A stretch of 64,000 bases of DNA from Ignavibacteriae bacterium HGW-Ignavibacteriae-4. GTDB taxonomy: Bacteria; Bacteroidota; Ignavibacteria; Kapaibacteriales; UBA2268. The notes beneath the pieces are model-generated. The model was not told where the DNA came from, did not search any database, and was given only the letters and a program-made list of their open reading frames with translations. The stretch is from positions 1 through 64,000 of the forward strand of contig PGYR01000012.1 in assembly GCA_002839765.1 (NCBI GenBank), in the 5' to 3' direction. Position 1 is the first letter of the stretch; every line of letters begins with the position of its first letter. The position numbers and the translations under genes were made by a program. Below, one piece after another: positions 1 to 64,000 of the stretch.

Positions 1-132
1 GGACTTTAGTCCCATTAATATTGAACTCCTACGAAGTTCCCCTGGACTCTTCTAACGCCTACGGCGTTATCAGAGTGACGTGGTTACAAGGGGTTTAGGG
101 GATTAGGAGACGTAAGCATTACGTCTCCTAAT
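1..132 (+). repeat. Extragenic hairpin-array repeat, copy A
   Basis: This gene-free stretch is a chain of short inverted repeats. Visible stems are GGACT/AGTCC at the left edge, TAACGCC-TAC-GGCGTTA at 53-69, and a perfect 14-bp stem with a 3-nt loop at 102-132 (ATTAGGAGACGTAA, loop GCA). Positions 1-113 are related to the reverse complement of 14055-14146. The shared blocks are GGACTTTAGTCC, TTGAACTCCT, AGTTCCCCTGGACTCTTC and GATTAGGAGACGT, with a variable middle. It looks like a dispersed non-coding repeat family, and it may continue left of the window. Confidence 0.7.
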
Positions 133-237
133 TCGTGCCATCCTTAAATCCGTCTAATCCGTGATTCTGACAAAAAGAGATTGCCACCTCCCTTCGGTCA
201 TCGCAATGACATACCCTTATTGGGCTAGAGTATAAAT
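133..237. other. Gene-free stretch next to hairpin repeat A
   Basis: No credible ORF is seen. Around 179-210 the sequence reads GATTGCCACCTCCCTTCGG then TCATCGCAATGAC, so ATTGC and GCAAT can form a short stem. It is probably another degenerate extragenic repeat unit. It lies downstream of the minus-strand oxidoreductase gene, so it may take part in transcription termination, but no oligo-U terminator is visible. Confidence 0.4.
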
Positions 238-1266
238 CTAGAACGTCAAAACAATCTTACCAATATAATCGCCACTTTCGAAGTGTTTTTGTGCTTCTTT
301 CGCTTGTGAAATATCATAAGTTGTATCAATTATTGGATCTATTTTCCCTTCTGCTATTAGATTAATTAGGTCTTGCATATTCTTAGGGTTACCGAGAAAA
401 AGACCATTTATATTCAGGTGGCGGAAGTATGTTTGCTGTATGTTCAATGTTACTTCGCGTCCTGTTATCATTCCACAGAACATAATACGACCATCGTTTC
501 TCAGCAAGCTGAATGATTTATCAAAAGTAGTTGGACCTACATAGTCGAGCACAGCATCTAATCCACCAGGGAAATTTGCCTTTATCTTCTCAACTATCTG
601 CTCATCATCGCGCATATACACATAGTCAGCTCCCATTTCCTTAAGCTTCTGAGCTTTCTTTTCAGAAGAAGTAGTAGTGATTACGATTGCTCCACGTTGT
701 TTAGCTAGTTGTATAGCATAAGTACCTACACCGCCAGAGCCACCCCAAACTAAAAATGTATCGCCTTTTTGTAAATTCGCGATAGTGTCAATTGCGTGCA
801 TAGCAGTTAGACCAGCCGTAGGTAAAGTTGATGCTTGCTCATAGCTCACATTATCTGGCAATTTGTAAAGTGATGATTCGGGTATAGCCACGTACTCTGC
901 GTAGCCACCTGGTAAGTGCATGCCGAAGAACTTCCATCCGAAATTAAGCTGTGGATTATCTACAAACTTTGGATTTTCTTTATCTGAAAGAACTATTGGG
1001 AAAGAGACTATTCTATCCCCAGATTTGAAATTAGATACCCCATTTCCAACTTCAACTACTTCACCAGCGATATCTCCACCGGGTATATGCGGGAAGCTAA
1101 TTTGCAATCCTGGATAACCGTTTCTCATAACTGTATCTATCATATTGATAGAGCTAGCTTTTACTTTTATAAGGACTTCATTGTCACTTATTTCTGGCCT
1201 GGGAAAATCTTCGGAGTACTTGATTACTTCCAAATTACCATTACTTTCATAATATGCAGCTTTCAT
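238..1266 (-). CDS. Zinc-independent MDR oxidoreductase (quinone reductase / alcohol dehydrogenase-like)
   Basis: This 342-residue protein belongs to the medium-chain dehydrogenase/reductase superfamily and probably reduces a quinone or enone with NAD(P)H in the cytoplasm. The N-terminal GroES-like part carries the family signature PHIPGGDIAGEVVEVG (about residues 59-74). The Rossmann part carries VWGGSGGVGTYAIQLAKQRGA (about 173-193), the dinucleotide-binding glycine motif. The structural-zinc four-cysteine loop of classical alcohol dehydrogenases is missing, which favours the zinc-free quinone-oxidoreductase branch. The C-terminus (GKIVLTF) is typical of full-length members. It starts 18 bp after the stop of the upstream CPBP protease gene on the same strand, so the two are probably cotranscribed. 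The substrate cannot be deduced. Confidence 0.88.
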   Translation of the reverse strand: MKAAYYESNGNLEVIKYSEDFPRPEISDNEVLIKVKASSINMIDTVMRNGYPGLQISFPHIPGGDIAGEVVEVGNGVSNFKSGDRIVSFPIVLSDKENPKFVDNPQLNFGWKFFGMHLPGGYAEYVAIPESSLYKLPDNVSYEQASTLPTAGLTAMHAIDTIANLQKGDTFLVWGGSGGVGTYAIQLAKQRGAIVITTTSSEKKAQKLKEMGADYVYMRDDEQIVEKIKANFPGGLDAVLDYVGPTTFDKSFSLLRNDGRIMFCGMITGREVTLNIQQTYFRHLNINGLFLGNPKNMQDLINLIAEGKIDPIIDTTYDISQAKEAQKHFESGDYIGKIVLTF

Positions 1267-1284
1267 TTTTTTACCTTTATAATT

Positions 1285-1917
1285 TTAAAATACGACTGGA
1301 AAAAATACAAAAATCATTGCATCCCATAGGGCATGTGATATAATGCCTGGTACTAATGATTTGTATTTATAGAACAATAACCCCCAATGTACGCCTAGTA
1401 CAAGAGCAGCCAGTAATAACATTGGGTTAAATGCCCAAATATGAACTAGGGAATAGATTATAGTAGTTATTATCAATGCTTTTTTAGGATTACTTATTTG
1501 ACCGATTTTGTTTTGCACGAATCCACGCCAGAATATCTCCTCTGAGGGACCTATTATAAAAATCAATAATAGCCCAATATACAATGGATCGAGCTGTGTT
1601 TTCGTAGTGTATATAGCTTCTATTTGAGGGACTACGAAATCAAACATATTTTGAGCTATGAATACACCTAAGCGGGATAATCCGTAGAGTAATAAAGCGT
1701 GGCCTAGCCCAATTAAAACTAGTTTTCTATTGATTTTTAGTAAGTTCTTGAAAGTTTCTTTCTGAGTTAACACAGAAAATATTGCCAGAGAAGTAGCTGA
1801 GATAGTCATAGCTATCCAAAAATAGGTATTATGTATGATATTGCCGATTTCCACGAATTCCGCGAACATAATGAACCAGAGGAAAGAGGCGACTAGAATA
1901 CCAATAGTAATTATCAT
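1285..1917 (-). CDS. CPBP family intramembrane glutamic endopeptidase
   Basis: This 210-residue, mostly hydrophobic protein has about six to seven predicted membrane segments. It carries the CPBP/CAAX-protease (Abi) motifs: EEIFWRGFVQ (EExxxR, about residues 127-136), a histidine in YSLVHIWAFNP (motif 2), and SHALWD near the C-terminus (motif 3). The family includes type II CAAX prenyl-proteases and bacteriocin-immunity proteins; the substrate here is unknown. It is the first gene of a likely two-gene minus-strand unit with the oxidoreductase and is divergent from the FG-GAP protein gene. Start ATG at 1917 follows a short AT-rich gap. The family call is firm, the biological role is not. Confidence 0.85.
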   Translation of the reverse strand: MIITIGILVASFLWFIMFAEFVEIGNIIHNTYFWIAMTISATSLAIFSVLTQKETFKNLLKINRKLVLIGLGHALLLYGLSRLGVFIAQNMFDFVVPQIEAIYTTKTQLDPLYIGLLLIFIIGPSEEIFWRGFVQNKIGQISNPKKALIITTIIYSLVHIWAFNPMLLLAALVLGVHWGLLFYKYKSLVPGIISHALWDAMIFVFFPVVF

Positions 1918-1948
1918 ATTAACTCGTTAAAAATTGAAGTTTATTTAT

Positions 1949-1956
1949 TATATTTG
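1949..1956 (+). promoter_or_regulatory. Putative -7 element (TATATTTG) for the FG-GAP protein gene
   Basis: TATATTTG matches the Bacteroidota consensus TAnnTTTG and lies 43 bp upstream of the start codon at 2000. No good TTTG box is visible 19-21 bp upstream, so the call rests on the -7 box only. Confidence 0.4.
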
Positions 1957-1999
1957 TTACAATTTAAGAAAATAATTTTGGGATTAAGAGGATTAAGTA

Positions 2000-4636
2000 A
2001 TGAGAATATTATTAATGTTATTTATTTTACCTGCATTTATATTTGCACAGCCTGCTGGTTCTAATTATTATGAGTTTACACCTTCTCCTGCTTATGCTAA
2101 TTTGTCGAAATATCCTGACTACGAAGAAGTAGGATTTCTACATCCAGAATCGAAGGGAAAAGTAGAAAAACTTTATTTTGCTCTTACTGGAAATGTAGCT
2201 AGAAAAGATACAATCCGAGTAATAGGAGACCCAAGTGATGGCAGTTACGCTCCATCTATGTGGGTAAATGGAATTCTCAACTATAATCTATATGCACAAT
2301 TTGTTATAGATTACCAACCGGGGCAATCATGGTTTGAGTTAGATCTATCTGGGTTAAATCTAGAGATAGGTGGTTTAGATAGAATCGGTATTTCTCACTT
2401 AATTAAAGAAGGTGGCCCTTTTTTACTAGCAGATACAGATAAGAGTAGTAAGCCGAATAACTCATGGTTAGTGCAGACTTTTAAGCCAAATCCAAATTTC
2501 TACGATTTAAGAGGACTACCAAGTCCAGTGACTACAGACTTTCTACTGGCTGCAAAGGTCAAATGGTACAATGGTGATGAACAGGGGGATCCTCCAACAC
2601 CAACTCTTGTAGATGTGACTGAAAAAGTTGGGCTAGTAGGTAAAAGTGGTGAACTTCTGAAATCACCAATGGGTGCAGTTTATGATTGGAATAATGATGG
2701 ATTCGACGATATATTCGTTGGTGATAATTATTTCGAGAATAATGGGAATGGTACATTTACAAATGTAACATCAAAATTTCAAAAAGTGATAGATGGCGAT
2801 AAGATATTCGGAGACATAGATAATGACGGTCAAACGGATATCTTCGTAGCAAAAGGTGGAGGTAATGACAAAATATATTACGGTAGTGCCGATGGATTTA
2901 TGGAAATTACTGACCCAGTATTTAAAACAAATACTGACCCAACCACTACACCACTATTCTTAGACTATAATAATGATGGTCAATTGGATATATTCATAGC
3001 AAGAGGCAGAGCTACAGTAAATGGACAAGAAGTTTACTATCAAGATCAACTATTTTTGAATAAAGGTAATAGAGTATTCGAAGATGTAACTGAGAGTGCT
3101 GGAATTGCTGCAGGTGAACCTGGTCCAAATTACGATTGTTGGGGAGCAAGTGTAACAGATTACAATAATGATGGATTCACAGATATATTCGTTGCTACAT
3201 ATAGACTTGCACCAGATTTGTTGTATAAGAATAATGGTGATGGCACTTTCACTGAAGTGGGTGCGGAGACGGGAGTTTTAGGTAATGTTACATTAGTAAA
3301 AGACTATTATGGTCATGGTATGGGCTCGGATTGGGGCGATATGAACGGTGATGGTCTATTAGATTTGGTAGTGGGTAACCTTGGTCATCCAGATGAGAGA
3401 GGTGCTTACTCAAATCCTTCACTTATTTTCTTCAATAATAATGATAATATCTTCACAGAAACCCATCAAGAACTTGGGTTGAAGTTTTTCGAAATGAACG
3501 CTGGACCTACGTTTGTAGATTTGGATAATGATGGGGATTTGGACTTATGGTCTTGCCAATATTCTTATGAAGCATTAACTGAAACATCAACACCAAAATA
3601 TTCACGAGTATATATGAACGAAGGTAAAGAGAATAACTATAAACTGAAAGATATGACTTGGGAGTTAGGTAGTAAGATACATGGAGCGTGGACGGCACTC
3701 AGTCTAGATTATGATTTGGATGGAGATATGGATTTGCTAGTTTGTAGTAATCAAGAGAATGTAAAATTATTTGAAAATAAACTAGATAATATGGGTAACT
3801 TCCTTAATCTTAGAATAGACAAAGAATCTGTAGCTAAAGGGTTTAGTGCTAGTATTACAAACAATGACAGGCTATTGTTCAGGTCAAATCAAGGGATTGT
3901 AAGTACAGGTAGAGCTTCACAAAGTTCTAATATGCTTCATTTTGGTCTTGGAAATCAAGAAAACACTGTAGTTCTACAAATAGAGCATAATGGTGGAGAA
4001 AGTTTAGTAATAGATGGGTTAAAGCCCAACACTAATTATTGGATGAATAGACAAGGAAGATTTGTATTACCAATACGTCCAGAATTAATATCTCCTCTCA
4101 ATGAACAATTAGTAAAAATTAGTGATGAACTTGTCTGGAAGCCCATGTGGAATGTAGAGAAAATAGAACTAATAATATCAGAGAAAGGTGGAAGCGAGTT
4201 ATACAGAGATACTTTTAACTATCAAACCACTTACAATATCAAAGATATAGTAAACGTAGAAAATAATAAGACCTATACTTGGCAGATAATCGGAAAGAAA
4301 AAAGGTGACGAAACAATAATCTCGGAGGAAGGAAGCTTTAGAATTGATTTCCAATCTTCAGTATCAAGCAAGTTAGTGGGTCTTACATCTACGGTTTACC
4401 CGAACCCAGTGAAAGATAAATTGAACCTAAAAATGAATTCTGTTGAGAATAGATTATACTCTATCGAAATGATAGATCTAATTGGACGTACAGTTGCTAA
4501 CTTTGGGAAAAAGATAATAGGTGGCGAAGCCGAATTGCAATTAGATATATCGCAGATTCCTACCGGAGATTATAATCTAATAATATCTGATGACAAAGGA
4601 AAATCGAGAATAATCAAAGTCGTGAAAGTTAATTGA
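2000..4636 (+). CDS. Secreted FG-GAP/VCBS repeat protein with ASPIC/UnbV-like region and T9SS sorting domain
   Basis: This 878-residue exported protein has a signal peptide ending near FIFAQPAG. From about residue 225 it has seven FG-GAP/VCBS-type calcium-loop repeats of the form D-x-[ND]-x-DG-x-x-D, for example DWNNDGFDDIFVG, DIDNDGQTDIFVA, DYNNDGQLDIFIA and DLDNDGDLDLW, which probably build a beta-propeller. A following stretch (about 590-690, with SSNMLHFGLG) resembles the ASPIC/UnbV domain. The last ~80 residues begin YPNPVKDKLNLK and end IIKVVKVN, the pattern of a type A T9SS C-terminal sorting domain, so it should be surface-anchored or released. The stop abuts the stop of the convergent dacB-like gene with no room for a terminator. 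No enzymatic function is apparent. Confidence 0.85.
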   Translation: MRILLMLFILPAFIFAQPAGSNYYEFTPSPAYANLSKYPDYEEVGFLHPESKGKVEKLYFALTGNVARKDTIRVIGDPSDGSYAPSMWVNGILNYNLYAQFVIDYQPGQSWFELDLSGLNLEIGGLDRIGISHLIKEGGPFLLADTDKSSKPNNSWLVQTFKPNPNFYDLRGLPSPVTTDFLLAAKVKWYNGDEQGDPPTPTLVDVTEKVGLVGKSGELLKSPMGAVYDWNNDGFDDIFVGDNYFENNGNGTFTNVTSKFQKVIDGDKIFGDIDNDGQTDIFVAKGGGNDKIYYGSADGFMEITDPVFKTNTDPTTTPLFLDYNNDGQLDIFIARGRATVNGQEVYYQDQLFLNKGNRVFEDVTESAGIAAGEPGPNYDCWGASVTDYNNDGFTDIFVATYRLAPDLLYKNNGDGTFTEVGAETGVLGNVTLVKDYYGHGMGSDWGDMNGDGLLDLVVGNLGHPDERGAYSNPSLIFFNNNDNIFTETHQELGLKFFEMNAGPTFVDLDNDGDLDLWSCQYSYEALTETSTPKYSRVYMNEGKENNYKLKDMTWELGSKIHGAWTALSLDYDLDGDMDLLVCSNQENVKLFENKLDNMGNFLNLRIDKESVAKGFSASITNNDRLLFRSNQGIVSTGRASQSSNMLHFGLGNQENTVVLQIEHNGGESLVIDGLKPNTNYWMNRQGRFVLPIRPELISPLNEQLVKISDELVWKPMWNVEKIELIISEKGGSELYRDTFNYQTTYNIKDIVNVENNKTYTWQIIGKKKGDETIISEEGSFRIDFQSSVSSKLVGLTSTVYPNPVKDKLNLKMNSVENRLYSIEMIDLIGRTVANFGKKIIGGEAELQLDISQIPTGDYNLIISDDKGKSRIIKVVKVN

Positions 4637-6109
4637 TTATTCGAAAGAAGCAAGGCGCATAATGATAAGGTCTTGTAGATTATTAATTTCAGTTTGTGGA
4701 GCTGTAAAATTATTGAAAAATAAATTTACAACGAAAGTATCACCACTTGCGGAAACAACATAGCCAGAAATATTAGAAACTCCATTCATAGATCCAGTTT
4801 TTGCGAAAACTCGGTTTTGTGCAATGGAGTTTTTCATTCTTCTCTCTAAAGTACCAGGTTTACCGGGCTGTGCCAGTGAATTTATAATAGACGACCTATA
4901 ATCTGAAGTGTAAATATAACGCAATAAATTAGTCATCAAATTTGGGGACAAATAGTCCAACCTAGAAAGTCCCGAACCATCAACTAGATTAAAGTCATCT
5001 TCTTCGTAGAAATTCTTAATGAATTTTTCGACTAATTTCACACCTGAAGAAAAGCTTCCATCGCCCCCATTCTCTTTGCCAATGGTTTTTAGCAATATCT
5101 CTGCCGTGAGATTATTACTTTTTCTATTCACGAATTCAATTATTTCTTCTAATGTTACAGATTGTTTGTCAAAAACTTGATTTATCTTGAAATAAACGGG
5201 AGTTTCGTTCCAATCATCAATATCTATCAACGCACCTTTGAATCTGATATTGAAATGACGTAGATGGTCACTGAAATTGCTGAGGAAATATAGTGTAGGG
5301 TTATCTATAGCTATTTCTTCAGAAATAGTATCTTTTTTCAAAGGGTCGAATGGCATACTGCCGAAAAACTCGAAGAAATTTGTCACGGCATCTCGTTCGA
5401 AAGAAACTTCATTTACACCTGATTCGGAACCTGTTTTCACATTATTCACAATACGAACAAAGTCCGAATTCGGGACTAACTTAATCTTAGTTATTTCGTT
5501 TCTCTTGTCTGCGGAAGTTATCATAGCAGTGATAGAATTATTGAATATATTCAGAGCACCGACTTGAGCAGAATATGAGTACTTCATATCGTCCCATGCC
5601 CAACCCGAAGGATAGTAAGAATCATCGAAATAATTGTCATCACCAATTATATTACCCCTTATTGATTTTATACCCAAACTATCTAACTTAGATACCCAAT
5701 CATCAAATATAATATTCTCAGTTTTGTAAAATTCAAGTGACAAAGTTGGATCGCCGAATCCCCTGATTATTAAGTTTCCTTTGAATTCCCCGTTTTCTTC
5801 AACATTACCATCTAAGTACAATTTGCTGTTATAAGTGAAGTTTTTTCCAAGATAATGAAGTGCTGCTGAAGTTGTTAACAGTTTAACAGTAGATGCAGGG
5901 ATGAAATTTTGCTGAGAATTGAGCGAGTAAACAGACGTGTTTCTGTCAATGGAATAGATGCTAATACCAACTTGTGTATTTTCTAGTTTCTTATTTCGCA
6001 GTAGCCCATCTATGTCTTTTGTTAGTGAATTATATTTATCAACGTTCGGTTTTGCGAACGTAAATGCACAAGCGCATAAAAAAACTATCAATAATCTAAT
6101 CATCATCAC
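4637..6109 (-). CDS. dacB: D-alanyl-D-alanine carboxypeptidase/endopeptidase, PBP4 type (peptidase S13)
   Basis: This 490-residue periplasmic penicillin-binding protein trims or cleaves peptidoglycan cross-links. A signal peptide (FLCACAFTFA) precedes the catalytic domain. The three active-site motifs are visible: SxxK as STVK (residues 73-76) in PASTVKLL, SxN as SNN in NRKSNNLTAE, and KTG in FAKTGSMNGVSN near the C-terminus. The large insertion between the first two motifs and the overall length fit class C PBP4 enzymes. Starts with several possible ATG codons (MMMIRLL); any of them leaves the signal peptide intact. Convergent and abutting with the FG-GAP gene, divergent from htpG. Confidence 0.93.
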   Translation of the reverse strand: MMMIRLLIVFLCACAFTFAKPNVDKYNSLTKDIDGLLRNKKLENTQVGISIYSIDRNTSVYSLNSQQNFIPASTVKLLTTSAALHYLGKNFTYNSKLYLDGNVEENGEFKGNLIIRGFGDPTLSLEFYKTENIIFDDWVSKLDSLGIKSIRGNIIGDDNYFDDSYYPSGWAWDDMKYSYSAQVGALNIFNNSITAMITSADKRNEITKIKLVPNSDFVRIVNNVKTGSESGVNEVSFERDAVTNFFEFFGSMPFDPLKKDTISEEIAIDNPTLYFLSNFSDHLRHFNIRFKGALIDIDDWNETPVYFKINQVFDKQSVTLEEIIEFVNRKSNNLTAEILLKTIGKENGGDGSFSSGVKLVEKFIKNFYEEDDFNLVDGSGLSRLDYLSPNLMTNLLRYIYTSDYRSSIINSLAQPGKPGTLERRMKNSIAQNRVFAKTGSMNGVSNISGYVVSASGDTFVVNLFFNNFTAPQTEINNLQDLIIMRLASFE

Positions 6110-6155
6110 GTCTTTCAGAAAGGAAATTTTTATAAAAATAAAATAATGTTGAGCT

Positions 6156-8003
6156 ATGACTACACAAACTAAAAAACAAATTAAGGAAACTTTTGAATAT
6201 AAAGCAGAAATGAAGCAATTATTACAATTGATTGCTCATTCTCTATACACTCATCCAGAAGTTTTTATAAGAGAATTAGTTTCTAATTCATCAGACGCAT
6301 TAAACAAGATTAGATTTAAAAAGCTAACTGAAAAAAATGTATATCAACCTGATAAAGAGCTACGGATTGATATAAATATAGATGAAGAGAAACAAACTTT
6401 CTCCATAAGTGATACTGGAATTGGTATGACTAAGGAGAATTTGATTAATCAATTAGGAACAGTTGCGAAATCAGGTACTTCAGAGTTCCTTGAGCAATTG
6501 AAAAAAGGAAAACAAAAAGCTGATGGTAATCTAATTGGACAATTCGGAGTTGGTTTCTATTCTGTATATATGGTTACAGATAAAATAAGTGTAAAAACTA
6601 GAAACTTCGAAGAAGGCGCTGAAGGTTATAAATGGACAAGTAAGGGCGATGAGAAATTTGAGATAACAGAAGCAAAGAAAGCAGACAGAGGAACGCAGAT
6701 TTATTTCAAACTGAAAGATGAATACAAAGAATTTGCAACAGAAAGTAGAGTCCGTGCTATATTGAAGAAATATTCGAACTTCATCGAATATCCAATTTAC
6801 CTGAATGGTGAAGAGATAAACACAGTTGACGCAATCTGGCAAAAATCAAAATCTGAAATTACTCAAGATGAAGCAAATGAGTTTTACAAGTTCATTTCTA
6901 ATGATTACCAAGATCCGTTTGACTATATTCATCTTGATTTGGAAGGAGTAGTAAGCTTCAAAGCTTTAGTTTTCTTCCCTCAGAAAGCACCAATGAATAT
7001 GTTTGCAGAAGATTTCCGTACTACTTTGCACTTATATACTAATAAAGTATTCATACAAGACAATGCGGATTGGTTATTACCAGACTACTTACGCTTTTGT
7101 AAAGGTGTGATAGACACTTCTGATTTACCTCTGAACGTATCAAGAGAAGTAACTCAACATTCACCAGTTATGGCTAAAATAAAGAGCATATTAACTGGTA
7201 AAATACTGGGCGAATTCGATAGTTGGGCTAAAAACGATGTTGAGAAATTCAATACTTTCTATAAAGAATTTGGGACAATGCTAAAAACAGGATTGAACTC
7301 TGATTTCAGCAATAGAGATAGAATCTCGAAATTACTTAGATTCCAGAGTTCTAATCGTGATGAGTTAATCTCATTCGACCAATATTTAGAATTATCAGAT
7401 AAAGAAATAAAGAAAATCTATTATTTAAGCGCTGAAAATATAGAATCGGCAAAAAGAAATCCAAATCTGGAATATTTCAAGAAAAACAATATTGAAGTTA
7501 TATTCCTAACAGACCCTATTGATTCATTTGTTATACCTCAATTGTATCAATACGAAGAGCATCAATTAATCTCGATTGATAAAGAAGAAATAGACAATGA
7601 AGAAAGTACAGAAAAAGACGAGAACAAAGAAGCTGACAAATTAGTAGCGGCAATCAAAGAAATACTAGGTGATAAGGTATCTGACGTTAAAGAATCGAAA
7701 AGATTAGTTGACTCACCATGTACAATAGTAGCTGGTAAAGATGGTATGGACGCACAAACGGAACGAATGATGAAGATGATGGATAAGAACTTCGAAGGCG
7801 CAAAGAAAGTATTTGAAGTGAATATGAATCATAAAATATTGAAAAATCTAACTTCCTATTTTGAAAAAAATGGTGCAGATGACAAATTCAATAACATAGT
7901 AGAGCAACTATATGGCAGTGCTCTTCTGATAGAAGGTGAATTGAAGAACCCTACAGATTATGTTGCGAAGGTTTATGATTTGATAGAAGCACACACTAAT
8001 TAG
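6156..8003 (+). CDS. htpG: Molecular chaperone HtpG (Hsp90)
   Basis: This 615-residue cytoplasmic ATP-dependent chaperone is full length for bacterial Hsp90. The N-terminal GHKL ATPase domain shows VSNSSDALNKIRF (about 44-56), DTGIGMTKENL (about 89-99) and GQFGVGFYSVYMV (about 124-136). The middle domain contains LNVSREVTQHSPVM with the conserved arginine, and the C-terminal dimerisation domain contains a methionine-rich ERMMKMMD helix. A charged acidic linker (EEIDNEESTEKDENKEAD) separates middle and C-terminal parts. It is monocistronic or leads into queA 70 bp downstream, which has its own candidate promoter. No heat-shock operator was recognised upstream. Confidence 0.98.
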   Translation: MTTQTKKQIKETFEYKAEMKQLLQLIAHSLYTHPEVFIRELVSNSSDALNKIRFKKLTEKNVYQPDKELRIDINIDEEKQTFSISDTGIGMTKENLINQLGTVAKSGTSEFLEQLKKGKQKADGNLIGQFGVGFYSVYMVTDKISVKTRNFEEGAEGYKWTSKGDEKFEITEAKKADRGTQIYFKLKDEYKEFATESRVRAILKKYSNFIEYPIYLNGEEINTVDAIWQKSKSEITQDEANEFYKFISNDYQDPFDYIHLDLEGVVSFKALVFFPQKAPMNMFAEDFRTTLHLYTNKVFIQDNADWLLPDYLRFCKGVIDTSDLPLNVSREVTQHSPVMAKIKSILTGKILGEFDSWAKNDVEKFNTFYKEFGTMLKTGLNSDFSNRDRISKLLRFQSSNRDELISFDQYLELSDKEIKKIYYLSAENIESAKRNPNLEYFKKNNIEVIFLTDPIDSFVIPQLYQYEEHQLISIDKEEIDNEESTEKDENKEADKLVAAIKEILGDKVSDVKESKRLVDSPCTIVAGKDGMDAQTERMMKMMDKNFEGAKKVFEVNMNHKILKNLTSYFEKNGADDKFNNIVEQLYGSALLIEGELKNPTDYVAKVYDLIEAHTN

Positions 8004-8031
8004 TAAAATTTAGAAATTATTTGTATTTTTG
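8000..8031 (+). promoter_or_regulatory. Putative promoter for queA
   Basis: TATTTTTG at 8024-8031 matches the Bacteroidota -7 consensus TAnnTTTG. TTAG at 8000-8003, with 20 bp between them, is one base off the TTTG upstream box. The same TTAG-N20-TATTTTTG layout recurs before the DUF6580 gene. Confidence 0.45.
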
Positions 8032-8073
8032 TAATTGTACCAATTCGCAATTAACCAATAGGTCCCCAAATTG

Positions 8074-9129
8074 ATGAAGTTATCGTCATTTAAATATGAT
8101 TTACCTAAAAAATCAATAGCAAAGTTTCCTGCCGATCCACGGGATTCATCTAAAATGTTAGTAATGGACAGAGAGAGTGGCAAGATAAAAGATAAGATGT
8201 TCACTGATATACTAAGCGAATTAAGCAAGGGAGACTGCCTAGTATTAAATGATACTAAGGTGTTCCCAGCTAGATTATTTGGCAACAAAGAAAAGACTAA
8301 TGCGAAAATAGAAGTCCTATTACTTAGAGAACTAAAAAGCGAAGAAAGACTTTGGGACGTAATGGTAGAGCCAGCTAGAAAAGTTAGAATCGGGAATAAA
8401 ATATATTTCGATGATAATAAATTCTACTGCGAAGTTATAGATAATACAACTTCTAGAGGAAGAACAGTACGTTTCTCTTACGATGGTAATCTATTCGATG
8501 AAATCGAAAAGATTGGTGAAATGCCAATCCCTGATTACATAGACAGAGATACTGCTCAGATTGACAAAGCAACTTATCAAACAGTATTTTGTAATGACGA
8601 ACATTTGCAATCAATCGCTCCTCCTTCTGCTGGATTACATTTCACTGAAGAAATGTTAAAGAAAATAGAAGATAAAGGCGTTAGAATTGCTTACGTTAAC
8701 CTTACAATTGGTCAAGGTGTATTCGAAACTATTGATGTTGAAGATTTGACTAAACACAGAATGTATAGCGAATATTTCGAAATACCAAGAGCTTCTGCTG
8801 AGTTAATTAACAAGTCATTGAAATCGAACAAACGTATATTTGGTGTTGGTACTAGTGTTGTTAGAGCTTTGGAAGCATCTGTATTGACTACAGGAGCAGT
8901 AAAGCCAAACAAAGGTTGGACTGATAAATTTATCTATCCACAATACGAATTTCAAATTGTTACTGACTTTTTGACTAATTTCCACTATCCTGCATCTCCA
9001 CAAATACTTGTGTCTTGTGCGTTTGGTGGTAAAAAGCAAACATTCGAAGCATACAAACACGCTATTAAAAATGATTATAGACTTTTAGCTTACGGTGATG
9101 CTATATTATATAGAACTCCTAAGAAATAA
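8074..9129 (+). CDS. queA: S-adenosylmethionine:tRNA ribosyltransferase-isomerase QueA
   Basis: This enzyme transfers and isomerises the ribosyl part of SAM onto preQ1 in tRNA to give epoxyqueuosine. The protein has the family landmarks YDLPKKSIAKFPADPRDSSKM at the N-terminus, LNDTKVFPARLFG (about 52-64), and SIAPPSAGLHFTEEM with a downstream VGTSVVRALEA. The length of about 351 residues is usual. The ORF track begins at TTG 8071, but the ATG at 8074 is preferred because it gives the typical MKLSSFKYDLP start. queC, another queuosine gene, lies elsewhere in the window at 54403. A hairpin terminator follows at 9155-9191. Confidence 0.96.
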   Translation: MKLSSFKYDLPKKSIAKFPADPRDSSKMLVMDRESGKIKDKMFTDILSELSKGDCLVLNDTKVFPARLFGNKEKTNAKIEVLLLRELKSEERLWDVMVEPARKVRIGNKIYFDDNKFYCEVIDNTTSRGRTVRFSYDGNLFDEIEKIGEMPIPDYIDRDTAQIDKATYQTVFCNDEHLQSIAPPSAGLHFTEEMLKKIEDKGVRIAYVNLTIGQGVFETIDVEDLTKHRMYSEYFEIPRASAELINKSLKSNKRIFGVGTSVVRALEASVLTTGAVKPNKGWTDKFIYPQYEFQIVTDFLTNFHYPASPQILVSCAFGGKKQTFEAYKHAIKNDYRLLAYGDAILYRTPKK

Positions 9130-9154
9130 AGTTAATATTGATATTTGAAAATAC

Positions 9155-9191
9155 AAAAAGCATACTTATTTAATTAGTATGCTTTTTTTTT
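9155..9191 (+). terminator. Intrinsic terminator after queA
   Basis: AAAAAGCATACT pairs with AGTATGCTTTTT around a 9-nt loop, followed by a run of nine T. It separates queA from the methylmalonyl-CoA mutase genes. The mutase start codon is only 13 bp further on, so any mutase promoter must overlap or precede this hairpin. Confidence 0.85.
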
Positions 9192-9203
9192 GAGATAAAG
9201 AAT

Positions 9204-10439
9204 ATGGAAAATTTAAAAGAACAAATTCACAGTGAATTCCTGCCAATCAATTTCGATGATTGGAAGAAAGCTGCACAGCAAACTCTCAGAAAAGAGAACA
9301 TAGATTCGGTTCTGAGTAAAAAGATAAGCTCTGCGATAGCTATTAATTCGATCTATGATAAAAGCCAAGTCATTAAGTACTTTGACTTGCAATTTCAAAA
9401 AAAATTAATTGATAATTCAAACAATTACTCCTTGAGTAACTTCACTGATTTACAATGCGAATCAGATATGGAAGTGGCATATCTTCTTTATTTAGTAAAA
9501 AATTCACAAAGAAATGATATAATTGAAGTACTAATAGACCCGAATTTCTTTCTTTCAATAGCCAAATTCAGAGCAATTCGATATATGCTTACTGATATGG
9601 GTAAAGCAGATATCACAATAATTGCAAAGAGTTCTACTGATAACAAGACTTACTCTGATGTAGAAAACAATCTCATAAGATTAACAACAGAAGCTATGTC
9701 AGCTATTATAGGAGGTGCAGATAAAGTAGATCTACTCCCTTATAACTCAATGAGACAGAATGATGAATTTGGGAAGAGAATCACTAATAATATTTTGATA
9801 TTGCTCAACGAAGAGAGCTATTTATCGAATGTGAAAGACCCACTATCTGGCTCCTATCTAGTAGAGAACTTAACTGCTAAATTCATCGAATCAGTTAAAA
9901 ATATTAGTGTTGAAATTTCTAAATTAGGATCAGAAACTGAGATAAAGCAACACATAATATTAAATTGCAGCGTATATCAGCAACAACAAATGTCCTTATT
10001 AGAATCACAAAAGAAAAAGATAATTGGAGTGAATATTTATCAGAATAAAAAAGATGATATTTCAGAAGCTGACATTAGTATTACTAATAATATTAGCGAA
10101 TTTGAAGCTCGAAAATCAATAATTGATAAGTTAAATCCCAAGGTTTATATAGTAAACTTCGAAGAGACAAATGTACTTCAAGCCCCAATCATTATGGCTC
10201 TGAATACATATAATATTCCATTTCAGATTAGTGGTATATTCGAGTTGGTAGAAGATGCATTTAACGCAATTAAGCTATATGACCCAGATTTGGTAATTGT
10301 GAATGGAAATAACGACATAGTGAGAATCCTGAAAAATATGTTAGACGAGTACAATGTAACAGGTATTGATGAGTTCAGCAATTCGTCTATTCTTAATAAT
10401 ATAGACGTAGTGATTAAAAGTTTAGAGGATGGAGAATAA
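9204..10439 (+). CDS. mutA: Methylmalonyl-CoA mutase small (beta) subunit
   Basis: This 411-residue protein is the non-catalytic partner of MutB in the heterodimeric B12-dependent methylmalonyl-CoA mutase, which interconverts methylmalonyl-CoA and succinyl-CoA. It resembles the mutase TIM-barrel region in degenerate form: [18 protein letters not shown] parallels [20 protein letters not shown] of the large subunit, and [22 protein letters not shown] parallels [18 protein letters not shown]. The C-terminal cobalamin-like domain lacks the DxHxxG motif that MutB has, so it should not bind B12. It is shorter and more divergent than many MutA proteins. It ends 2 bp before the mutB start, so the two are cotranscribed. 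Confidence 0.9.
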
Positions 10440-10441
10440 TA

Positions 10442-12511
10442 ATGGCTAAGAACTTTACAACACTAGAAGGTATTGAGCTTAAAGAAAAATTCACTGCGGA
10501 TGATATAAGAGATAGCAAACTCCAAGACTTTTCATCAGGTGAGCCTCCATATTTGCGAGGTCCATATCATACTATGTATTTAGGCAGACCTTGGACTATC
10601 AGGCAATATGCTGGTTTTTCCACAGCTGAAGAAAGCAACGCGTTTTACAGAAGAAACCTAAAAGGTGGTCAAAAAGGACTATCTGTTGCATTCGATTTGG
10701 CAACCCATAGAGGTTACGATAGCGACAATCAAAGAGTAGAAGGAGACGTCGGGAAAGCTGGTGTCGCAATTGACAGCATCGAAGATATGAAAGTCCTTTT
10801 CAGAGATATACCTCTCGATACAATTTCGGTATCTATGACTATGAATGGAGCTGTTATTCCGATTATGGCTTTCTATATAGCAGCAGCAATTGAGTCTGGT
10901 GTAAAACCAGAGCAGCTTAGTGGAACTATACAAAACGATATTCTGAAAGAGTATTTGGTAAGAAATACTTACATTTACCCGCCTAAAATGTCGATGAGAA
11001 TTATATCCGACATATTCGAATATACTAGCAAGAATATGCCTAATTTCAACTCAATCTCAGTGAGTGGCTATCACATTCAAGAAGCGGGTGGAACAGCGGA
11101 TATAGAATTAGCATATACTCTTGCAGATGGATTAGAATACATTAGAGCAGGAATAAAAGCAGGTCTATCTGTTGATGATTTTGCTCCTCGTATCTCTTTC
11201 TTCTGGGGAATTGGTATGAACTTCTTTACGGAAGTGGCTAAGATGAGAGCAGGTAGATTAATCTGGGCTCAACTAATCAAGCAATTCGATCCCAAAAATG
11301 AGAAATCAATGTCACTAAGAACTCATAGCCAGACTTCTGGTTGGAGTTTGACAGAGCAAGACCCACTCAATAATATAGCTAGAACTACTATAGAGGCAAT
11401 GGCGGCGGCAATCGGACATACGCAATCGCTACACACTAATTCATTTGATGAAGCTATGGCTTTGCCAACTGATGCAAGTGCAAGAATAGCAAGGAACACA
11501 CAGCTTATATTGCAAAATGAGACTGGTATCACAGATTTCATAGACCCATTCGGTGGCTCATATTATGTAGAGACACTTACGAAAGAGCTATATGACAAAG
11601 CATGGGATCTTATAATGGAAATAGAGCAACTCGGCGGAATGGCAAAAGCTATAGAGTCAGGTTTACCAAAGTTGAAAATAGAAGAAGCTGCTGCAGTTAA
11701 ACAAGCACGAATAGATTCAGGCGACGAAACAATAGTAGGTGTAAACAAATACAAAGTTGAAGACAATTATGAATTTGACATACTAGAAGTAGATAATGTG
11801 CAAGTTCGCGAGTCGCAGATAAAAGGATTGAACACTATAAAAAGCAAAAGAGACAATGATAAAGTAGAAAAAATATTAGCTAATATCACCAAAGTAGCTG
11901 AATCGGGCGACGGCAATTTGCTCGAGCTAGCAGTAGAAGCAGCACTCGAACGCGCTACATTAGGCGAGATATCAATGGCAATAGAGAAAGTATCAGGGAG
12001 ACACAAAGCTATGACTAAAACAATTTCGGGAGTTTATAGCCGCGAAAACAGCAACAAAAAAGAGATAGAAGAAGTAAGAAAGCTATCCGATGAATTCAAC
12101 AAACTAGAAGGTCGTCGCCCACGTATATTAGTCGCTAAAATGGGTCAAGACGGTCACGATAGAGGGGCTAAGATAATAGCTACTGCATTTGCCGATTTGG
12201 GATTTGATGTGGACGTAGGCCCGCTCTTTTCAACTCCTGAAGAAGTGGCTAAGCAATGTATAGAAAATGATGTACATATAGTCGGGATTAGTACTTTAGC
12301 GGCAGGTCATAAAACTCTATTACCTCGATTAGTAGAATTACTAAAAGAATATGGTAGAGAAGATATACTAGTCATCGCTGGAGGAGTTATCCCTAAGCAA
12401 GATTATGACTTCCTTTTCAAAAATGGTGTATTCAAAGTCTTTGGACCAGGAATAAAAATCACCGATTCTTCTAAAGAAATAATAAACGAGCTAATAAAGC
12501 GGTATTCTTGA
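10442..12511 (+). CDS. mutB: Methylmalonyl-CoA mutase large (alpha) subunit, B12-binding
   Basis: This 689-residue catalytic subunit carries the substrate-binding TIM barrel ([24 protein letters not shown] near the N-terminus, [22 protein letters not shown] about 215-236, [16 protein letters not shown] about 296-311) and the C-terminal cobalamin domain with DGHDRG (about 570-575), whose histidine is the lower axial ligand, followed by GISTLAAGH and AGGVIP. It converts (R)-methylmalonyl-CoA to succinyl-CoA. Together with the biotin carboxylase and biotin carrier genes at 18054-20079 it suggests a propionyl-CoA/succinyl-CoA interconversion. Neither the epimerase nor the MeaB chaperone is next to it. 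Convergent with the following lipoprotein gene at a 6-bp gap. Confidence 0.98.
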
Positions 12512-12517
12512 TTGCTA

Positions 12518-13315
12518 CTAATCCGTACAATTAATAGTATTATGTTGATATTTTATACCATTCTCAGGTATTGACGAGGTTATCTTAGTTTTAATAGGGT
12601 AACCTTTTTCATTATACTCGTATTCGTATAATAGAGTTTCAGTGATTCTTTGACCACTATTCAAATAGTAAATATTCTCAACCGATAGGAAATTATTCTT
12701 TTTGAAAGGTGTATATAGTTTTGTGGTATACTCAATATTATTCATATTATCATAAGTGTAAAAGCTAGAGTCTATTAGCGAGCCATCAGTAGTCTTTTGG
12801 TTACGAACTGAAGTTGTGACTCTATTTTCACTATCGTAGATATACTTTGTTTCTATTTTTATAATCCAATTAATATCAAATTTGAATACTCGCTCTTCAA
12901 TTAAATTATTAAGATTATCATAAGCCAAAGTTACTCTTTCTAATCTTTCATATTTGTTGTTATATGTAATTATTTCATAGATTAACCCCTTTGAATTATA
13001 TGAAATAGAATCAACTCTTTCCAAATTACCAGTCCCATTGAAGACTTTAATACTCTTGAAATCATCTAAGAAATTTCGGTCATACTCTACTGAACTTAGC
13101 AAACCACCCTTCTCGCCATTCGAAAAACTATAACTATGTAATTTCAGGACATTGTCATTCCAATAGGTAATTTCTGTATATTTTGTCGAGCTATCAGTGG
13201 TAGCTACAAGAAAACAATCCGGCCCAAAAGGTCCAGTAATAGTAGAGTCATCATCGGAACAAGACCAAAATAAAGCGACAAGTGCTAGTAGGAAGAATAC
13301 TTTTAAATTTCTCAT
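12518..13315 (-). CDS. Lipoprotein with YD/RHS-like repeats, function unknown
   Basis: This 265-residue protein has a lipoprotein signal peptide with the cysteine in LFWSCSDDDS (about residue 19). The body has short imperfect repeats rich in Y, D and N, such as SYNSKGLIYEIITYNNK, AYDNLNNLIEERVF and IYDSENRVTTSVRNQ. They resemble the strand-turn units of YD/RHS-type repeats, so a beta-rich outer-membrane-associated lipoprotein is likely. There is no T9SS domain and no catalytic motif. It stands alone on the minus strand, convergent with mutB and divergent from the DUF6580 gene. Confidence 0.7.
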   Translation of the reverse strand: MRNLKVFFLLALVALFWSCSDDDSTITGPFGPDCFLVATTDSSTKYTEITYWNDNVLKLHSYSFSNGEKGGLLSSVEYDRNFLDDFKSIKVFNGTGNLERVDSISYNSKGLIYEIITYNNKYERLERVTLAYDNLNNLIEERVFKFDINWIIKIETKYIYDSENRVTTSVRNQKTTDGSLIDSSFYTYDNMNNIEYTTKLYTPFKKNNFLSVENIYYLNSGQRITETLLYEYEYNEKGYPIKTKITSSIPENGIKYQHNTINCTD

Positions 13316-13339
13316 TATAGATTACAATTGATTAACATT

Positions 13340-13371
13340 TTAGGTTTTTTAGCTTAAACGATGTATTTTTG
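13340..13371 (+). promoter_or_regulatory. Putative promoter for the DUF6580 gene
   Basis: TATTTTTG at 13364-13371 fits TAnnTTTG and TTAG at 13340-13343 stands 20 bp upstream. The start codon is 38 bp downstream. The arrangement copies that before queA. Confidence 0.45.
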
Positions 13372-13409
13372 TCTTAATATAAGAATTAAAATTTTAAGAT
13401 TAAAAAATT

Positions 13410-13940
13410 ATGAAAAAAGAAATATTATTTGGTTTCGGAATATTAGTCCTAGCTTTACTTTCGAGATTTTTACCCCACCCGCCTAACTTCACCCCATTAC
13501 TTGCTATTGCATTGTTTGGTGGAGCTATATTCAAAAACAAAAAGATCGCATTGGCAGTTCCTATTGCAGCAGTATTTTTGTCGGATTTGGTATTAGGTCT
13601 ACACGAATCTATGATTGCTGTTTACCTTTGTTTGGGTGTCTTTATGTATATGGGAATGAAGCTAAATAGAAAAAGCGGTAAATCAGTAACTACAAACGCT
13701 ATAGCATCTGCTATTATATTCTTTATCGTTACTAATTTCACAGTTTGGGCTTTCGGTGGTATCTATGAGCTTAGCCTTAGCGGATTGATGCTTTCTTATT
13801 CTCTTGCACTTCCGTTCTTTAACTGGAATATGCTATCTACATTGCTATTCAGTGGTGTGCTATTCGGAGCGTACAACTTATTCGAAAAATATAGCTTCAC
13901 TGAAGCTAAAGTACAAGAAATCAGAATAGATAAGAAGTAA
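13410..13940 (+). CDS. DUF6580 family putative transport membrane protein
   Basis: This 176-residue integral membrane protein has about five hydrophobic segments. The N-terminal part, with ALLSRFLPHPPNFTPLLAIALFGGAIF, matches the pattern of the DUF6580 family, which resembles the substrate-binding (S) components of ECF-type vitamin transporters. The resemblance is to the family as I know it; the ligand is unknown. No ECF ATPase genes are next to it, as with many solitary S components. It has its own candidate promoter and a strong terminator, so it looks monocistronic. Confidence 0.75.
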   Translation: MKKEILFGFGILVLALLSRFLPHPPNFTPLLAIALFGGAIFKNKKIALAVPIAAVFLSDLVLGLHESMIAVYLCLGVFMYMGMKLNRKSGKSVTTNAIASAIIFFIVTNFTVWAFGGIYELSLSGLMLSYSLALPFFNWNMLSTLLFSGVLFGAYNLFEKYSFTEAKVQEIRIDKK

Positions 13941-13970
13941 TAGATTAAACTATACAAAGATTAAAAATTA

Positions 13971-14000
13971 GGCTGTCAGTTAATGACGGCCTTTTTTTTT
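13971..14000 (+). terminator. Intrinsic terminator after the DUF6580 gene
   Basis: GGCTGTCA pairs with TGACGGCC through one G-T wobble, around a short loop. It is followed by a run of ten T. Confidence 0.85.
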
Positions 14001-14342
14001 GTTAGAAACCAGTGTAGAGATATATTGCTCGTGCTGAGCGGCGTCGAAATGCAAACGTCTCCTAATCCCCCAAACTCTTCACTCTGAACGCAGTGAAGAG
14101 TCCAGGGGAACTCCGCAGGAGTTCAATAATAATAGGACTAAAGTCCAAGTGGTCTGGGATTGATTTCATATCCGTTGGCTAAAGCCAACGGCAATACACT
14201 GAACTGTGATTCTTCGGAGAGTTAAGGTCACCTAAAATAGCATCTAATCACCCCCCCTGAAAAAAACTTCGTCATTTGTGAGACGTTTTTACTGTTCAAG
14301 TGTCTTTATATATATAGCTGCACCAATTTTGAGAAAACAAAT
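14001..14342. repeat. Extragenic hairpin-array repeat, copy B (402-bp gene-free gap)
   Basis: The gap between the DUF6580 terminator and the next gene holds a chain of perfect hairpins: ACTCTTCACT/AGTGAAGAGT (14074-14101), GAACTCC-GCA-GGAGTTC (14108-14124), GGACT-AA-AGTCC (14135-14146) and CCGTTGGCT-AA-AGCCAACGG (14172-14191). Positions 14055-14146 are an inverted relative of copy A at 1-113. GTGCTGAGCGGCGTC at 14031-14045 recurs with one base change near 61665. No ORF is supported here, and no clear promoter was found for the following gene. Confidence 0.75.
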
Positions 14343-15542
14343 ATGAAATACTTACTATATATAATACTATTTACTATGACTTTCACTTTTTCAGATGCTA
14401 AATGGGACTATTACAATGATTCTAATTCATTAATCAAACTAGGAACTACAAGCATTGTTGTTGATTATAACAATACCGTCTGGGTTAAGACTGGTGGTGG
14501 TATAGTAGCTATTGATGGAGACAATTGGACTTTATATGACAGTACAGATTCAGAACACATAAATAAGGCAACTGATTTAACAATAGATATATATGGAAAT
14601 CTATGGTTTGTCAGTAACGGCAAAATTGTGAAATTCGAGAACAATGAATTTATAGAAAAAGATTCTTTGGGTGGAGCTCAGTTTATTGAATTTGATTCAG
14701 AGAATAATTATTGGATATCAGTTGACAGAAGTATTTACAAGAAAGAAGGGAACGAATTTATTGAGAAGTATCATGACTACAAAGGAGAGAATAGTGTTGC
14801 CAGTCTCATTATTAATGGGAAAGATAATGTCTATTTTAGTCGATTATTTAACGGTGATTTATGCCAAATATTTAATGATGGCAGTATAGTTTGTTTAGAT
14901 GAAAACAATTCAGAAATTCCGAATACCTATTCAATTTCTTCGTTTGCTACCGATAGTAGTGGGAATATTTGGGTTGGTGGACTTTTTTATTCTATTCAAG
15001 GATTCGATGGCTCGACTTGGATTAAATATGATTCTCTTAAAACAAATGATAATACAATTGGGCGAAAATATAAATCAATTGGATTCGACAAAAACAATAT
15101 ACTTTGGGCTATTTGTAATCCAAGATTAAGCGGAGATTCATACCTTTTTAGAATTGGAAAGAATATAGAAAGTTATACTTTAGAAACAACTCTGTATGAC
15201 CCTATTGATTTCAATGTCATCTATGATTTAGCAATTGATTTCAACGGAAATGTATGGGTAACATCAAATAAAGGCTTATTCAAATTTACACCTGAGTTAA
15301 CTAATGTCGAAGAAGAAAACACAAATGACAATAGACTTAACATAAGCTATGGAGTTGAAAATATTAGGATTATTTCTTCTAATATTATTTCCAAAATTGA
15401 AATATTCGACTTGATGGGAAGTTCACTACTATCTGTATCTAACATAGATAACTATGAATTTACTGTTAACACTACCAGTCTTATGAAAGGGCTATATATA
15501 CTTAGGATAAACAACACTAGCTACAAATTTTTGAAGAGATGA
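14343..15542 (+). CDS. Secreted propeller-type protein with T9SS sorting domain
   Basis: This 399-residue protein has a signal peptide ending near FTFSDAKWDY. Repeats such as VDYNNTVWVKTGGGIVAIDG, IDIYGNLWFVSNGKIVKF and IDFNGNVWVTSNKGLFKF follow the pattern of two-component-regulator-type propeller blades (D-x-x-G-N-[IVL]-W). The last ~75 residues (from about NVEEENTNDNRLN to LRINNTSYKFLKR) have the shape of a T9SS type A C-terminal domain: ISKIEIFDLMGSSLLS, then LMKGLYILRIN. It is related in plan to the 414-residue protein at 55211-56455. No kinase or DNA-binding part is present, so it is a stand-alone surface propeller. Convergent with the next gene, with 1 bp between stops. Confidence 0.8.
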   Translation: MKYLLYIILFTMTFTFSDAKWDYYNDSNSLIKLGTTSIVVDYNNTVWVKTGGGIVAIDGDNWTLYDSTDSEHINKATDLTIDIYGNLWFVSNGKIVKFENNEFIEKDSLGGAQFIEFDSENNYWISVDRSIYKKEGNEFIEKYHDYKGENSVASLIINGKDNVYFSRLFNGDLCQIFNDGSIVCLDENNSEIPNTYSISSFATDSSGNIWVGGLFYSIQGFDGSTWIKYDSLKTNDNTIGRKYKSIGFDKNNILWAICNPRLSGDSYLFRIGKNIESYTLETTLYDPIDFNVIYDLAIDFNGNVWVTSNKGLFKFTPELTNVEEENTNDNRLNISYGVENIRIISSNIISKIEIFDLMGSSLLSVSNIDNYEFTVNTTSLMKGLYILRINNTSYKFLKR

Positions 15543-15543
15543 A

Positions 15544-17256
15544 CTACTCAAGTTTGAGGCGGTATAGATTGTATAAATCAGTTGCGTATAAGTAGCCGTT
15601 GTCAATATCTATTCTGTTAATTTCTTTTGTAATTGGTAATTTGTCAGAGATAGAAACTATCTTTTCTTTGTTAATAAGCTTCTTAATTTTATTATCCCTT
15701 TTATCTATAAAGTAGATATAGTTGTTATGCATAATAGTATGTTGAGACAAATAAGATCCGATTAATTCATACTTATTATTCTTTACATCTAACCAATAAA
15801 TAGAGTCATTTGTGAATGAGTACGCTGATGTATCTTGAAAGAATAACTCATGTCCATTTTCAATAACAACATCCCAATCTGGATATTCCATATCAGATAG
15901 TGGAATATTAATTTTAAAATTATTCCAGCTCTTTCCAAAATCATAACTATAATTAAACTCTATATTTTCATTACCCTTATCTCGATAACTTCTATTCTTT
16001 TCATATACAACGCCGTTACAATATTCTAAAGGATTATCGGTAAATATTGAGTCAATGACAATTAGTTTTTTTCTATCTATTTCCCATATCCAATCTCTTG
16101 TTTTTACTACACATTTTTTCTTATCTGAATAAGATATTATTAAATTATCAAAATCTTTTGATGGGTAAATAAGCTGTAAATTCTTAATAATATTATCTTT
16201 GTTATCAAACAATAATAGGTAATACCCATTATTGTTTTTTGCAAAATCATAATAGAATTCCCATAATTTTCGTTTCTTTTTAATTAGAACTTGTTTACCT
16301 ACTGGATTCAAACAATAGAAAGTAAACATTAACTCCTTACTCTCCAATGAATAATCAATTTGAAAATTATTATTATAATTATTTGTTTTCAATATCCCAT
16401 TATCTACATTAAAATACCAAAGTTGATTTAGATATGAATTTGAGAAATTTACTGAGGTCTTAAAAAGTGAATCTATATTATAAAAATTATAACTAAACTC
16501 ACTCGAAACAAATAGAAAATCATTTAGAATATATAGTTTACTATCTGCTAGTACTTTTTTATTTAATCTTATTTCACCTTCAATTTCAAGTGAGTCTAAG
16601 TGAACTCTTTGAACAGTTAATATATTCTGAAGACAGTATGAATGATACTCCCTTATTAAATAGAGAATATCATTTTTCTGAAAAGCATGTTTGATGATAT
16701 CAATTCTATAATTCATCCTTATAGAATCTATTATAAATTTATTGCTTTTATCTGATTTCACATTATTATTAATTAGATAAAGCGTACTATCTCTATAAAA
16801 ATAAAAGGAATCGTCTAATGAATTTATTATTGATATATTATTATCCTCTAATACTAAACTATCGGTGATGATATTTTTTCTAATATCATTATAAGTTGAA
16901 AATTTAATCGTGCTATCATTTCTTTTAAAAAAAATAGCTCCGCTTTTTCCGAAGTTAACCTTATCATAGTATTTATTTAGATAAGAAAATTCCTTCTCAA
17001 AGTCTCTTACACTATCAATGGTATATCTCTTAAATGATTCTGAGTTGGTATAAGATGTATCTAATTCTTCCCAATCAATTAGATTACTTGAGCTTATATA
17101 TCTACTATCCCATTTTTGTAAGACATAATTACCATCTATAAAATGAGCATTGTAAATTTGCCCATTATTCAAATTAGGTAAGTCAACCTTCTCCCATTCC
17201 GCAGATAGCAGGATAGTTGGGAGCAGTATTAGCAGTATTTGTAAGTAGTATTTCAT
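15544..17256 (-). CDS. Exported protein of unknown function, BNR/propeller-like
   Basis: This 570-residue protein has a signal peptide (YLQILLILLPTILLSAEW). No family was recognised. The sequence is rich in K, N, D and Y, with alternating strands and one BNR-like stretch (YSYDFGKSWNNF, about residue 448 on), so a beta-propeller is plausible. Unlike its secreted neighbours it shows no T9SS C-terminal domain and ends in LYRLKLE. Its first 14 coding bases and its upstream region form one copy of a 139-bp direct repeat whose other copy lies at 17850-17988. Confidence 0.65.
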   Translation of the reverse strand: MKYYLQILLILLPTILLSAEWEKVDLPNLNNGQIYNAHFIDGNYVLQKWDSRYISSSNLIDWEELDTSYTNSESFKRYTIDSVRDFEKEFSYLNKYYDKVNFGKSGAIFFKRNDSTIKFSTYNDIRKNIITDSLVLEDNNISIINSLDDSFYFYRDSTLYLINNNVKSDKSNKFIIDSIRMNYRIDIIKHAFQKNDILYLIREYHSYCLQNILTVQRVHLDSLEIEGEIRLNKKVLADSKLYILNDFLFVSSEFSYNFYNIDSLFKTSVNFSNSYLNQLWYFNVDNGILKTNNYNNNFQIDYSLESKELMFTFYCLNPVGKQVLIKKKRKLWEFYYDFAKNNNGYYLLLFDNKDNIIKNLQLIYPSKDFDNLIISYSDKKKCVVKTRDWIWEIDRKKLIVIDSIFTDNPLEYCNGVVYEKNRSYRDKGNENIEFNYSYDFGKSWNNFKINIPLSDMEYPDWDVVIENGHELFFQDTSAYSFTNDSIYWLDVKNNKYELIGSYLSQHTIMHNNYIYFIDKRDNKIKKLINKEKIVSISDKLPITKEINRIDIDNGYLYATDLYNLYRLKLE

Positions 17257-17381
17257 ATTTAATTGTAAATATAAGGAATTGAGAAATAGCTTACAAGTAT
17301 ATTATTTACTGGTTATCTACTACCTTTACACCCAAACTTATAACCCTAATTCGTAACTATCTTTCAGATTTTATTATATTG
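17243..17381. repeat. 139-bp direct repeat, copy 1
   Basis: Identical to 17850-17988 except for two visible substitutions (CATATTT/CATAGTT and CTACTACC/CTACTTCC), at a constant offset of 607 bp with no gaps. This copy includes the first 14 bases of the minus-strand 570-aa gene and its upstream region. That region contains a possible minus-strand promoter (CTTG, 20-bp spacer, TATATTTA at 17297-17266). Confidence 0.95.
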
Positions 17382-17412
17382 GGTATAAATAAATGTTATA
17401 GCAAATTTTAAA

Positions 17413-17820
17413 ATGACTGAAAGACAACACAATATATCCTTTATTATATTTTTAATTGGATGCATCGGTTTGATATTAACTCTTGACGCACCAACTAGGA
17501 ACTATATCCCAGTAGTTTGGGGTATTTTAGGGTTTGGACTTCACGGATTTTGGACGTGGAAAACATGGATAGACTTGAGTAAATTACTAATTGTAGAACA
17601 TCAGGATAAATTAGATGAACTAAATATTAGCTTTATCGACAATCGATTTAAGACAACAGTTGATATGTTCGCACTTTTGAAAGATTTGAAGAAAATTGAA
17701 AAAATCTCAACCGACATTAAAACAAGACTTTCTTTTTTTAGAACGTATATTCGTCTAACTGCTATAGCCTTCCCTATGTTTGCAATTCTCGGTTTGATGA
17801 CAGTAATTATGACTTGGTGA
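17413..17820 (+). CDS. Small membrane protein of unknown function
   Basis: This 135-residue protein has hydrophobic segments at about 8-24, 32-48 and 110-133. Between them is a charged helical stretch (KLLIVEHQDKLDEL to KTRLSFFRT) likely on the cytoplasmic side. The N-terminal paired segments loosely recall 2TM-type domains of Bacteroidota, but I do not assign a family. The gene sits exactly between two 139-bp direct repeats, with 31 bp before it and 29 bp after it, so it may have arrived with one of the repeat copies or could be lost by recombination between them. Start ATG at 17413. Confidence 0.65.
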   Translation: MTERQHNISFIIFLIGCIGLILTLDAPTRNYIPVVWGILGFGLHGFWTWKTWIDLSKLLIVEHQDKLDELNISFIDNRFKTTVDMFALLKDLKKIEKISTDIKTRLSFFRTYIRLTAIAFPMFAILGLMTVIMTW

Positions 17821-17849
17821 AAGTGAAAATAATAAAATACTAATCACAA

Positions 17850-17988
17850 AAGTAGTATTTCATAGTTAATTGTAAATATAAGGAATTGAGAAATAGCTTA
17901 CAAGTATATTATTTACTGGTTATCTACTTCCTTTACACCCAAACTTATAACCCTAATTCGTAACTATCTTTCAGATTTTATTATATTG
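17850..17988. repeat. 139-bp direct repeat, copy 2
   Basis: Second copy of 17243-17381, with 137 of 139 positions identical by eye. It starts with the same 14 bases that encode the first codons of the 570-aa protein on the minus strand. Here they run into unrelated sequence, leaving a cut-off gene start. The copy is followed by 65 bp leading to accC. Confidence 0.95.
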
Positions 17989-18053
17989 CAATAGAATATT
18001 CTGAGTAAATCAGGATTAATTGTAAATGATTATTATGAAATCAAATAGAATAT

Positions 18054-19553
18054 ATGTTTAAAAAAATATTAGTTGCGAATAGAGGCGAGATAGCTATCAG
18101 AGTGATGAACGCCGCTCGTGAGTTGGGCATAGAGACTTATGCCGTTTACCACGAAGTTGATAAACACTCGCTGCATACTATATCTGCTGATTATGCCCTA
18201 GAGATAGTTGGCGACACTCCTAAGCAGGCATATTTGGATGCGGCTCAGATTATCAGCTTGGCTATAGAGCATGATTGCGAGGCGATTCACCCCGGTTATG
18301 GTTTTTTGTCAGAGAATGCGAAGTTTAGCAAAGCCTGCAAAGATGCCGAGATTAAATTCATCGGCCCAAATGAATATGCTATAGAAGTAATGGGTAATAA
18401 AACTGCTGCTCGTGAGCTAATGCAAAAAGCTGGTGTTCCAATAGTACCCGGTACTAAAGAGCGAATCACGGACCTCGATTTAGCAAAAGAAATAGCTAAT
18501 GAAATTGGCTACCCTATATTGCTAAAAGCCGCTGCTGGCGGTGGTGGTAAGGGTATGCGTAAAGTTGAAAAAGAATCTGAGTTCGTAGATAGCTATGACG
18601 CTGCACAAAGGGAAGCACGTAATGCATTCGGTGATGACACTATCTATATGGAAAAATATATTGTCAATCCTAAGCATATCGAAATACAAATATTAGCCGA
18701 TGAACACGGCAATTGCGTCCATCTGGCAGAGCGAGATTGCTCTATACAAAGACGACACCAAAAAGTAATAGAAGAAGCTCCTTCGACTGTATTGGACGAA
18801 ACACTAAGAGCAGCAATGGGCAAAGTAGCCGTTGATGCTGCTCAAGCTTGTCATTACGTTAATGCTGGTACTATCGAGTTTTTACTTGATAAAGATAAGA
18901 ACTTTTATTTCCTAGAGATGAACACAAGATTGCAAGTAGAGCACCCAGTTTCTGAGTTGATAACGGGTGTGGATTTGGCAAAAGAACAAATAAAAGTAGC
19001 TGCTGGATACCCACTAACTTTCGAGCAAGAGGATATTGTAGTCTCAGGTCATGCTATCGAGGCACGTATTTACGCAGAAGATGCTACTAATAACTTCATG
19101 CCTGATATAGGTACTATTTCTTATCTCAGAAATCCCGATGGGATAGGCGTGAGAGTAGATGGAGGGATAGAGCGAGGCGATGAAGTGAGTATAAACTTCG
19201 ACCCTATGTTAGCTAAGCTAATTGTTTTCGGTCAAGATAGAGCCGAAGCAATAGAGAAAATGGACGCGGCACTTTCTTCTTATAAAGTAGTAGGTACAAG
19301 AACTGTAATTCCATTTTTGAAAGCGGTTATGCAATCAGATAAGTTCCGTAATCATTACTTCGATACAGGATTTATAGAATCAGACTTCGATTTCAAAGTA
19401 TTAGACGAAATGAAAAGTAAAGATGAGGAATACGCTGCTGCAATTGCGGCTTTTGCATATAACCTTAATCGAAATACGAAAAAAGTGACACCAGTTAATC
19501 CAAAGCCAAGCGATTGGAAATCTAAAAGACTAAATAACATGAGGGAGTTCTAA
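18054..19553 (+). CDS. accC: Acetyl-/propionyl-CoA carboxylase biotin carboxylase subunit
   Basis: This 499-residue cytoplasmic enzyme carboxylates the biotin of a carrier protein using ATP and bicarbonate. Visible landmarks are FKKILVANRGEIAIRVMNAA at the N-terminus, AIHPGYGFLSENA (about 78-90), the ATP-grasp glycine loop AAAGGGGKGMRK (about 159-170), HIEIQILADEHGN, and EMNTRLQVEHPVSEL with the catalytic region. It is slightly longer than AccC of about 450 residues because of a C-terminal tail of ~45 residues. The carrier gene starts 1 bp after its stop. Because a methylmalonyl-CoA mutase is in the window, the pair could serve propionyl-CoA carboxylase; the carboxyltransferase that would decide this is not here. 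Confidence 0.95.
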   Translation: MFKKILVANRGEIAIRVMNAARELGIETYAVYHEVDKHSLHTISADYALEIVGDTPKQAYLDAAQIISLAIEHDCEAIHPGYGFLSENAKFSKACKDAEIKFIGPNEYAIEVMGNKTAARELMQKAGVPIVPGTKERITDLDLAKEIANEIGYPILLKAAAGGGGKGMRKVEKESEFVDSYDAAQREARNAFGDDTIYMEKYIVNPKHIEIQILADEHGNCVHLAERDCSIQRRHQKVIEEAPSTVLDETLRAAMGKVAVDAAQACHYVNAGTIEFLLDKDKNFYFLEMNTRLQVEHPVSELITGVDLAKEQIKVAAGYPLTFEQEDIVVSGHAIEARIYAEDATNNFMPDIGTISYLRNPDGIGVRVDGGIERGDEVSINFDPMLAKLIVFGQDRAEAIEKMDAALSSYKVVGTRTVIPFLKAVMQSDKFRNHYFDTGFIESDFDFKVLDEMKSKDEEYAAAIAAFAYNLNRNTKKVTPVNPKPSDWKSKRLNNMREF

Positions 19554-19554
19554 A

Positions 19555-20079
19555 ATGAAAGATGTACAAGAAGAAATAAAATTAGTTTCTGGTGACAAAG
19601 TATATTCGGCAGCTTTCGATCATACTGATACCTCTAAAGTTTTCTTAGATGAGAAGTTATATGATTTCAAAATATTGAAAGAATATAATGATAATGTGAA
19701 AGTAATATCTGTGAATAATAAAGTCTTCACAGTAAAGATCAATCAAGAAGATCGAGACAATATCGAAATACTCACTACTGGCTTCGGATATAATTACGAA
19801 ATAAAAACAGCAACTTCTTCCCTATTGGAAAAGTTCGTTAGAGAAAGTGGTAAAGGTAAAAACAAGGTCAACGGTATAGTAGCACCAATGCCAGGAATGG
19901 TAGTAAAGGTGAATTGTGCAGTAGGTGATCAGATATTAGAAAACGACAAACTAGTGATAGTAGAAGCTATGAAGATGGAAAATGCACTAGCTTCTCCCCT
20001 ATCTGGAATTGTAAAGAAAATCAATGCAGTAGAAGGAATAGCTGTAGAGAAGGGCACTGTTTTAATCGAGATAGAATAA
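19555..20079 (+). CDS. Biotin carboxyl carrier protein / biotin-lipoyl attachment domain protein
   Basis: This 174-residue protein has an N-terminal ~100-residue region without a recognised motif and a C-terminal biotinyl domain (about 105-174). The domain contains the attachment motif EAMKMENAL with the biotinylated lysine at about residue 140, plus VAPMPGMVVKVN. It accepts CO2 from the biotin carboxylase encoded immediately upstream (1-bp gap) and delivers it to a carboxyltransferase. The architecture, a long non-proline-rich N-terminus before one biotinyl domain, fits carriers of propionyl-CoA or oxaloacetate/pyruvate carboxylases as well as acetyl-CoA carboxylase. The true acceptor is not decided by the sequence. 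Confidence 0.92.
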   Translation: MKDVQEEIKLVSGDKVYSAAFDHTDTSKVFLDEKLYDFKILKEYNDNVKVISVNNKVFTVKINQEDRDNIEILTTGFGYNYEIKTATSSLLEKFVRESGKGKNKVNGIVAPMPGMVVKVNCAVGDQILENDKLVIVEAMKMENALASPLSGIVKKINAVEGIAVEKGTVLIEIE

Positions 20080-20152
20080 AACTTATTTATATAAACTAAA
20101 ATTTTTATTATCTTGTCTCTATTGAAAAAGAAAAAATTACAATAGGGTTGAT

Positions 20153-23047
20153 ATGAAAACATTAGTTACTTCTTTAATTATAATAATGAGTCTTCAGTTA
20201 AGTGCTACTGACAAGGATTTTTTCTTACGCCAGTCAGAATCTGCACACCCGACTCCTTCGCCCTCAGCTATAAAAGAATTCAATAAGTATCAATTCAAAA
20301 TACCTTATAAGATACAAGCTGAATCAAAGTTCTTCAATATGGCTCCATCAGTTGATGAGGGCAATTCTCAAGGGCAACCGACCCAGAATGAGTCGAGTAT
20401 AGCTGTAAACCCGAACAATCCGAATATAGTAATCTCCTCAGCTGTTGATTATAGAGATAACTCTTCATCTTGGATATACATATCTCAAGATGGAGGTAAA
20501 ACTTGGGTAAATAAAAACCTAGGAAAGGCAAATGGATGGCGTTCATCGAATGACCCATCTGTAATGTTCGACAAAGACGGGACAGGGTATCTGGTACATG
20601 GTGCTTTCCCAGCGAATGGTAGTGGCGAGAATGGCGTTTACTTGAATAAATCCACTGATGGTGGTATTACTTGGGGCGACCATATACCCGTTATTGAACA
20701 TAAATTGCCGGGCGACCCACTAACATATTTTGAAGATAAATATTATATAGAAGTAGATAACTCAGATGAATCGCCTTACAGAGGTGATTTATACATTCCT
20801 TGGAAGAGAGTAACAGCAGCCGATAGTGCTACACAAATTGTATTAGCCAAATCTACGGACAAAGGTGAAACTTGGTTAGAGCCAGTTAATATAAGTGAAA
20901 GACTGAGTGGTAGTTCAGAAGATACTACTTTCGGGCAGAGTTTCCCGCTAGTATCAACTGGTCCAGAAGGCAATGTATATGCTGTATGGAATCACGGACT
21001 AAAGCATTCAGTAGGGTTTAACAAATCTACTGATGGTGGTATCACTTGGGGTACACCTAGCACAATCCACAAGTATAATATATTTGGAACAACTAAACTA
21101 TTGAGCCAAGGTTGGAGACACACACTCAAAGGTAAGGTTAGAGCTGAAGCCTACCCAGTTATAAAAACAGATTACAGCGATGGTCCGAATAGAGGGAACG
21201 TATATGTAGTTTGGGCGGCAGATAGTATTCCGAACATATATTTTTCCAAATCGACCGACGAAGGAGAAACTTGGTCAGTACCAAAGGTCATTCATGAAGA
21301 TACAAAAGGTGATCAATTCTGGACTTGGATGGGAGTTGACCCGACCAATGGAGATTTGGCTGTTATGTATCTAGATAGTAGAAATGACCCTGATAACATA
21401 ATGGTAGAGTGCTATGTCAGCTACTCTTCTGACGGCGGTGAGACTTGGAAAGATAGACAAATATCTGATGTTCCTTCTGACATACGAAATAACCCATTCG
21501 ATGGAAGTGTATTTGCTGGAGATTATAGTGGGCTTGATTTTTACGATGGAGTAATCTTCCCTAGTTGGGTAGATATGCGAAATACAGTAGGCCCAAATGG
21601 AAATATTGGAGACAATGATGTTTACTCTGCTATTATTAGAGTAGATCAGCCATCCCCTGTAGATGATTTTAAAGTTTCCGTTGTACCTAATGACCCCACA
21701 CAACTAAATCTTAATTGGACTACAGTTTGGGAAAGTTCATTCGGTAAGCAACTAAACAAAGAAGATTTTGAATTACAAGTTTTCAGAGACAATGCGCTAA
21801 TACAAACTTTGAGTCCAGACTCTGATGGCTTAACAGATATGGGATTAACTCCTTATCAGAGATATGACTATAAGATTAGAGCGAAAAGTGATAATGATTC
21901 TAGTATATACAGACATGCTTTTGGATACGCTGGTGGAACCGAAAAGCCAGATTCAGTATTTATTACAGATATAGAAACTTATGAAGATGGGAATGACCAC
22001 GTTTCAACAAGACTATTTGTTAAAATACCTAATAAAAGAGCAGACAAAATAACCCCACTGACTAAAGTAAAAAGACTAGAATTATTCGGAGATGGTAAAC
22101 TCTTAAGAATTTTCCCTTTAGTAAATGAAGAAATTGGAACTACCGTTGCAGTGAATATAACTGAAGAACTAGGTAACTTTTCTAATCTGAGTTGTGTACT
22201 AGTAGCTGGGTATGAGAATCAGAATTTGGGCGAGCAGTTTAGCGATACTTCTAATAGCGTACTAGGTTATGAGGGTGAGTTAATTAGATTTGGTAGTGAA
22301 AAGCAGATAAACTTTGAAGATAAGAATGATGTTTATTATACTCAGGAATGGCAGTTGACAGATGAGATAGCGGCTTCACCTACTAACAGTATATCTACTT
22401 CACCAAATGGGGATTACAAGCCAAGAAGTGAATATACATTGTATCTACAACCAACCTCTGTTGGTATTTTATCTGGTGGACAAAATTTAAAAGAGACCCA
22501 CAAACTTACATTCGACCAAATATGCGAAGTACACTCACTAGATAGCGCTGTAATAGAAGCAAGTGGAGATTTGAAGAATTGGTTTGTAGTTAAGCAATAT
22601 AGCATGGACGATTATGAACAATGGAAGGATAGTAAGCTTACAAACGAAGATTGGGTGAATTCGGAAATAGTACCTGATTTAGAAGGTGCTTCAGAGCTAG
22701 TTTACACTAGATTTAGATTAGTAACTAATGCAGTAATCAATAAAAATGGTTGGTACTTGGATAACTTAATGTTTAGTCCTCATACTATCAAATCAAGCGT
22801 AGAAGAAGAAATAGTATCTGAGTTAGGTGTTTATCCTAACCCTACATCTAACTATCTGAATATAACAAACAAAGATAATTTACCTTTGGAAGTTGAGCTA
22901 ATAGATATGAATGGCAATACAGTAATTAATGAAAAAGATTATTTTGGAAAGTCGTTAAATCTTACTAATTTGTCTTCTGGTGTTTATATATTGAAGTTAA
23001 ACTATAAAAATCACTCAAAAATCGAGAAAGTAACTATTATCAAATGA
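20153..23047 (+). CDS. Secreted BNR (Asp-box) repeat protein with T9SS sorting domain, sialidase-like fold
   Basis: This 964-residue exported protein has a signal peptide MKTLVTSLIIIMSLQLSA. Residues ~100-480 contain six Asp-boxes of the type S-x-D-x-G-x-T-W: SQDGGKTWV, STDGGITWG (twice), STDKGETWL, STDEGETWS and SSDGGETWK. These define a sialidase/BNR six-bladed propeller. The arginine triad of true sialidases was not identified, so glycosidase activity is not claimed. A fibronectin-like region follows (about 500-600). The C-terminus from VYPNPTSNYLNITNK to KIEKVTIIK is a T9SS type A sorting domain. The stop overlaps the ATG of the next gene (ATGA), which implies translational coupling. Confidence 0.88.
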   Translation: MKTLVTSLIIIMSLQLSATDKDFFLRQSESAHPTPSPSAIKEFNKYQFKIPYKIQAESKFFNMAPSVDEGNSQGQPTQNESSIAVNPNNPNIVISSAVDYRDNSSSWIYISQDGGKTWVNKNLGKANGWRSSNDPSVMFDKDGTGYLVHGAFPANGSGENGVYLNKSTDGGITWGDHIPVIEHKLPGDPLTYFEDKYYIEVDNSDESPYRGDLYIPWKRVTAADSATQIVLAKSTDKGETWLEPVNISERLSGSSEDTTFGQSFPLVSTGPEGNVYAVWNHGLKHSVGFNKSTDGGITWGTPSTIHKYNIFGTTKLLSQGWRHTLKGKVRAEAYPVIKTDYSDGPNRGNVYVVWAADSIPNIYFSKSTDEGETWSVPKVIHEDTKGDQFWTWMGVDPTNGDLAVMYLDSRNDPDNIMVECYVSYSSDGGETWKDRQISDVPSDIRNNPFDGSVFAGDYSGLDFYDGVIFPSWVDMRNTVGPNGNIGDNDVYSAIIRVDQPSPVDDFKVSVVPNDPTQLNLNWTTVWESSFGKQLNKEDFELQVFRDNALIQTLSPDSDGLTDMGLTPYQRYDYKIRAKSDNDSSIYRHAFGYAGGTEKPDSVFITDIETYEDGNDHVSTRLFVKIPNKRADKITPLTKVKRLELFGDGKLLRIFPLVNEEIGTTVAVNITEELGNFSNLSCVLVAGYENQNLGEQFSDTSNSVLGYEGELIRFGSEKQINFEDKNDVYYTQEWQLTDEIAASPTNSISTSPNGDYKPRSEYTLYLQPTSVGILSGGQNLKETHKLTFDQICEVHSLDSAVIEASGDLKNWFVVKQYSMDDYEQWKDSKLTNEDWVNSEIVPDLEGASELVYTRFRLVTNAVINKNGWYLDNLMFSPHTIKSSVEEEIVSELGVYPNPTSNYLNITNKDNLPLEVELIDMNGNTVINEKDYFGKSLNLTNLSSGVYILKLNYKNHSKIEKVTIIK

Positions 23048-23571
23048 TAAGCAGTAATATAAATATTACAAAACCAACGTACATGGAAAATGAATTTTCT
23101 CTTTTCAAAAAAGAGAAAAAGCAGTCTTCTGCAGATAATGAACTGTCTGAAAGTGATAAGAAGAGAGTTCAAGAGTTAAAGAAGATAGACCGTGAAGTTA
23201 GGACACACGAGCAAGCCCATTTGGCAGCATCTGGTGGATTGGCTCGTGGCGGTGCATCATTTACCTACACCAAAGGCCCAGACGGTAAGAAGTACGCTTC
23301 TGGCGGTGAGGTAAGCATTGAGATTTCACCTGTTGAAGGCAAACCCGAAGAAACCATTCGCAGAATGCAGCAAGTTCGTCGAGCAGCGACTGCTCCTGCT
23401 GACCCTTCTAGTCAAGATAGATCAGTCGCCGCTAAAGCAACAAGAGAGGAAGCTAAGGCTAGAGCTGAGTTATCAAAGCCTCAAGATGACGAGAAAGAAA
23501 AGAATAATAGTGGTATACTAAGTGTGTACAAAAATGAGTTTCAGGAAAGTACTTTCTCTGTAACAGCGTAA
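23044..23571 (+). CDS. SprA-related / CJM1_0395-type putative metalloprotease
   Basis: This 175-residue protein carries EVRTHEQAHLAASGGLARGG (about 51-70) with an HEQAH motif resembling the HExxH zinc site. It also has SFTYTKGPDGKKYASGGEV and the tail motif RRAATAPADPSSQDRSVAAKA. These are the hallmarks of the family annotated as SprA-related or putative metalloprotease CJM1_0395; it is unrelated to the T9SS translocon SprA despite the name. Proteolysis is unproven for the family. There is no signal peptide. The first ATG overlaps the stop of the BNR gene by 4 bp; an alternative start lies at codon 14 (MENEFSLF). It is followed after 2 bp by the AlkD-type gene. Confidence 0.78.
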   Translation: MISSNINITKPTYMENEFSLFKKEKKQSSADNELSESDKKRVQELKKIDREVRTHEQAHLAASGGLARGGASFTYTKGPDGKKYASGGEVSIEISPVEGKPEETIRRMQQVRRAATAPADPSSQDRSVAAKATREEAKARAELSKPQDDEKEKNNSGILSVYKNEFQESTFSVTA

Positions 23572-23573
23572 GT

Positions 23574-24242
23574 ATGAAAGCGAACTACTTCTCTCCCCTA
23601 CTTCATTTGTTCGAAAAGAATATGAACGAAGAGTTAATCCCACAGATGACCGCATATATGAAGAATAAATTTTCATATTATGGACTCAAAGCGCCTCAAA
23701 GAAAAGAACTACAAAAGAAATTCATCTCTGAAAATGGAAAACTAAACCCAGCAGTAGCATTTACTGAAATCAAGAAAGTATGGAATACATGTAATAGAGA
23801 GGTTAACTATACTATAATAGATATTCTCAGACACAAGCGATATTGGGAAGATCCTAATTCAATCGAATTAGCTGAATGGTTAGTTGTGAATAAGAGTTGG
23901 TGGGACACCGTTGACTCTTTAGCTGTTAATTCTGTTGGACTTTATATGAAACTACATCCAGAGAAGTTAGAATACTATAATGCAAAATGGATTTCTTCTG
24001 ATAATATTTGGCTAAATAGAACTGCCCTACTTTTCCAATTAAAGTATAAAGAAAACACAAATTTTGAGCTGTTGAAAAGTAATATTAGACATCATTCACA
24101 CCAAAAAGAATTCTTCATTAAGAAAGCTATTGGTTGGTCATTAAGGGAGTATTCGAAGATTAATCCCTCAGCTGTAATCAAATTTTTAGATGATAATGAA
24201 CTCCAGAATCTTAGTATTCGAGAAGCATCAAAGTACTTATAA
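23574..24242 (+). CDS. DNA alkylation repair protein, AlkD-type HEAT-like glycosylase
   Basis: This 222-residue all-helical protein is of the AlkC/AlkD superfamily, which removes positively charged alkylated bases (for example 3- and 7-alkylpurines) without base flipping. It has the family start (YYGLKAPQRKELQKKF, about 35-50) and the segment VNKSWWDTVDSLAVNSVG (about 105-122). Tryptophan 110, aspartate 114 and arginine 149 (WLNRTALL) line up with the catalytic W109/D113/R148 described for AlkD, so activity is likely preserved. It is third in a tightly packed group with the BNR and HEQAH genes (2-bp gap). That neighbourhood does not explain its function. Confidence 0.9.
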   Translation: MKANYFSPLLHLFEKNMNEELIPQMTAYMKNKFSYYGLKAPQRKELQKKFISENGKLNPAVAFTEIKKVWNTCNREVNYTIIDILRHKRYWEDPNSIELAEWLVVNKSWWDTVDSLAVNSVGLYMKLHPEKLEYYNAKWISSDNIWLNRTALLFQLKYKENTNFELLKSNIRHHSHQKEFFIKKAIGWSLREYSKINPSAVIKFLDDNELQNLSIREASKYL

Positions 24243-24255
24243 GAAAAAAAAATGT

Positions 24256-24263
24256 TATTTTTG
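24256..24263 (+). promoter_or_regulatory. Putative -7 element (TATTTTTG) for the porin gene
   Basis: TATTTTTG matches TAnnTTTG, 41 bp upstream of the porin ATG at 24305. No upstream TTTG box is visible at the expected distance. Confidence 0.4.
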
Positions 24264-24304
24264 TACCGTGAAGTAAATAATAAATATAACATAAAGTGTG
24301 AAAT

Positions 24305-25474
24305 ATGCTCCGAATTGCTACTATTTTATGTTTATTCTTAGTTGGTGCTAGTGTGTACGCTCAAGGTGTATCGTATCCTAGTTTCGGTAAGGGGATAAAC
24401 ATAATGGCTGATGACTCATCAGCTTCAATGAAAGTAAATGTAAGAATCCAAAATCTATTTGAAGCAGGATATGATGATTTCTTACAAAAGACAAATACCA
24501 AATTTATGGTAAGAAGACAACGACTGAAATTTTCAGGTCATGTTGTAGATAAGGATTTGAGGTATAAATTAGAGCTTGGCTTTTCAAATAGAGATCAAGG
24601 AAATTCTAGAACTGGTCAATTTGGAAGTGATGGATCTAATATTATTTTAGATGCAGTTGTTAAGTATTATTTGTTTGAAGATTTCGATATATGGTTTGGA
24701 CAAACAAAACTTCCTGGAAATAGAGAAAGAGTAATATCATCTGGCGATATGCAATTCGTGGATCGTTCGTTATTAAACTCGAATCTTAATATAGATAGAG
24801 ATGCTGGTATTCAGATTAGATATAAATTTGGTACTGATTTCGTTGTGAAGCCAACTTTTGCATTCACAACTGGTGAAGGTAGGAATATAACTGCTGATAA
24901 CGCTGGTGGATTTGCATATACTTTCCATACTGACATATTACCTTTTGGTGATTTTGATGATTATGTATCATCAGATCATAGTTTCAATGAGAATCATAAA
25001 CTAGCAATAGGTGCTGCTTTCAGTTTTAATGATGCTACTGATAGACAAGGCGGACAAATTGGAAACTTTGTATTTGATACTGCTGGCGGGGTTGTTCACA
25101 ATGATATGTTTACTTATTTCGCTGATTTGCATTATAAATATAATGGTATAAGCATAATGGCGGAAGTAGCTAGAAAGAATGTAGATAAAGAATTGAATAA
25201 TATTACAAAAAAGTTTATCACTGGAGATGCCGTAAATTTTCAGATTGGTTACTTATTTAGAAATTATTGGGAGCTAGCTGCTAGATATAGTTATGTGAAA
25301 CCAGATAATTCGTTTTCAGATATAGATGAACTTGCAGAATACACTTTTGGTATATCTAAGTACTTATCTAAACATAAGCTTAAGATCCAATCTGATTTTT
25401 CTTACTTTGATAATTTTGGTTTAGCAGGAGAAGATGATTTCAGATATAGATTCCAAATAGAGTTGCAATTATAG
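24305..25474 (+). CDS. Phosphate-selective porin O/P-type outer-membrane channel
   Basis: This 389-residue outer-membrane beta-barrel has a signal peptide ending LVGASVYAQG. The N-terminal segment KVNVRIQNLFEAGYDD with VRRQRLKFSGHVVDKDLRYKLELGFS follows the porin O/P family pattern, and alternating strands continue to the terminal FQIELQL, a typical barrel C-terminus. The substrate is unknown; the OprP/OprO name does not prove phosphate transport. It opens a run of envelope electron-transfer genes, separated by 124 bp from the P460-like gene. Whether it belongs to the same transcription unit is uncertain. Confidence 0.82.
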   Translation: MLRIATILCLFLVGASVYAQGVSYPSFGKGINIMADDSSASMKVNVRIQNLFEAGYDDFLQKTNTKFMVRRQRLKFSGHVVDKDLRYKLELGFSNRDQGNSRTGQFGSDGSNIILDAVVKYYLFEDFDIWFGQTKLPGNRERVISSGDMQFVDRSLLNSNLNIDRDAGIQIRYKFGTDFVVKPTFAFTTGEGRNITADNAGGFAYTFHTDILPFGDFDDYVSSDHSFNENHKLAIGAAFSFNDATDRQGGQIGNFVFDTAGGVVHNDMFTYFADLHYKYNGISIMAEVARKNVDKELNNITKKFITGDAVNFQIGYLFRNYWELAARYSYVKPDNSFSDIDELAEYTFGISKYLSKHKLKIQSDFSYFDNFGLAGEDDFRYRFQIELQL

Positions 25475-25598
25475 AAGAAAAACGGTTGTTATGTCAACTA
25501 ATTGACCAACCTCAGTTTTAATCCAATTTACAGTGTTACTTTTCTAATGATATAACTGTTATTGTAATATCATTCACACACTTATAGGATTAAATCTT

Positions 25599-26111
25599 AT
25601 GAAAAACTTATTTAGACTTTTTTTGCTGACTTTATTGTCAGCTTCTTTTATCGTTGCATGTAGTGACGATGAAAAAACTACTACAGAACCAGAAGTAACA
25701 GAATTTGTTGCCACTTATTCTGACTTTGCTGGTTACAGAGATTGGGATAAAATTGCAGAGAACTCTGGACAAGACCCTGCATTAGGTCTTGACGCACACG
25801 GTAATGCTATGACAAAACGTGTTATATATACTAAGAATAAAGATGTCAAAATGGAAAATGGCGAATGGCCGGTCGGAACTATTTTAGTTAAGGATATGTT
25901 TAGCTTAGAAACAAATGAATTAACTGGGGTTATGGCTATGGTTAAACGAGGAGCAGATTTCAATCCAGATCACAAAGGTTGGGAATGGTTTGAACTAAAT
26001 GATGCAGATAAGTCAATAACTGGTCGTGATGCTAATCTGATGGATGGTATGTGTAATCAATGCCATGGCGGAGCATCATCAGACTATTCATTTACACTAA
26101 TTAACGAATAA
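25599..26111 (+). CDS. Cytochrome P460 family lipoprotein
   Basis: This 170-residue lipoprotein has its lipobox cysteine in SFIVACSDDE (residue 21). The C-terminal haem c motif is CNQCH (residues 152-156). The middle, with MVKRGADFNPDHKGWEWFE, follows the cytochrome P460 fold, whose members oxidise hydroxylamine or bind NO through a lysine-crosslinked haem. Which lysine would cross-link cannot be decided by eye. The protein is anchored in an envelope membrane facing the periplasm. It is upstream of another haem-like lipoprotein (35-bp gap), YceI and the NirK operon, consistent with nitrogen-oxide chemistry. Family call is good, substrate is inference. Confidence 0.82.
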   Translation: MKNLFRLFLLTLLSASFIVACSDDEKTTTEPEVTEFVATYSDFAGYRDWDKIAENSGQDPALGLDAHGNAMTKRVIYTKNKDVKMENGEWPVGTILVKDMFSLETNELTGVMAMVKRGADFNPDHKGWEWFELNDADKSITGRDANLMDGMCNQCHGGASSDYSFTLINE

Positions 26112-26146
26112 ATAATCTAAAACTGTAATTAATACGTAATGTATAT

Positions 26147-26569
26147 ATGAAACAAAATAAAATAACATTATTCTTAGTATTGATTATGACTTTATCGTTT
26201 GTTTCGTGTTCCGAGAGCATTGTCTCGGAATGCGAACCAGACATCAAAGTTGATAATCAAATGAAGGCCTCTTTCAAAGAAATTCAAGATAAAGTATTAA
26301 CTCCAACCTGTGCTACAAGTGGATGTCATCAAGCGAATTTTTATTCTCCGAATCTCGAAGAGGGTAAATCTTATGACAATTTAGTTGGGGTAGATAATCT
26401 ATCAGGTAATTTACAATTAGTAGAACCTGGGAATAGTGCCAATAGTTACTTTTATAAGAAATTACTGGGTGATGGTACTACTTTAATGCCATCAGGTGGT
26501 GATAAATTGAACAAAGCTATTTTGGACTCGATTAGAGTTTGGATAGATAATGGTGCAGAGAACAATTAA
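26147..26569 (+). CDS. Lipoprotein with cytochrome c-like domain and CX4CH motif
   Basis: This 140-residue lipoprotein has its lipobox cysteine at residue 21 (SFVSCSES). The segment VLTPTCATSGCHQANF places C55, C60 and H61 as CX4CH rather than the usual CXXCH. A candidate distal ligand follows in LMPSGGDKL (M114). The surrounding pattern (repeated leucines, PGNSANSYFYKKL, then RVWIDNGA at the end) is that of the small planctomycete-type cytochrome c domain. Haem attachment with a four-residue spacer is known in a few cytochromes, but here it is only a possibility; the cysteines could also form a disulfide. It lies between the P460 gene and yceI, 15 bp upstream of the latter. Confidence 0.72.
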   Translation: MKQNKITLFLVLIMTLSFVSCSESIVSECEPDIKVDNQMKASFKEIQDKVLTPTCATSGCHQANFYSPNLEEGKSYDNLVGVDNLSGNLQLVEPGNSANSYFYKKLLGDGTTLMPSGGDKLNKAILDSIRVWIDNGAENN

Positions 26570-26584
26570 AAAAAAAGAAAAATT

Positions 26585-27154
26585 ATGAAAAAATTAATAC
26601 TAATCGGATTAGCACTATTAATTACATCTAGTGCCTATTCAAAAGTCGAACATCAAGTCGATAAAAGCAAAAAGAATGTGGTTAAGTTTATATCGGATGC
26701 TCCTGTTGAGGATTTCGAAGGTATAACAAGCTCTATAGATGGATATATGCTCGGTGAAGAAGGCAGCCTTGTAGGTACCGAACTTTACTTTGAAGTAGAT
26801 TTGAATACTATCGATACTGACAATGGTCTAAGAGATAGACATATGAGAGAGAATTATCTTCACACTGATAAGTATCCATTAACTACTTTTGATGGAAAGA
26901 TACTCGAATCTAAGAAAATAGATGATAAGCATTATGAAGTAAAGGCCAAAGGAAATTTTAAAGTACATGGAGTTTCGAAAGAGAAAGTTATAGAAGCTGA
27001 TATCTATGTTTACGATAATATATATCATGTTAAATCCCAATTTGTAGTTACATTAACTGACCATAAAATTGAAGTTCCTTCAATAATGCTAGTAAAAATA
27101 GATCCTGACATGGATTTAAGATTAGATTTCTTCTTGAAAGAGGTTACTAAATAA
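26585..27154 (+). CDS. YceI family periplasmic lipocalin-like protein
   Basis: This 189-residue exported protein has a signal peptide MKKLILIGLALLITSSAYS. Family landmarks are KNVVKFISDAPVEDFEGITSSIDG near the start, LRDRHMRENYLHTDKYP (about 82-98) and GNFKVHGVSKEK (about 122-133). YceI proteins form an extended barrel that binds isoprenoid or quinone-like ligands. In Bacteroidota YceI genes often sit beside cytochrome and copper nitrite reductase genes, as here. Its stop is 1 bp from the next start, so it is cotranscribed with the DUF5777 gene. Confidence 0.9.
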   Translation: MKKLILIGLALLITSSAYSKVEHQVDKSKKNVVKFISDAPVEDFEGITSSIDGYMLGEEGSLVGTELYFEVDLNTIDTDNGLRDRHMRENYLHTDKYPLTTFDGKILESKKIDDKHYEVKAKGNFKVHGVSKEKVIEADIYVYDNIYHVKSQFVVTLTDHKIEVPSIMLVKIDPDMDLRLDFFLKEVTK

Positions 27155-27155
27155 C

Positions 27156-28004
27156 ATGAAATATATTTCTACTTTATTAATAGCGATCTTTTTTCCTATA
27201 TTGTTAGCTTCACAAACTTGGCAACGAAAAACAGAAGTAGTAGAGCCACCATTACAATTGTTTCAGAGTACTTATGCTTACGCACTACCAACTGCTGAAA
27301 CTTTGAAAAAGGGTGATTATCTATATGGGATTTCTCATAGGTTTACTGTACCCGTATCTTCTGGATTTGAGCAGTTATTTGGTATAGATGGTCCTGTTAT
27401 AAATATGATGAACTTGGGATATGGATTAACAGACGATATTTTCTTAAATCTAGGTAGAAGTAACAAAGAATCACAATGGTGGTTCGAGACAAAATATAAA
27501 GCGATAGAAATAAGAAATGAATCTTTACCAATTTTAGTTAGTTTATTAGGTGGTGTGGCATACTCTAGCAGACCCACTTTACTAGGAGGGCAAGTACTAG
27601 AAGCAGGAAGAGATTGGCACTTCTATGGAGTTGCTATTATCAATACATTGATAGAAGATAAGATAGGAATAGGTATAACACCTACTTTCTCATACAATTC
27701 CCATTTGCAATGTCCAGATGTAGTCAATAGTGTTACACTTGGAGCTTATGCTGAGTATTTTATAGATGAAAGGTACAGTATTCTTATTGAAACAAACCCA
27801 ACTATAACTGGCTGGCGAAATCAATATGATTCCTATACTGTAGGTTTCACTATGAATACAGGTGGGCATTTCTTTAAATTCTCAGTTTCCAATAATACAG
27901 CAATTAATATCCAACAATTCAACTCTGGTGCTCAAAGTGCCTTTTTAGGAAGTGGTGAAAATAATAATTTACACTTTGGTTTTCAGATCACAAGAAATCT
28001 ATAA
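27156..28004 (+). CDS. DUF5777 family outer-membrane beta-barrel protein
   Basis: This 282-residue protein has a signal peptide ending FPILLASQTW. The stretch FQSTYAYALPTAETLKKGDYLYGISHRFTVPV and the later NMMNLGYGLTDDIFLNLGRS agree with the DUF5777 barrel family. It ends NNNLHFGFQITRNL, aromatic-rich as in outer-membrane barrels. The function of the family is unknown. It closes the YceI pair and is followed by a strong terminator and then the nirK promoter, so the upstream four or five envelope genes and nirK-nirV-sco are separate transcription units placed head to tail. Confidence 0.78.
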   Translation: MKYISTLLIAIFFPILLASQTWQRKTEVVEPPLQLFQSTYAYALPTAETLKKGDYLYGISHRFTVPVSSGFEQLFGIDGPVINMMNLGYGLTDDIFLNLGRSNKESQWWFETKYKAIEIRNESLPILVSLLGGVAYSSRPTLLGGQVLEAGRDWHFYGVAIINTLIEDKIGIGITPTFSYNSHLQCPDVVNSVTLGAYAEYFIDERYSILIETNPTITGWRNQYDSYTVGFTMNTGGHFFKFSVSNNTAINIQQFNSGAQSAFLGSGENNNLHFGFQITRNL

Positions 28005-28026
28005 ACCCGCTATCCTTTTATAAATC

Positions 28027-28062
28027 AAAAGTCTATTGCCAATCGCCATAGACTTTTTTTTT
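28027..28062 (+). terminator. Intrinsic terminator between the DUF5777 gene and nirK
   Basis: AAAAGTCTAT pairs with ATAGACTTTT around an 11-nt loop and is followed by nine T. Confidence 0.88.
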
Positions 28063-28098
28063 GTTTTCGATTTATTTAAGACAAAAAGCTCTTTTTTC

Positions 28099-28130
28099 TT
28101 TGAATTTAATAATACAATTTTTTAAATTTG
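28099..28130 (+). promoter_or_regulatory. Promoter of nirK
   Basis: TTTG (28099-28102), a 20-bp spacer, then TAAATTTG (28123-28130) match the Bacteroidota promoter TTTG-N19/20-TAnnTTTG. It lies between the upstream terminator and the nirK start, 38 bp before the first ATG. Confidence 0.7.
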
Positions 28131-28148
28131 TTCAAGATTTGAAACAAA
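28127..28148. promoter_or_regulatory. Possible CRP/FNR-type operator upstream of nirK
   Basis: TTTGTT-N10-AACAAA is a perfect 6-bp dyad spread over 22 bp, the geometry of CRP/FNR-family sites. It overlaps the -7 box, which would suit repression more than activation. In AT-rich DNA such a dyad can arise by chance, so this is a weak call. Confidence 0.3.
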
Positions 28149-28168
28149 AGTAATTTTTTAATTATTGT

Positions 28169-29653
28169 ATGGGGTTCGAAATGAGTTTAAGTAAGATAAA
28201 AGTATCCGTGTCATCAATGTTGGTGCTGTTTGTAGCATTATTTTTTACGTCATGTGATGGTGGTAAAAGTGACTATAATCCAGCAAATGAGAAAGTAGTT
28301 GGTGAAAATATAGCCGAGCTAACATTACCTCCTAATGTACCTGCACCTATTGATCCGCATAGAGCAGCTACGAAGCAAATCGTTAACATGGAAGTATTGG
28401 AACACGAAGGAACAATGACTGATGGTGTAACATATACTTATTGGACATTTGGCGGTAGTGTACCAGGTAAATTCATTAGAATAAGAGAAGGTGATGAAGT
28501 AGAATTTCACTTAAAAAATCATCCTGATAATAAATTTGCACACAATATCGATTTACATGCTGTAACTGGACCAGGTGGTGGAGCTGCATCTTCATTTACT
28601 GCACCAGGACACGAAACAGTTTTCTCATTCAAAGCATTAAATCCAGGTCTTTTTGTATATCACTGTGCGACAGCACCAGTAGGTATGCATATTGCAAATG
28701 GTATGTATGGTATGATATTGGTTGAACCAAAAGGCGGTTTACCTAAAGTAGATAAAGAATATTATATAATGCAAGGTGATTTCTATACTTCAGGTAGAAC
28801 TGGAGAAGCAGGACACCAATCATTTGATATGGATAAAGCATTAGCTGAAAATCCTGACTACGTTGTATTCAACGGTTCAGTTGGTGCTATTGCTGGCGAC
28901 AACTCATTGAAAGCCAAAGTAGGTGAAACAATTAGACTATACGTAGGTAACGGTGGGCCAAACTTGGTATCATCTTTCCACGTAATTGGTGAGATATTCG
29001 ACGAAGTTCACGTAGAAGGTGGAACTGCAATCAATAAGAACGTACAAACTACTTTGATACCAGCCGGTGGAGCAGCTATTGTTACTTTCAAAGTAGAAGT
29101 ACCAGGTAGTTTACACTTAGTTGATCACTCAATATTCAGAGCATTTAACAAAGGTGCATTGGGATCAATTGCTGTTTCGGGAGATGAAGACAAGAAAGTA
29201 TATAGTGGAATGCTAGAAGATAAAGTTTATATGGCTGAAGGTGGTCGTTCATTAACTTTACCATCTGCTAAAGGAGCAACTGAGAAACTTGCAGGTAGCA
29301 AAGCGGAAAGAATCGAAATGGGTGCCAATGTATTCAAACACCTATGTCAAGCATGTCACCAAGCTGATGCAAAAGGTATGAAAGGCGTATTCCCACCACT
29401 AGCAAATTCTGATTATTTTGCAAATGATCCTAACAAAGCTATAGACGCTATTGTGCATGGATTATCTGGTAAGATTACAGTTAATGGTGAAGTATTCAAT
29501 AGTGCGATGCCTGCTCAATCACTAAGTGATGAAGAAGTTGCAAACGTGGTAACTTACGTACTTAATAACTTTGGTAACAAAGGTGGAGAAGTATCTCCTG
29601 AACAAGTTAAAAAAGTAAGAGCTTCGGGTACTGCGGGTAAAGGCGGTCACTAA
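28169..29653 (+). CDS. nirK: Copper-containing nitrite reductase NirK with C-terminal cytochrome c domain, lipoprotein
   Basis: This enzyme reduces nitrite to NO in the periplasm. The 494-residue protein has a lipobox cysteine (FFTSC, about residue 29). Two cupredoxin domains carry all copper ligands: type 1 H125, C166, H174, M179 (HNIDLHAV and [16 protein letters not shown]) and type 2 H130, H165, H320 (LVDHS). The catalytic D128 and H271 (FHVIG) are also present. The short loop between C166 and H174 is that of the compact class II type. Residues ~380-475 are a fused class I cytochrome c with CQACH (393-397) and a likely Met ligand M447 (SAMPAQ), an internal electron donor. A second ATG at 28181 (MSLSKIKV) also gives an intact signal peptide and may be the true start. 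It is followed after 8 bp by the nirV-like gene. Confidence 0.96.
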
Positions 29654-29661
29654 AAATCATT

Positions 29662-30444
29662 ATGATTAGATTAACTTATATATTAATATCATTTATTTTA
29701 CTTGCGGGTAGCTCTGTGATTATGGCAGAGCCCCAAAGTAAAATCGAATGGATTTCTATCCCTTCGGGTAAGTTCTATCCATTCTTTGCAGATACAATTA
29801 AACCCATCGAAATAGATGGGTTTTTTATTTCTTCAACTCAAATAACAAATGCACAATTTCTAAGGTTTGTGAAGACAAATCCAAAATGGAGACGCAGCAA
29901 AATAAAAGCAATATTTGCAGAAAGTAATTATTTGGGATATTGGGAATCGGATACAGTTTTAGGAAAAGATGCTCCACCAAATGCACCAGTAGTAATGGTG
30001 TCTTGGTTTGCAGCTAACGCATACAGCAAATGGGTAGGTGGACGATTAGCGGATATGAGCGAATGGGAGTATGTAGCAAGTGCAAGTACAACTAAGTTGA
30101 ATGCTTATAATGACAACTCTTTTTCCACAATACTATTACGAATGTATGAGAAACTTCCAAAAATACCACTACCAAATGTAGGTGAGAAATTTAAAAATGC
30201 CTATGCTGTATATGATATGCACGGTTTAGTTTGGGAATGGACTAGAGATTTCAACTCTGTGATAGTATCTACAGATTCTAGAGAAAAGACTAATCAAGAC
30301 GGTAAACTCTTTTGTGCGGCGGGTAGTATAGGTAATGTTGACCCTTCTAATTATTCTGCGTTTGTAAGGTATTCTATGTGGAGCAGTTTACAAGCAAAAT
30401 TTTGTTTAAGAAACTTGGGATTCAGATGCGTAAAGGACAAATAA
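29662..30444 (+). CDS. nirV: Formylglycine-generating-enzyme-fold protein, NirV-like
   Basis: This 260-residue exported protein has a signal peptide (LISFILLAGSSVIMAEP). It has the FGE-sulfatase/SUMF1 fold signatures FFISSTQITNAQFLRFV (about 53-69), PVVMVSWFAANAYSKWVGGRLADMSEWEYVA (about 109-139) and GFRCVKD at the C-terminus. In many denitrifiers a protein of this fold, NirV, is encoded directly after nirK; its role is not established. The copper-binding cysteine pair of true formylglycine-generating enzymes was not recognised, so sulfatase activation is unlikely. The 3' end overlaps the sco start by 19 bp, giving tight coupling. Confidence 0.85.
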   Translation: MIRLTYILISFILLAGSSVIMAEPQSKIEWISIPSGKFYPFFADTIKPIEIDGFFISSTQITNAQFLRFVKTNPKWRRSKIKAIFAESNYLGYWESDTVLGKDAPPNAPVVMVSWFAANAYSKWVGGRLADMSEWEYVASASTTKLNAYNDNSFSTILLRMYEKLPKIPLPNVGEKFKNAYAVYDMHGLVWEWTRDFNSVIVSTDSREKTNQDGKLFCAAGSIGNVDPSNYSAFVRYSMWSSLQAKFCLRNLGFRCVKDK

Positions 30445-31055
30445 TAGCAATAGTACTATTCACTATTTTCCTAATTTCTGGCTGTTCTGACGATGAAGCT
30501 TTAGATATGGACAAATTCAAAAAAGAGAATGCTTATGAAGGTGATGAATTTGCACCTTCAGAAGAATCTATTTTCAACTTGACTAGTGATTGGGAGAATC
30601 AGAATGGTGATACAGTTCAATTAAAAGTAGTAGCAGGAAAGCCAACAATATTGGCAATGATATATACTCATTGTGAGTATTCATGCCCTCTAATTACTGC
30701 AGATATGAAACAGTTACACAATTTGATTCCAGAAAAAAGACGAGACCAAGTTAACTTCCTAATAGTAAGTATAGACCCAATACACGACAGACCTGACACA
30801 CTTTCTAGGTTTATGAAGAAAGAACAGATGGATGAAAAATACTGGACAATGTTAACGGGGACTGAAACTAAAATTCGAGAATTAGCAGCTGTTTTAGGTT
30901 TCAAATACAAGAAATCATCATTGATGGATTACGCACATTCTAATTTGATTACTGTACTTAATCCCAAAGGTGAGATTATAGAACAGATAAATGGTTTTGG
31001 AAGTGATAAAAAGAAAATAATTGAAAAAGTTTTGAAATATACTAATGAGGATTAG
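30426..31055 (+). CDS. SCO1/SenC family copper chaperone lipoprotein
   Basis: This ~209-residue thioredoxin-fold protein delivers copper to cuproenzymes in the periplasm. The ORF track opens at 30378, but the ATG at 30426 gives a proper lipoprotein signal (MRKGQIIAIVLFTIFLISGC) and is preferred. The copper ligands of the family are present: CxxxC as CEYSC (C83, C87) and a distal histidine H171 in DYAHSNLI. SIDPIHDRPDTL is also typical. Being downstream of nirK and overlapping nirV, it most likely loads copper into NirK, although SCO proteins also serve cytochrome oxidase and nitrous-oxide reductase, none of which is in the window. Confidence 0.92.
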   Translation: MRKGQIIAIVLFTIFLISGCSDDEALDMDKFKKENAYEGDEFAPSEESIFNLTSDWENQNGDTVQLKVVAGKPTILAMIYTHCEYSCPLITADMKQLHNLIPEKRRDQVNFLIVSIDPIHDRPDTLSRFMKKEQMDEKYWTMLTGTETKIRELAAVLGFKYKKSSLMDYAHSNLITVLNPKGEIIEQINGFGSDKKKIIEKVLKYTNED

Positions 31056-31057
31056 AT

Positions 31058-32320
31058 ATGAAAAAGATTATAATAATAAGTTTTGTTATGTTTGGTATGA
31101 TAATAAGTTCTACAGGGTTATTAGCTAAGTTCTCTTTAAATGGTCAATTCAAGCCTAGATATGAGTACAGAGATGGGTATAAACTGCTGACGAATGATGA
31201 TTTATTTCCAGCTTCATTTGTTTCACAGAGAACAAGATTAAATTTTGATTATTCAAATAGTAATATAACATCTAGAATTTCTGCCCAAGATGTCAGAGTA
31301 TGGGGTGATGAAGTTCATCTGAAAAATACACCAAGTATCGCACTGCACGAAGCATGGGTAGATTTGAAATTAGATACCATGATCAGCTTAAAAGTAGGTC
31401 GCCAAGAGTTAGTCTATGATGATCATAGAATACTAGGTAATGTAGATTGGGCACAAGAAGGAAGAAGTCATGATGCATTTGTAGGTAAATACGAATCAAG
31501 CAATATGAAAATCCACTTAGGCGGTGCATTCAATCAAAGTGGTCAAAATTTATTTAGTACTAATTACGCTATGAAAAACTACAAAGGTATGGGATTCTTA
31601 TGGTTCGAGAATATAATTGATACTAATATGAGATTTACTTTACTTGGTATTACTGATGCATTTCAAGAGAATGACACAAATAATTATAATTATTTCCGTT
31701 ACACATTTGGTGGTAATTACTACTATACATCACAATCTTTAGAAATACAGGGTACAGGATACTATCAACTAGGACAGACTGTAAAAGCACAAGATATCTC
31801 TGCTTATATGTTCTCGTTACAAGCTCATTATAAATTCAATGGATTCAAAGTCGGAGCTGGCATTGATTATCTTTCAGGTAATGATTCGGAAAACCCAGGA
31901 ACTAACGAATATACAGCTTTCAATACACTTTACGGTACGAACCACAAATTCTATGGTTTGATGGATCACTTCATAGATATACCAGCAAATACAGCTGGAG
32001 GTGGATTAGTGGATATTTATGCTAATATAAAATATGATTTTATGTCTAAGTGGAATGCCAATTTGGACTTCCACAGCTTTTCATTAGAAAAAGCAATAAT
32101 CAATCCAATTACTTCATCACTAACAGAAAAAGGACTAGCAAGTGAAATTGATTTAGTATTAACACATACCTTATCGAGTGATATAAAATTCCAAATTGGT
32201 TATTCATACTTAATACCTGCTGATGCTTTAAAAATAGTACAAGGCAGACCAAATGGAGAAAACTCACAATGGCTATGGGCTATGTTAATAGTAACGCCGG
32301 AGTTTTTCTCTTCTAACTAG
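31058..32320 (+). CDS. Alginate-export-type outer-membrane beta-barrel protein
   Basis: This 420-residue barrel has a signal peptide (FVMFGMIISSTGLLA). FSLNGQFKPRYEYRDGY, FVSQRTRLNFDYS and SARISAQDVRVWGDE-like segments at the N-terminus, with LKVGRQELVYDDHRILGNVDW (about 107-127), follow the alginate-export (AlgE-like) domain as found in many Bacteroidota porins of unknown substrate. Real alginate export is not implied. It is the last gene of the nirK-nirV-sco unit (2-bp gap) and ends at a terminator, so it may pass nitrite or serve as an anion channel for this module. Confidence 0.82.
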   Translation: MKKIIIISFVMFGMIISSTGLLAKFSLNGQFKPRYEYRDGYKLLTNDDLFPASFVSQRTRLNFDYSNSNITSRISAQDVRVWGDEVHLKNTPSIALHEAWVDLKLDTMISLKVGRQELVYDDHRILGNVDWAQEGRSHDAFVGKYESSNMKIHLGGAFNQSGQNLFSTNYAMKNYKGMGFLWFENIIDTNMRFTLLGITDAFQENDTNNYNYFRYTFGGNYYYTSQSLEIQGTGYYQLGQTVKAQDISAYMFSLQAHYKFNGFKVGAGIDYLSGNDSENPGTNEYTAFNTLYGTNHKFYGLMDHFIDIPANTAGGGLVDIYANIKYDFMSKWNANLDFHSFSLEKAIINPITSSLTEKGLASEIDLVLTHTLSSDIKFQIGYSYLIPADALKIVQGRPNGENSQWLWAMLIVTPEFFSSN

Positions 32321-32347
32321 ATTCAAACTAAGGTATATAGAATTATT

Positions 32348-32378
32348 AAAAGCAGGCATCAATTGTCTGCTTTTTTTT
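32348..32378 (+). terminator. Intrinsic terminator of the nirK operon
   Basis: AAAAGCAG pairs with CTGCTTTT around an 11-nt loop, followed by a T run. Confidence 0.85.
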
Positions 32379-32478
32379 AATATGTAACTTTTCTTATATT
32401 CAACTGTTTCTTAATCTCAACTAAATAAAAGAATTAGATTTAGTTGTAATCTTTATTGAAATATCAGGGCAGTTTAAA

Positions 32479-35457
32479 ATGAAAAAATTCATACTAATCC
32501 TAATATCAACTATCTTGTTAACCGTTAGTCTAACGGCTCAATTCAAAGTTGTTCAAAGTAACCCTAATAATTATAGTTTTAATATTACAGAAAATGCACA
32601 CCAACTCACGGATGGCTCGAGTAGAATGCAAGCCACTGCCATTTGGAATAATAGTTCAATACCTGGTTTCGAGAATATACACTTAAATGTCAATTTCTTA
32701 GTTGAAGCTGAATATTATTTAGGCTATAAAGATTTAGAAGGAGCTGATGGAATCGTTTTTGTATTACAATCTGCAGGTGATGATAAACTAGGTAGTATGG
32801 GTGTTGGGATGGGTTATGCAGCAAATCCAGATGATGGTAATAAGAAAATAGCGCCATCATTGGGAGTTGAAATGGATACACATTACAATCCGGTATTGTT
32901 ACCTCTACCGATAGATGATAACCCCGAGGATCACTTTGAGTATCTTATAAATGGTGAACTTATGAATAAAGTAGGGTTAGAGATAAGCGCAAAAGAAGAT
33001 TTAAATGGTACCCCCTTAAACATTGAAGATAGTACGTTCCATTGTGTTAAATTCTTTTGGAATAGCGCAAATAAAGAACTTTCAAGTTATCTTGACGGTC
33101 AATTCAGAAAGAAGGAAACTTTTGATGGTGTTATAAATAATTCATTAACTTCTATTCTCCAAACTGACCTAGTAAACTGGGGATTTACTACTGGCACAGC
33201 TAATCTTGACAATATTCATATGGTTAGATTCGACAAAATAACAAGAGGTGATGAGGCTTGTTTTGTTGAGATTTATAAAGAGTCTACGTATGATGTATCT
33301 AACCCAAATTGCGGATTCAAAGGAATAACTATATGCAAAAACAATCCTGAAAATAAAATAAATTTACACATAGCCACAACGCAACTACCAATCAATAGAA
33401 TAGAATGGGAGTCAAAAAATAACACGACAATTATAACACCAATAAACTTAGGGCAAGACAAAGTCAATTTGCAAATGAAAGATAATGATGTAATTGAAGT
33501 TACTGTTTTTTATTCAAATGGATGTGTAGCTAAAGATGAATTTGTAATCTATTCAAAAGATATAGAAATAATAAGCAATAAAGACACAATTATATTGTGC
33601 CAAACTGATGAAGTTGAAGTTGATTTAGATTTAAAAATTAATGGCGAAACAGTTGATAATTCTGATGGTGTAAATTGGAGTTGGACGAATACAGAGTATA
33701 TAGTAAATCAGGGGGAGTTAACTGACAAAGTTCAAATAAATTTGAAAAATAGAAAGTCAGATACAATCAGATTTGTTGTGACTGTCGAGGAATCAGATAG
33801 TTTGTCTAATAGATGTGTAGACGAAGTAACCATAACAGTGATAGTGAACAATTATTATTTCAATGAAAAAATGACCTACTCACCATGCAATGATACAGCA
33901 TATATTGAATTTGAGGTATTTGAAGATGAAGCATTAACAACACCTCTACCAAATGTAAAAATCAAAAAAGCAAGTTGGATATCTCCAAACTCAATTAATG
34001 ATTATATAAACGGAATTGTACCAAATGGATTAACTGCAACTGTTGTTACGGAAGGCAAATATGAAATCAAAATAGATATGACAAATGGGTGCCATATAAC
34101 CAAATCAGTAAATACCAACTTTTCGAAAGTCGATTTAGATTTAATCCCCGGTAATCTTAAGTTTTGTAGAAATGATAGTATATCAGTAGAATCTAAAGTA
34201 GAAGCAATTAAATATCTTTGGTCTACTGGTGATACAACAAAAGGTATCGAGATTTGGAAAGCTGGGGAATATACTCTAGAAATAGTGACTAACGCAGGAT
34301 GTCAATTCTATGATACTCTGGAAGTAGTTGTGCTTCCCGATATAGAATTCAATATAGTTGGTGATTCTATAATTTGTAATGACAGAGATTTCGTTACATT
34401 GAAATCAGACAAGCCTTTTGAAAAATATCAATGGTCAAATGGAAGCTCCGCTGATAGTATTGAAATAGATACTCCCGGTCTTTATTGGTTGAAAGTGACT
34501 AATGTGGATGGTTGCAGTGCTTACGATGAAATAATTATTACTAATAATGGTGTAAATACAAGACAAGACATTGACTATCCTGATACTATAAACATAGGCA
34601 AAGTATATTATGAAGACAATTTCAAATTCAAGGTTAATTTAAAAAATAAAGGGTCAGAACGAATTAGCATTACTTCTAAATTTAATGGTACGATAAATAG
34701 TTTTGAACTAAGTGATAGTACAAATCTTGTATTCCCCATTAATCCTAATGAATTAGGAGCTTATAGCGATAGTGTAGTGTTTGTAGTGGAACAGAATTGC
34801 CCGGATACTTTCTACGTTTATGTAATAGGGAGTGTTTTCACTAAAGTTGTTTTGGAGTTACCTCAAGTAATTGCATCTCCAGGAGAACAAACTTATTTAC
34901 CAATTAAACTAAGAAGCAAAATAAGTTTTGATGATAATTACACTTTTGATTTGAATTATGATAGTGATATTATTTACTTAGTAGGCAGTTCAAACCCTAT
35001 AAACTTCACTAGAGATTGGCGCTTGAATGGGAGTGAGCAAATAATAGAGAATCCTTCTGGAACTGTTCTATTAATGGATTTATCAGAAAAAGCAATTACA
35101 GTCGATACTTTATTATGGGAAAACAAATTCATCGAGAGTGAAATAATAAATGGCTGGATTAGATTAGATACAATCTGTGTTCACGAATACAGAGTAATAG
35201 AGATAAATTATGAGAAGGTAGATGCTTTTTATAATCTGGACAAAGATAAGTTAGTAATTCAAAAAATTGGTTCTGATGAAGCTTCTGAAATCGAAGTTAG
35301 TATATCTAGTTTGAGTGGCGTATCTGTTCTTACAAAGAATACAACTATAACAGACACTAAAGAACTCGATTTATCGAACCTAACCGCAGGTGTTTATTTT
35401 GTAAAAATAGAATTCAATGGATTAAGTAATCTATATAAATTCATAAAGATGTATTAA
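32479..35457 (+). CDS. L-type lectin-domain surface adhesin with T9SS sorting domain
   Basis: This 992-residue exported protein has a signal peptide ending VSLTAQF. Residues ~20-250 resemble an L-type (legume-like) lectin: AYWNN-like ATAIWNNSSIPGF, GADGIVFVLQ, GVEMDTHYN and a late HCVKFFWNSANKELSSYLDGQ. From about 270 to 700 there are Ig-like or gliding-motility-type modules built on C-x-n-W-S-x-G and G-x-Y-x-[LV]-x-V patterns (YLWSTGDTTKGIEIWKAG, YQWSNGSSADSIEIDTPG). The C-terminus, DLSNLTAGVYFVKIEFNG to LYKFIKMY, is a T9SS type A sorting domain. A role in binding glycans or surfaces is likely. It is monocistronic between a terminator and the convergent ruvC gene. Confidence 0.82.
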   Translation: MKKFILILISTILLTVSLTAQFKVVQSNPNNYSFNITENAHQLTDGSSRMQATAIWNNSSIPGFENIHLNVNFLVEAEYYLGYKDLEGADGIVFVLQSAGDDKLGSMGVGMGYAANPDDGNKKIAPSLGVEMDTHYNPVLLPLPIDDNPEDHFEYLINGELMNKVGLEISAKEDLNGTPLNIEDSTFHCVKFFWNSANKELSSYLDGQFRKKETFDGVINNSLTSILQTDLVNWGFTTGTANLDNIHMVRFDKITRGDEACFVEIYKESTYDVSNPNCGFKGITICKNNPENKINLHIATTQLPINRIEWESKNNTTIITPINLGQDKVNLQMKDNDVIEVTVFYSNGCVAKDEFVIYSKDIEIISNKDTIILCQTDEVEVDLDLKINGETVDNSDGVNWSWTNTEYIVNQGELTDKVQINLKNRKSDTIRFVVTVEESDSLSNRCVDEVTITVIVNNYYFNEKMTYSPCNDTAYIEFEVFEDEALTTPLPNVKIKKASWISPNSINDYINGIVPNGLTATVVTEGKYEIKIDMTNGCHITKSVNTNFSKVDLDLIPGNLKFCRNDSISVESKVEAIKYLWSTGDTTKGIEIWKAGEYTLEIVTNAGCQFYDTLEVVVLPDIEFNIVGDSIICNDRDFVTLKSDKPFEKYQWSNGSSADSIEIDTPGLYWLKVTNVDGCSAYDEIIITNNGVNTRQDIDYPDTINIGKVYYEDNFKFKVNLKNKGSERISITSKFNGTINSFELSDSTNLVFPINPNELGAYSDSVVFVVEQNCPDTFYVYVIGSVFTKVVLELPQVIASPGEQTYLPIKLRSKISFDDNYTFDLNYDSDIIYLVGSSNPINFTRDWRLNGSEQIIENPSGTVLLMDLSEKAITVDTLLWENKFIESEIINGWIRLDTICVHEYRVIEINYEKVDAFYNLDKDKLVIQKIGSDEASEIEVSISSLSGVSVLTKNTTITDTKELDLSNLTAGVYFVKIEFNGLSNLYKFIKMY

Positions 35458-35509
35458 ACTTGAATAAGAAATCATAGTATTAATAAAAAATAATCATTTC
35501 AAAACTTTC

Positions 35510-36049
35510 TTACTTTATTCTATCGGGGTTATCTTTTGCAAATTGTGACCAATCCGAGACTTTCTTCTTGTTTGAAGTGCCTAGCTTTAGACAATGACAA
35601 ATAGCGATTGCTAAAGCATCTGTAGAATCTAAGTACTCAGGTGTTTCGGTAATTCCAAGTATTTTCTTGACCATGAATTGCACTTGCTCTTTACCCGCTT
35701 TACCCTTACCTGTAACAGATTTCTTTATTTCATTTGGAGAATATTCGAATACAGGCAAATCGTTTTGAGCAGCTGATAGTATAGCGGCAGCTCTAGCGTG
35801 TGAGAGTTTGACCAAAGATTGAACATTTTTTGCATAAAAAATAGTTTCAAAAGCACTAATATCAGGGTTAGTTCTTTTTATTATTCTATCAACTGAATCG
35901 TTGAGTATTTTCAATCTACCATTAAAATCATCTGATTGTAGCTTGGCCTTGATTACGCCATACTCAACTAATTTGAAGCTATTTCCCTCCACATCCACAA
36001 CTCCGTAACCGCAGATAACAGAACCGGGGTCTATGCCTATCACCCTCAT
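35510..36049 (-). CDS. ruvC: Crossover junction endodeoxyribonuclease RuvC
   Basis: RuvC resolves Holliday junctions during recombinational repair. The 179-residue protein begins MRVIGIDPGSVICGYGVVDV with the first catalytic aspartate (D7). It continues with FETIFYAKNVQS (catalytic glutamate, about 66-77) and ends its core with DSTDALAIAICH (C-terminal aspartates), so the active site is complete. It overlaps the last base of yebC by 1 bp and is cotranscribed with it. ruvA and ruvB are not in the window. Confidence 0.96.
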   Translation of the reverse strand: MRVIGIDPGSVICGYGVVDVEGNSFKLVEYGVIKAKLQSDDFNGRLKILNDSVDRIIKRTNPDISAFETIFYAKNVQSLVKLSHARAAAILSAAQNDLPVFEYSPNEIKKSVTGKGKAGKEQVQFMVKKILGITETPEYLDSTDALAIAICHCLKLGTSNKKKVSDWSQFAKDNPDRIK

Positions 36050-36801
36050 TATAAATCTAACTGATCAATAACAGAGTCGTCTATGTCAGCATTATTATAA
36101 ACATTTTGTACGTCGTCCACTTCTTCCATTTTATCTAAGAATAGCATTACTTTTTTAGCTGTAGAAACGTCAGTGATTTTCACTTTATTTTTTGGAATAT
36201 ATTCTAATTGACTATCTTCAATTTCGAAAATACTCTTATCAAAATACTCATTAACTGAATTATAATCATTCAAAGTACATATTATTCTCGAACTGTCTGT
36301 ATCGTAATCTACGTCTTCCCCACCTGCTTCTAGTGTTTCCATCATCAAATCTTCTTCACTTGCTCCAGATGATTTTATAGTAACAACTCCTTTTCGATCA
36401 AAATTCCAAGCTACTGAGTTAGTCTCACCCATATTACCATCATATTTGTTGAATGAAGCTCGTACCTCTGCAACTGTTCTATTCTTATTATCAGATATAG
36501 TTTCTACTATGATTGCCACACCACCTGGGCCATAACCTTCATAGCGATATTCCTCAAAAGCTTGCCCTTCTAGCTCACCCGTACCTTTTTTGATAGCACG
36601 TTCTATGTTATCCTTAGGCATATCATTATCGCGCGCTTTTTTGACAGCTAAACGAAGACGTGGATTCATATCAGTATCCCCACCACCTTCACGAGCAGAA
36701 ATAGTTATCTCCTTACCCATTTGAGTGAAAATCTTACCTTTGAGTGCATCTTGTCTTCCTTTTCTATGCTTTATATTGGCCCATTTACTATGTCCTGCCA
36801 T
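36049..36801 (-). CDS. yebC: YebC/PmpR family protein (TACO1-like)
   Basis: This 250-residue protein starts MAGHSKWANIKHRKGRQDALKGKIFTQ, the strongest signature of the family, and carries GPGGVAIIVETISDNKNRT in the middle. YebC-type proteins have been described as transcription regulators and, more recently, as factors helping ribosomes at difficult stretches such as polyproline. The sequence cannot separate these roles. It is upstream of and overlapping ruvC, an arrangement also seen in other bacteria. A TATTTTTG promoter element lies about 50 bp upstream. Confidence 0.96.
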   Translation of the reverse strand: MAGHSKWANIKHRKGRQDALKGKIFTQMGKEITISAREGGGDTDMNPRLRLAVKKARDNDMPKDNIERAIKKGTGELEGQAFEEYRYEGYGPGGVAIIVETISDNKNRTVAEVRASFNKYDGNMGETNSVAWNFDRKGVVTIKSSGASEEDLMMETLEAGGEDVDYDTDSSRIICTLNDYNSVNEYFDKSIFEIEDSQLEYIPKNKVKITDVSTAKKVMLFLDKMEEVDDVQNVYNNADIDDSVIDQLDL

Positions 36802-36848
36802 CTTCTCGCTTCCTTAATTATTTTCTTTTTTTAATATCTAGTTGCTCA

Positions 36849-36856
36849 CAAAAATA
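36849..36856 (-). promoter_or_regulatory. Putative -7 element (TATTTTTG) for yebC-ruvC
   Basis: On the minus strand TATTTTTG matches TAnnTTTG, 47 bp upstream of the yebC start. The upstream TTTG box is not at the expected distance. Confidence 0.4.
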
Positions 36857-36864
36857 CAAAATCA

Positions 36865-39800
36865 TCAATTTTCTTTTACTAACAAATTGATAAATTTTTT
36901 ATAAATAGGTGATTGGTCTAATACATCTCGGCAACCAGTTACATACAGTCTCTGTTTCGCCCTTGTAATAGCCACGTTCAGTTTTCTATCTATGTCGCAA
37001 TCATCTATGAATACCGTCGAAGACATATTATGTATATGATGTGGTTTATTCACAGCAAAGGAGATAAAAATAATATCTCTCTCACTCCCTTGGAATCTCT
37101 CTACAGTATCAACAGCAACTTTATCTCGAAGTTCGAAAGGCAATTTATTGCGAATCAAAGCACATTGACTTCTGAAAGGACTTATAACACCTATCTCGAG
37201 GTTACTTGTTTCTTTAGATTCAGAAATTCTGATAATTGAATTTACTATATAATCGGCTTCTGAATAATTTATGTAAGGTGTATCTTCGGGTTCTACATTA
37301 TGAAATCCTAATATCTCATTCGAGTTAATGCTTGATGATAGTCGAAGCAACTTCCCTTGGTAGAATAGCTTATTTGCCAACTCCATTATCTTCTCACCCA
37401 TTCTTCCTTGGTGAGTAAGCATCCCGTGAGAATGAGCCCAGCCATTCTTTTTTGCATTTCTAAGCATTCTTTGGAAATAGGATTCTGATAAATTCTTTAA
37501 CTCAATTTCTTCTAACTGCTCGTTTTCAATAATAAAATTCGATTCCGCTTGGCTTACTATTGCTGGTAATTGTTTCTCATCACCTATCATTATGTACTTT
37601 TGCGAGTAATTAATGATTTTAATAATGAACGGCTCTAGTATCTGTGCGGCCTCGTCTACCACTGCTAAACCAAATGTCTTAAGTTTAAAAAGTTCTTGGT
37701 GTGATAGTAACGAAGAAACTGTTGAAACAATAACACGAGTTGATTCAAATTTTTCTTTCAGTTCTTTCAGATTATAGTCAATACTAAAGTTTGAAAGTAA
37801 TACATCTCCGTGTTCCGAAGATTCACGAGAACCCAATCTGATGAAATCAATGTCAGTTCTTTCTTTTAAAACTGTGCAAATCTGGTCAACAGCTCGATTA
37901 GTATAAGCTGTCAGCAATATACAATCATCCGTATTACTATAGTAATATTCTAGAATTGAGCGCAATACAAAAGAGGTCTTTCCAGTACCCGGTGGCCCCT
38001 GTATCAAGTAGTAACTATTTGCAGAAATAGCGGCCTTAACCACTTCCGTTTGCTTGTCATTCAGATAATCACACTCGAATTCAATTTCGTTTATAGTTTG
38101 TTCATCTTTACCAACTTTTATATCAAATTCTTTATCATCTATGAAATCGAATATAACCGAAGGCAATTTCTTGTATGAATGTTCTAGAAAATCACTCTCT
38201 ATTGCCCAACTACTATATTGTTCTAAGAACTTCTTCCCTAGTAATTTATTTCGCAAACTAATAACAACATGAGATTTATCAATCAGCTTTATTACACCTT
38301 TGAGTAATTGTTCTTTCAGTAATAATGTAAGACCTTCCTCAGTTGTTGGATATATAACAACTTGGTCACCAATTCTGAAATTTACATCACTTCCGTCATA
38401 TCTATCGAATCTCAAATGATAATTATCAAAATTCGATTCATCTTGATTTAACTTGAGTGAGTGCAAAGTATTCCGATTATTAACTTTTCTTTCTTCTAAC
38501 CATAGATTACTATATGCTCTATCAGGACTTTCAGCGTATTTACCTACTTTGTTGCTTATCAATTCTCGGAAAACAAATGAAAGCATTTCTTTCAGATATT
38601 CATGAGCTAGTGCCGTAGAATTATTCAATTTCTCAATAAATACATCTATATCTTTTTGCCAATAGCTTGGTGGGAATTTTTCTAATTCAGTTACCAGATT
38701 ACCGATTGAGTTATAGCTCCTTCCTGCTAAATCGAAGTAAAGACCAACTATTCTATTTCTTAGATCAATAATCTCTTGGAAGTTCCCAGCTAATATTGGT
38801 GCGTTTCTGAAAGGTCGATTTTCATCTTTGGCATAGTATATTGAAGAGTTACCATATCTGTCTGTATAAACAGATTTCAATATAAGATTATAGCAACTAG
38901 CTTGGACATAATGGTTCCTCCAAGTTGAAAGTGAGTAAGTCACATCATTTCCAGTTCTAATAGGTACATTTTTAGTGGGGAATCCACCTGATTTAAGCTC
39001 TATCACCTCTTTTTTGTTGGGATCACTCACATCTACTACCATTGCATCTAATCTTCCTTGTAGCCCGTATTCTGGCGATAAAAAGCTGGGTTCTATGAAA
39101 GTCTCCCCTTTCGGAATATCTACAATTGTTTTTTTTAGCTTTTGATAGATAATTTCTACAACATTATTAATATTGCCGATGCTTTGCTTATCATATTTAT
39201 GTATATATATATTCTGTAATGGAGATTTTGATAATTCATTATCTATATAAAGCTCACTATCTATCTCCTCTTCGCCTATCATAGCATCGAAAAGATTATT
39301 GACAATATTCCCAACCATCATCGGAGTAGATGGATAAGAAACGCTCAACCAGTTAAGCAACGCAAAATATTCGGACTGACCATTATTTTGGAAGCAACTT
39401 GCTATTTCAGTAACATCAATCAGATAATCACTTTCGTAAACTAGGAATGTATTGGGATTGCAATAGAAGACACTGTACCCGTTTTTTTCGTGATGTTTCT
39501 CTACTTCCAGAACATTGATTGCGCTATATGGCTTAACGTAATCCCAAAGTGATTCCCATGTTCTGTTCAAGTATATAGCCACTTTACCGAGTTCTTCGCT
39601 CTCTCCGAATATAATTTTATTCTCACTATCGGGTTTACTCTTCACCATAACTACTAGTTTGAATGATTTGAATTCAGCTTCTGGTGAGTGAATGTAAGTT
39701 AAAATTGGTTCTTCCGTTAGGAATTTTTTTAATTCACTATCGGCAATACCGTCAGTACTTATATCTAGTAATTTCAGAGCTATTCTGAATGAAGATTCCA

Positions 39801-40092
39801 TATCTTCTTTAGAACAGTAAAGAGAAGGTGTAGAGATTAACTTACTTATATATTTGCGATAATTATTGATTTTGTCAATCAAATCTTGGTGCAAATTTAA
39901 CTTATTATATAGGTAAAGTAATTTGGCATGTAGCCCTGAGAAGTAAGATTTTTCGTCTAAGACAGATGTGTTTACTATATGTTTGAAAATATCATACGCC
40001 TGCAAAGTGCGAAACGTATGTGTATTTTCAAAATCATTTAGCTTTAGCTTTATTTCCTCTTCGAAAGAAAGTGCTTTTTCCTTAGCTATCAT
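36865..40092 (-). CDS. Dna2-like nuclease-helicase (Cas4-type PD-(D/E)XK nuclease fused to superfamily 1 helicase)
   Basis: This 1075-residue cytoplasmic protein joins two enzymes. Residues ~225-480 form a Cas4/RecB-like nuclease: VGNIVNNLFDAM, then GRLDAMVVD (about 345) and the catalytic ELKSG (about 366), with HYVQASCYNL as the QxxxY-type motif. From ~690 it is a superfamily 1B helicase: Walker A GPPGTGKTS (about 700), Walker B VVDEAAQ, GDEKQLPAIV, VDTVERFQGSERD and LNVAITRAKQRLYV. The plan equals eukaryotic Dna2 and archaeal homologues. The cysteines that hold the Fe-S cluster in Dna2/Cas4 are not visible around the nuclease. It lies 1 bp downstream of recJ, another DNA-repair gene, and probably forms one operon with it. 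Confidence 0.88.
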   Translation of the reverse strand: MIAKEKALSFEEEIKLKLNDFENTHTFRTLQAYDIFKHIVNTSVLDEKSYFSGLHAKLLYLYNKLNLHQDLIDKINNYRKYISKLISTPSLYCSKEDMESSFRIALKLLDISTDGIADSELKKFLTEEPILTYIHSPEAEFKSFKLVVMVKSKPDSENKIIFGESEELGKVAIYLNRTWESLWDYVKPYSAINVLEVEKHHEKNGYSVFYCNPNTFLVYESDYLIDVTEIASCFQNNGQSEYFALLNWLSVSYPSTPMMVGNIVNNLFDAMIGEEEIDSELYIDNELSKSPLQNIYIHKYDKQSIGNINNVVEIIYQKLKKTIVDIPKGETFIEPSFLSPEYGLQGRLDAMVVDVSDPNKKEVIELKSGGFPTKNVPIRTGNDVTYSLSTWRNHYVQASCYNLILKSVYTDRYGNSSIYYAKDENRPFRNAPILAGNFQEIIDLRNRIVGLYFDLAGRSYNSIGNLVTELEKFPPSYWQKDIDVFIEKLNNSTALAHEYLKEMLSFVFRELISNKVGKYAESPDRAYSNLWLEERKVNNRNTLHSLKLNQDESNFDNYHLRFDRYDGSDVNFRIGDQVVIYPTTEEGLTLLLKEQLLKGVIKLIDKSHVVISLRNKLLGKKFLEQYSSWAIESDFLEHSYKKLPSVIFDFIDDKEFDIKVGKDEQTINEIEFECDYLNDKQTEVVKAAISANSYYLIQGPPGTGKTSFVLRSILEYYYSNTDDCILLTAYTNRAVDQICTVLKERTDIDFIRLGSRESSEHGDVLLSNFSIDYNLKELKEKFESTRVIVSTVSSLLSHQELFKLKTFGLAVVDEAAQILEPFIIKIINYSQKYIMIGDEKQLPAIVSQAESNFIIENEQLEEIELKNLSESYFQRMLRNAKKNGWAHSHGMLTHQGRMGEKIMELANKLFYQGKLLRLSSSINSNEILGFHNVEPEDTPYINYSEADYIVNSIIRISESKETSNLEIGVISPFRSQCALIRNKLPFELRDKVAVDTVERFQGSERDIIFISFAVNKPHHIHNMSSTVFIDDCDIDRKLNVAITRAKQRLYVTGCRDVLDQSPIYKKFINLLVKEN

Positions 40093-40093
40093 T

Positions 40094-41821
40094 CTAATCT
40101 TGTGGCTTTATATCTCGGATAAATAGTTGTGGCGTATTTTGCCCATTGAAAGTATTAATCTCTAGATTATAGAGTATATTGAATGGTTTTCCCGTCGTAA
40201 CTATATCATATTTATTAGCTAAACCGAAAGCAATTGCGTCAATCGCAAAATTGTTTTGGAAAGCCCTGAATTTCAGATTGTTCTGCCCTACTATTTTCAC
40301 CCCATTAGACGAAGTAACACCTTTTGAAAAGAATATAGGCTTATAATTGGCATAACCATAAGGAGCAAATTTATTAAGAGACGAAATGAAATTCGGAGAT
40401 AGCTCATTGAGTTTCAATTCAGAATCTATTTCCATCTCGTGAGTTAACATATCTGAAGATATATTCTCATCAGCACAAGCATTTATAATCTTTCTTAATT
40501 CAGGAACATCTGATTCTTTTAAAGTTAGACCTGCAGCATGGCGGTGACCACCAAACTCAATCAATAAATGCGATGCTCGTTTAAGTGCGGCATAAATATC
40601 AAAATTGTTTGGACTACGGCATGATCCTTTCGCATAGCCGTGTATAGTCGTCATAAGTACAGTTGGTACATTGAATCTATCTACCAAACGAGAAGCAACG
40701 ATACCAATAACTCCAGCATGCCAATGCGGCTGATGAACTACTAATGATCGTGCACCGTCTTGTAGTTGCTTTTCAGCAATCGGAATTGCCTCTTCGAAAG
40801 TCTGTTGATCTATATATCTTCTTTTTCTGTTTTCGTCTTCTAGTTGTTGAGCTATTTGAAATGCGTGTATTTCATCATCCTGAATCATCATTTTTACGGA
40901 GCGAAGAGCTTCACCCATACGGCCGGCAGCGTTTATAATAGGAGCAACAGCAAACACTATATTTGTTGCTGTGATAGAACCAATTTTCAAATTTGTACAA
41001 TGAATAAGACCTTTTAGACCAGGCCTAGTTTTTTCATTGATTTTTTTCAAACCATAATAAACGAGAGTCCTATTCTCCCCAATTAATGGCACCATATCGG
41101 CAGCACTTGCCATCGCCACGAAATCTAGATATTCGTAAGCCTTCTCTGGTATGCCTAATGTTTGAGCCAATCCTTGTATAAGCTTGAATACCACACCACA
41201 AGCAGCTAAACTTTTGAATGGATATTCGCAATCTTTTCTGATGGGGTCTAATATAGCATAAGCTTCAGGGAGATCATCACCGGGTTCATGGTGATCACAG
41301 ATAATAAAATCCATTCCTGCTTCTTTTACATCTTGCGATATTCTAATAGCCGTAATCCCAACGTCAACTGTTATTAATAGAGTTGCGCCGAATTCCTTAG
41401 CACCTTTGATACTGCGCTCTGACAAGCCGTATCCATCCTGAAATCTATCATGAATGAAGAACTGTACATTACATCCTAGATTCTCGAGGAACTTATATAG
41501 TGCAGCTGTACTGCAAGTCCCATCGACATCATAATCACCATGGATCCAAATTGACTCTTTATTTTCTCGGGCTCTTAATATACGTTCAACGGCTTTATCC
41601 ATATCTTTCATTAAGAAAGGGTCGTGGATATTTTGCTTTGAAGGTACAAAGAATTTATTTGCGTCTTCGGGCGTATTTATACCCCTTCCAACTAAAACTC
41701 TTCCCAAAGTCTTTGGTATTTTAAGTGATTTTGCTAAGTTGTGTACTGTTTCTTCATTTGGTTTATCTTTAAATTTCCAACGATAATACAAATTATAACC
41801 GATTATTTTATATTTTAGCAA
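40094..41821 (-). CDS. recJ: Single-stranded-DNA-specific exonuclease RecJ
   Basis: RecJ degrades single-stranded DNA 5'-3' in recombination and mismatch repair. The 575-residue protein has the DHH-family motifs: HGDYDVDGTCSTAALY (about 94-109), TVDVGI, CDHHEPGDDLPEA (the DHH motif) and the DHHA1 motif GGHRHAAGLTL near residue 425. The size is normal. No ATG lies near the N-terminus; the ORF track begins at TTG 41821, and a second TTG at 41791 would give MYYRWKF, closer to the usual RecJ start. A TTG start is therefore likely, its position open. The downstream helicase-nuclease follows after 1 bp. Confidence 0.95.
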   Translation of the reverse strand: MLKYKIIGYNLYYRWKFKDKPNEETVHNLAKSLKIPKTLGRVLVGRGINTPEDANKFFVPSKQNIHDPFLMKDMDKAVERILRARENKESIWIHGDYDVDGTCSTAALYKFLENLGCNVQFFIHDRFQDGYGLSERSIKGAKEFGATLLITVDVGITAIRISQDVKEAGMDFIICDHHEPGDDLPEAYAILDPIRKDCEYPFKSLAACGVVFKLIQGLAQTLGIPEKAYEYLDFVAMASAADMVPLIGENRTLVYYGLKKINEKTRPGLKGLIHCTNLKIGSITATNIVFAVAPIINAAGRMGEALRSVKMMIQDDEIHAFQIAQQLEDENRKRRYIDQQTFEEAIPIAEKQLQDGARSLVVHQPHWHAGVIGIVASRLVDRFNVPTVLMTTIHGYAKGSCRSPNNFDIYAALKRASHLLIEFGGHRHAAGLTLKESDVPELRKIINACADENISSDMLTHEMEIDSELKLNELSPNFISSLNKFAPYGYANYKPIFFSKGVTSSNGVKIVGQNNLKFRAFQNNFAIDAIAFGLANKYDIVTTGKPFNILYNLEINTFNGQNTPQLFIRDIKPQD

Positions 41822-41855
41822 ATCTAACGAATTAATATAATCCTAACAAGTAAAA

Positions 41856-41875
41856 GTGTGTAGATAATTACACAC
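41856..41875. promoter_or_regulatory. Inverted repeat in the recJ/rsgA divergent gap
   Basis: GTGTGTA-GATAAT-TACACAC is a perfect 7-bp dyad. It lies 11 bp before the rsgA ATG at 41887 and in the 5' region of divergent recJ. It could be an operator for either gene or an RNA hairpin near the rsgA ribosome binding site. Confidence 0.45.
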
Positions 41876-41886
41876 CGGTGAAAAAA

Positions 41887-42897
41887 ATGGCTCAAAACAA
41901 GAAAAACCAGCAAAAGTTCAGCAAAGAACCCTTCAGAAAATCAAAATCAATAAAAAGAATTTTGACAAAAAAGAGTGGGAAAGTACCTATTGATGCCAGA
42001 AAGGGTACTATTTACCTTGCATTAGGGTCAAATTACAAGGTAAAAGATGAAGAATCGGAGGAATTTGTTGAATGTATATTAGGTGGAACTGTAATTACTC
42101 CCTACGAAAATATCAATGTTGCTGCTGTTGGTGATAAAGTGCATTATCAATTATTAGAGCAAAATAATCAGGGTGTTATATTAGAAATAAGAGAAAGATA
42201 CAGCAAATTATCTCGAGAATCTGTTAAAAAGACAGATAATGAGCAGATAATTGCAGCAAATATAGATCAAATTCTAATATTTATGGCAGTAGCAGACCCT
42301 TATTATAACAAAGGATTAATCGATAGATACTTGATTTCGTCAGAAATGTATGACATTCCTACTATAATCTGTTTCAACAAAATTGAGCTAATGGATTTGA
42401 CTTTGATCAAAGAAGATTTGCAGCCTTATGAAGATTTGGACTATGGTCTGGTATTTATCTCTATGGAAGAAAAAATCAATCTCGCTGAAATAGAATCAAA
42501 ATTGAAAGGTAAAACAACTCTAGTGACAGGGCCCTCGGGTGTCGGGAAATCGACTTTCATTAATCATGTTCTAGGTGAAGAAGTTCTAGCTGTAGGTAAA
42601 GTATCAGACAAGCACATGAAAGGAAAGCACACTACCAGTTTTGTACAGATGTTCGATGTGAACGAGGATACGAGGATAGTTGATTCACCAGGATTGAGAG
42701 AATTAGCAATATGGAATTTCGAAAAATTAGAGCTACAAATGTATTTCAAGGACTTTACAGGGTATAGAGAAGAATGTAAATTCACCCCTTGTACACACAC
42801 GCATGAGCCAGGTTGTATGGTCAAAGAGGCCGTCGAAGAAGGAGAAATAGATATCGAAAGATACCAATCATATTTGTCTATTTTAGAAACTTTATAA
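41887..42897 (+). CDS. rsgA: Small ribosomal subunit biogenesis GTPase RsgA
   Basis: RsgA is a circularly permuted GTPase that acts late in 30S maturation. The order of motifs shows the permutation: G4 NKIEL comes first, then G1 GPSGVGKSTFINHVLG and G3 DSPGLRE. The C-terminal zinc knuckle is CKFTPCTHTHEPGC. An N-terminal OB-fold and a very basic leader (KKNQQKFSKEPFRKSKSIKR) precede the GTPase. The ORF track starts at GTG 41878, but the ATG three codons later at 41887 is the better start. It is divergent from recJ, and 131 bp separate it from nuoD. Confidence 0.96.
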   Translation: MAQNKKNQQKFSKEPFRKSKSIKRILTKKSGKVPIDARKGTIYLALGSNYKVKDEESEEFVECILGGTVITPYENINVAAVGDKVHYQLLEQNNQGVILEIRERYSKLSRESVKKTDNEQIIAANIDQILIFMAVADPYYNKGLIDRYLISSEMYDIPTIICFNKIELMDLTLIKEDLQPYEDLDYGLVFISMEEKINLAEIESKLKGKTTLVTGPSGVGKSTFINHVLGEEVLAVGKVSDKHMKGKHTTSFVQMFDVNEDTRIVDSPGLRELAIWNFEKLELQMYFKDFTGYREECKFTPCTHTHEPGCMVKEAVEEGEIDIERYQSYLSILETL

Positions 42898-43028
42898 CAA
42901 TACGACTGCTAATACTTTTAAAATATGGGTTTTTTATTTAATTTGTGAAAATAAATGGACACACATGAAGTTTAAAATAATTTCGTATTAAGTTCAATAA
43001 AAGAAGAAATCATAAATATATATCTGAT

Positions 43029-44303
43029 ATGAATTTACACTCTCAATTAGAAATAGTTAAGCTCAATGAAGAGCGTCAAGAAAAAATATACAAAGAGCTA
43101 CTGGACAAAGATACAGAGCTAATATTTGATGATGCCCTAGATAATGACATGGTCTTGAATATGGGCCCTCAGCACCCTGCAACACACGGTGTACTCCGAG
43201 TATTGCTACGCATGGATGGTGAGACAATCATCAAGTGTGTACCAGAACTTGGCTATCTACATAGAGGATATGAAAAATTAGCTGAGAACACAACTTATCA
43301 CGAGTTTATCCCTCATACAGATAGGTTAGATTATTTGGCTCCTATGATGAACAACGTTGCCATAGCTTTGGCAATTGAGAATTCTATGGGTATAGATACA
43401 CCAACTAGAGCAAAATGGGTAAGAGTTTTAGTATCTGAGTTAGCACGTATTTCATCGCATTTGATGGCTATGGGTGCTACATGTATGGATACTGGTGCAT
43501 TAACATTACTACTATGGGCTTTTACTGAAAGAGAGAAAATATATGATCTATTCGAGAAAATATGTGGTGCAAGATTCACTACTAGTTATACCCGTATAGG
43601 TGGTGTAGCAAATGATATAGACGATGAGACATTAGCAAGCATAAGATCTTGGGCAAATCAATTCCCTGCTGAATTAGAATATTTCGGTAAAGTAGTTCAT
43701 AAGAACAGAATATTCGTTGACCGTATGGCTGGTGTAGGTGTTATGACTGCACAGCAATGTATAGACTTAGGTCTTACTGGCCCAGTGCTACGTGGATCAG
43801 GAATAAATAGAGATTTAAGAAGAGATGATCCATACTTAGTATATCCAGAATTAGATTTCGACGTAATAGTTGAAAATGATGGAGATACTATGGCTAGATA
43901 TATGGTGAGAATAAGAGAAATGTCTGAATCATTGAAGATAATCCACCAAGTATTGGACAAAATGCCAAAAGGTGAAATCAGAGCAAACATTCCAAATAAG
44001 ACTTTGCCTAAAAAAGCAGACGTATATACTAAAATGGAAGAAATGATAAGCGATTTCATGTTAATCAACTACGGAGCTGCTCCAGAAGTTGGAGAGACTT
44101 ATACTGCAATAGAATCACCAAAAGGTGAGCTAGGGTTCTTCATAGTATCAGATGGTACTGGAAATCCGTGGAAATTGAAAATTCGTTCTGCTTGTGCTTC
44201 GAATCTACAAGGATTAGCACCTATGGTAGAAGGCTCAATGCTTTCTGATGTAGTTGCAATTATCGGTTCAATAGACCCGATTATGGGCGAAGCAGATAAA
44301 TAA
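43029..44303 (+). CDS. nuoD: NADH-quinone oxidoreductase subunit D (respiratory complex I)
   Basis: This 424-residue protein is the 49-kDa-type peripheral-arm subunit that forms part of the quinone site of complex I. The opening core LNMGPQHPATHGVLRVLLRMDGE, VPELGYLHRGYEKLAE and TTYHEFIPHTDRLDYL includes the conserved quinone-site histidine and later aspartate/tyrosine region. ARFTTSYTRIGGVANDI and the C-terminal DPIMGEADK are also typical. No other nuo gene flanks it: rsgA is upstream and a methyltransferase downstream. It either is split from the main nuo cluster or is a second copy. A perfect terminator follows, so it is transcribed alone. Confidence 0.96.
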   Translation: MNLHSQLEIVKLNEERQEKIYKELLDKDTELIFDDALDNDMVLNMGPQHPATHGVLRVLLRMDGETIIKCVPELGYLHRGYEKLAENTTYHEFIPHTDRLDYLAPMMNNVAIALAIENSMGIDTPTRAKWVRVLVSELARISSHLMAMGATCMDTGALTLLLWAFTEREKIYDLFEKICGARFTTSYTRIGGVANDIDDETLASIRSWANQFPAELEYFGKVVHKNRIFVDRMAGVGVMTAQQCIDLGLTGPVLRGSGINRDLRRDDPYLVYPELDFDVIVENDGDTMARYMVRIREMSESLKIIHQVLDKMPKGEIRANIPNKTLPKKADVYTKMEEMISDFMLINYGAAPEVGETYTAIESPKGELGFFIVSDGTGNPWKLKIRSACASNLQGLAPMVEGSMLSDVVAIIGSIDPIMGEADK

Positions 44304-44325
44304 AGATTAAGAAAACTAATTGCTA

Positions 44326-44354
44326 AGCAGTCCACCAAAAAGGACTGCTTTTTT
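44326..44354 (+). terminator. Intrinsic terminator after nuoD
   Basis: AGCAGTCC-ACCAAAAA-GGACTGCT is a perfect 8-bp stem followed by six T. The start codon of the next gene is only 6 bp beyond. Confidence 0.9.
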
Positions 44355-44359
44355 ATGTT

Positions 44360-44947
44360 ATGGAACCTACACCAAAAAGATTAGAAAAGCTAACCGAAGT
44401 CCTAAGAAGAAGGCAAACAAATCTAACAATCATATTAGAAAATATAAATGACAAACACAATTTAGCTGCGTGCTTACGTTCGTGCGATGCAGTAGGTGTT
44501 AGCGATGTATATATACTATATCATGGTACTCAACAAGAGCGTAAATTAGGTAGAAATGCAGCTGCGAGTGCTACCAAATGGCTTAACCTTCACAGATTTT
44601 ACGATGTAGAAAAATGCTTCTCTGAAATTAGAAGTAAAGGAATGAAAATATATACTACGGCATTGGGTGAGGAATCTGTTTCACTTTATGATTTAGATTT
44701 AACAGATGGTGTAGCACTTTGTTTCGGTAATGAGCATGCAGGAGTATCACCAGAAGCACTCGGGCTAGCTGATGGGAATTTCAATATTCCACAAGCAGGC
44801 ATGATACAGAGTTTGAATATCTCCGTAGCATGTGCTGTGAGTCTATACGAAGCATATAGACAAAGAAAAGATGCTAAGTACTATGACTCATTACAATACC
44901 CAGAATCTGAGTTCAATGAGAAACTCGAAAACTGGAAAAAGAAATAA
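44360..44947 (+). CDS. trmH: TrmH-type tRNA (guanosine-2'-O-)-methyltransferase
   Basis: This 195-residue SPOUT-class enzyme probably methylates G18 in the tRNA D-loop using SAM. It shows PTPKRLEKLTEVLRRRQTNLTIILENINDKHNLAACLRSCDAVGV (motif 1 with NxxNxxAxxRS-like residues), FGNEHAGVSPEA (motif 2) and IPQAGMIQSLNISVACAVSLYEA (motif 3), the trefoil-knot SAM site. Length and motif form agree with TrmH rather than RlmB. The start ATG at 44360 sits directly after the nuoD terminator, so its promoter must overlap that region or transcription reads through. Convergent with the next, unknown gene. Confidence 0.92.
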   Translation: MEPTPKRLEKLTEVLRRRQTNLTIILENINDKHNLAACLRSCDAVGVSDVYILYHGTQQERKLGRNAAASATKWLNLHRFYDVEKCFSEIRSKGMKIYTTALGEESVSLYDLDLTDGVALCFGNEHAGVSPEALGLADGNFNIPQAGMIQSLNISVACAVSLYEAYRQRKDAKYYDSLQYPESEFNEKLENWKKK

Positions 44948-44956
44948 GAATTATAT

Positions 44957-45340
44957 TTATATATGTTTTACTGTGAAGTAGTTACTAAGACTACCATTCC
45001 ATCCAAAAAGAGTTTGACATTCAGTAAATAATACTGGTTCGAGAGTAGCTTCTACTGCTAATTCAATTTTATTTACACTATGCGCATTATATAGATCATT
45101 AAGTCCTTTAATATCGGCTTCTGCTGCACTAATAATAACAACTGAGCAAACTGTAGCAGGAGGTATATCAACAACACTCTGTAAACTATAACCTACAGCA
45201 ACAATATCATTTGGAGGAGTACCACAAACACTAACAGCTCCCTCGACAACTAACGGAACTCCAGCACCACCTGAAAAGATAATTTGGATTTTACCTTTCG
45301 TATATATTTTCTTTAAGTTAGCAGACATTTCATACCCCAT
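44957..45340 (-). CDS. Small protein of unknown function
   Basis: I do not recognise this protein of about 127 residues. The ORF track begins at 45400, but the first 20 codons cover an inverted repeat and look like leader sequence. A start at 45340 (MGYEMSANLKKIY) or 45328 (MSANLKKIY) is more likely. The body is rich in V, A, G and S with three cysteines, and looks like a beta-rich soluble domain (IQIIFSGGAGVPLVVEGAV, IELAVEATLEPVLFTE), ending LFGWNGSLSNYFTVKHI. There is no signal peptide or membrane segment. It is convergent with trmH. Confidence 0.5.
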   Translation of the reverse strand: MGYEMSANLKKIYTKGKIQIIFSGGAGVPLVVEGAVSVCGTPPNDIVAVGYSLQSVVDIPPATVCSVVIISAAEADIKGLNDLYNAHSVNKIELAVEATLEPVLFTECQTLFGWNGSLSNYFTVKHI

Positions 45341-45358
45341 AAAATTTGTTAAATAAAC

Positions 45359-45376
45359 CCTAATTCTTAAATTAGG
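45359..45376. promoter_or_regulatory. Inverted repeat upstream of the small unknown gene
   Basis: CCTAATT-CTTA-AATTAGG is a perfect 7-bp stem with a 4-nt loop, 18 bp upstream of the likely start at 45340 on the minus strand. It could be an operator or a leader hairpin. Confidence 0.45.
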
Positions 45377-45468
45377 ATTGCATAACTTAATATAAATCAA
45401 ATAGATTTCAAAATTATTGTTTGATTTTTCTTTTTGCTTTTTGTGAAGTATTTTAAAATTGAAGTACG

Positions 45469-46494
45469 TTAACTTACTATATCCTCTTGTAATTCTTCTT
45501 CTGAAGGGATTTCTTTTATGTTCTCACGGATGAAGAACATACCGCCTAATAGTAATTCCATTAGCTTTGAGGCAGCGTGGGCAACAGTTGCGAATGCAAG
45601 CCCAGTTTCTGAGTCTATACCATATAGTTGTACTAGGGCAGTAGTAACCAAATAGTGATATACTCCGATTGCTCCGGGTGTAGGCGCTATAGTTACCCCT
45701 ATTCCTGATACAATCACTAATAGCAAGGCATCTTCTATTCCTAATGAATAAGTATTCTCAAATCCAAAAGCGAAGAATAAAAGGTAAAGAGGTAAAGCAT
45801 AAAGAACCCATATAAATATAGATTCTACAGCAATTCTTGCATACTTTGAAGGTCGCTTGATAATAGCAAATCCTTGTCTGAACTTTTCAAAAAGGTCTGC
45901 TAGTTTGATATATAATTTATCTGAAAATGGCTTTATTATCTTATCTAAGAATAATTTGATAGTTGGAGGATAGAGGGAAAGGAACATAACAAATAGGATT
46001 AGTCCCGAAATTATCACTAATTTCATCGGATCCGTATCATTAGGAAATGCTTTTAGTACTTGCTCGCTATTCCAAGTTAGTACTACTGCTATCAGTACAC
46101 CAAGAGTTATCAAATCCAATATTCGCTCTACTAAAATAGTAGCAAAGGTACTGGAATATGATATTCTTTCACGTTTGCTGTATATATAGGGTCTAACTAA
46201 CTCGCCCCCACGCGGTGATACATTGTTGAACAAGTAACCAACCATAGTGGCAGAGAACAAATTTAGTATAGAATTAGCTTTGTGGAATGGAGAAAGTAAT
46301 AATTTCCAGCGTATTGCCCTCATCAGATGTGATAGAACTACGATAGGTAGCGGAGCAATAACCCAAAAGTAATCTATATCTAAAATAGCAGAATACAACT
46401 TACCAAAGTCTATACCATCTACAGTGAAGTAAATAGATACAACTAATAAGATTAGTGAAATGCCGTATTTTAGTATAGTACTTGCTTTAGCCAA
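45469..46494 (-). CDS. Lysylphosphatidylglycerol-synthetase-type (UPF0104/AglD) transmembrane protein
   Basis: This 341-residue integral membrane protein has about eight hydrophobic segments. YFWVIAPLPIVVLSHLMRAIRWKLLLSPF, the NVSPRGGELVRPYIYSKR motif and GVTIAPTPGAIGVYHYLVTTAL are the family signature of the flippase-like half of MprF and of AglD/UPF0104 proteins. The substrate is a lipid or lipid-linked sugar in known members, not identifiable here. The soluble synthetase domain of MprF is missing. The gene starts immediately after the pepT stop, so the two are cotranscribed although functionally unrelated. Confidence 0.85.
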   Translation of the reverse strand: MAKASTILKYGISLILLVVSIYFTVDGIDFGKLYSAILDIDYFWVIAPLPIVVLSHLMRAIRWKLLLSPFHKANSILNLFSATMVGYLFNNVSPRGGELVRPYIYSKRERISYSSTFATILVERILDLITLGVLIAVVLTWNSEQVLKAFPNDTDPMKLVIISGLILFVMFLSLYPPTIKLFLDKIIKPFSDKLYIKLADLFEKFRQGFAIIKRPSKYARIAVESIFIWVLYALPLYLLFFAFGFENTYSLGIEDALLLVIVSGIGVTIAPTPGAIGVYHYLVTTALVQLYGIDSETGLAFATVAHAASKLMELLLGGMFFIRENIKEIPSEEELQEDIVS

Positions 46495-47733
46495 TTATTT
46501 TCCTTCTTGTCCCCATAATTCTACTAAGTTAATCATTGTTTCGATAGTTTTCTCTAAGAAATCTAATGATAACCATTCTTTATTACTGTGAAAGTTCTGT
46601 CCACCTGTGTATATATTCGGAGTAGGTAATCCCATTTCTGTCAATCTGGAGCCGTCTGTACCGCCTCTTATTGGCTCCCACTCTGGATTTGTACCCGCTT
46701 TTTCAGCAGCTTTGTAAAGTAAATCCAATCCTTTCGGATTCTCCATTAGTACGTCGTACATATTTCTGTATGACTTAGTTACTACTAAATCTATTTTTGC
46801 TTTTGGATAGTTGGGCTGAACTTCAGCAATTATTTTTTCTACTATTTCTTTTTGCACAGCTAGACCTTCAGTTTTGAAATCACGGAATAGCAACAGCAAA
46901 GAAGATACACCAACTCTTGCATCCACTTCATGTGGGTGAATGTATGGCTCATATCCCTCTGTAGTTTCAGGAGCCATATCTCTAGGTAATTTCGCGATAA
47001 TCTCGCTGATAACTCTGATCGAATTCACCATTCTGTCTTTTGCTTCACCTGGGTGAATCTCGTTGCCTATTACAGTTATCACGGCACTATCAGCACTGAA
47101 AGTTTCTTTGTTTATCTCACCGGGTAATCCGCCATCAATAGTATAAGCGTACTCACAGCCAAATTTCTCGATGTCAAATTTATCTGCCCCACGACCTATT
47201 TCTTCATCTGGAGTGAATCCGATTTTCACAGTCCCATGTTTGATAGAATCATCACTCATTAGTATCTCAGCCATTTTCATAATCGCCGAAACGCCTGATT
47301 TATCATCGGAGCTAAGTAATGTAGAACCATCAGTCGTAATTATAGTATGACCGATACATTTTTTTAGATTTGGGTTGTCTTTCTCGAATATATACTCGCG
47401 AGAAGTGCCTAATTGTATATCTCCACCTTGATAATTCTTAACTATTTGCGGGTTAACTCCAGTTGCGTTGAAGTCAGGAGAAGTGTCCATGTGGCAAACG
47501 AAACCAACAGCGGGTAACTGAGAGCCACCCTCTATATTACTAGGAATAGTAGCGTAAATATAACACTCGTCCGTTAGCTCTACGTCCTTTATCCCCATAT
47601 CTTTCAGTTCTTTGACTAATATATGAGCTAAGTCAAATTGCTTTTTTGTTGAAGGTATTGTTGGGCTTTTTGGGTCGGATTGAGTATCTATTTTCGCGTA
47701 TCTTATGAATTTATCGAGTACATTTTCAGACAT
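46495..47733 (-). CDS. pepT: Peptidase T (tripeptide aminopeptidase)
   Basis: PepT is a cytoplasmic M20-family zinc tripeptidase. The 412-residue protein has the metal and catalytic segments GFVCHMDTSPDFNATG (about 75-90, histidine ligand and catalytic aspartate), LLSSDDKSGVSAIM, GFTPDEEIGRGADKFD (catalytic glutamate pair) and IRGGTDGSRLTEMGLPTPNIYTGG near the C-terminus. It also shows the PepT-specific FRDFKTEG stretch in the lid domain. All expected residues are present. A TATTTTTG promoter element lies upstream. Confidence 0.96.
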   Translation of the reverse strand: MSENVLDKFIRYAKIDTQSDPKSPTIPSTKKQFDLAHILVKELKDMGIKDVELTDECYIYATIPSNIEGGSQLPAVGFVCHMDTSPDFNATGVNPQIVKNYQGGDIQLGTSREYIFEKDNPNLKKCIGHTIITTDGSTLLSSDDKSGVSAIMKMAEILMSDDSIKHGTVKIGFTPDEEIGRGADKFDIEKFGCEYAYTIDGGLPGEINKETFSADSAVITVIGNEIHPGEAKDRMVNSIRVISEIIAKLPRDMAPETTEGYEPYIHPHEVDARVGVSSLLLLFRDFKTEGLAVQKEIVEKIIAEVQPNYPKAKIDLVVTKSYRNMYDVLMENPKGLDLLYKAAEKAGTNPEWEPIRGGTDGSRLTEMGLPTPNIYTGGQNFHSNKEWLSLDFLEKTIETMINLVELWGQEGK

Positions 47734-47765
47734 AACTTTTTCGTTTTTTTGAATTTTAGAATTAG

Positions 47766-47773
47766 CAAAAATA
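47766..47773 (-). promoter_or_regulatory. Putative -7 element (TATTTTTG) for pepT
   Basis: TATTTTTG on the minus strand fits TAnnTTTG, 32 bp before the pepT ATG. No upstream TTTG box is visible at 19-21 bp. Confidence 0.4.
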
Positions 47774-47852
47774 AGAATTTCGCAACTAAAATTTTAACTA
47801 TGAACAAATAAAACCGTATATTTATAAGTTATAGTCAAAATAAAATGAGAAA

Positions 47853-49199
47853 ATGATGAAGAAAATAATACTTTTATTGATAGCAACTAGTATGCTATCT
47901 TATGCACAAGACAGAAAAGAAGTAGCCGTAACAATCTATAATTCTAATCTGGGAGTTGTAAAAGAAACAAGAGAATTAGAACTAAAATCTGGATTGAACG
48001 ATGTACTAATCAGAGATGTACCCTCGGAAATTAACCCATCGAGTGTAAAGATAAACCTAGATGGCACAGTGATAGAGCAGAATTATAGATATGATTTGGC
48101 TAATAGCTATTCGCTAATGCAGCATTTTATTGATAAGAAAATAACACTTGTTGGCGCGAAGACATTTGTCGGTAATTTGATTTCTGCCACTTCGAACTCA
48201 GTCGTAATAAAAGATGAGAATGGTGGATTGACTATACTTCCTAGCTTAGAGGGATATAATATATCGCTTGACTATATGCCAGAGAACCTAATAACGAAAC
48301 CAACACTTGTTTGGAAAGTGAAGTCAAATAGTGCTGGGAAAAAAGATGCTGGATTAACTTACCAGACTTCTGGTATGAGCTGGAAGGCAGAATATGTAGC
48401 GACTCTAAATAAAGATGATAACAGACTTGATCTTAACGCTTGGGTGAACATAACTAATAATTCAGGTGGCTCATTCAAGAACGCTAAAGTAAAGCTAATT
48501 GCTGGTGATATAAATAGGGCTAATACTTACGATAACAGTAATTACGGATATAACGATAGAATGTTTGCAAAAGGAATGGCTGCTGAAGCCGATTTAGTTT
48601 CTGAAAAATCATTCTTCGAATATCATATATATGAATTGGCTAACAAGTCTGACCTACTTCAAAATGAAGATAAGCAAATAGGTCTATTCAACGCCTCGGA
48701 TATAAAAGTTCAGAAGAAATTTATCTATAATACAAATGGCTCGAACCTAGAAAATAAAAAACCATCTGTCAGCGTTGAGTTTAAAAATGCAAAGGACAAT
48801 AACCTAGGAATGCCTCTACCCAAAGGAATAGTTAGAATATACAAAAACGATGGCGAAGCAGTGGAGCTAATTGGTGAAGACAACCTAGATCACACTCCAA
48901 AAAATGAAGAAGTGGAGCTGAAAATCGGTGAAGCTTTTGATATTACAATAGATGAGAAAGTTATTTCTTCAACAAAGATAGCCGACAAGGTACAAGAAAT
49001 AGAGTACGAAGTGACTATCCACAATAGCAAAGAAGAACCAGTAACTGTAGAAGTGAACAGAAACCTATGGGGCAATTGGACAGTGATAGATAAAAATGTA
49101 GATTACGAAAAAGAAAATGCCAATAAAATCACATTCAAAGTAGATGTAGCGAAAGAAAAAAAGAAGACTCTAACTTATAAAGTTAGATTTGTTTATTAA
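47853..49199 (+). CDS. DUF4139 domain-containing exported protein
   Basis: This 448-residue protein has a signal peptide (KIILLLIATSMLSYAQD). VTIYNSNLGVVKETRELELKSGLNDVLIRDVPSEINPSSVKI and later GLTYQTSGMSWKAEYVATLNKDDNRLDLNAWVNITNNSG follow the DUF4139 (mucoidy-inhibitor-A-like) pattern. The C-terminus is beta-rich and ends KKTLTYKVRFVY. The function of the family is unknown. It probably resides in the periplasm or outer membrane. It stands 64 bp before the lipoprotein triplet and may be cotranscribed with it; there is no terminator between them. Confidence 0.82.
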   Translation: MMKKIILLLIATSMLSYAQDRKEVAVTIYNSNLGVVKETRELELKSGLNDVLIRDVPSEINPSSVKINLDGTVIEQNYRYDLANSYSLMQHFIDKKITLVGAKTFVGNLISATSNSVVIKDENGGLTILPSLEGYNISLDYMPENLITKPTLVWKVKSNSAGKKDAGLTYQTSGMSWKAEYVATLNKDDNRLDLNAWVNITNNSGGSFKNAKVKLIAGDINRANTYDNSNYGYNDRMFAKGMAAEADLVSEKSFFEYHIYELANKSDLLQNEDKQIGLFNASDIKVQKKFIYNTNGSNLENKKPSVSVEFKNAKDNNLGMPLPKGIVRIYKNDGEAVELIGEDNLDHTPKNEEVELKIGEAFDITIDEKVISSTKIADKVQEIEYEVTIHNSKEEPVTVEVNRNLWGNWTVIDKNVDYEKENANKITFKVDVAKEKKKTLTYKVRFVY

Positions 49200-49263
49200 A
49201 TTGTATCCAAAATCGAATAAAAGTTTTAATATAATAATATTAATAAAATAGAATGGGATTAAA

Positions 49264-50070
49264 ATGAAAAAATTATTACTTCTACTAAGTGCCGTAGTTA
49301 TTATGGCATCTTGTTCGGATGATAGTTCTACTAATCCGAGTATAGATGATAAATCATTTTTGATGACTAATGTTGGCTCTTATTGGATTTATGAAACAAC
49401 TTCATACATAGATGAATTTCCTCCAGTTACGTATTTAGATTCACTTAACTTAGATTCAAAGTCTAAATTGAATGGAACTAATATCTATTACTGCACGATG
49501 CATTCTGATACAAATAATAATGGCAATTATGAGGAAAAGGTTAACAGTAATTATGATTTCGTATTAGGTGCAAACAAGCTATGTCTAACCAAAGAATCTT
49601 TTATAGATAATTTTATAAGTTTTGGCGGAGAATTTAACGTAAAGACTGTTCTAAATTGGAGTGAAGAATATGTAAGAATAGGTGATGCTAAATCTAAAGA
49701 TTGGACTATTCTTTCCCAAGATGTTCTTTTCGAATTGCCAAAACACAAAGTGAAAATAGATGGTAATATTAAAGTAAACGTTTCTAAAGTTGATACAACG
49801 AGAATCATAAATATTGGAAATACTGAATACATCGCATATGGATTTGAATTAAAACTAGATATTAAAGGGCAAGCTGAAAGAGAAGGATTTACCAATCCAT
49901 TTTATCCAGTTACGTATAATATGGAAACAGTGTTTTGGTTTGTTGATGGTATAGGTCCAGTTCTAATTGAAAAAACAAAATTGAAGCACACTACTACTAA
50001 CACTAGTGCGACATTTCCAATAATTAATGCAAAAAATTCTGTATTAATTAGATATAATAATACAAATTAA
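49264..50070 (+). CDS. Lipoprotein, first of three tandem paralogues
   Basis: This 268-residue lipoprotein has its lipobox cysteine in VIMASCSDDSST (about residue 17). It continues GSYWIYETTSYIDEFPPVTYLDSLNLDSK and ends VFWFVDGIGPVLIEKTKLKH, patterns shared with the next two genes (GSYWIYENE...VTNDSVALES; TYWVAKGIGPVLIET). The shared YW-[IV]-x-x-[GN]-IGP-V-[LI]-I-E/R motif near the C-terminus and the beta-rich body suggest one fold. No known family or catalytic motif was recognised. It is followed by paralogue 2 after 16 bp. Confidence 0.72.
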   Translation: MKKLLLLLSAVVIMASCSDDSSTNPSIDDKSFLMTNVGSYWIYETTSYIDEFPPVTYLDSLNLDSKSKLNGTNIYYCTMHSDTNNNGNYEEKVNSNYDFVLGANKLCLTKESFIDNFISFGGEFNVKTVLNWSEEYVRIGDAKSKDWTILSQDVLFELPKHKVKIDGNIKVNVSKVDTTRIINIGNTEYIAYGFELKLDIKGQAEREGFTNPFYPVTYNMETVFWFVDGIGPVLIEKTKLKHTTTNTSATFPIINAKNSVLIRYNNTN

Positions 50071-50086
50071 ATAAAGGAATTAAAAA

Positions 50087-50893
50087 ATGAAGAAATTAAT
50101 ACTTCTACTAAGTGCAGTTGTTATTATGGCATCGTGTTCCGATGATAAAACAACAAATCCAGATGATAATAATCCAACAGCTAGCGGAACTTATTTCGCA
50201 ACTACTCAAGGGTCGTATTGGATATATGAAAATGAGACCGAAGATGCAGCACAAGGTTCAGTAGTTACTAATGATTCCGTAGCACTAGAATCAATAGAAC
50301 AAAAAGACGGTAAAGAAGCATACAATTGCAAGACTTACACAGATAGCGACAATAATGGCTCTTTTGAAACAAATAGCGGTACTGGTACTTTCTATGCAAC
50401 TGAAGAAGGCAAATTGTACATCCACAAAGATGCTTTCTTGCCAGCTGGTCTTGGCAGTGGTTCATTACTTGATTTGAGTGGTCAAATTGAGTTCAAAAAT
50501 GATTGGGTTAAAATTGCTGACGATAGTGATGATGATTGGGATATTGTTAAATCAGATATTAATCTTACATTACCAGGTCTTGGTTTTGATGTAACTGGTA
50601 AGTTAGATTCTGAAGGTGAGAACACTAAGAATACAAAAGAAGTTATCGTTAATGGTGAGAAATTAACCACTTATGGTTATAAAGTAGATATTAATTTTAA
50701 TGGTGAAATCGCAGTAACCGGATTCCCAGTAGCTATCAACTTTACTAGTACAACTACTTACTGGGTTGCCAAAGGTATTGGTCCGGTACTAATAGAAACA
50801 TTACCAGTTGAAATCGGTGGATTAGCTGGCGGATTTATTCCTTCACAACCGGGAACTACTTCGACTTTAAAAACTTATTTCATAGCGAAATAG
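50087..50893 (+). CDS. Lipoprotein, second of three tandem paralogues
   Basis: This 268-residue lipoprotein has a signal peptide almost identical to that of the previous gene at both protein and DNA level (LLSAVVIMASCSDDKTTNP), which points to a recent duplication or gene conversion of the 5' end. The mature parts differ much more. It has GTYFATTQGSYWIYENETED, SIEQKDGKEAYNCKTYTDSDNNGSFETNSG and the shared YWVAKGIGPVLIET. Acidic residues are frequent (DDSDDDWDIV). The function is unknown. Confidence 0.72.
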   Translation: MKKLILLLSAVVIMASCSDDKTTNPDDNNPTASGTYFATTQGSYWIYENETEDAAQGSVVTNDSVALESIEQKDGKEAYNCKTYTDSDNNGSFETNSGTGTFYATEEGKLYIHKDAFLPAGLGSGSLLDLSGQIEFKNDWVKIADDSDDDWDIVKSDINLTLPGLGFDVTGKLDSEGENTKNTKEVIVNGEKLTTYGYKVDINFNGEIAVTGFPVAINFTSTTTYWVAKGIGPVLIETLPVEIGGLAGGFIPSQPGTTSTLKTYFIAK

Positions 50894-50944
50894 ACTCTAA
50901 CTTTTATTAAATTATTTTTTAAAAATTAACTAAGGAAAAAAAGA

Positions 50945-51739
50945 ATGAAAAAACAACTATTAACTCTAACTGCTTTATTGGGATTATCGCTTATGCTTTT
51001 CAGCTGTAGTGACGATAAAACTACTTCTCCAGACCCGGACCCAACTGAAGATGTTTCTTATGTGAACTCAAATATTACTTCATATACATATAACGAATAT
51101 GATTTAGACTCTGAGAATAAAGAAGTTACTGAAACAACGCATCAAGATTCTCTTAACTACGAACAACAAACAAGCAAAGATGGCAAAACAGCTGATGAAT
51201 ATCAGGTTTATACAAACGTCGACGGTAGCTATACTTCAGATGGGAACGAATATTATGCAGGTGAAACTAATAAACTGTATGCTCATCTAAGTGTCTTTCA
51301 AAGTATGTTCGCTAATATAGAAGCAAATGGATTTTCATTAGAATCATTATTCGATGGTGCTGGCGATTGGTTTTTAATAGCTGATGCTAAGGCAACAAAA
51401 GCTTGGACACTATTTAATGGTACGGTAACTTTTGATTTACCAATCATAGGTCCTACAGACGGAGATGTAAATATAACTATGGCAAATAAAACAACAGAAT
51501 CAATAATGATCAATGATAAAGCTACTTCTGTTGATAGATATAGTTATACTGCTAATATAAAAGCTACTACTCCTCTAGGTCCTATAGATTTAGATGTTAC
51601 GGGTGCATTTTGGATAGCTCCTAACATTGGAATTATTAGAAGTAATGTGAATTCCTTTACTGTACCTATTGCTGAAATAGCTGTAGAAGGTTCTGAAAGG
51701 ATATTAGTTAACTATAGTTTAAAAACTGTAGAAAACTAA
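50945..51739 (+). CDS. Lipoprotein, third and most divergent of three tandem paralogues
   Basis: This 264-residue lipoprotein has its lipobox in MLFSCSDDKTTSP. It keeps the order of features of the other two: a Y-rich start (ITSYTYNEYDLDSENKEV), DSLNYEQQTSKDGKTADEYQVYTNVDGSYTSDGNEYY, WFLIADAKATKAWTLFNGTVTFDLPI matching the WVKIADDSDDDWDIV and WTILSQDVLFELP stretches of the other paralogues, and FWIAPNIGIIRSNV in place of YWVAKGIGPVLIET. The function is unknown. A perfect terminator follows. Confidence 0.72.
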   Translation: MKKQLLTLTALLGLSLMLFSCSDDKTTSPDPDPTEDVSYVNSNITSYTYNEYDLDSENKEVTETTHQDSLNYEQQTSKDGKTADEYQVYTNVDGSYTSDGNEYYAGETNKLYAHLSVFQSMFANIEANGFSLESLFDGAGDWFLIADAKATKAWTLFNGTVTFDLPIIGPTDGDVNITMANKTTESIMINDKATSVDRYSYTANIKATTPLGPIDLDVTGAFWIAPNIGIIRSNVNSFTVPIAEIAVEGSERILVNYSLKTVEN

Positions 51740-51766
51740 AATTTATTTAAAATTTCATATATTACA

Positions 51767-51790
51767 GGACGGCATTAGCCGTCCTTTTTT
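51767..51790 (+). terminator. Intrinsic terminator after the lipoprotein triplet
   Basis: GGACGGC-ATTA-GCCGTCC is a perfect 7-bp stem followed by six T. The aldehyde dehydrogenase start is 18 bp downstream. Confidence 0.92.
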
Positions 51791-51808
51791 ATTTATAACA
51801 AAAACAGA

Positions 51809-53326
51809 ATGAACATGGAACAATATAATAATTACATAAATAGCGTATGGCGTCAGTCCAGAAGCCAAAGAACTTTCAACAACGTCTCCCCTGCTAATAA
51901 AAACGACATAATTGGTGAATTCCCCGATTCTGATTCTGCTGATTTGGAAGAGGCTGTAACGGCTGCAAAATACGCATTCGATAAATGGAAGAGAATGCCT
52001 GCACCAAAGCGAGGTGACATACTCCGTATAGCAGGTGATATATTCGCAAAAAGAAAGAATGAATTAGCTAAAATAATGACTAGAGAAATGGGTAAACCAG
52101 TTTTCGAAACTAAAGGTGATATACAAGAAGCAATCGACACTTGTTACTATGCGGCAACTGAGACTCGCCGACTATTTGGACATAATGCACCAAGCGAGAT
52201 GCCAGACAAGATGAACCTATCTTTCCGTGTACCAGTTGGTATATGTGGAATTATAACAGCATGGAATTTCCCTATTGCTGTACCATCTTGGAAGATAATC
52301 CCAGCATTAGCAGCTGGTAACGTAGTTATATTCAAACCGAGCGAAGACAGTCCACTTTCTGCGAATATATTCGCAGAGATAATGGAACAAGCTGGATTAC
52401 CCAAAGGAGTATTCAATGTACTACACGGAGCTGCTGAAATTGGTGATGCAATTGTCCATCATCCTGATATAAACCTGATAGGCTTTACTGGCTCTACTGA
52501 AACAGGAAAGAAAATAGCGGCAACTTGCGGCAAGATGAATAAGAAAGTATCACTAGAAATGGGTGGTAAGAACGCTCAGATAGTAATGGATGACGCAAAC
52601 CTTGAATTAGCAATTGAGGGTGCATTATGGGGTGCTTACGGAACAACTGGGCAAAGATGTACTGCAACCTCGAGAGTACTATTGCACTCTGCAATACACG
52701 ACCAGTTCTTAGATACATTCAAAGAGAAAGTGAAGAATCTGAAACTAGGAGATGGACTAAACCCCAAAACTGACGTAGGCCCTGTAATTAACCAAAAAGC
52801 AATTGACAAGATTTTGGGTTATATAGAAATTGGGAAATCAGAAGGAGCAAAACTTGAATTTGGTGGAGCAAGAGCTGACAACACTTACAATCACTCAGAT
52901 GATAATTTTGATTTAGCTGATGGTAATTTCATCCAGCCAACTCTATTCAGTAATGTAACGAAAGATATGCGAATCTTTCAAGAAGAGATCTTCGGGCCTG
53001 TTCTATCAGTATCTAAATTTGATACACTAGAAGAAGCAATTGATTTATCAAACTCCGTAAACTACGGTCTATCCTCATCTATCTACACGAACAATGTTCG
53101 TAATAGCTGGGTAGCCGTTCGTGAACTAGAAGCTGGTATCACCTACGTGAACGCTCCTACTATCGGTGCTGAAGCTCACATGCCATTCGGGGGAGTGAAA
53201 GGAACTGGCAACGGACACCGCGAAGGTGGTTGGACTGTCTTCGATATTTTCACGGAATGGAAAACAGTTTACATCGACTATTCTGATAAGTTACAACGTG
53301 CTCAGATTGATAACTATGATGAGTGA
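51809..53326 (+). CDS. NAD(P)-dependent aldehyde dehydrogenase
   Basis: This 505-residue member of the aldehyde dehydrogenase superfamily oxidises an aldehyde to the acid in the cytoplasm. Key segments are ITAWNFPIAVPSWKIIPALAAGN (about 149-171), the NAD-binding FTGSTETGKKIA, the catalytic glutamate in SLEMGGKNAQIVMDDA (about 250) and the nucleophilic cysteine in GTTGQRCTATSR (about 285). QEEIFGPVLSV and PFGGVKGTGNGHREGG are also present. The substrate class cannot be decided by eye; semialdehyde dehydrogenases of amino-acid catabolism are the closest in flavour. An alternative start is the third codon, also ATG. No promoter was recognised in the 18 bp after the terminator. Confidence 0.93.
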   Translation: MNMEQYNNYINSVWRQSRSQRTFNNVSPANKNDIIGEFPDSDSADLEEAVTAAKYAFDKWKRMPAPKRGDILRIAGDIFAKRKNELAKIMTREMGKPVFETKGDIQEAIDTCYYAATETRRLFGHNAPSEMPDKMNLSFRVPVGICGIITAWNFPIAVPSWKIIPALAAGNVVIFKPSEDSPLSANIFAEIMEQAGLPKGVFNVLHGAAEIGDAIVHHPDINLIGFTGSTETGKKIAATCGKMNKKVSLEMGGKNAQIVMDDANLELAIEGALWGAYGTTGQRCTATSRVLLHSAIHDQFLDTFKEKVKNLKLGDGLNPKTDVGPVINQKAIDKILGYIEIGKSEGAKLEFGGARADNTYNHSDDNFDLADGNFIQPTLFSNVTKDMRIFQEEIFGPVLSVSKFDTLEEAIDLSNSVNYGLSSSIYTNNVRNSWVAVRELEAGITYVNAPTIGAEAHMPFGGVKGTGNGHREGGWTVFDIFTEWKTVYIDYSDKLQRAQIDNYDE

Positions 53327-53622
53327 GATGACTTAGAATAAGGAGTTGAAAAGTTAGGCTAAATGTAGCAGTATTACTTAACTTTAACTCTCTGCTTCAC
53401 CTCGCCCTTGGAGAGTCGGAATTGTCGTTCGCTAACGGAGGTGTTCACGCCGTAAGTGTGAACGGAGGTGGACAAACGAAGAGGCACTAGTTGTTATTTA
53501 TCCTCCTCAGTCTCTCACTTCGCTTGAGCCAGCTCCTCCAAAGGAGCATAGTTCGTTGAAGACTTCACATAGATATGTGTTAAAATAAATAATCCGTGAT
53601 TCACACAAACTGAAATATAAAC
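53327..53622. repeat. Gene-free region with extragenic hairpins, locus C
   Basis: No ORF is supported in this ~300-bp gap. It contains several short inverted repeats: GTTCAC/GTGAAC (53443-53463), GCTCCT-CCAA-AGGAGC (53532-53547) and CACATA-GA-TATGTG (53566-53579). A 10-bp direct repeat AACGGAGGTG lies at 53434-53443 and 53461-53470. The sequence differs from copies A and B but has the same character: GC-richer than its surroundings and hairpin-rich. It probably belongs to a second family of extragenic elements. Confidence 0.6.
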
Positions 53623-53652
53623 AAAAAAAATCCCGCCAAAAGCGGGATTTTT
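53623..53652 (-). terminator. Terminator of rpsD (bidirectional form)
   Basis: TCCCGC-CAAAA-GCGGGA is a perfect 6-bp stem flanked by eight A on the left and five T on the right. On the minus strand this is a classic stem plus U-run after rpsD, and it could also stop transcription coming from the left. Confidence 0.85.
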
Positions 53653-53680
53653 CATTTTCTTGCATCTGTAAAGATAGTAA

Positions 53681-54283
53681 TTATCTAGAGTAAAACTCGA
53701 CTACTAGAGGAATTTCAACTTTGATTGGAATATCTTGAATGTCTGGAACGTGTAATAATTTTGCAGTGAAATCTGCTTTATTAACGTCTAAGTATGAAGG
53801 ATTACCAGAGCCACGTACAGCTTCTTGTAATGCATCCATTTTTTGAGCTTTTGGTTTAACAGAGAATACATCGTTAACTTTAACGAAGTAAGAAGGTCTG
53901 TCCATCTTTCTACCATTTACTAATATGTGACCATGAGCAACATATTGTCTAGCAGCATACATAGTACGAGCAAATCCAGCTCTAAATACTAATGCGTCTA
54001 GTCTGTGTTCTAGTTGTTGCATCATCAAAGTACCAGTGTTACCTTCCAATCTAGTTGATTCTTTGTATGCTTTAAGCATTTGTTTTTCACTAACATTGTA
54101 TTGTAATTTTAGTCTTTGTTTCTCAAGCAATTGCTTTCCGTAATCAGACATTTTTTTACGTTTTTTGCTGTTCCCATGTTGTCCCGGAGGATATGGTTTT
54201 TTACCAGCAACTTTTGTTGCTTTAGCGTCCATGTTAATCCCAATCTTACGAGATAACCTAGCTTTTGGTCCAGTATAGTTCAT
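53681..54283 (-). CDS. rpsD: 30S ribosomal protein S4
   Basis: S4 is a primary 16S rRNA-binding protein of the small subunit. The 200-residue protein begins MNYTGPKARLSRKIGI and carries PPGQHGNSKKRKKMSDYGKQLLEKQRLKLQYNVSEKQM, then the S4 RNA-binding domain LEHRLDALVFRAGFARTMYAARQYVAHGHILVNGRKMDRPSY. It contains no cysteine, so it is the zinc-free (C-) form. It lies alone, away from the rpsK/rpoA/rplQ group in which rpsD is often found, with its own textbook promoter and terminator. Whether another rpsD exists elsewhere cannot be seen. Confidence 0.97.
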   Translation of the reverse strand: MNYTGPKARLSRKIGINMDAKATKVAGKKPYPPGQHGNSKKRKKMSDYGKQLLEKQRLKLQYNVSEKQMLKAYKESTRLEGNTGTLMMQQLEHRLDALVFRAGFARTMYAARQYVAHGHILVNGRKMDRPSYFVKVNDVFSVKPKAQKMDALQEAVRGSGNPSYLDVNKADFTAKLLHVPDIQDIPIKVEIPLVVEFYSR

Positions 54284-54333
54284 TGTATTACCAAAAAATT
54301 TTGTTTTTTATTTTTTTAATTCTAATAAGACTA

Positions 54334-54364
54334 CAAATATAATAGCTTATATATAATTTACAAA
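54334..54364 (-). promoter_or_regulatory. Promoter of rpsD
   Basis: Read on the minus strand: TTTG (54364-54361), exactly 19 bp, then TATATTTG (54341-54334). This is a perfect fit to the Bacteroidota consensus TTTG-N19-TAnnTTTG. The start codon is about 50 bp downstream, leaving a ~45-nt AT-rich leader. Confidence 0.8.
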
Positions 54365-54402
54365 GAAAAATAAATCTTATTTCTAAATTTATCGCTTTTT
54401 CG

Positions 54403-55089
54403 CTATTTATAACTTAGCCGTATTTCATATTCCACAGGGTCAGAAATGCCTAATTTCTCGAATGCTCGAAGACGAAGACCGCATGAGTCGCACTTGCCAC
54501 ACGCCTTTTCATTGTTCTTGTAGCAGCTCCAAGTTTTATCAAAAGGTACACCCAATTCCAATCCTTTACTTATTATCTCATCTTTCCCCATATCTATGAT
54601 AGGAGTGATTATTTTAATGTTCGTTTCTGGTTTTGTTCCCTTTTCTATTATTTTCTCGAAAGCATCGAAAAAATCGCGACGAGTATCGGGGTAACCGCTA
54701 CTATCTTCGTAAACGGCACCTATATAAAGAGCAGTCGCGCCTATTACCTCCGCCCAACTCGTAGCCATAGCCAATATATTAGCATTTCGGAATGGGACAT
54801 AACTAGACGGTATTTCATTTGAATCCAAGTTAGCATCCGTTATCTCAATTCGCTCATCAGTCAAGCTAGAGCCGCCAATCTGCGATAGGAAACGCACGTC
54901 AGTCACCATACTGCTGACCGCGCCGAAGTGATTGCATAGCTCATCGAATTGCTTTAGCTCTCGCTTCTCGGTTCTCTGTCCGTAGTTCAGGTGGAGGCAA
55001 GCAATATCGTAACCGCTTTCTTTGGCGATAGCAGCCGTCACCGCCGAATCCATACCACCACTTAGTAATACTACTGCTAGTTTTGACAT
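54403..55089 (-). CDS. queC: 7-cyano-7-deazaguanine synthase QueC
   Basis: QueC converts 7-carboxy-7-deazaguanine to preQ0 with ATP and ammonia in queuosine synthesis. The 228-residue protein has the PP-loop LLSGGMDSAVTAAIA (about 8-22), FRNANILAMATSWAE and the zinc-binding WSCYKNNEKACGKCDSCGLR near the C-terminus (four cysteines). It supplies precursor for QueA, encoded at 8074. No queD or queE is adjacent. No preQ1 riboswitch was recognised in the 121 bp upstream. Confidence 0.96.
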   Translation of the reverse strand: MSKLAVVLLSGGMDSAVTAAIAKESGYDIACLHLNYGQRTEKRELKQFDELCNHFGAVSSMVTDVRFLSQIGGSSLTDERIEITDANLDSNEIPSSYVPFRNANILAMATSWAEVIGATALYIGAVYEDSSGYPDTRRDFFDAFEKIIEKGTKPETNIKIITPIIDMGKDEIISKGLELGVPFDKTWSCYKNNEKACGKCDSCGLRLRAFEKLGISDPVEYEIRLSYK

Positions 55090-55210
55090 TTCAAGTAATT
55101 GTTGTTCTTAAAAATGCAAATTAAATAAAAGTGGGGAGAAAAGTAACGCTGAGGTTATATTCCAAATAAATAACAGAGCCGTAAGAAATAAAAATTGCCA
55201 ATTAAATATT

Positions 55211-56455
55211 CTATTCTTTCACTATCTTTTTTCTAAACGTCATACCATCTATCGTTTTCAAATCTATAAAATATGAACCGGTATGTAAAGTTTTTAAATC
55301 AATTAGAAATGGGGCAGATTGAAGGTTATTTCTTTCCATTACTGATTTCCCTTCTATATCTATTATCTGGAATCCATTTACTATTATTGACTCATCTATT
55401 TCAATAGTTATATTATCTTTTGAGGGGTTCGGATATACATTTATAAACTCTGAGTAGCTTTCTTCTACACTTGTCTCTGGGTTACGTGTGTACTTATATA
55501 AACCATCACCATTATCTGTGATTGCCCAAATATTACCAAACTTATTAAATAGAAAATCTGTAATTACATAAGGCCCGGCTCCACCAGAAGTATCTGCATC
55601 CAAATTTAAAGTATCCCAAACAACCCCATCAAAGTGAAGTAAACTTAAACCAGCCGTAGCCCAAATATCCCCTTTTTCATCGACACGAATTTGAGCTATT
55701 GTTCCATCCAAAGTTGTTTTCTCTATATCGAAAACAGTCCACTCATCTTTCAACTTGTTGAATTTAGCAATTCTAGAATCTTTAGTCCCTAACCATAGAT
55801 TATTAAGACTATCAACTGCCAAACTTGCAATTCGATTTGAAGGTATATCAGAGTTTTTTGTACTGTAATAAGTTAATTTTGAATTATAAAAGCTTACTAA
55901 ACCTTCGGTTTCAGTACCCAACCAAATTTCATCTTTTTTATCCATCTCCACACAATTAACATCACTAAACCCAGCAATATCTGGTGCATGTGGCACCTCT
56001 ATCCAATTGTCATTTACAAGATATTTTGCGAAACGACTAGTAGCAAACCAGGGTCTATTTTCATAGTCAAATTCTATGTCAGAGGCACAAGAATGACTTA
56101 CCTGACCTTCTTCATTTTCATATAATTTCCATTTTACACCATCAAAACTAAAGGCAATATATCCAAGACCTGATCCTGACCATAATAAATCATTTTCATC
56201 TACTGCCAATGCACAAATGTCATTTGTTGGTATATCAGAATTTAGAGTGTCGTATATAAGCCATTCACTAGACCCATCGTATTTTGCTAAACCTTCAAAA
56301 GTACTCATCCATATATTATTCTTGGAATCAAGTGCTAACCTATATACTAAATTATCTGGAATATCTGAGTTCCCAGTATTATAGTTTAACCATTGTGAAA
56401 TTAAAGGTAAATTAATTATAAGAAATAAAATCAAGGTTAGTTTGCTTACTTTCAT
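55211..56455 (-). CDS. Secreted propeller-type protein with T9SS sorting domain
   Basis: This 414-residue protein has a signal peptide (LTLILFLIINLPLISQW). Blade-like repeats such as LALDSKNNIWMSTFEGLAKYDG, LAVDENDLLWSGSGLGYIAF, LAVDSLNNLWLGTKDSRIAKF and IRVDEKGDIWATAGLSLLHFDG recur every ~45 residues, the two-component-regulator propeller pattern. The C-terminal ~75 residues (VYPNPSKDNITIEIDES to MTFRKKIVKE) are a T9SS type A domain. It shares this plan with the protein at 14343-15542. The repeats containing NSDIP-[ST]-N are notably similar to one another (YNTGNSDIPDN, YDTLNSDIPTN, YSTKNSDIPSN). Confidence 0.82.
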   Translation of the reverse strand: MKVSKLTLILFLIINLPLISQWLNYNTGNSDIPDNLVYRLALDSKNNIWMSTFEGLAKYDGSSEWLIYDTLNSDIPTNDICALAVDENDLLWSGSGLGYIAFSFDGVKWKLYENEEGQVSHSCASDIEFDYENRPWFATSRFAKYLVNDNWIEVPHAPDIAGFSDVNCVEMDKKDEIWLGTETEGLVSFYNSKLTYYSTKNSDIPSNRIASLAVDSLNNLWLGTKDSRIAKFNKLKDEWTVFDIEKTTLDGTIAQIRVDEKGDIWATAGLSLLHFDGVVWDTLNLDADTSGGAGPYVITDFLFNKFGNIWAITDNGDGLYKYTRNPETSVEESYSEFINVYPNPSKDNITIEIDESIIVNGFQIIDIEGKSVMERNNLQSAPFLIDLKTLHTGSYFIDLKTIDGMTFRKKIVKE

Positions 56456-56560
56456 TTTAATTTCGTTTTTAGTGTTAAAAGTTATTCTAAATATAATAAA
56501 AAAAGAGGTTGAAATGAAAGTATATGTGATGAATCTACCTATTTAAGCAATCTTCTAAAC

Positions 56561-57223
56561 CTACACAGCAGTAAAATAGTCGTGGGCAGTATCTTGATGG
56601 ATTTGTAGCACTCCTGCTCTCATCATACGTATCATTAGCCGTTCTGCTCGGCGGCGTGATATATTCACTAGCTTAGCGAAATCGTTCACTGTTGCTCTTT
56701 CGTTTTTCTCCAGATATTCGAATAGTGCCTTTTCGTTACGACCGATTACTATCTTTACTCCGTCATCTTCCGTATAGCTATCATCTTTATTTAAAAATCG
56801 TAGTGCTCTAGCCATTTCGCTGCTCGCCATCACAGATTTTTCGCCTACTCGGATGTAAGCTCTCTTTATAGTTTGGCCTTGTTCGTTTTTGGTAAGTAGG
56901 TTGATGGGTTTGTTCGTGCTTTCTTCTATTTCGGCAACTACTAGCTCTAGTCCCATTATGTTGACGTGCGTTATTAGAGGGGTGATTGGTGGCTCCAAAT
57001 CAAACTCGCATGCCGTTCTTATTATCTCTGCTTCGGTCTTCTCGCTCATTACTCCGCATATAGTAGCATCATCATCTACCCCAACTATTAGCACTCCGCC
57101 CTTTGTATTGGCGAAGGCGCATAGCTCCTTGGCTATTTTGTGGGTTTCTGTTAGTTTTCTTTTGAACTCCACTGTTGAGGTTTCACCACCCTCTATCAGT
57201 CGTTTGAGTTTCTTTTTATTCAT
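56561..57223 (-). CDS. AlbA_2 (Schlafen-type) domain protein with C-terminal helix-turn-helix
   Basis: This 220-residue cytoplasmic protein has an N-terminal AlbA_2 domain: ETSTVEFKRKLTETHKIAKELCAFANTKGGVLIVGVDDDATICGV (about 14-57). Members are putative nucleic-acid or ATP-binding regulators. Residues ~165-215 form a winged helix-turn-helix (ALFEYLEKNERATVNDFAKLVNISRRRAERLMIRMM). It is thus likely a DNA-binding regulator, with no obvious target beside it. It is downstream of def on the same strand after a 47-bp gap. Confidence 0.82.
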   Translation of the reverse strand: MNKKKLKRLIEGGETSTVEFKRKLTETHKIAKELCAFANTKGGVLIVGVDDDATICGVMSEKTEAEIIRTACEFDLEPPITPLITHVNIMGLELVVAEIEESTNKPINLLTKNEQGQTIKRAYIRVGEKSVMASSEMARALRFLNKDDSYTEDDGVKIVIGRNEKALFEYLEKNERATVNDFAKLVNISRRRAERLMIRMMRAGVLQIHQDTAHDYFTAV

Positions 57224-57270
57224 CTTCGCGTTGCGTCTTGTTATTTTCTATTAGAACAATTAGGAAGCAA

Positions 57271-57864
57271 TTATATTTTACTTTTCTTGCTTTCCGTTGG
57301 CTCGTACTCGGTTCCGTCTGGGTTTATCATAGGGTAGAAAGTATCTAGCTCTCCCCTTTTTATTTTGTTCAATTTTTTCTTACCCAGTGCTCTTTTGATT
57401 TGAGTTATTCTATCAAAAAATAGGATTCCTTTTAGGTGATCATATTCATGTTGTATAACCCTAGCTAATATATCATCAGCTTCCAAAGTATGTAGCTTCA
57501 TATCTACATCGGTGTATTGCACTTGTACAGCTGCAGGTCTATCCACGTCCTCATAGTACTTCGGAATACTCAAGCACCCCTCTTGATAAGTAGTAATCTC
57601 ATCATCGAACGAAAGGATGATCGGGTTAATCATAACTATTGGAGTATATTTCGATTTATCTTCATCACCAGTATTAATATCCACTGTATAGATAGCTCGC
57701 CTGTCGCCGACTTGGTTAGCAGCTAGACCAATACCGTCGGCATTGTACATAGTAGCCAGCATATTGTCAGTAAAATCTTTCAGTTCTTGGTCGAATTTCT
57801 CTACCGTTTGAGCTTTTTCCCTTAATATTGGGTGAAAACAATTATATATTCTTAAAATTGACAT
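57271..57864 (-). CDS. def: Peptide deformylase
   Basis: Def removes the N-formyl group from nascent proteins. The 197-residue metalloenzyme has its three motifs: GIGLAANQVG (about 43-52), EGCLSIPKYYEDV with the metal-binding cysteine (about 94-106) and QHEYDHLKG with the two metal histidines and catalytic glutamate (about 138-146). It has a lysine-rich C-terminal tail (EPTESKKSKI). It is divergent from murD and followed by the AlbA_2 gene. Confidence 0.97.
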   Translation of the reverse strand: MSILRIYNCFHPILREKAQTVEKFDQELKDFTDNMLATMYNADGIGLAANQVGDRRAIYTVDINTGDEDKSKYTPIVMINPIILSFDDEITTYQEGCLSIPKYYEDVDRPAAVQVQYTDVDMKLHTLEADDILARVIQHEYDHLKGILFFDRITQIKRALGKKKLNKIKRGELDTFYPMINPDGTEYEPTESKKSKI

Positions 57865-57934
57865 ATAAATACTTAAAATACATTCGTAAATTGTAAAAAA
57901 ATAAAGTTCAATATAAAAAAGTAAGACGATTAAA

Positions 57935-59314
57935 ATGAAGATATTAGTTATTGGTTCTGGAAAAAGTGGTTTATCGGCAGCATTATTGGCTATTAGAAAG
58001 GGACACAGCGTGTTTTTGTCAGAGTTGAACTCGAGTGCTGAAACCCCAGAACTAACAGAAAAATTGATAGAAAAAGGAATTGGCTACGAATTTGGGAAAA
58101 ATAGTCTCGATAATCTAAGTCAATACGATTTATGTATTTCCTCTCCGGGTGTACCACCAAACGCTCCTATTATATTAGAGCTAGAAAAACTAAATATCAA
58201 GATAATATCCGAAATAGAGTACGCATACCTTAATTTATCGGCAAAAGTTCAGATAATAGGAATAACTGGAACTAACGGAAAAACAACGACTGCTACTCTG
58301 ATGGCTCATATTATCGCTCATTCGGGTAGAAGTGTAAAACTAGTTGGCAATGTCGGATTACCAATGGCGGAAGTTGCTGACTCCGTAACCGAAGATGATA
58401 TACTAGTAGTGGAGCTGTCGAGTTACCAACTGGATAGGATAGATACGTTCCGTCCTGATGTAGCAGTTATTATGAATATAACTGAAGATCATTTGTCGTA
58501 TCATGGTAGTTATGAACAATATACGAATGCAAAGTGGAAAATTACTTCCAACCAAATTGCCGAGAATTTATTAGTTTTGAATTGTGACGATGAGATTTTA
58601 AATTCAATTCTTGAAAAAAAGCCGCAAGTTTCTGGTGGGGAAATATTGGAAACTAAGGCGAAAATTGGATTTATTTCATTAGATAGCAGCAAAATAAATA
58701 CTATGGGGGTTTCCCAAGAAAACGGGAACATAGTATATCGTACACAGCAGCAAAAAGAGGAAATAATGCCGACTAGTTATGTGCCACTATATGGTGAGCA
58801 TAATCTATATAATACATTCGCGACAGTAATAGCAGCGAAGTACCTACAAATAAGAAACGAAGACATCAGAGATGCAGTTGCTTCTTTCAAAGGTGTGGAA
58901 CACCGATTGGAAGTAGTGCGCGATTTGCACGGTGTACGTTTTATCAACGATTCTAAAGCAACGAATGTAAACTCTTCTTGGTATGCATTGAATTCATTCG
59001 AAGACAATATAGTTTGGATAGCAGGTGGTTTGCTTTCTGCTAACGACTATAGTGTACTAAGTGAATTAGTAGAAAATAAAGTCAAGTACTTGATTTGCTT
59101 CGGTGAAGAAAAGAACAGATTGTTCGACAAATTCTCAGGCAAAGTAAAATGCTTTTTAGCTAATAATCTGATAGAAGCAACACAGGAAGCCGCTGTAGCA
59201 GCCAAATCTGGCGATACAGTTTTGCTTTCTCCTGCTTGCAAGAGCTTTGATGAATTCGTGAATTTCGAACATCGTGGCGATGTATTCAAACAAGTAGTAA
59301 ATAGCTTTGTATAG
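57935..59314 (+). CDS. murD: UDP-N-acetylmuramoylalanine--D-glutamate ligase
   Basis: MurD adds D-glutamate to the peptidoglycan precursor UDP-MurNAc-L-Ala in the cytoplasm. The 459-residue protein has an N-terminal Rossmann domain (VIGSGKSGLSAALLA), the ATP-binding loop GITGTNGKTTTATLMAH (about 110-126), ELSSYQLDRI, NITEDHLSYHGSYEQYTNAKWKI and FINDSKATNVNSSWYAL in the C-terminal domain, which are all MurD hallmarks. The stop codon overlaps the GTG start of ftsW by one base. Only these two genes of the dcw cluster are here. Confidence 0.97.
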   Translation: MKILVIGSGKSGLSAALLAIRKGHSVFLSELNSSAETPELTEKLIEKGIGYEFGKNSLDNLSQYDLCISSPGVPPNAPIILELEKLNIKIISEIEYAYLNLSAKVQIIGITGTNGKTTTATLMAHIIAHSGRSVKLVGNVGLPMAEVADSVTEDDILVVELSSYQLDRIDTFRPDVAVIMNITEDHLSYHGSYEQYTNAKWKITSNQIAENLLVLNCDDEILNSILEKKPQVSGGEILETKAKIGFISLDSSKINTMGVSQENGNIVYRTQQQKEEIMPTSYVPLYGEHNLYNTFATVIAAKYLQIRNEDIRDAVASFKGVEHRLEVVRDLHGVRFINDSKATNVNSSWYALNSFEDNIVWIAGGLLSANDYSVLSELVENKVKYLICFGEEKNRLFDKFSGKVKCFLANNLIEATQEAAVAAKSGDTVLLSPACKSFDEFVNFEHRGDVFKQVVNSFV

Positions 59315-60444
59315 TGGAAACAACAACACAGAAAAATAGAATAGATTGGTACCTATTTATTTCGATTATAGCCCTGATGCTATTCAGTTTGGCTGTGGTT
59401 TACACTGCGTCTTCTACTATTTCTGAATTAAAAACTGGTTCGACTGAAACACTATTCCTAAGCCATTTGGGTAAGATAGTTATCGGTATATTAGCTATGA
59501 TTGTTGTCTCTGGAATAGATTACAACAAATATAAACGCTTTACGAAGCCAGCTCTCTTCTTTGGGATATTACTCCTCGTCTTCGTGTTGGTCGGTGGTTC
59601 TTCTGCCAAAGGTGCATCAAGATGGATAAGCATAGGTGGAGTAAGTATTCAACCCTCTGAGTTTGCGAAGTTTGCGATGATATTCCACTTTGCGGCTATG
59701 CTCGAGAAAAAGCAGGAAGTAATAAAAGACTTCGAAAGCGGGTTCGTACCATTTATAGTATGGACGCTCGTTATCTGCATTCTCATAGCTTTGCAACCTA
59801 ACTTCTCTACAATGATAGTAATTTTTATGATTTCATTCGCAATGATGTTCATAGGTAATGTTAACCTACTCTATCTAATATATACTGGAATAATAGGCGT
59901 AGTATTAGCCGGAGTTTATGCTGTATCCGCCCCTTATAGAATGGCACGTATCCAAGCATATTTGGGCGGTGACGAAGCTGGCGGAGAAGCTGTATCATAC
60001 CAACTAAAACAAGCACTAATAGCTATTGGAAATGGTGGAGTCTCTGGAGTTGGTGTGGGTCAATCTCGCCAAAGCCACATGTTCCTACCAGAATCCTATG
60101 GAGATTTTATATTCTCTATAATAGGTGAAGAATTCGGGTTTATAGGACTCTTCTTCGTAATCGCTATATTTGGCTTTATCTTTTACCGAGGTATGCAAAT
60201 AGCAAGAAAAGCACCTAACGCTTTTGGCTATTTCTTATCAGTAGGAATAGTGGTAACATTCTCAATCTACGTATTCGTAAATGCTGGTGTTAATACTGGT
60301 TTACTTCCTACTACTGGGCTACCACTACCCTTCATATCATTCGGTGGTACAGCCATCATCATCTACTCTATCGCAATCGGTGTGTTGCTTAATATCTCCA
60401 AACAAGCCGGAGTATATACTCGCGAAAAGTCATTTCTGGATTAA
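59314..60444 (+). CDS. ftsW: Peptidoglycan glycosyltransferase FtsW (SEDS family)
   Basis: This 376-residue polytopic membrane protein of the SEDS family polymerises septal peptidoglycan with its partner penicillin-binding protein. About ten membrane segments are seen. SSAKGASRWISIGGVSIQPSEFAKFAMI (about 93-120) and the C-terminal NTGLLPTTGLPLPFISFGGTAII (about 325-347) are SEDS signatures. Assignment as FtsW rather than RodA rests on the fused neighbourhood with murD. It starts with GTG, whose G is the last base of the murD stop (TAGTG), so translation is coupled. Confidence 0.94.
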   Translation: METTTQKNRIDWYLFISIIALMLFSLAVVYTASSTISELKTGSTETLFLSHLGKIVIGILAMIVVSGIDYNKYKRFTKPALFFGILLLVFVLVGGSSAKGASRWISIGGVSIQPSEFAKFAMIFHFAAMLEKKQEVIKDFESGFVPFIVWTLVICILIALQPNFSTMIVIFMISFAMMFIGNVNLLYLIYTGIIGVVLAGVYAVSAPYRMARIQAYLGGDEAGGEAVSYQLKQALIAIGNGGVSGVGVGQSRQSHMFLPESYGDFIFSIIGEEFGFIGLFFVIAIFGFIFYRGMQIARKAPNAFGYFLSVGIVVTFSIYVFVNAGVNTGLLPTTGLPLPFISFGGTAIIIYSIAIGVLLNISKQAGVYTREKSFLD

Positions 60445-60541
60445 TGTTTCACTAAGGGAAACTTCTCGATTTAGAACAGGATTGCAAGAAGGATAGGATA
60501 TTTATGATGAAATGTAGAAACGTATCGCTTTATCATCTGAA

Positions 60542-60817
60542 TTACTTCATTTTCTTTTTAGCAAACTCATATATTAGTATTATAAGATAAGTAATTGCAA
60601 AAATAATAAATAAGTCGCTTATAAATGGCATTAATCCAAACCCAATCTTTATATCTTGAATGGTTTTACCCACATAATCTGTATAGAAAGTAAAAGGGAA
60701 ACCTACATTTAGAGATCCATCAGATTCTAAATTATTTTCTAAAGTGATTAAAGTTATTACACCCCATACAATTACCATAATAAGGAACACTTTTAATATT
60801 CTAGTTGATTTATCCAT
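60542..60817 (-). CDS. Small two-helix membrane protein of unknown function
   Basis: This 91-residue protein has membrane segments at about 8-25 and 65-85, with a 40-residue loop (ENNLESDGSLNVGFPFTFYTDYVGKTIQDIKIG) likely outside. It ends with a basic tail KKKMK. No family was recognised. It is downstream of the small lipoprotein gene on the same strand, 74 bp apart. The pair may be a little envelope unit. Confidence 0.55.
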   Translation of the reverse strand: MDKSTRILKVFLIMVIVWGVITLITLENNLESDGSLNVGFPFTFYTDYVGKTIQDIKIGFGLMPFISDLFIIFAITYLIILIYEFAKKKMK

Positions 60818-60891
60818 TTTTTTAATAGACTATTTTTTAAAAAAATTACTAAGATTAAATATGGAACACAATTAAATTATCTTATTTCAAA

Positions 60892-61389
60892 TTAATAGCT
60901 AAGTTCTAACCTATTTAAAATAATCTTATTTCTATAATTAATACTATCAAGGAATATTTTTAGTTTATTTGTATCACGAACTTCTGTTAAAGTAGTCATT
61001 CTATCATGTTTTATCAAACTATCTTCTCTATGTAATATATCAACTACATTATGAACTCCTATACCACCTTGCTTATAGCATAGAATCCATAAGCTGTCAT
61101 TTGTAAGTATAAAATATAATAGTTTATCGTATTCTATACTACTAATTTTTGAGTCTGAAAAACTTAAATTTTCGGTATCATATTCATCGGTAATCGAATT
61201 CGGGGTAAACAAACTATCATAGATGAAAGAAGGGATACTATTCACTCTATTTGAATATTTAAGCTCTGGTTGAAAATAGTAATCTTGCTTTATATGATAC
61301 TTTTTTTCATTACCATTTTTATTATCCTGAAAATCATTATTACTACATGATAGTAATAATAGCAAAAATAATAAATGCGACTTTTTCAT
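60892..61389 (-). CDS. Small lipoprotein of unknown function
   Basis: The preferred start at 61389 (MKKSHLLFLLLLLSCSNND) gives a classical lipoprotein signal peptide; the ORF-track start at 61422 adds 11 residues (MRKYNYRIEFR) that would spoil it. The mature part, about 150 residues, is polar and rich in D, N and Y, without a recognised domain. Its 3' end (attaatagctaa ... ttatttctataatt) is echoed just upstream of the gene at about 61421-61467, suggesting a remnant of a duplicated copy. Confidence 0.55.
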   Translation of the reverse strand: MKKSHLLFLLLLLSCSNNDFQDNKNGNEKKYHIKQDYYFQPELKYSNRVNSIPSFIYDSLFTPNSITDEYDTENLSFSDSKISSIEYDKLLYFILTNDSLWILCYKQGGIGVHNVVDILHREDSLIKHDRMTTLTEVRDTNKLKIFLDSINYRNKIILNRLELSY

Positions 61390-61732
61390 TCGGAACTCTA
61401 TTCTATAATTATATTTTCTCATTAATAGCTAACCACTTATCTCTCAAAATAGAGTTATTTCTATAATTTTACAAATCTTGGAGCTTTATAAGTAGTTATA
61501 ATATCTTTAATGAATATAGAAGACAATGGAATTTCCCTGGATCCTTCACTCCGTTCCGCTTCGTTCAGGATGACTGGGTTTACTAGGGGTTGATGGATTT
61601 GAGATGCATTCAATTCATCGCCCTTCCTACTACGTCACTCAGAGCGGAATGAAATGAAGCGCTTGTGCTGAGCGTCGTCTATGTAAAGAGTCTAGGAATA
61701 AAAAATCTCAATTAAAGTCACAAATTGGATTT
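61390..61732. repeat. Gene-free region with extragenic repeat, locus D
   Basis: No gene is supported. The left part (to about 61470) contains a short relative of the lipoprotein gene 3' end. From about 61531 to 61696 the sequence is repeat-like and GC-richer: CTGGATCCTTCACTCC and CGCTTCGTTCAGGATGAC form a broken dyad (GGATCCT/AGGAT), and GTGCTGAGCGTCGTC (61665-61679) repeats a piece of locus B with one base missing or changed. It separates the chromosomal genes on the left from the mercury-type operon. Confidence 0.55.
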
Positions 61733-61927
61733 TTAACAACAACTTTTTTTAGCTTGGATAGACGGACAATCCACTGAGCCATAAGAACAATAAACACAAC
61801 AATCCCCATCCTTTGGTTTTAGAACGGTTTTACAATTCTCACATTCGTAAAAGAATTGACATGCTTCCGTTGGCATTTCTTCTATTTTTTTATATCCACA
61901 TTTAGGACAAGTTATTTCAGATTTCAT
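61733..61927 (-). CDS. GDCCVxC domain-containing small cysteine-rich protein
   Basis: This protein of 64 residues (68 in the ORF track, start MEIKMKSE; MKSEITCPKCG preferred) contains CPKCG (C7, C10), C23, CENC (C29, C32), the signature GDCCVYCSYGSVDCP (C43, C44, C47, C54) and a terminal CC. This is the small protein often encoded in mercury-resistance operons, with selenocysteine versions in some organisms. Its role is unknown; metal binding is likely from the cysteines. It follows the flavoprotein gene after about 26 bp as last gene of the operon. Confidence 0.85.
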   Translation of the reverse strand: MKSEITCPKCGYKKIEEMPTEACQFFYECENCKTVLKPKDGDCCVYCSYGSVDCPSIQAKKSCC

Positions 61928-61953
61928 TTTAATTTCCATTTATTTATAATTAA

Positions 61954-63327
61954 TTAATTCCCAGCCGGTTTATGTACTCCACCTGCCGCCGAATTAACAC
62001 CTTCTGATAAAGTAGGGTGTATGTGAATTCCTTTTGCAATATCTTGAATTTTTAATTTATTGTTAATAGCTAATACAAATTCGTGTATAAGTTCGCCAGC
62101 ACTTTCACCTATTATTTGTGCGCCTAGAATTTTGTGATCTTTTTCATTTATAATTATTTTAACAAATCCATCGGTCACACCCATTGCTAAAGCACGAGCC
62201 ACTTGACTAAATGGTTGTTTACCAATTTTTACTGAGAATCCTTTCGAAATAGCTTGGAGTTCAGTTAGCCCAACAGAAGCAATTTCAGGATCTGTAAAAA
62301 TGGCAGAAGGAATTATTTTCTTTGTGATTTTAGTTTTCTTTGTGATAGCTTGATATAATTGTTCTGACTCATCTCTTGCTGAATGAGTAAACATAGGATT
62401 TCCTGTTATATCTCCAATAGCCCAAATATTTTCTTGCGATGTTTTATAACTACTATTAATTTTAATAAATCCCTTTTCATTTAAATCAACTCCCGTGTTC
62501 TCAATATCTAGTAAATGAGCTGTTGATTTTCGTCCTGTAGCAATTAATAAATGTGATGCGATAATTGTAGATTCAATCCCATTTTCTATATAATTTATCT
62601 TTATTTTCCCTTTTAGATTCTCAACAGATGTAGTTATTGAGTTCAAATGAACATTTATCCCTTCCTTTTCAAAAACACTTTGAAGTACTTCACTTATATC
62701 AGCATCTTCATTGTTGACTAGTCTATCTGGTCTTTGAAGAATATTAACTAATGAACCAAAACGAGCAAACATTTGAGCAAATTCAGCACCTATATATCCA
62801 CCTCCTAATATAGCTAAGGATTTTGGGAGTTCTTTTAAGTTTAATATTTCATTATTTGTTAGATAGTTAACAGTTTCTAATCCCTTAATTAAAGGTATAT
62901 TTGGAATTACTCCTGTATTAATAATAAAGTTTTGGGACTGGTACACTTTCTCGAGAACTTGAACAGTACTATTAGATAAAAATTTTGCTTCACCTTCAAT
63001 TAAATCTAAATTATTATTATTTTCAACTTGTTTATAAGCACCCTTTCTAATTTTACTAATTAAGTCATCCTTTCTTTTTATAACAGCTGGGAAATCAATT
63101 TTTATTAGTTCTGAGAGTACTCCAAATCGTTCAGAGTTTCTAATTATATGTGCAACTTTTGCTGAATGCAGCATAGTTTTTGTTGGGATACATCCTCTAT
63201 TTAAACAAGTACCTCCCAACAAATCTTTTTCAATTATCGCTGTATTATAGCCCTTATATGCTAGCTTGTTAGCTATAGGCATACCAGCCATTCCACCACC
63301 GATAACAATAAAATCATATTTTTTCAT
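61954..63327 (-). CDS. MerA-like FAD/NAD(P)-dependent disulfide oxidoreductase (mercury-operon context)
   Basis: This 457-residue pyridine-nucleotide-disulfide oxidoreductase has FAD-binding IVIGGGMAGMPIANKLA (about 8-24), redox pair C41/C46 in GGTCLNRGCIPTK, a second Rossmann motif AILGGGYIGAEFAQMFARFG and GRKSTAHLLDIENTGV. Its place beside MerT-MerP and a GDCCVxC protein suggests Hg(II) reduction. However, the C-terminus reads HIHPTLSEGVNSAAGG, the His-Glu dyad of dihydrolipoamide dehydrogenase, and ends without the two cysteines that deliver Hg(II) in classical MerA. The N-terminal HMA domain is also absent. It may be a divergent mercuric reductase or another disulfide reductase. Its start overlaps the merTP stop by 4 bp. 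Confidence 0.85.
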   Translation of the reverse strand: MKKYDFIVIGGGMAGMPIANKLAYKGYNTAIIEKDLLGGTCLNRGCIPTKTMLHSAKVAHIIRNSERFGVLSELIKIDFPAVIKRKDDLISKIRKGAYKQVENNNNLDLIEGEAKFLSNSTVQVLEKVYQSQNFIINTGVIPNIPLIKGLETVNYLTNNEILNLKELPKSLAILGGGYIGAEFAQMFARFGSLVNILQRPDRLVNNEDADISEVLQSVFEKEGINVHLNSITTSVENLKGKIKINYIENGIESTIIASHLLIATGRKSTAHLLDIENTGVDLNEKGFIKINSSYKTSQENIWAIGDITGNPMFTHSARDESEQLYQAITKKTKITKKIIPSAIFTDPEIASVGLTELQAISKGFSVKIGKQPFSQVARALAMGVTDGFVKIIINEKDHKILGAQIIGESAGELIHEFVLAINNKLKIQDIAKGIHIHPTLSEGVNSAAGGVHKPAGN

Positions 63328-63944
63328 TTATTTCTCTTTTTTTCAGTTACTTTATAGCCAGTTGAGTTTATAGTTGTCTCTATTTCATTTTCATTGATTT
63401 TAGTTTTGTCAAACTCAACTATAGCAGTTCCCTTTTCATATTTTATACTTGATGTTGCTACACCTTCTAATTTTCCTACCTCGTTACTAATGTGAGACGC
63501 ACATGCTTCGCAGCTCATTCCCTTAATCTTATATTCTACTTTTCGTAAATTGGCACTTTTAATAACAACAATTTCTTTTTTTACTTCTTTAGGGTAAAAT
63601 GAATTAGCATAGTATGGGAACGCCATCATCACAATTGCAAATACGGTTATGATTCCTAAAAACTTCTTTGATTGCATAAACGGTTGTTTGTGATCATCTT
63701 CACATTCACAAGAAATTTCATTAGCAGTTCGCGGTTTTAATTTTTGATACCAAGCAAAGCCTAATACCAAAACGGTAAGGCTTAGTAAATAAGGTCGCAA
63801 TGGTTCCAACCACGAGAGTGATGATGCTGCTCCAGATGCACCTGCAACCAGTGCTACTACAGGTGTTATACAGCATAATGATGCTGTAATTGCAGACAAT
63901 AAACTAACTGATGCTAGTTTCCCAGATTTTGATTTTTCTTTCAT
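63324..63944 (-). CDS. merTP: Mercuric transport protein, MerT-MerP fusion
   Basis: This 206-residue protein brings Hg(II) through the inner membrane. The N-terminal MerT part has hydrophobic segments at about 12-35, 50-66 and 95-112, with the vicinal cysteine pair C24-C25 in ASLCCITP in the first one and C79/C81 in the loop. A MerP-like HMA domain is fused at the C-terminus (about 135-200) with the metal site GMSCEACASH (C145, C148). Such fusions are known in Bacteroidota. It is the first gene of the visible operon; the regulator, usually ArsR- or MerR-type, is probably beyond the right edge. Confidence 0.9.
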   Translation of the reverse strand: MKEKSKSGKLASVSLLSAITASLCCITPVVALVAGASGAASSLSWLEPLRPYLLSLTVLVLGFAWYQKLKPRTANEISCECEDDHKQPFMQSKKFLGIITVFAIVMMAFPYYANSFYPKEVKKEIVVIKSANLRKVEYKIKGMSCEACASHISNEVGKLEGVATSSIKYEKGTAIVEFDKTKINENEIETTINSTGYKVTEKKRNK

Positions 63945-64000
63945 ACTTTCTCTTTTATAGAATTATTAATAATATGTTTGAAAAATGGTCGTAGTATTGA

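Follow-up and report, generated by a model that had tools for sequence, protein, structure and literature searches.

A small gene between two near-identical repeats

The locus analysed here lies in a 64,000-nucleotide stretch (the window) of the genome of Ignavibacteriae bacterium HGW-Ignavibacteriae-4. On its left, a gene on the minus strand encodes a 570-aa protein with a signal-peptide-like N-terminus (15544–17256), and on its right, a gene on the plus strand encodes a biotin carboxylase of the accC type (18054–19553). Between them lie two direct copies of a 139-bp sequence, R: R1 (17243–17381), which overlaps the start of the 570-aa gene, and R2 (17850–17988), which precedes accC. The two copies enclose a non-repeated interior of 468 bp (17382–17849, read on the plus strand) with 30.8% G+C, compared with 34.5% for the window. 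A single open reading frame (ORF) of 135 aa (17413–17820, plus strand) occupies this interior. An earlier, sequence-only reading of the window had described both the repeats and the intervening ORF, and our repeat search returned the same coordinates.

R1 and R2 constitute the longest direct repeat that the search found in the window. They are identical at 137 of 139 positions (98.6%; 99% in the repeat search) with an offset of 607 bp, differ at repeat positions 16 (T/G) and 80 (A/T), and share uninterrupted matches of 63 and 59 bp. A chance match is excluded for the second copy (blastn E ~1e-65). A search of the whole 3.36-Mb assembly for further copies, suggested by the sequence-only reading as a check, returned R1 and R2 only. 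Both copies start with AAGTAGTATTTCAT, which corresponds in reverse complement to the initial 14 bases of the 570-aa gene. As had been claimed, this shared gene start is cut off in the second copy: only R1 continues into the 570-aa gene, and the left end of R2 carries the 14-base start of a 570-family gene as an orphan. R1 consists of these 14 bases and the upstream region of the 570-aa gene, followed by the accC upstream region in truncated form, which here precedes the 135-aa ORF. R2 continues rightward in an unbroken run into the accC leader, like the single R of the related genome G003 described below.

The position of R suggests that it acts as an intergenic control region between the divergently transcribed 570-type gene and accC. 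Its last 30 bp, CGTAACTATCTTTCAGATTTTATTATATTG, which end in TATATTG, represent a possible promoter (17352–17381 in R1 and 17959–17988 in R2, upstream of accC; both on the plus strand). This motif precedes accC in all four genomes compared, with one mismatch in G003. In this genome, TATATTG shows moderate enrichment upstream of genes, with 51 forward versus 27 reverse occurrences in 80-bp upstream regions. Because R is duplicated, the 570-aa gene and accC each retain an upstream region, and the ORF gets one of the accC type. Weak DNA matches to the accC leader in other genera were discarded, as those checked were not accC leaders. No Rfam families or tRNAs were found within the window. Elsewhere in the window, positions 1–52 and 14095–14146 belong to a dispersed repeat (GGACTTTAGTCC...) as arms of 52 nt each, which are 92% complementary; G003 also has this repeat at the corresponding place.

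The most that can be said of the 135-aa product is that it is a predicted membrane protein with hydrophobic helices at both ends, two at the N-terminus and one at the C-terminus. Family matches were all sub-threshold, with STM3941 (E = 0.0066) reaching 16.4 bits against a curated cut-off of 40 and 8xMP (E = 0.029) reaching 14.6 bits against 30. Single-sequence folding gave three long helices at low confidence (pLDDT 67); Foldseek matches of this model were meaningless (E ≥ 3), and no solved structure matched the product in sequence. The ORF had no restriction or methylase match. Confident homologues were found neither in genome contigs beyond those of the related genome G001 nor in viral contigs or plasmids, and 396 genomes of the phylum yielded matches near chance only. 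Among 53 other genomes of the family, G001 was the only carrier, and its junction sequences on either side are those of the window.

The site in three congeners and the exchanged tract

The locus was compared in three congeners, G001, G002 and G003. In G003, accC is immediately preceded by one R (L015, about 8335–8471), and the interior with its ORF is lacking. To the left of this R lies a stop-containing remnant of a 570-type gene start, ATGAAATACTGCTAA, so that the old succession of 570-type gene, R and accC can still be read. G003 thereby presents the expected empty site; since the left neighbouring gene has decayed there, the site is not an untouched one. Its single R could also represent a secondary loss through recombination between R1 and R2. 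G002, which likewise lacks the interior, retains the last part of R alone, joined to a decayed C-terminal region of the 570 family.

G001 contains the interior and both R1–ORF–R2 junctions, with sequences as in the window. The ORF is split in this genome: contig C257, which carries the left junction, ends inside it, and contig C143, which carries the right junction, begins within it; the overlap of the two contigs is 5 bases. The two contigs belong to one deposited metagenome-assembled genome (MAG) and have low k-mer coverage. Because the ORF is divided over two such contigs, we only infer the repeat–ORF–repeat adjacency in G001.

The 570-aa family (window 15544–17256; L014 3–1049 and 1070–2728; L022 1–588) is lineage-specific and variable. 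The protein in the window shares 30–39% amino acid identity with tandem paralogues in G001, namely 30% with the 570-type neighbour and 39% with its tandem paralogue. The G001 paralogues keep conserved first and last parts, and G002 and G003 have decayed remnants.

A tract running from R1 into R2 (17349–17914, plus strand) shows 4 differences in 566 positions between the window and G001 (99.3% identity), two of them in the ORF itself. The accC gene beside this tract is 84.4% identical between the two genomes (15.6% different). The binomial P for this difference in divergence is ~1e-35, a rough value that treats sites as independent. The presence of a 99.3% tract beside an 84% accC indicates that the module crossed between the two lineages recently. 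Of the two origins offered by the sequence-only reading, insertion of the ORF together with a repeat agrees with the comparison: G003 has a single R without the ORF, and across species the block with the ORF reaches 99.3% identity. The other, loss of a second 570-family gene body, is a less likely alternative, and to the left of R2 nothing is similar to that gene apart from the 14 bases.

The same reading had called the duplication recent, and this did not hold as stated. G001 has the same layout with copies that are only about 85% alike overall, which means that the duplication is not necessarily recent. By repeat position, the G001 copies are 77% identical over 1–76 and 88% over 77–109, and their last 30 positions are identical. 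The sequence-only reading had named diverged copies in a two-repeat layout shared by all relatives as the mark of an old and stable structure; G001 has such a layout, and G003 has a single R. The first ~65 positions of both window copies match R2 of G001, not its R1. The near-identity of R1 and R2 in the window may come from later homogenisation, by gene conversion or re-formation, in a layout that is perhaps older.

In a simple account, the tract would have been transferred first, and gene conversion between R1 and R2 would have followed in the lineage of the window. In G001, R1 looks native up to ~position 106 and R2 from ~position 66, and the overlapping stretches differ. Because the exchange points differ between the two repeats, one donor circle and one crossover do not fit; the pattern requires two or more recombination events, which leaves their order uncertain.

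Origin of the module

The arrangement is best, and probably correctly, explained by insertion of the ORF with a copy of R, later transfer between species and homogenisation of R1 and R2. The ancestral order would have been the minus-strand 570-family gene, R and the plus-strand accC. An incoming fragment with the 135-aa gene beside a copy of R, most likely acquired by DNA uptake, would have been joined by homologous recombination in R at one end and illegitimate joining at the other. The joining would have duplicated R, leaving both neighbours with an intact upstream region and supplying the new gene with an accC-type upstream region from R1. The module would later have passed between species of the genus via homologous recombination, and in this genome gene conversion, or loss followed by regain, would have evened out the differences between R1 and R2. 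If the two repeats recombined with each other, the empty site would be recreated and 607 bp freed. RecA-mediated deletion as a 607-bp unit or circle could occur and is mechanistically reasonable given repeats of 139 bp. Genes for ComEC and DprA are present in the genome, and their presence permits competence without showing it. Both are widespread and say little by themselves.

The structure of the accC locus matches the known 'insertion with long target duplication', of which it is a further, well-documented instance. The original description concerned restriction-modification genes of Helicobacter pylori (Nobusato et al. 2000, as recounted in PMC1643837, PMC3154945 and PMC4978471). As in the insertions recounted there, one relative has the gene and another lacks it, the filled site is flanked by a long direct duplication, and the duplicated flank is single in the empty site (here that of G003, with its decayed left neighbour). 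Unlike the restriction-modification cargo of those accounts, which is usual and not required, the cargo here is an uncharacterised membrane protein. Beyond the H. pylori cases as recounted, a sharp-edged tract of exchange between species is visible here. Homology-facilitated illegitimate recombination, known from Acinetobacter, Streptococcus and Pseudomonas (PMC5361080, PMC3240628), combines a homologous with an illegitimate end and could produce an arrangement of this kind in a single step, with no need for a transposase or integrase; its action at this locus is suggested by the structure only.

The wzy locus of Salmonella Typhimurium DT8 is closely parallel in function. Its 113-bp direct repeats undergo excision with formation of a circle, and the gene is regained from a neighbour strain; RecA was also considered by the authors (PMC12074656). 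In both cases, an accessory membrane-protein gene lies in an intergenic position next to a housekeeping gene (thrS in Salmonella, accC at the present locus), the direct repeats are of similar length, and a single repeat is found where the gene is absent. Excision, circle and re-acquisition were shown for wzy, whereas at the present locus excision is a possibility.

Features of integron cassettes and transposons were absent. No integron attC-like site or cassette array was seen, with core boxes judged by eye; R occurs just twice and is the resident accC upstream region. The module had no transposase match, as would mark an insertion sequence or transposon, and occupies a single locus in the assembly. 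There was no terminal inverted repeat at the module beyond an AT-rich 12/13 match, and no integrase or recombinase within it, its sole gene being the 135-aa ORF; for an integrase-dependent element of the IME or satellite type, an enzyme acting in trans is conceivable. The assembly search revealed no multicopy family of the module.

Other histories could in principle lead to the same arrangement. Tandem duplication of the 570-family gene with R, followed by replacement of the second gene body by the 135-aa gene, would make R2 a relic. The gene start in R2 that leads nowhere fits this history, as do the tandem 570-family paralogues at the G001 locus. We nonetheless regard it as unlikely, given that 17821–17849 is unlike the 570-aa gene beyond the 14 bases and that no R lies between the tandem paralogues of G001. 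The module might instead be a tiny mobile cassette, a 607-bp circle of ORF and R moved by a site-specific recombinase acting in trans, with R as its att site. Such a cassette would have direct repeats at both ends and could appear near-identical in two species, and the 113-bp repeats around the Salmonella wzy gene behave in this way by a mechanism that is unknown (PMC12074656). The lack of any other R in the genome and of a recombinase in the module makes this improbable, as do the different positions of the G001 exchange points in R1 and R2 and the repeats of the other bracketed loci described below, which share no evident common sequence by eye.

The age of the repeats bears on a further history, a recent Campbell-type integration of the 607-bp circle by homologous recombination, without gene conversion, in which the copies would be alike because they are new. 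Two mismatches in 139 positions are a rate similar to that of the inter-species block; however, both junctions already exist in G001 with diverged repeats, and we hold this history to be quite improbable. An assembly or strain-mixture artefact might be suspected in genomes that are both in many contigs, one of them (G001) a low-coverage metagenome assembly. Yet the 570-family gene–R1–ORF and ORF–R2–accC junctions are both present again in another species, in a MAG that was deposited separately, and two sites tell R1 from R2. The assembly error that the sequence-only reading had allowed for is thus unlikely, and an artefact of either kind would be very surprising.

Other bracketed loci and the meaning of the probable insertion

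A scan for bracketed units covered ~2.2 Mb of the 3.36-Mb assembly. On contig G000:C45, a PEP-synthase-like gene lies between 161-bp repeats (L099 3306–3466 and 5931–6091; 98.1% identity) whose sequence derives from the 3′ end of an RNA methyltransferase gene. At this site, G003 and G001 carry one repeat copy and lack the PEP-synthase-like gene. The site is a second filled/empty pair, similar in form to the accC locus, and speaks in favour of the explanation given for the latter. On contig G000:C86, a ParE-type toxin gene and a small upstream ORF lie between 91-bp repeats (L139 6214–6304 and 6810–6900; 96.7%) that duplicate the end of an outer-membrane efflux gene. This toxin-antitoxin pair is absent at this place in G002 and G003 and is present in G001 at 81%, where no second repeat is visible before the contig end; the locus represents a partial parallel only.

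Other candidates were rejected. A 120-bp repeat around a lipoprotein-like gene (G000:C83) proved to be a spaced duplication, with the G003 and G002 matches running through the gene, and two other repeat pairs, in L049, were hairpin-rich intergenic repeats. The scan also recorded 180-bp repeats (96.7%) around DctM-transporter genes on G000:C37 (L091 1509–1688 and 6264–6442), whose gene content is unlike the rest and may be contamination. The 4833-bp contig G000:C31 (L085) has identical 79-bp ends (1–79 and 4755–4833), is possibly circular or an assembly loop, and contains one open frame that matches IgGFc_binding (PF17517).

We consider it doubtful that the genus has a recurrent route by which small cargo is inserted beside resident genes with a target duplication of 90–160 bp and without an integrase. 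On this same tentative reading, its cargo would include the membrane protein, the PEP-synthase-like gene and possibly the ParE-type toxin-antitoxin pair. If the route were real, neighbours would stay intact and cargo would be removable by recombination between the repeats, so that genes would be gained and lost as cassettes.

The accC locus also cautions that near-identity of flanking repeats need not signal a recent event, since in a sister species this layout occurs with repeats that have diverged. It offers a clear case of how a small accessory gene may enter a chromosome without a transposase or integrase of its own, leaving its neighbours unbroken.
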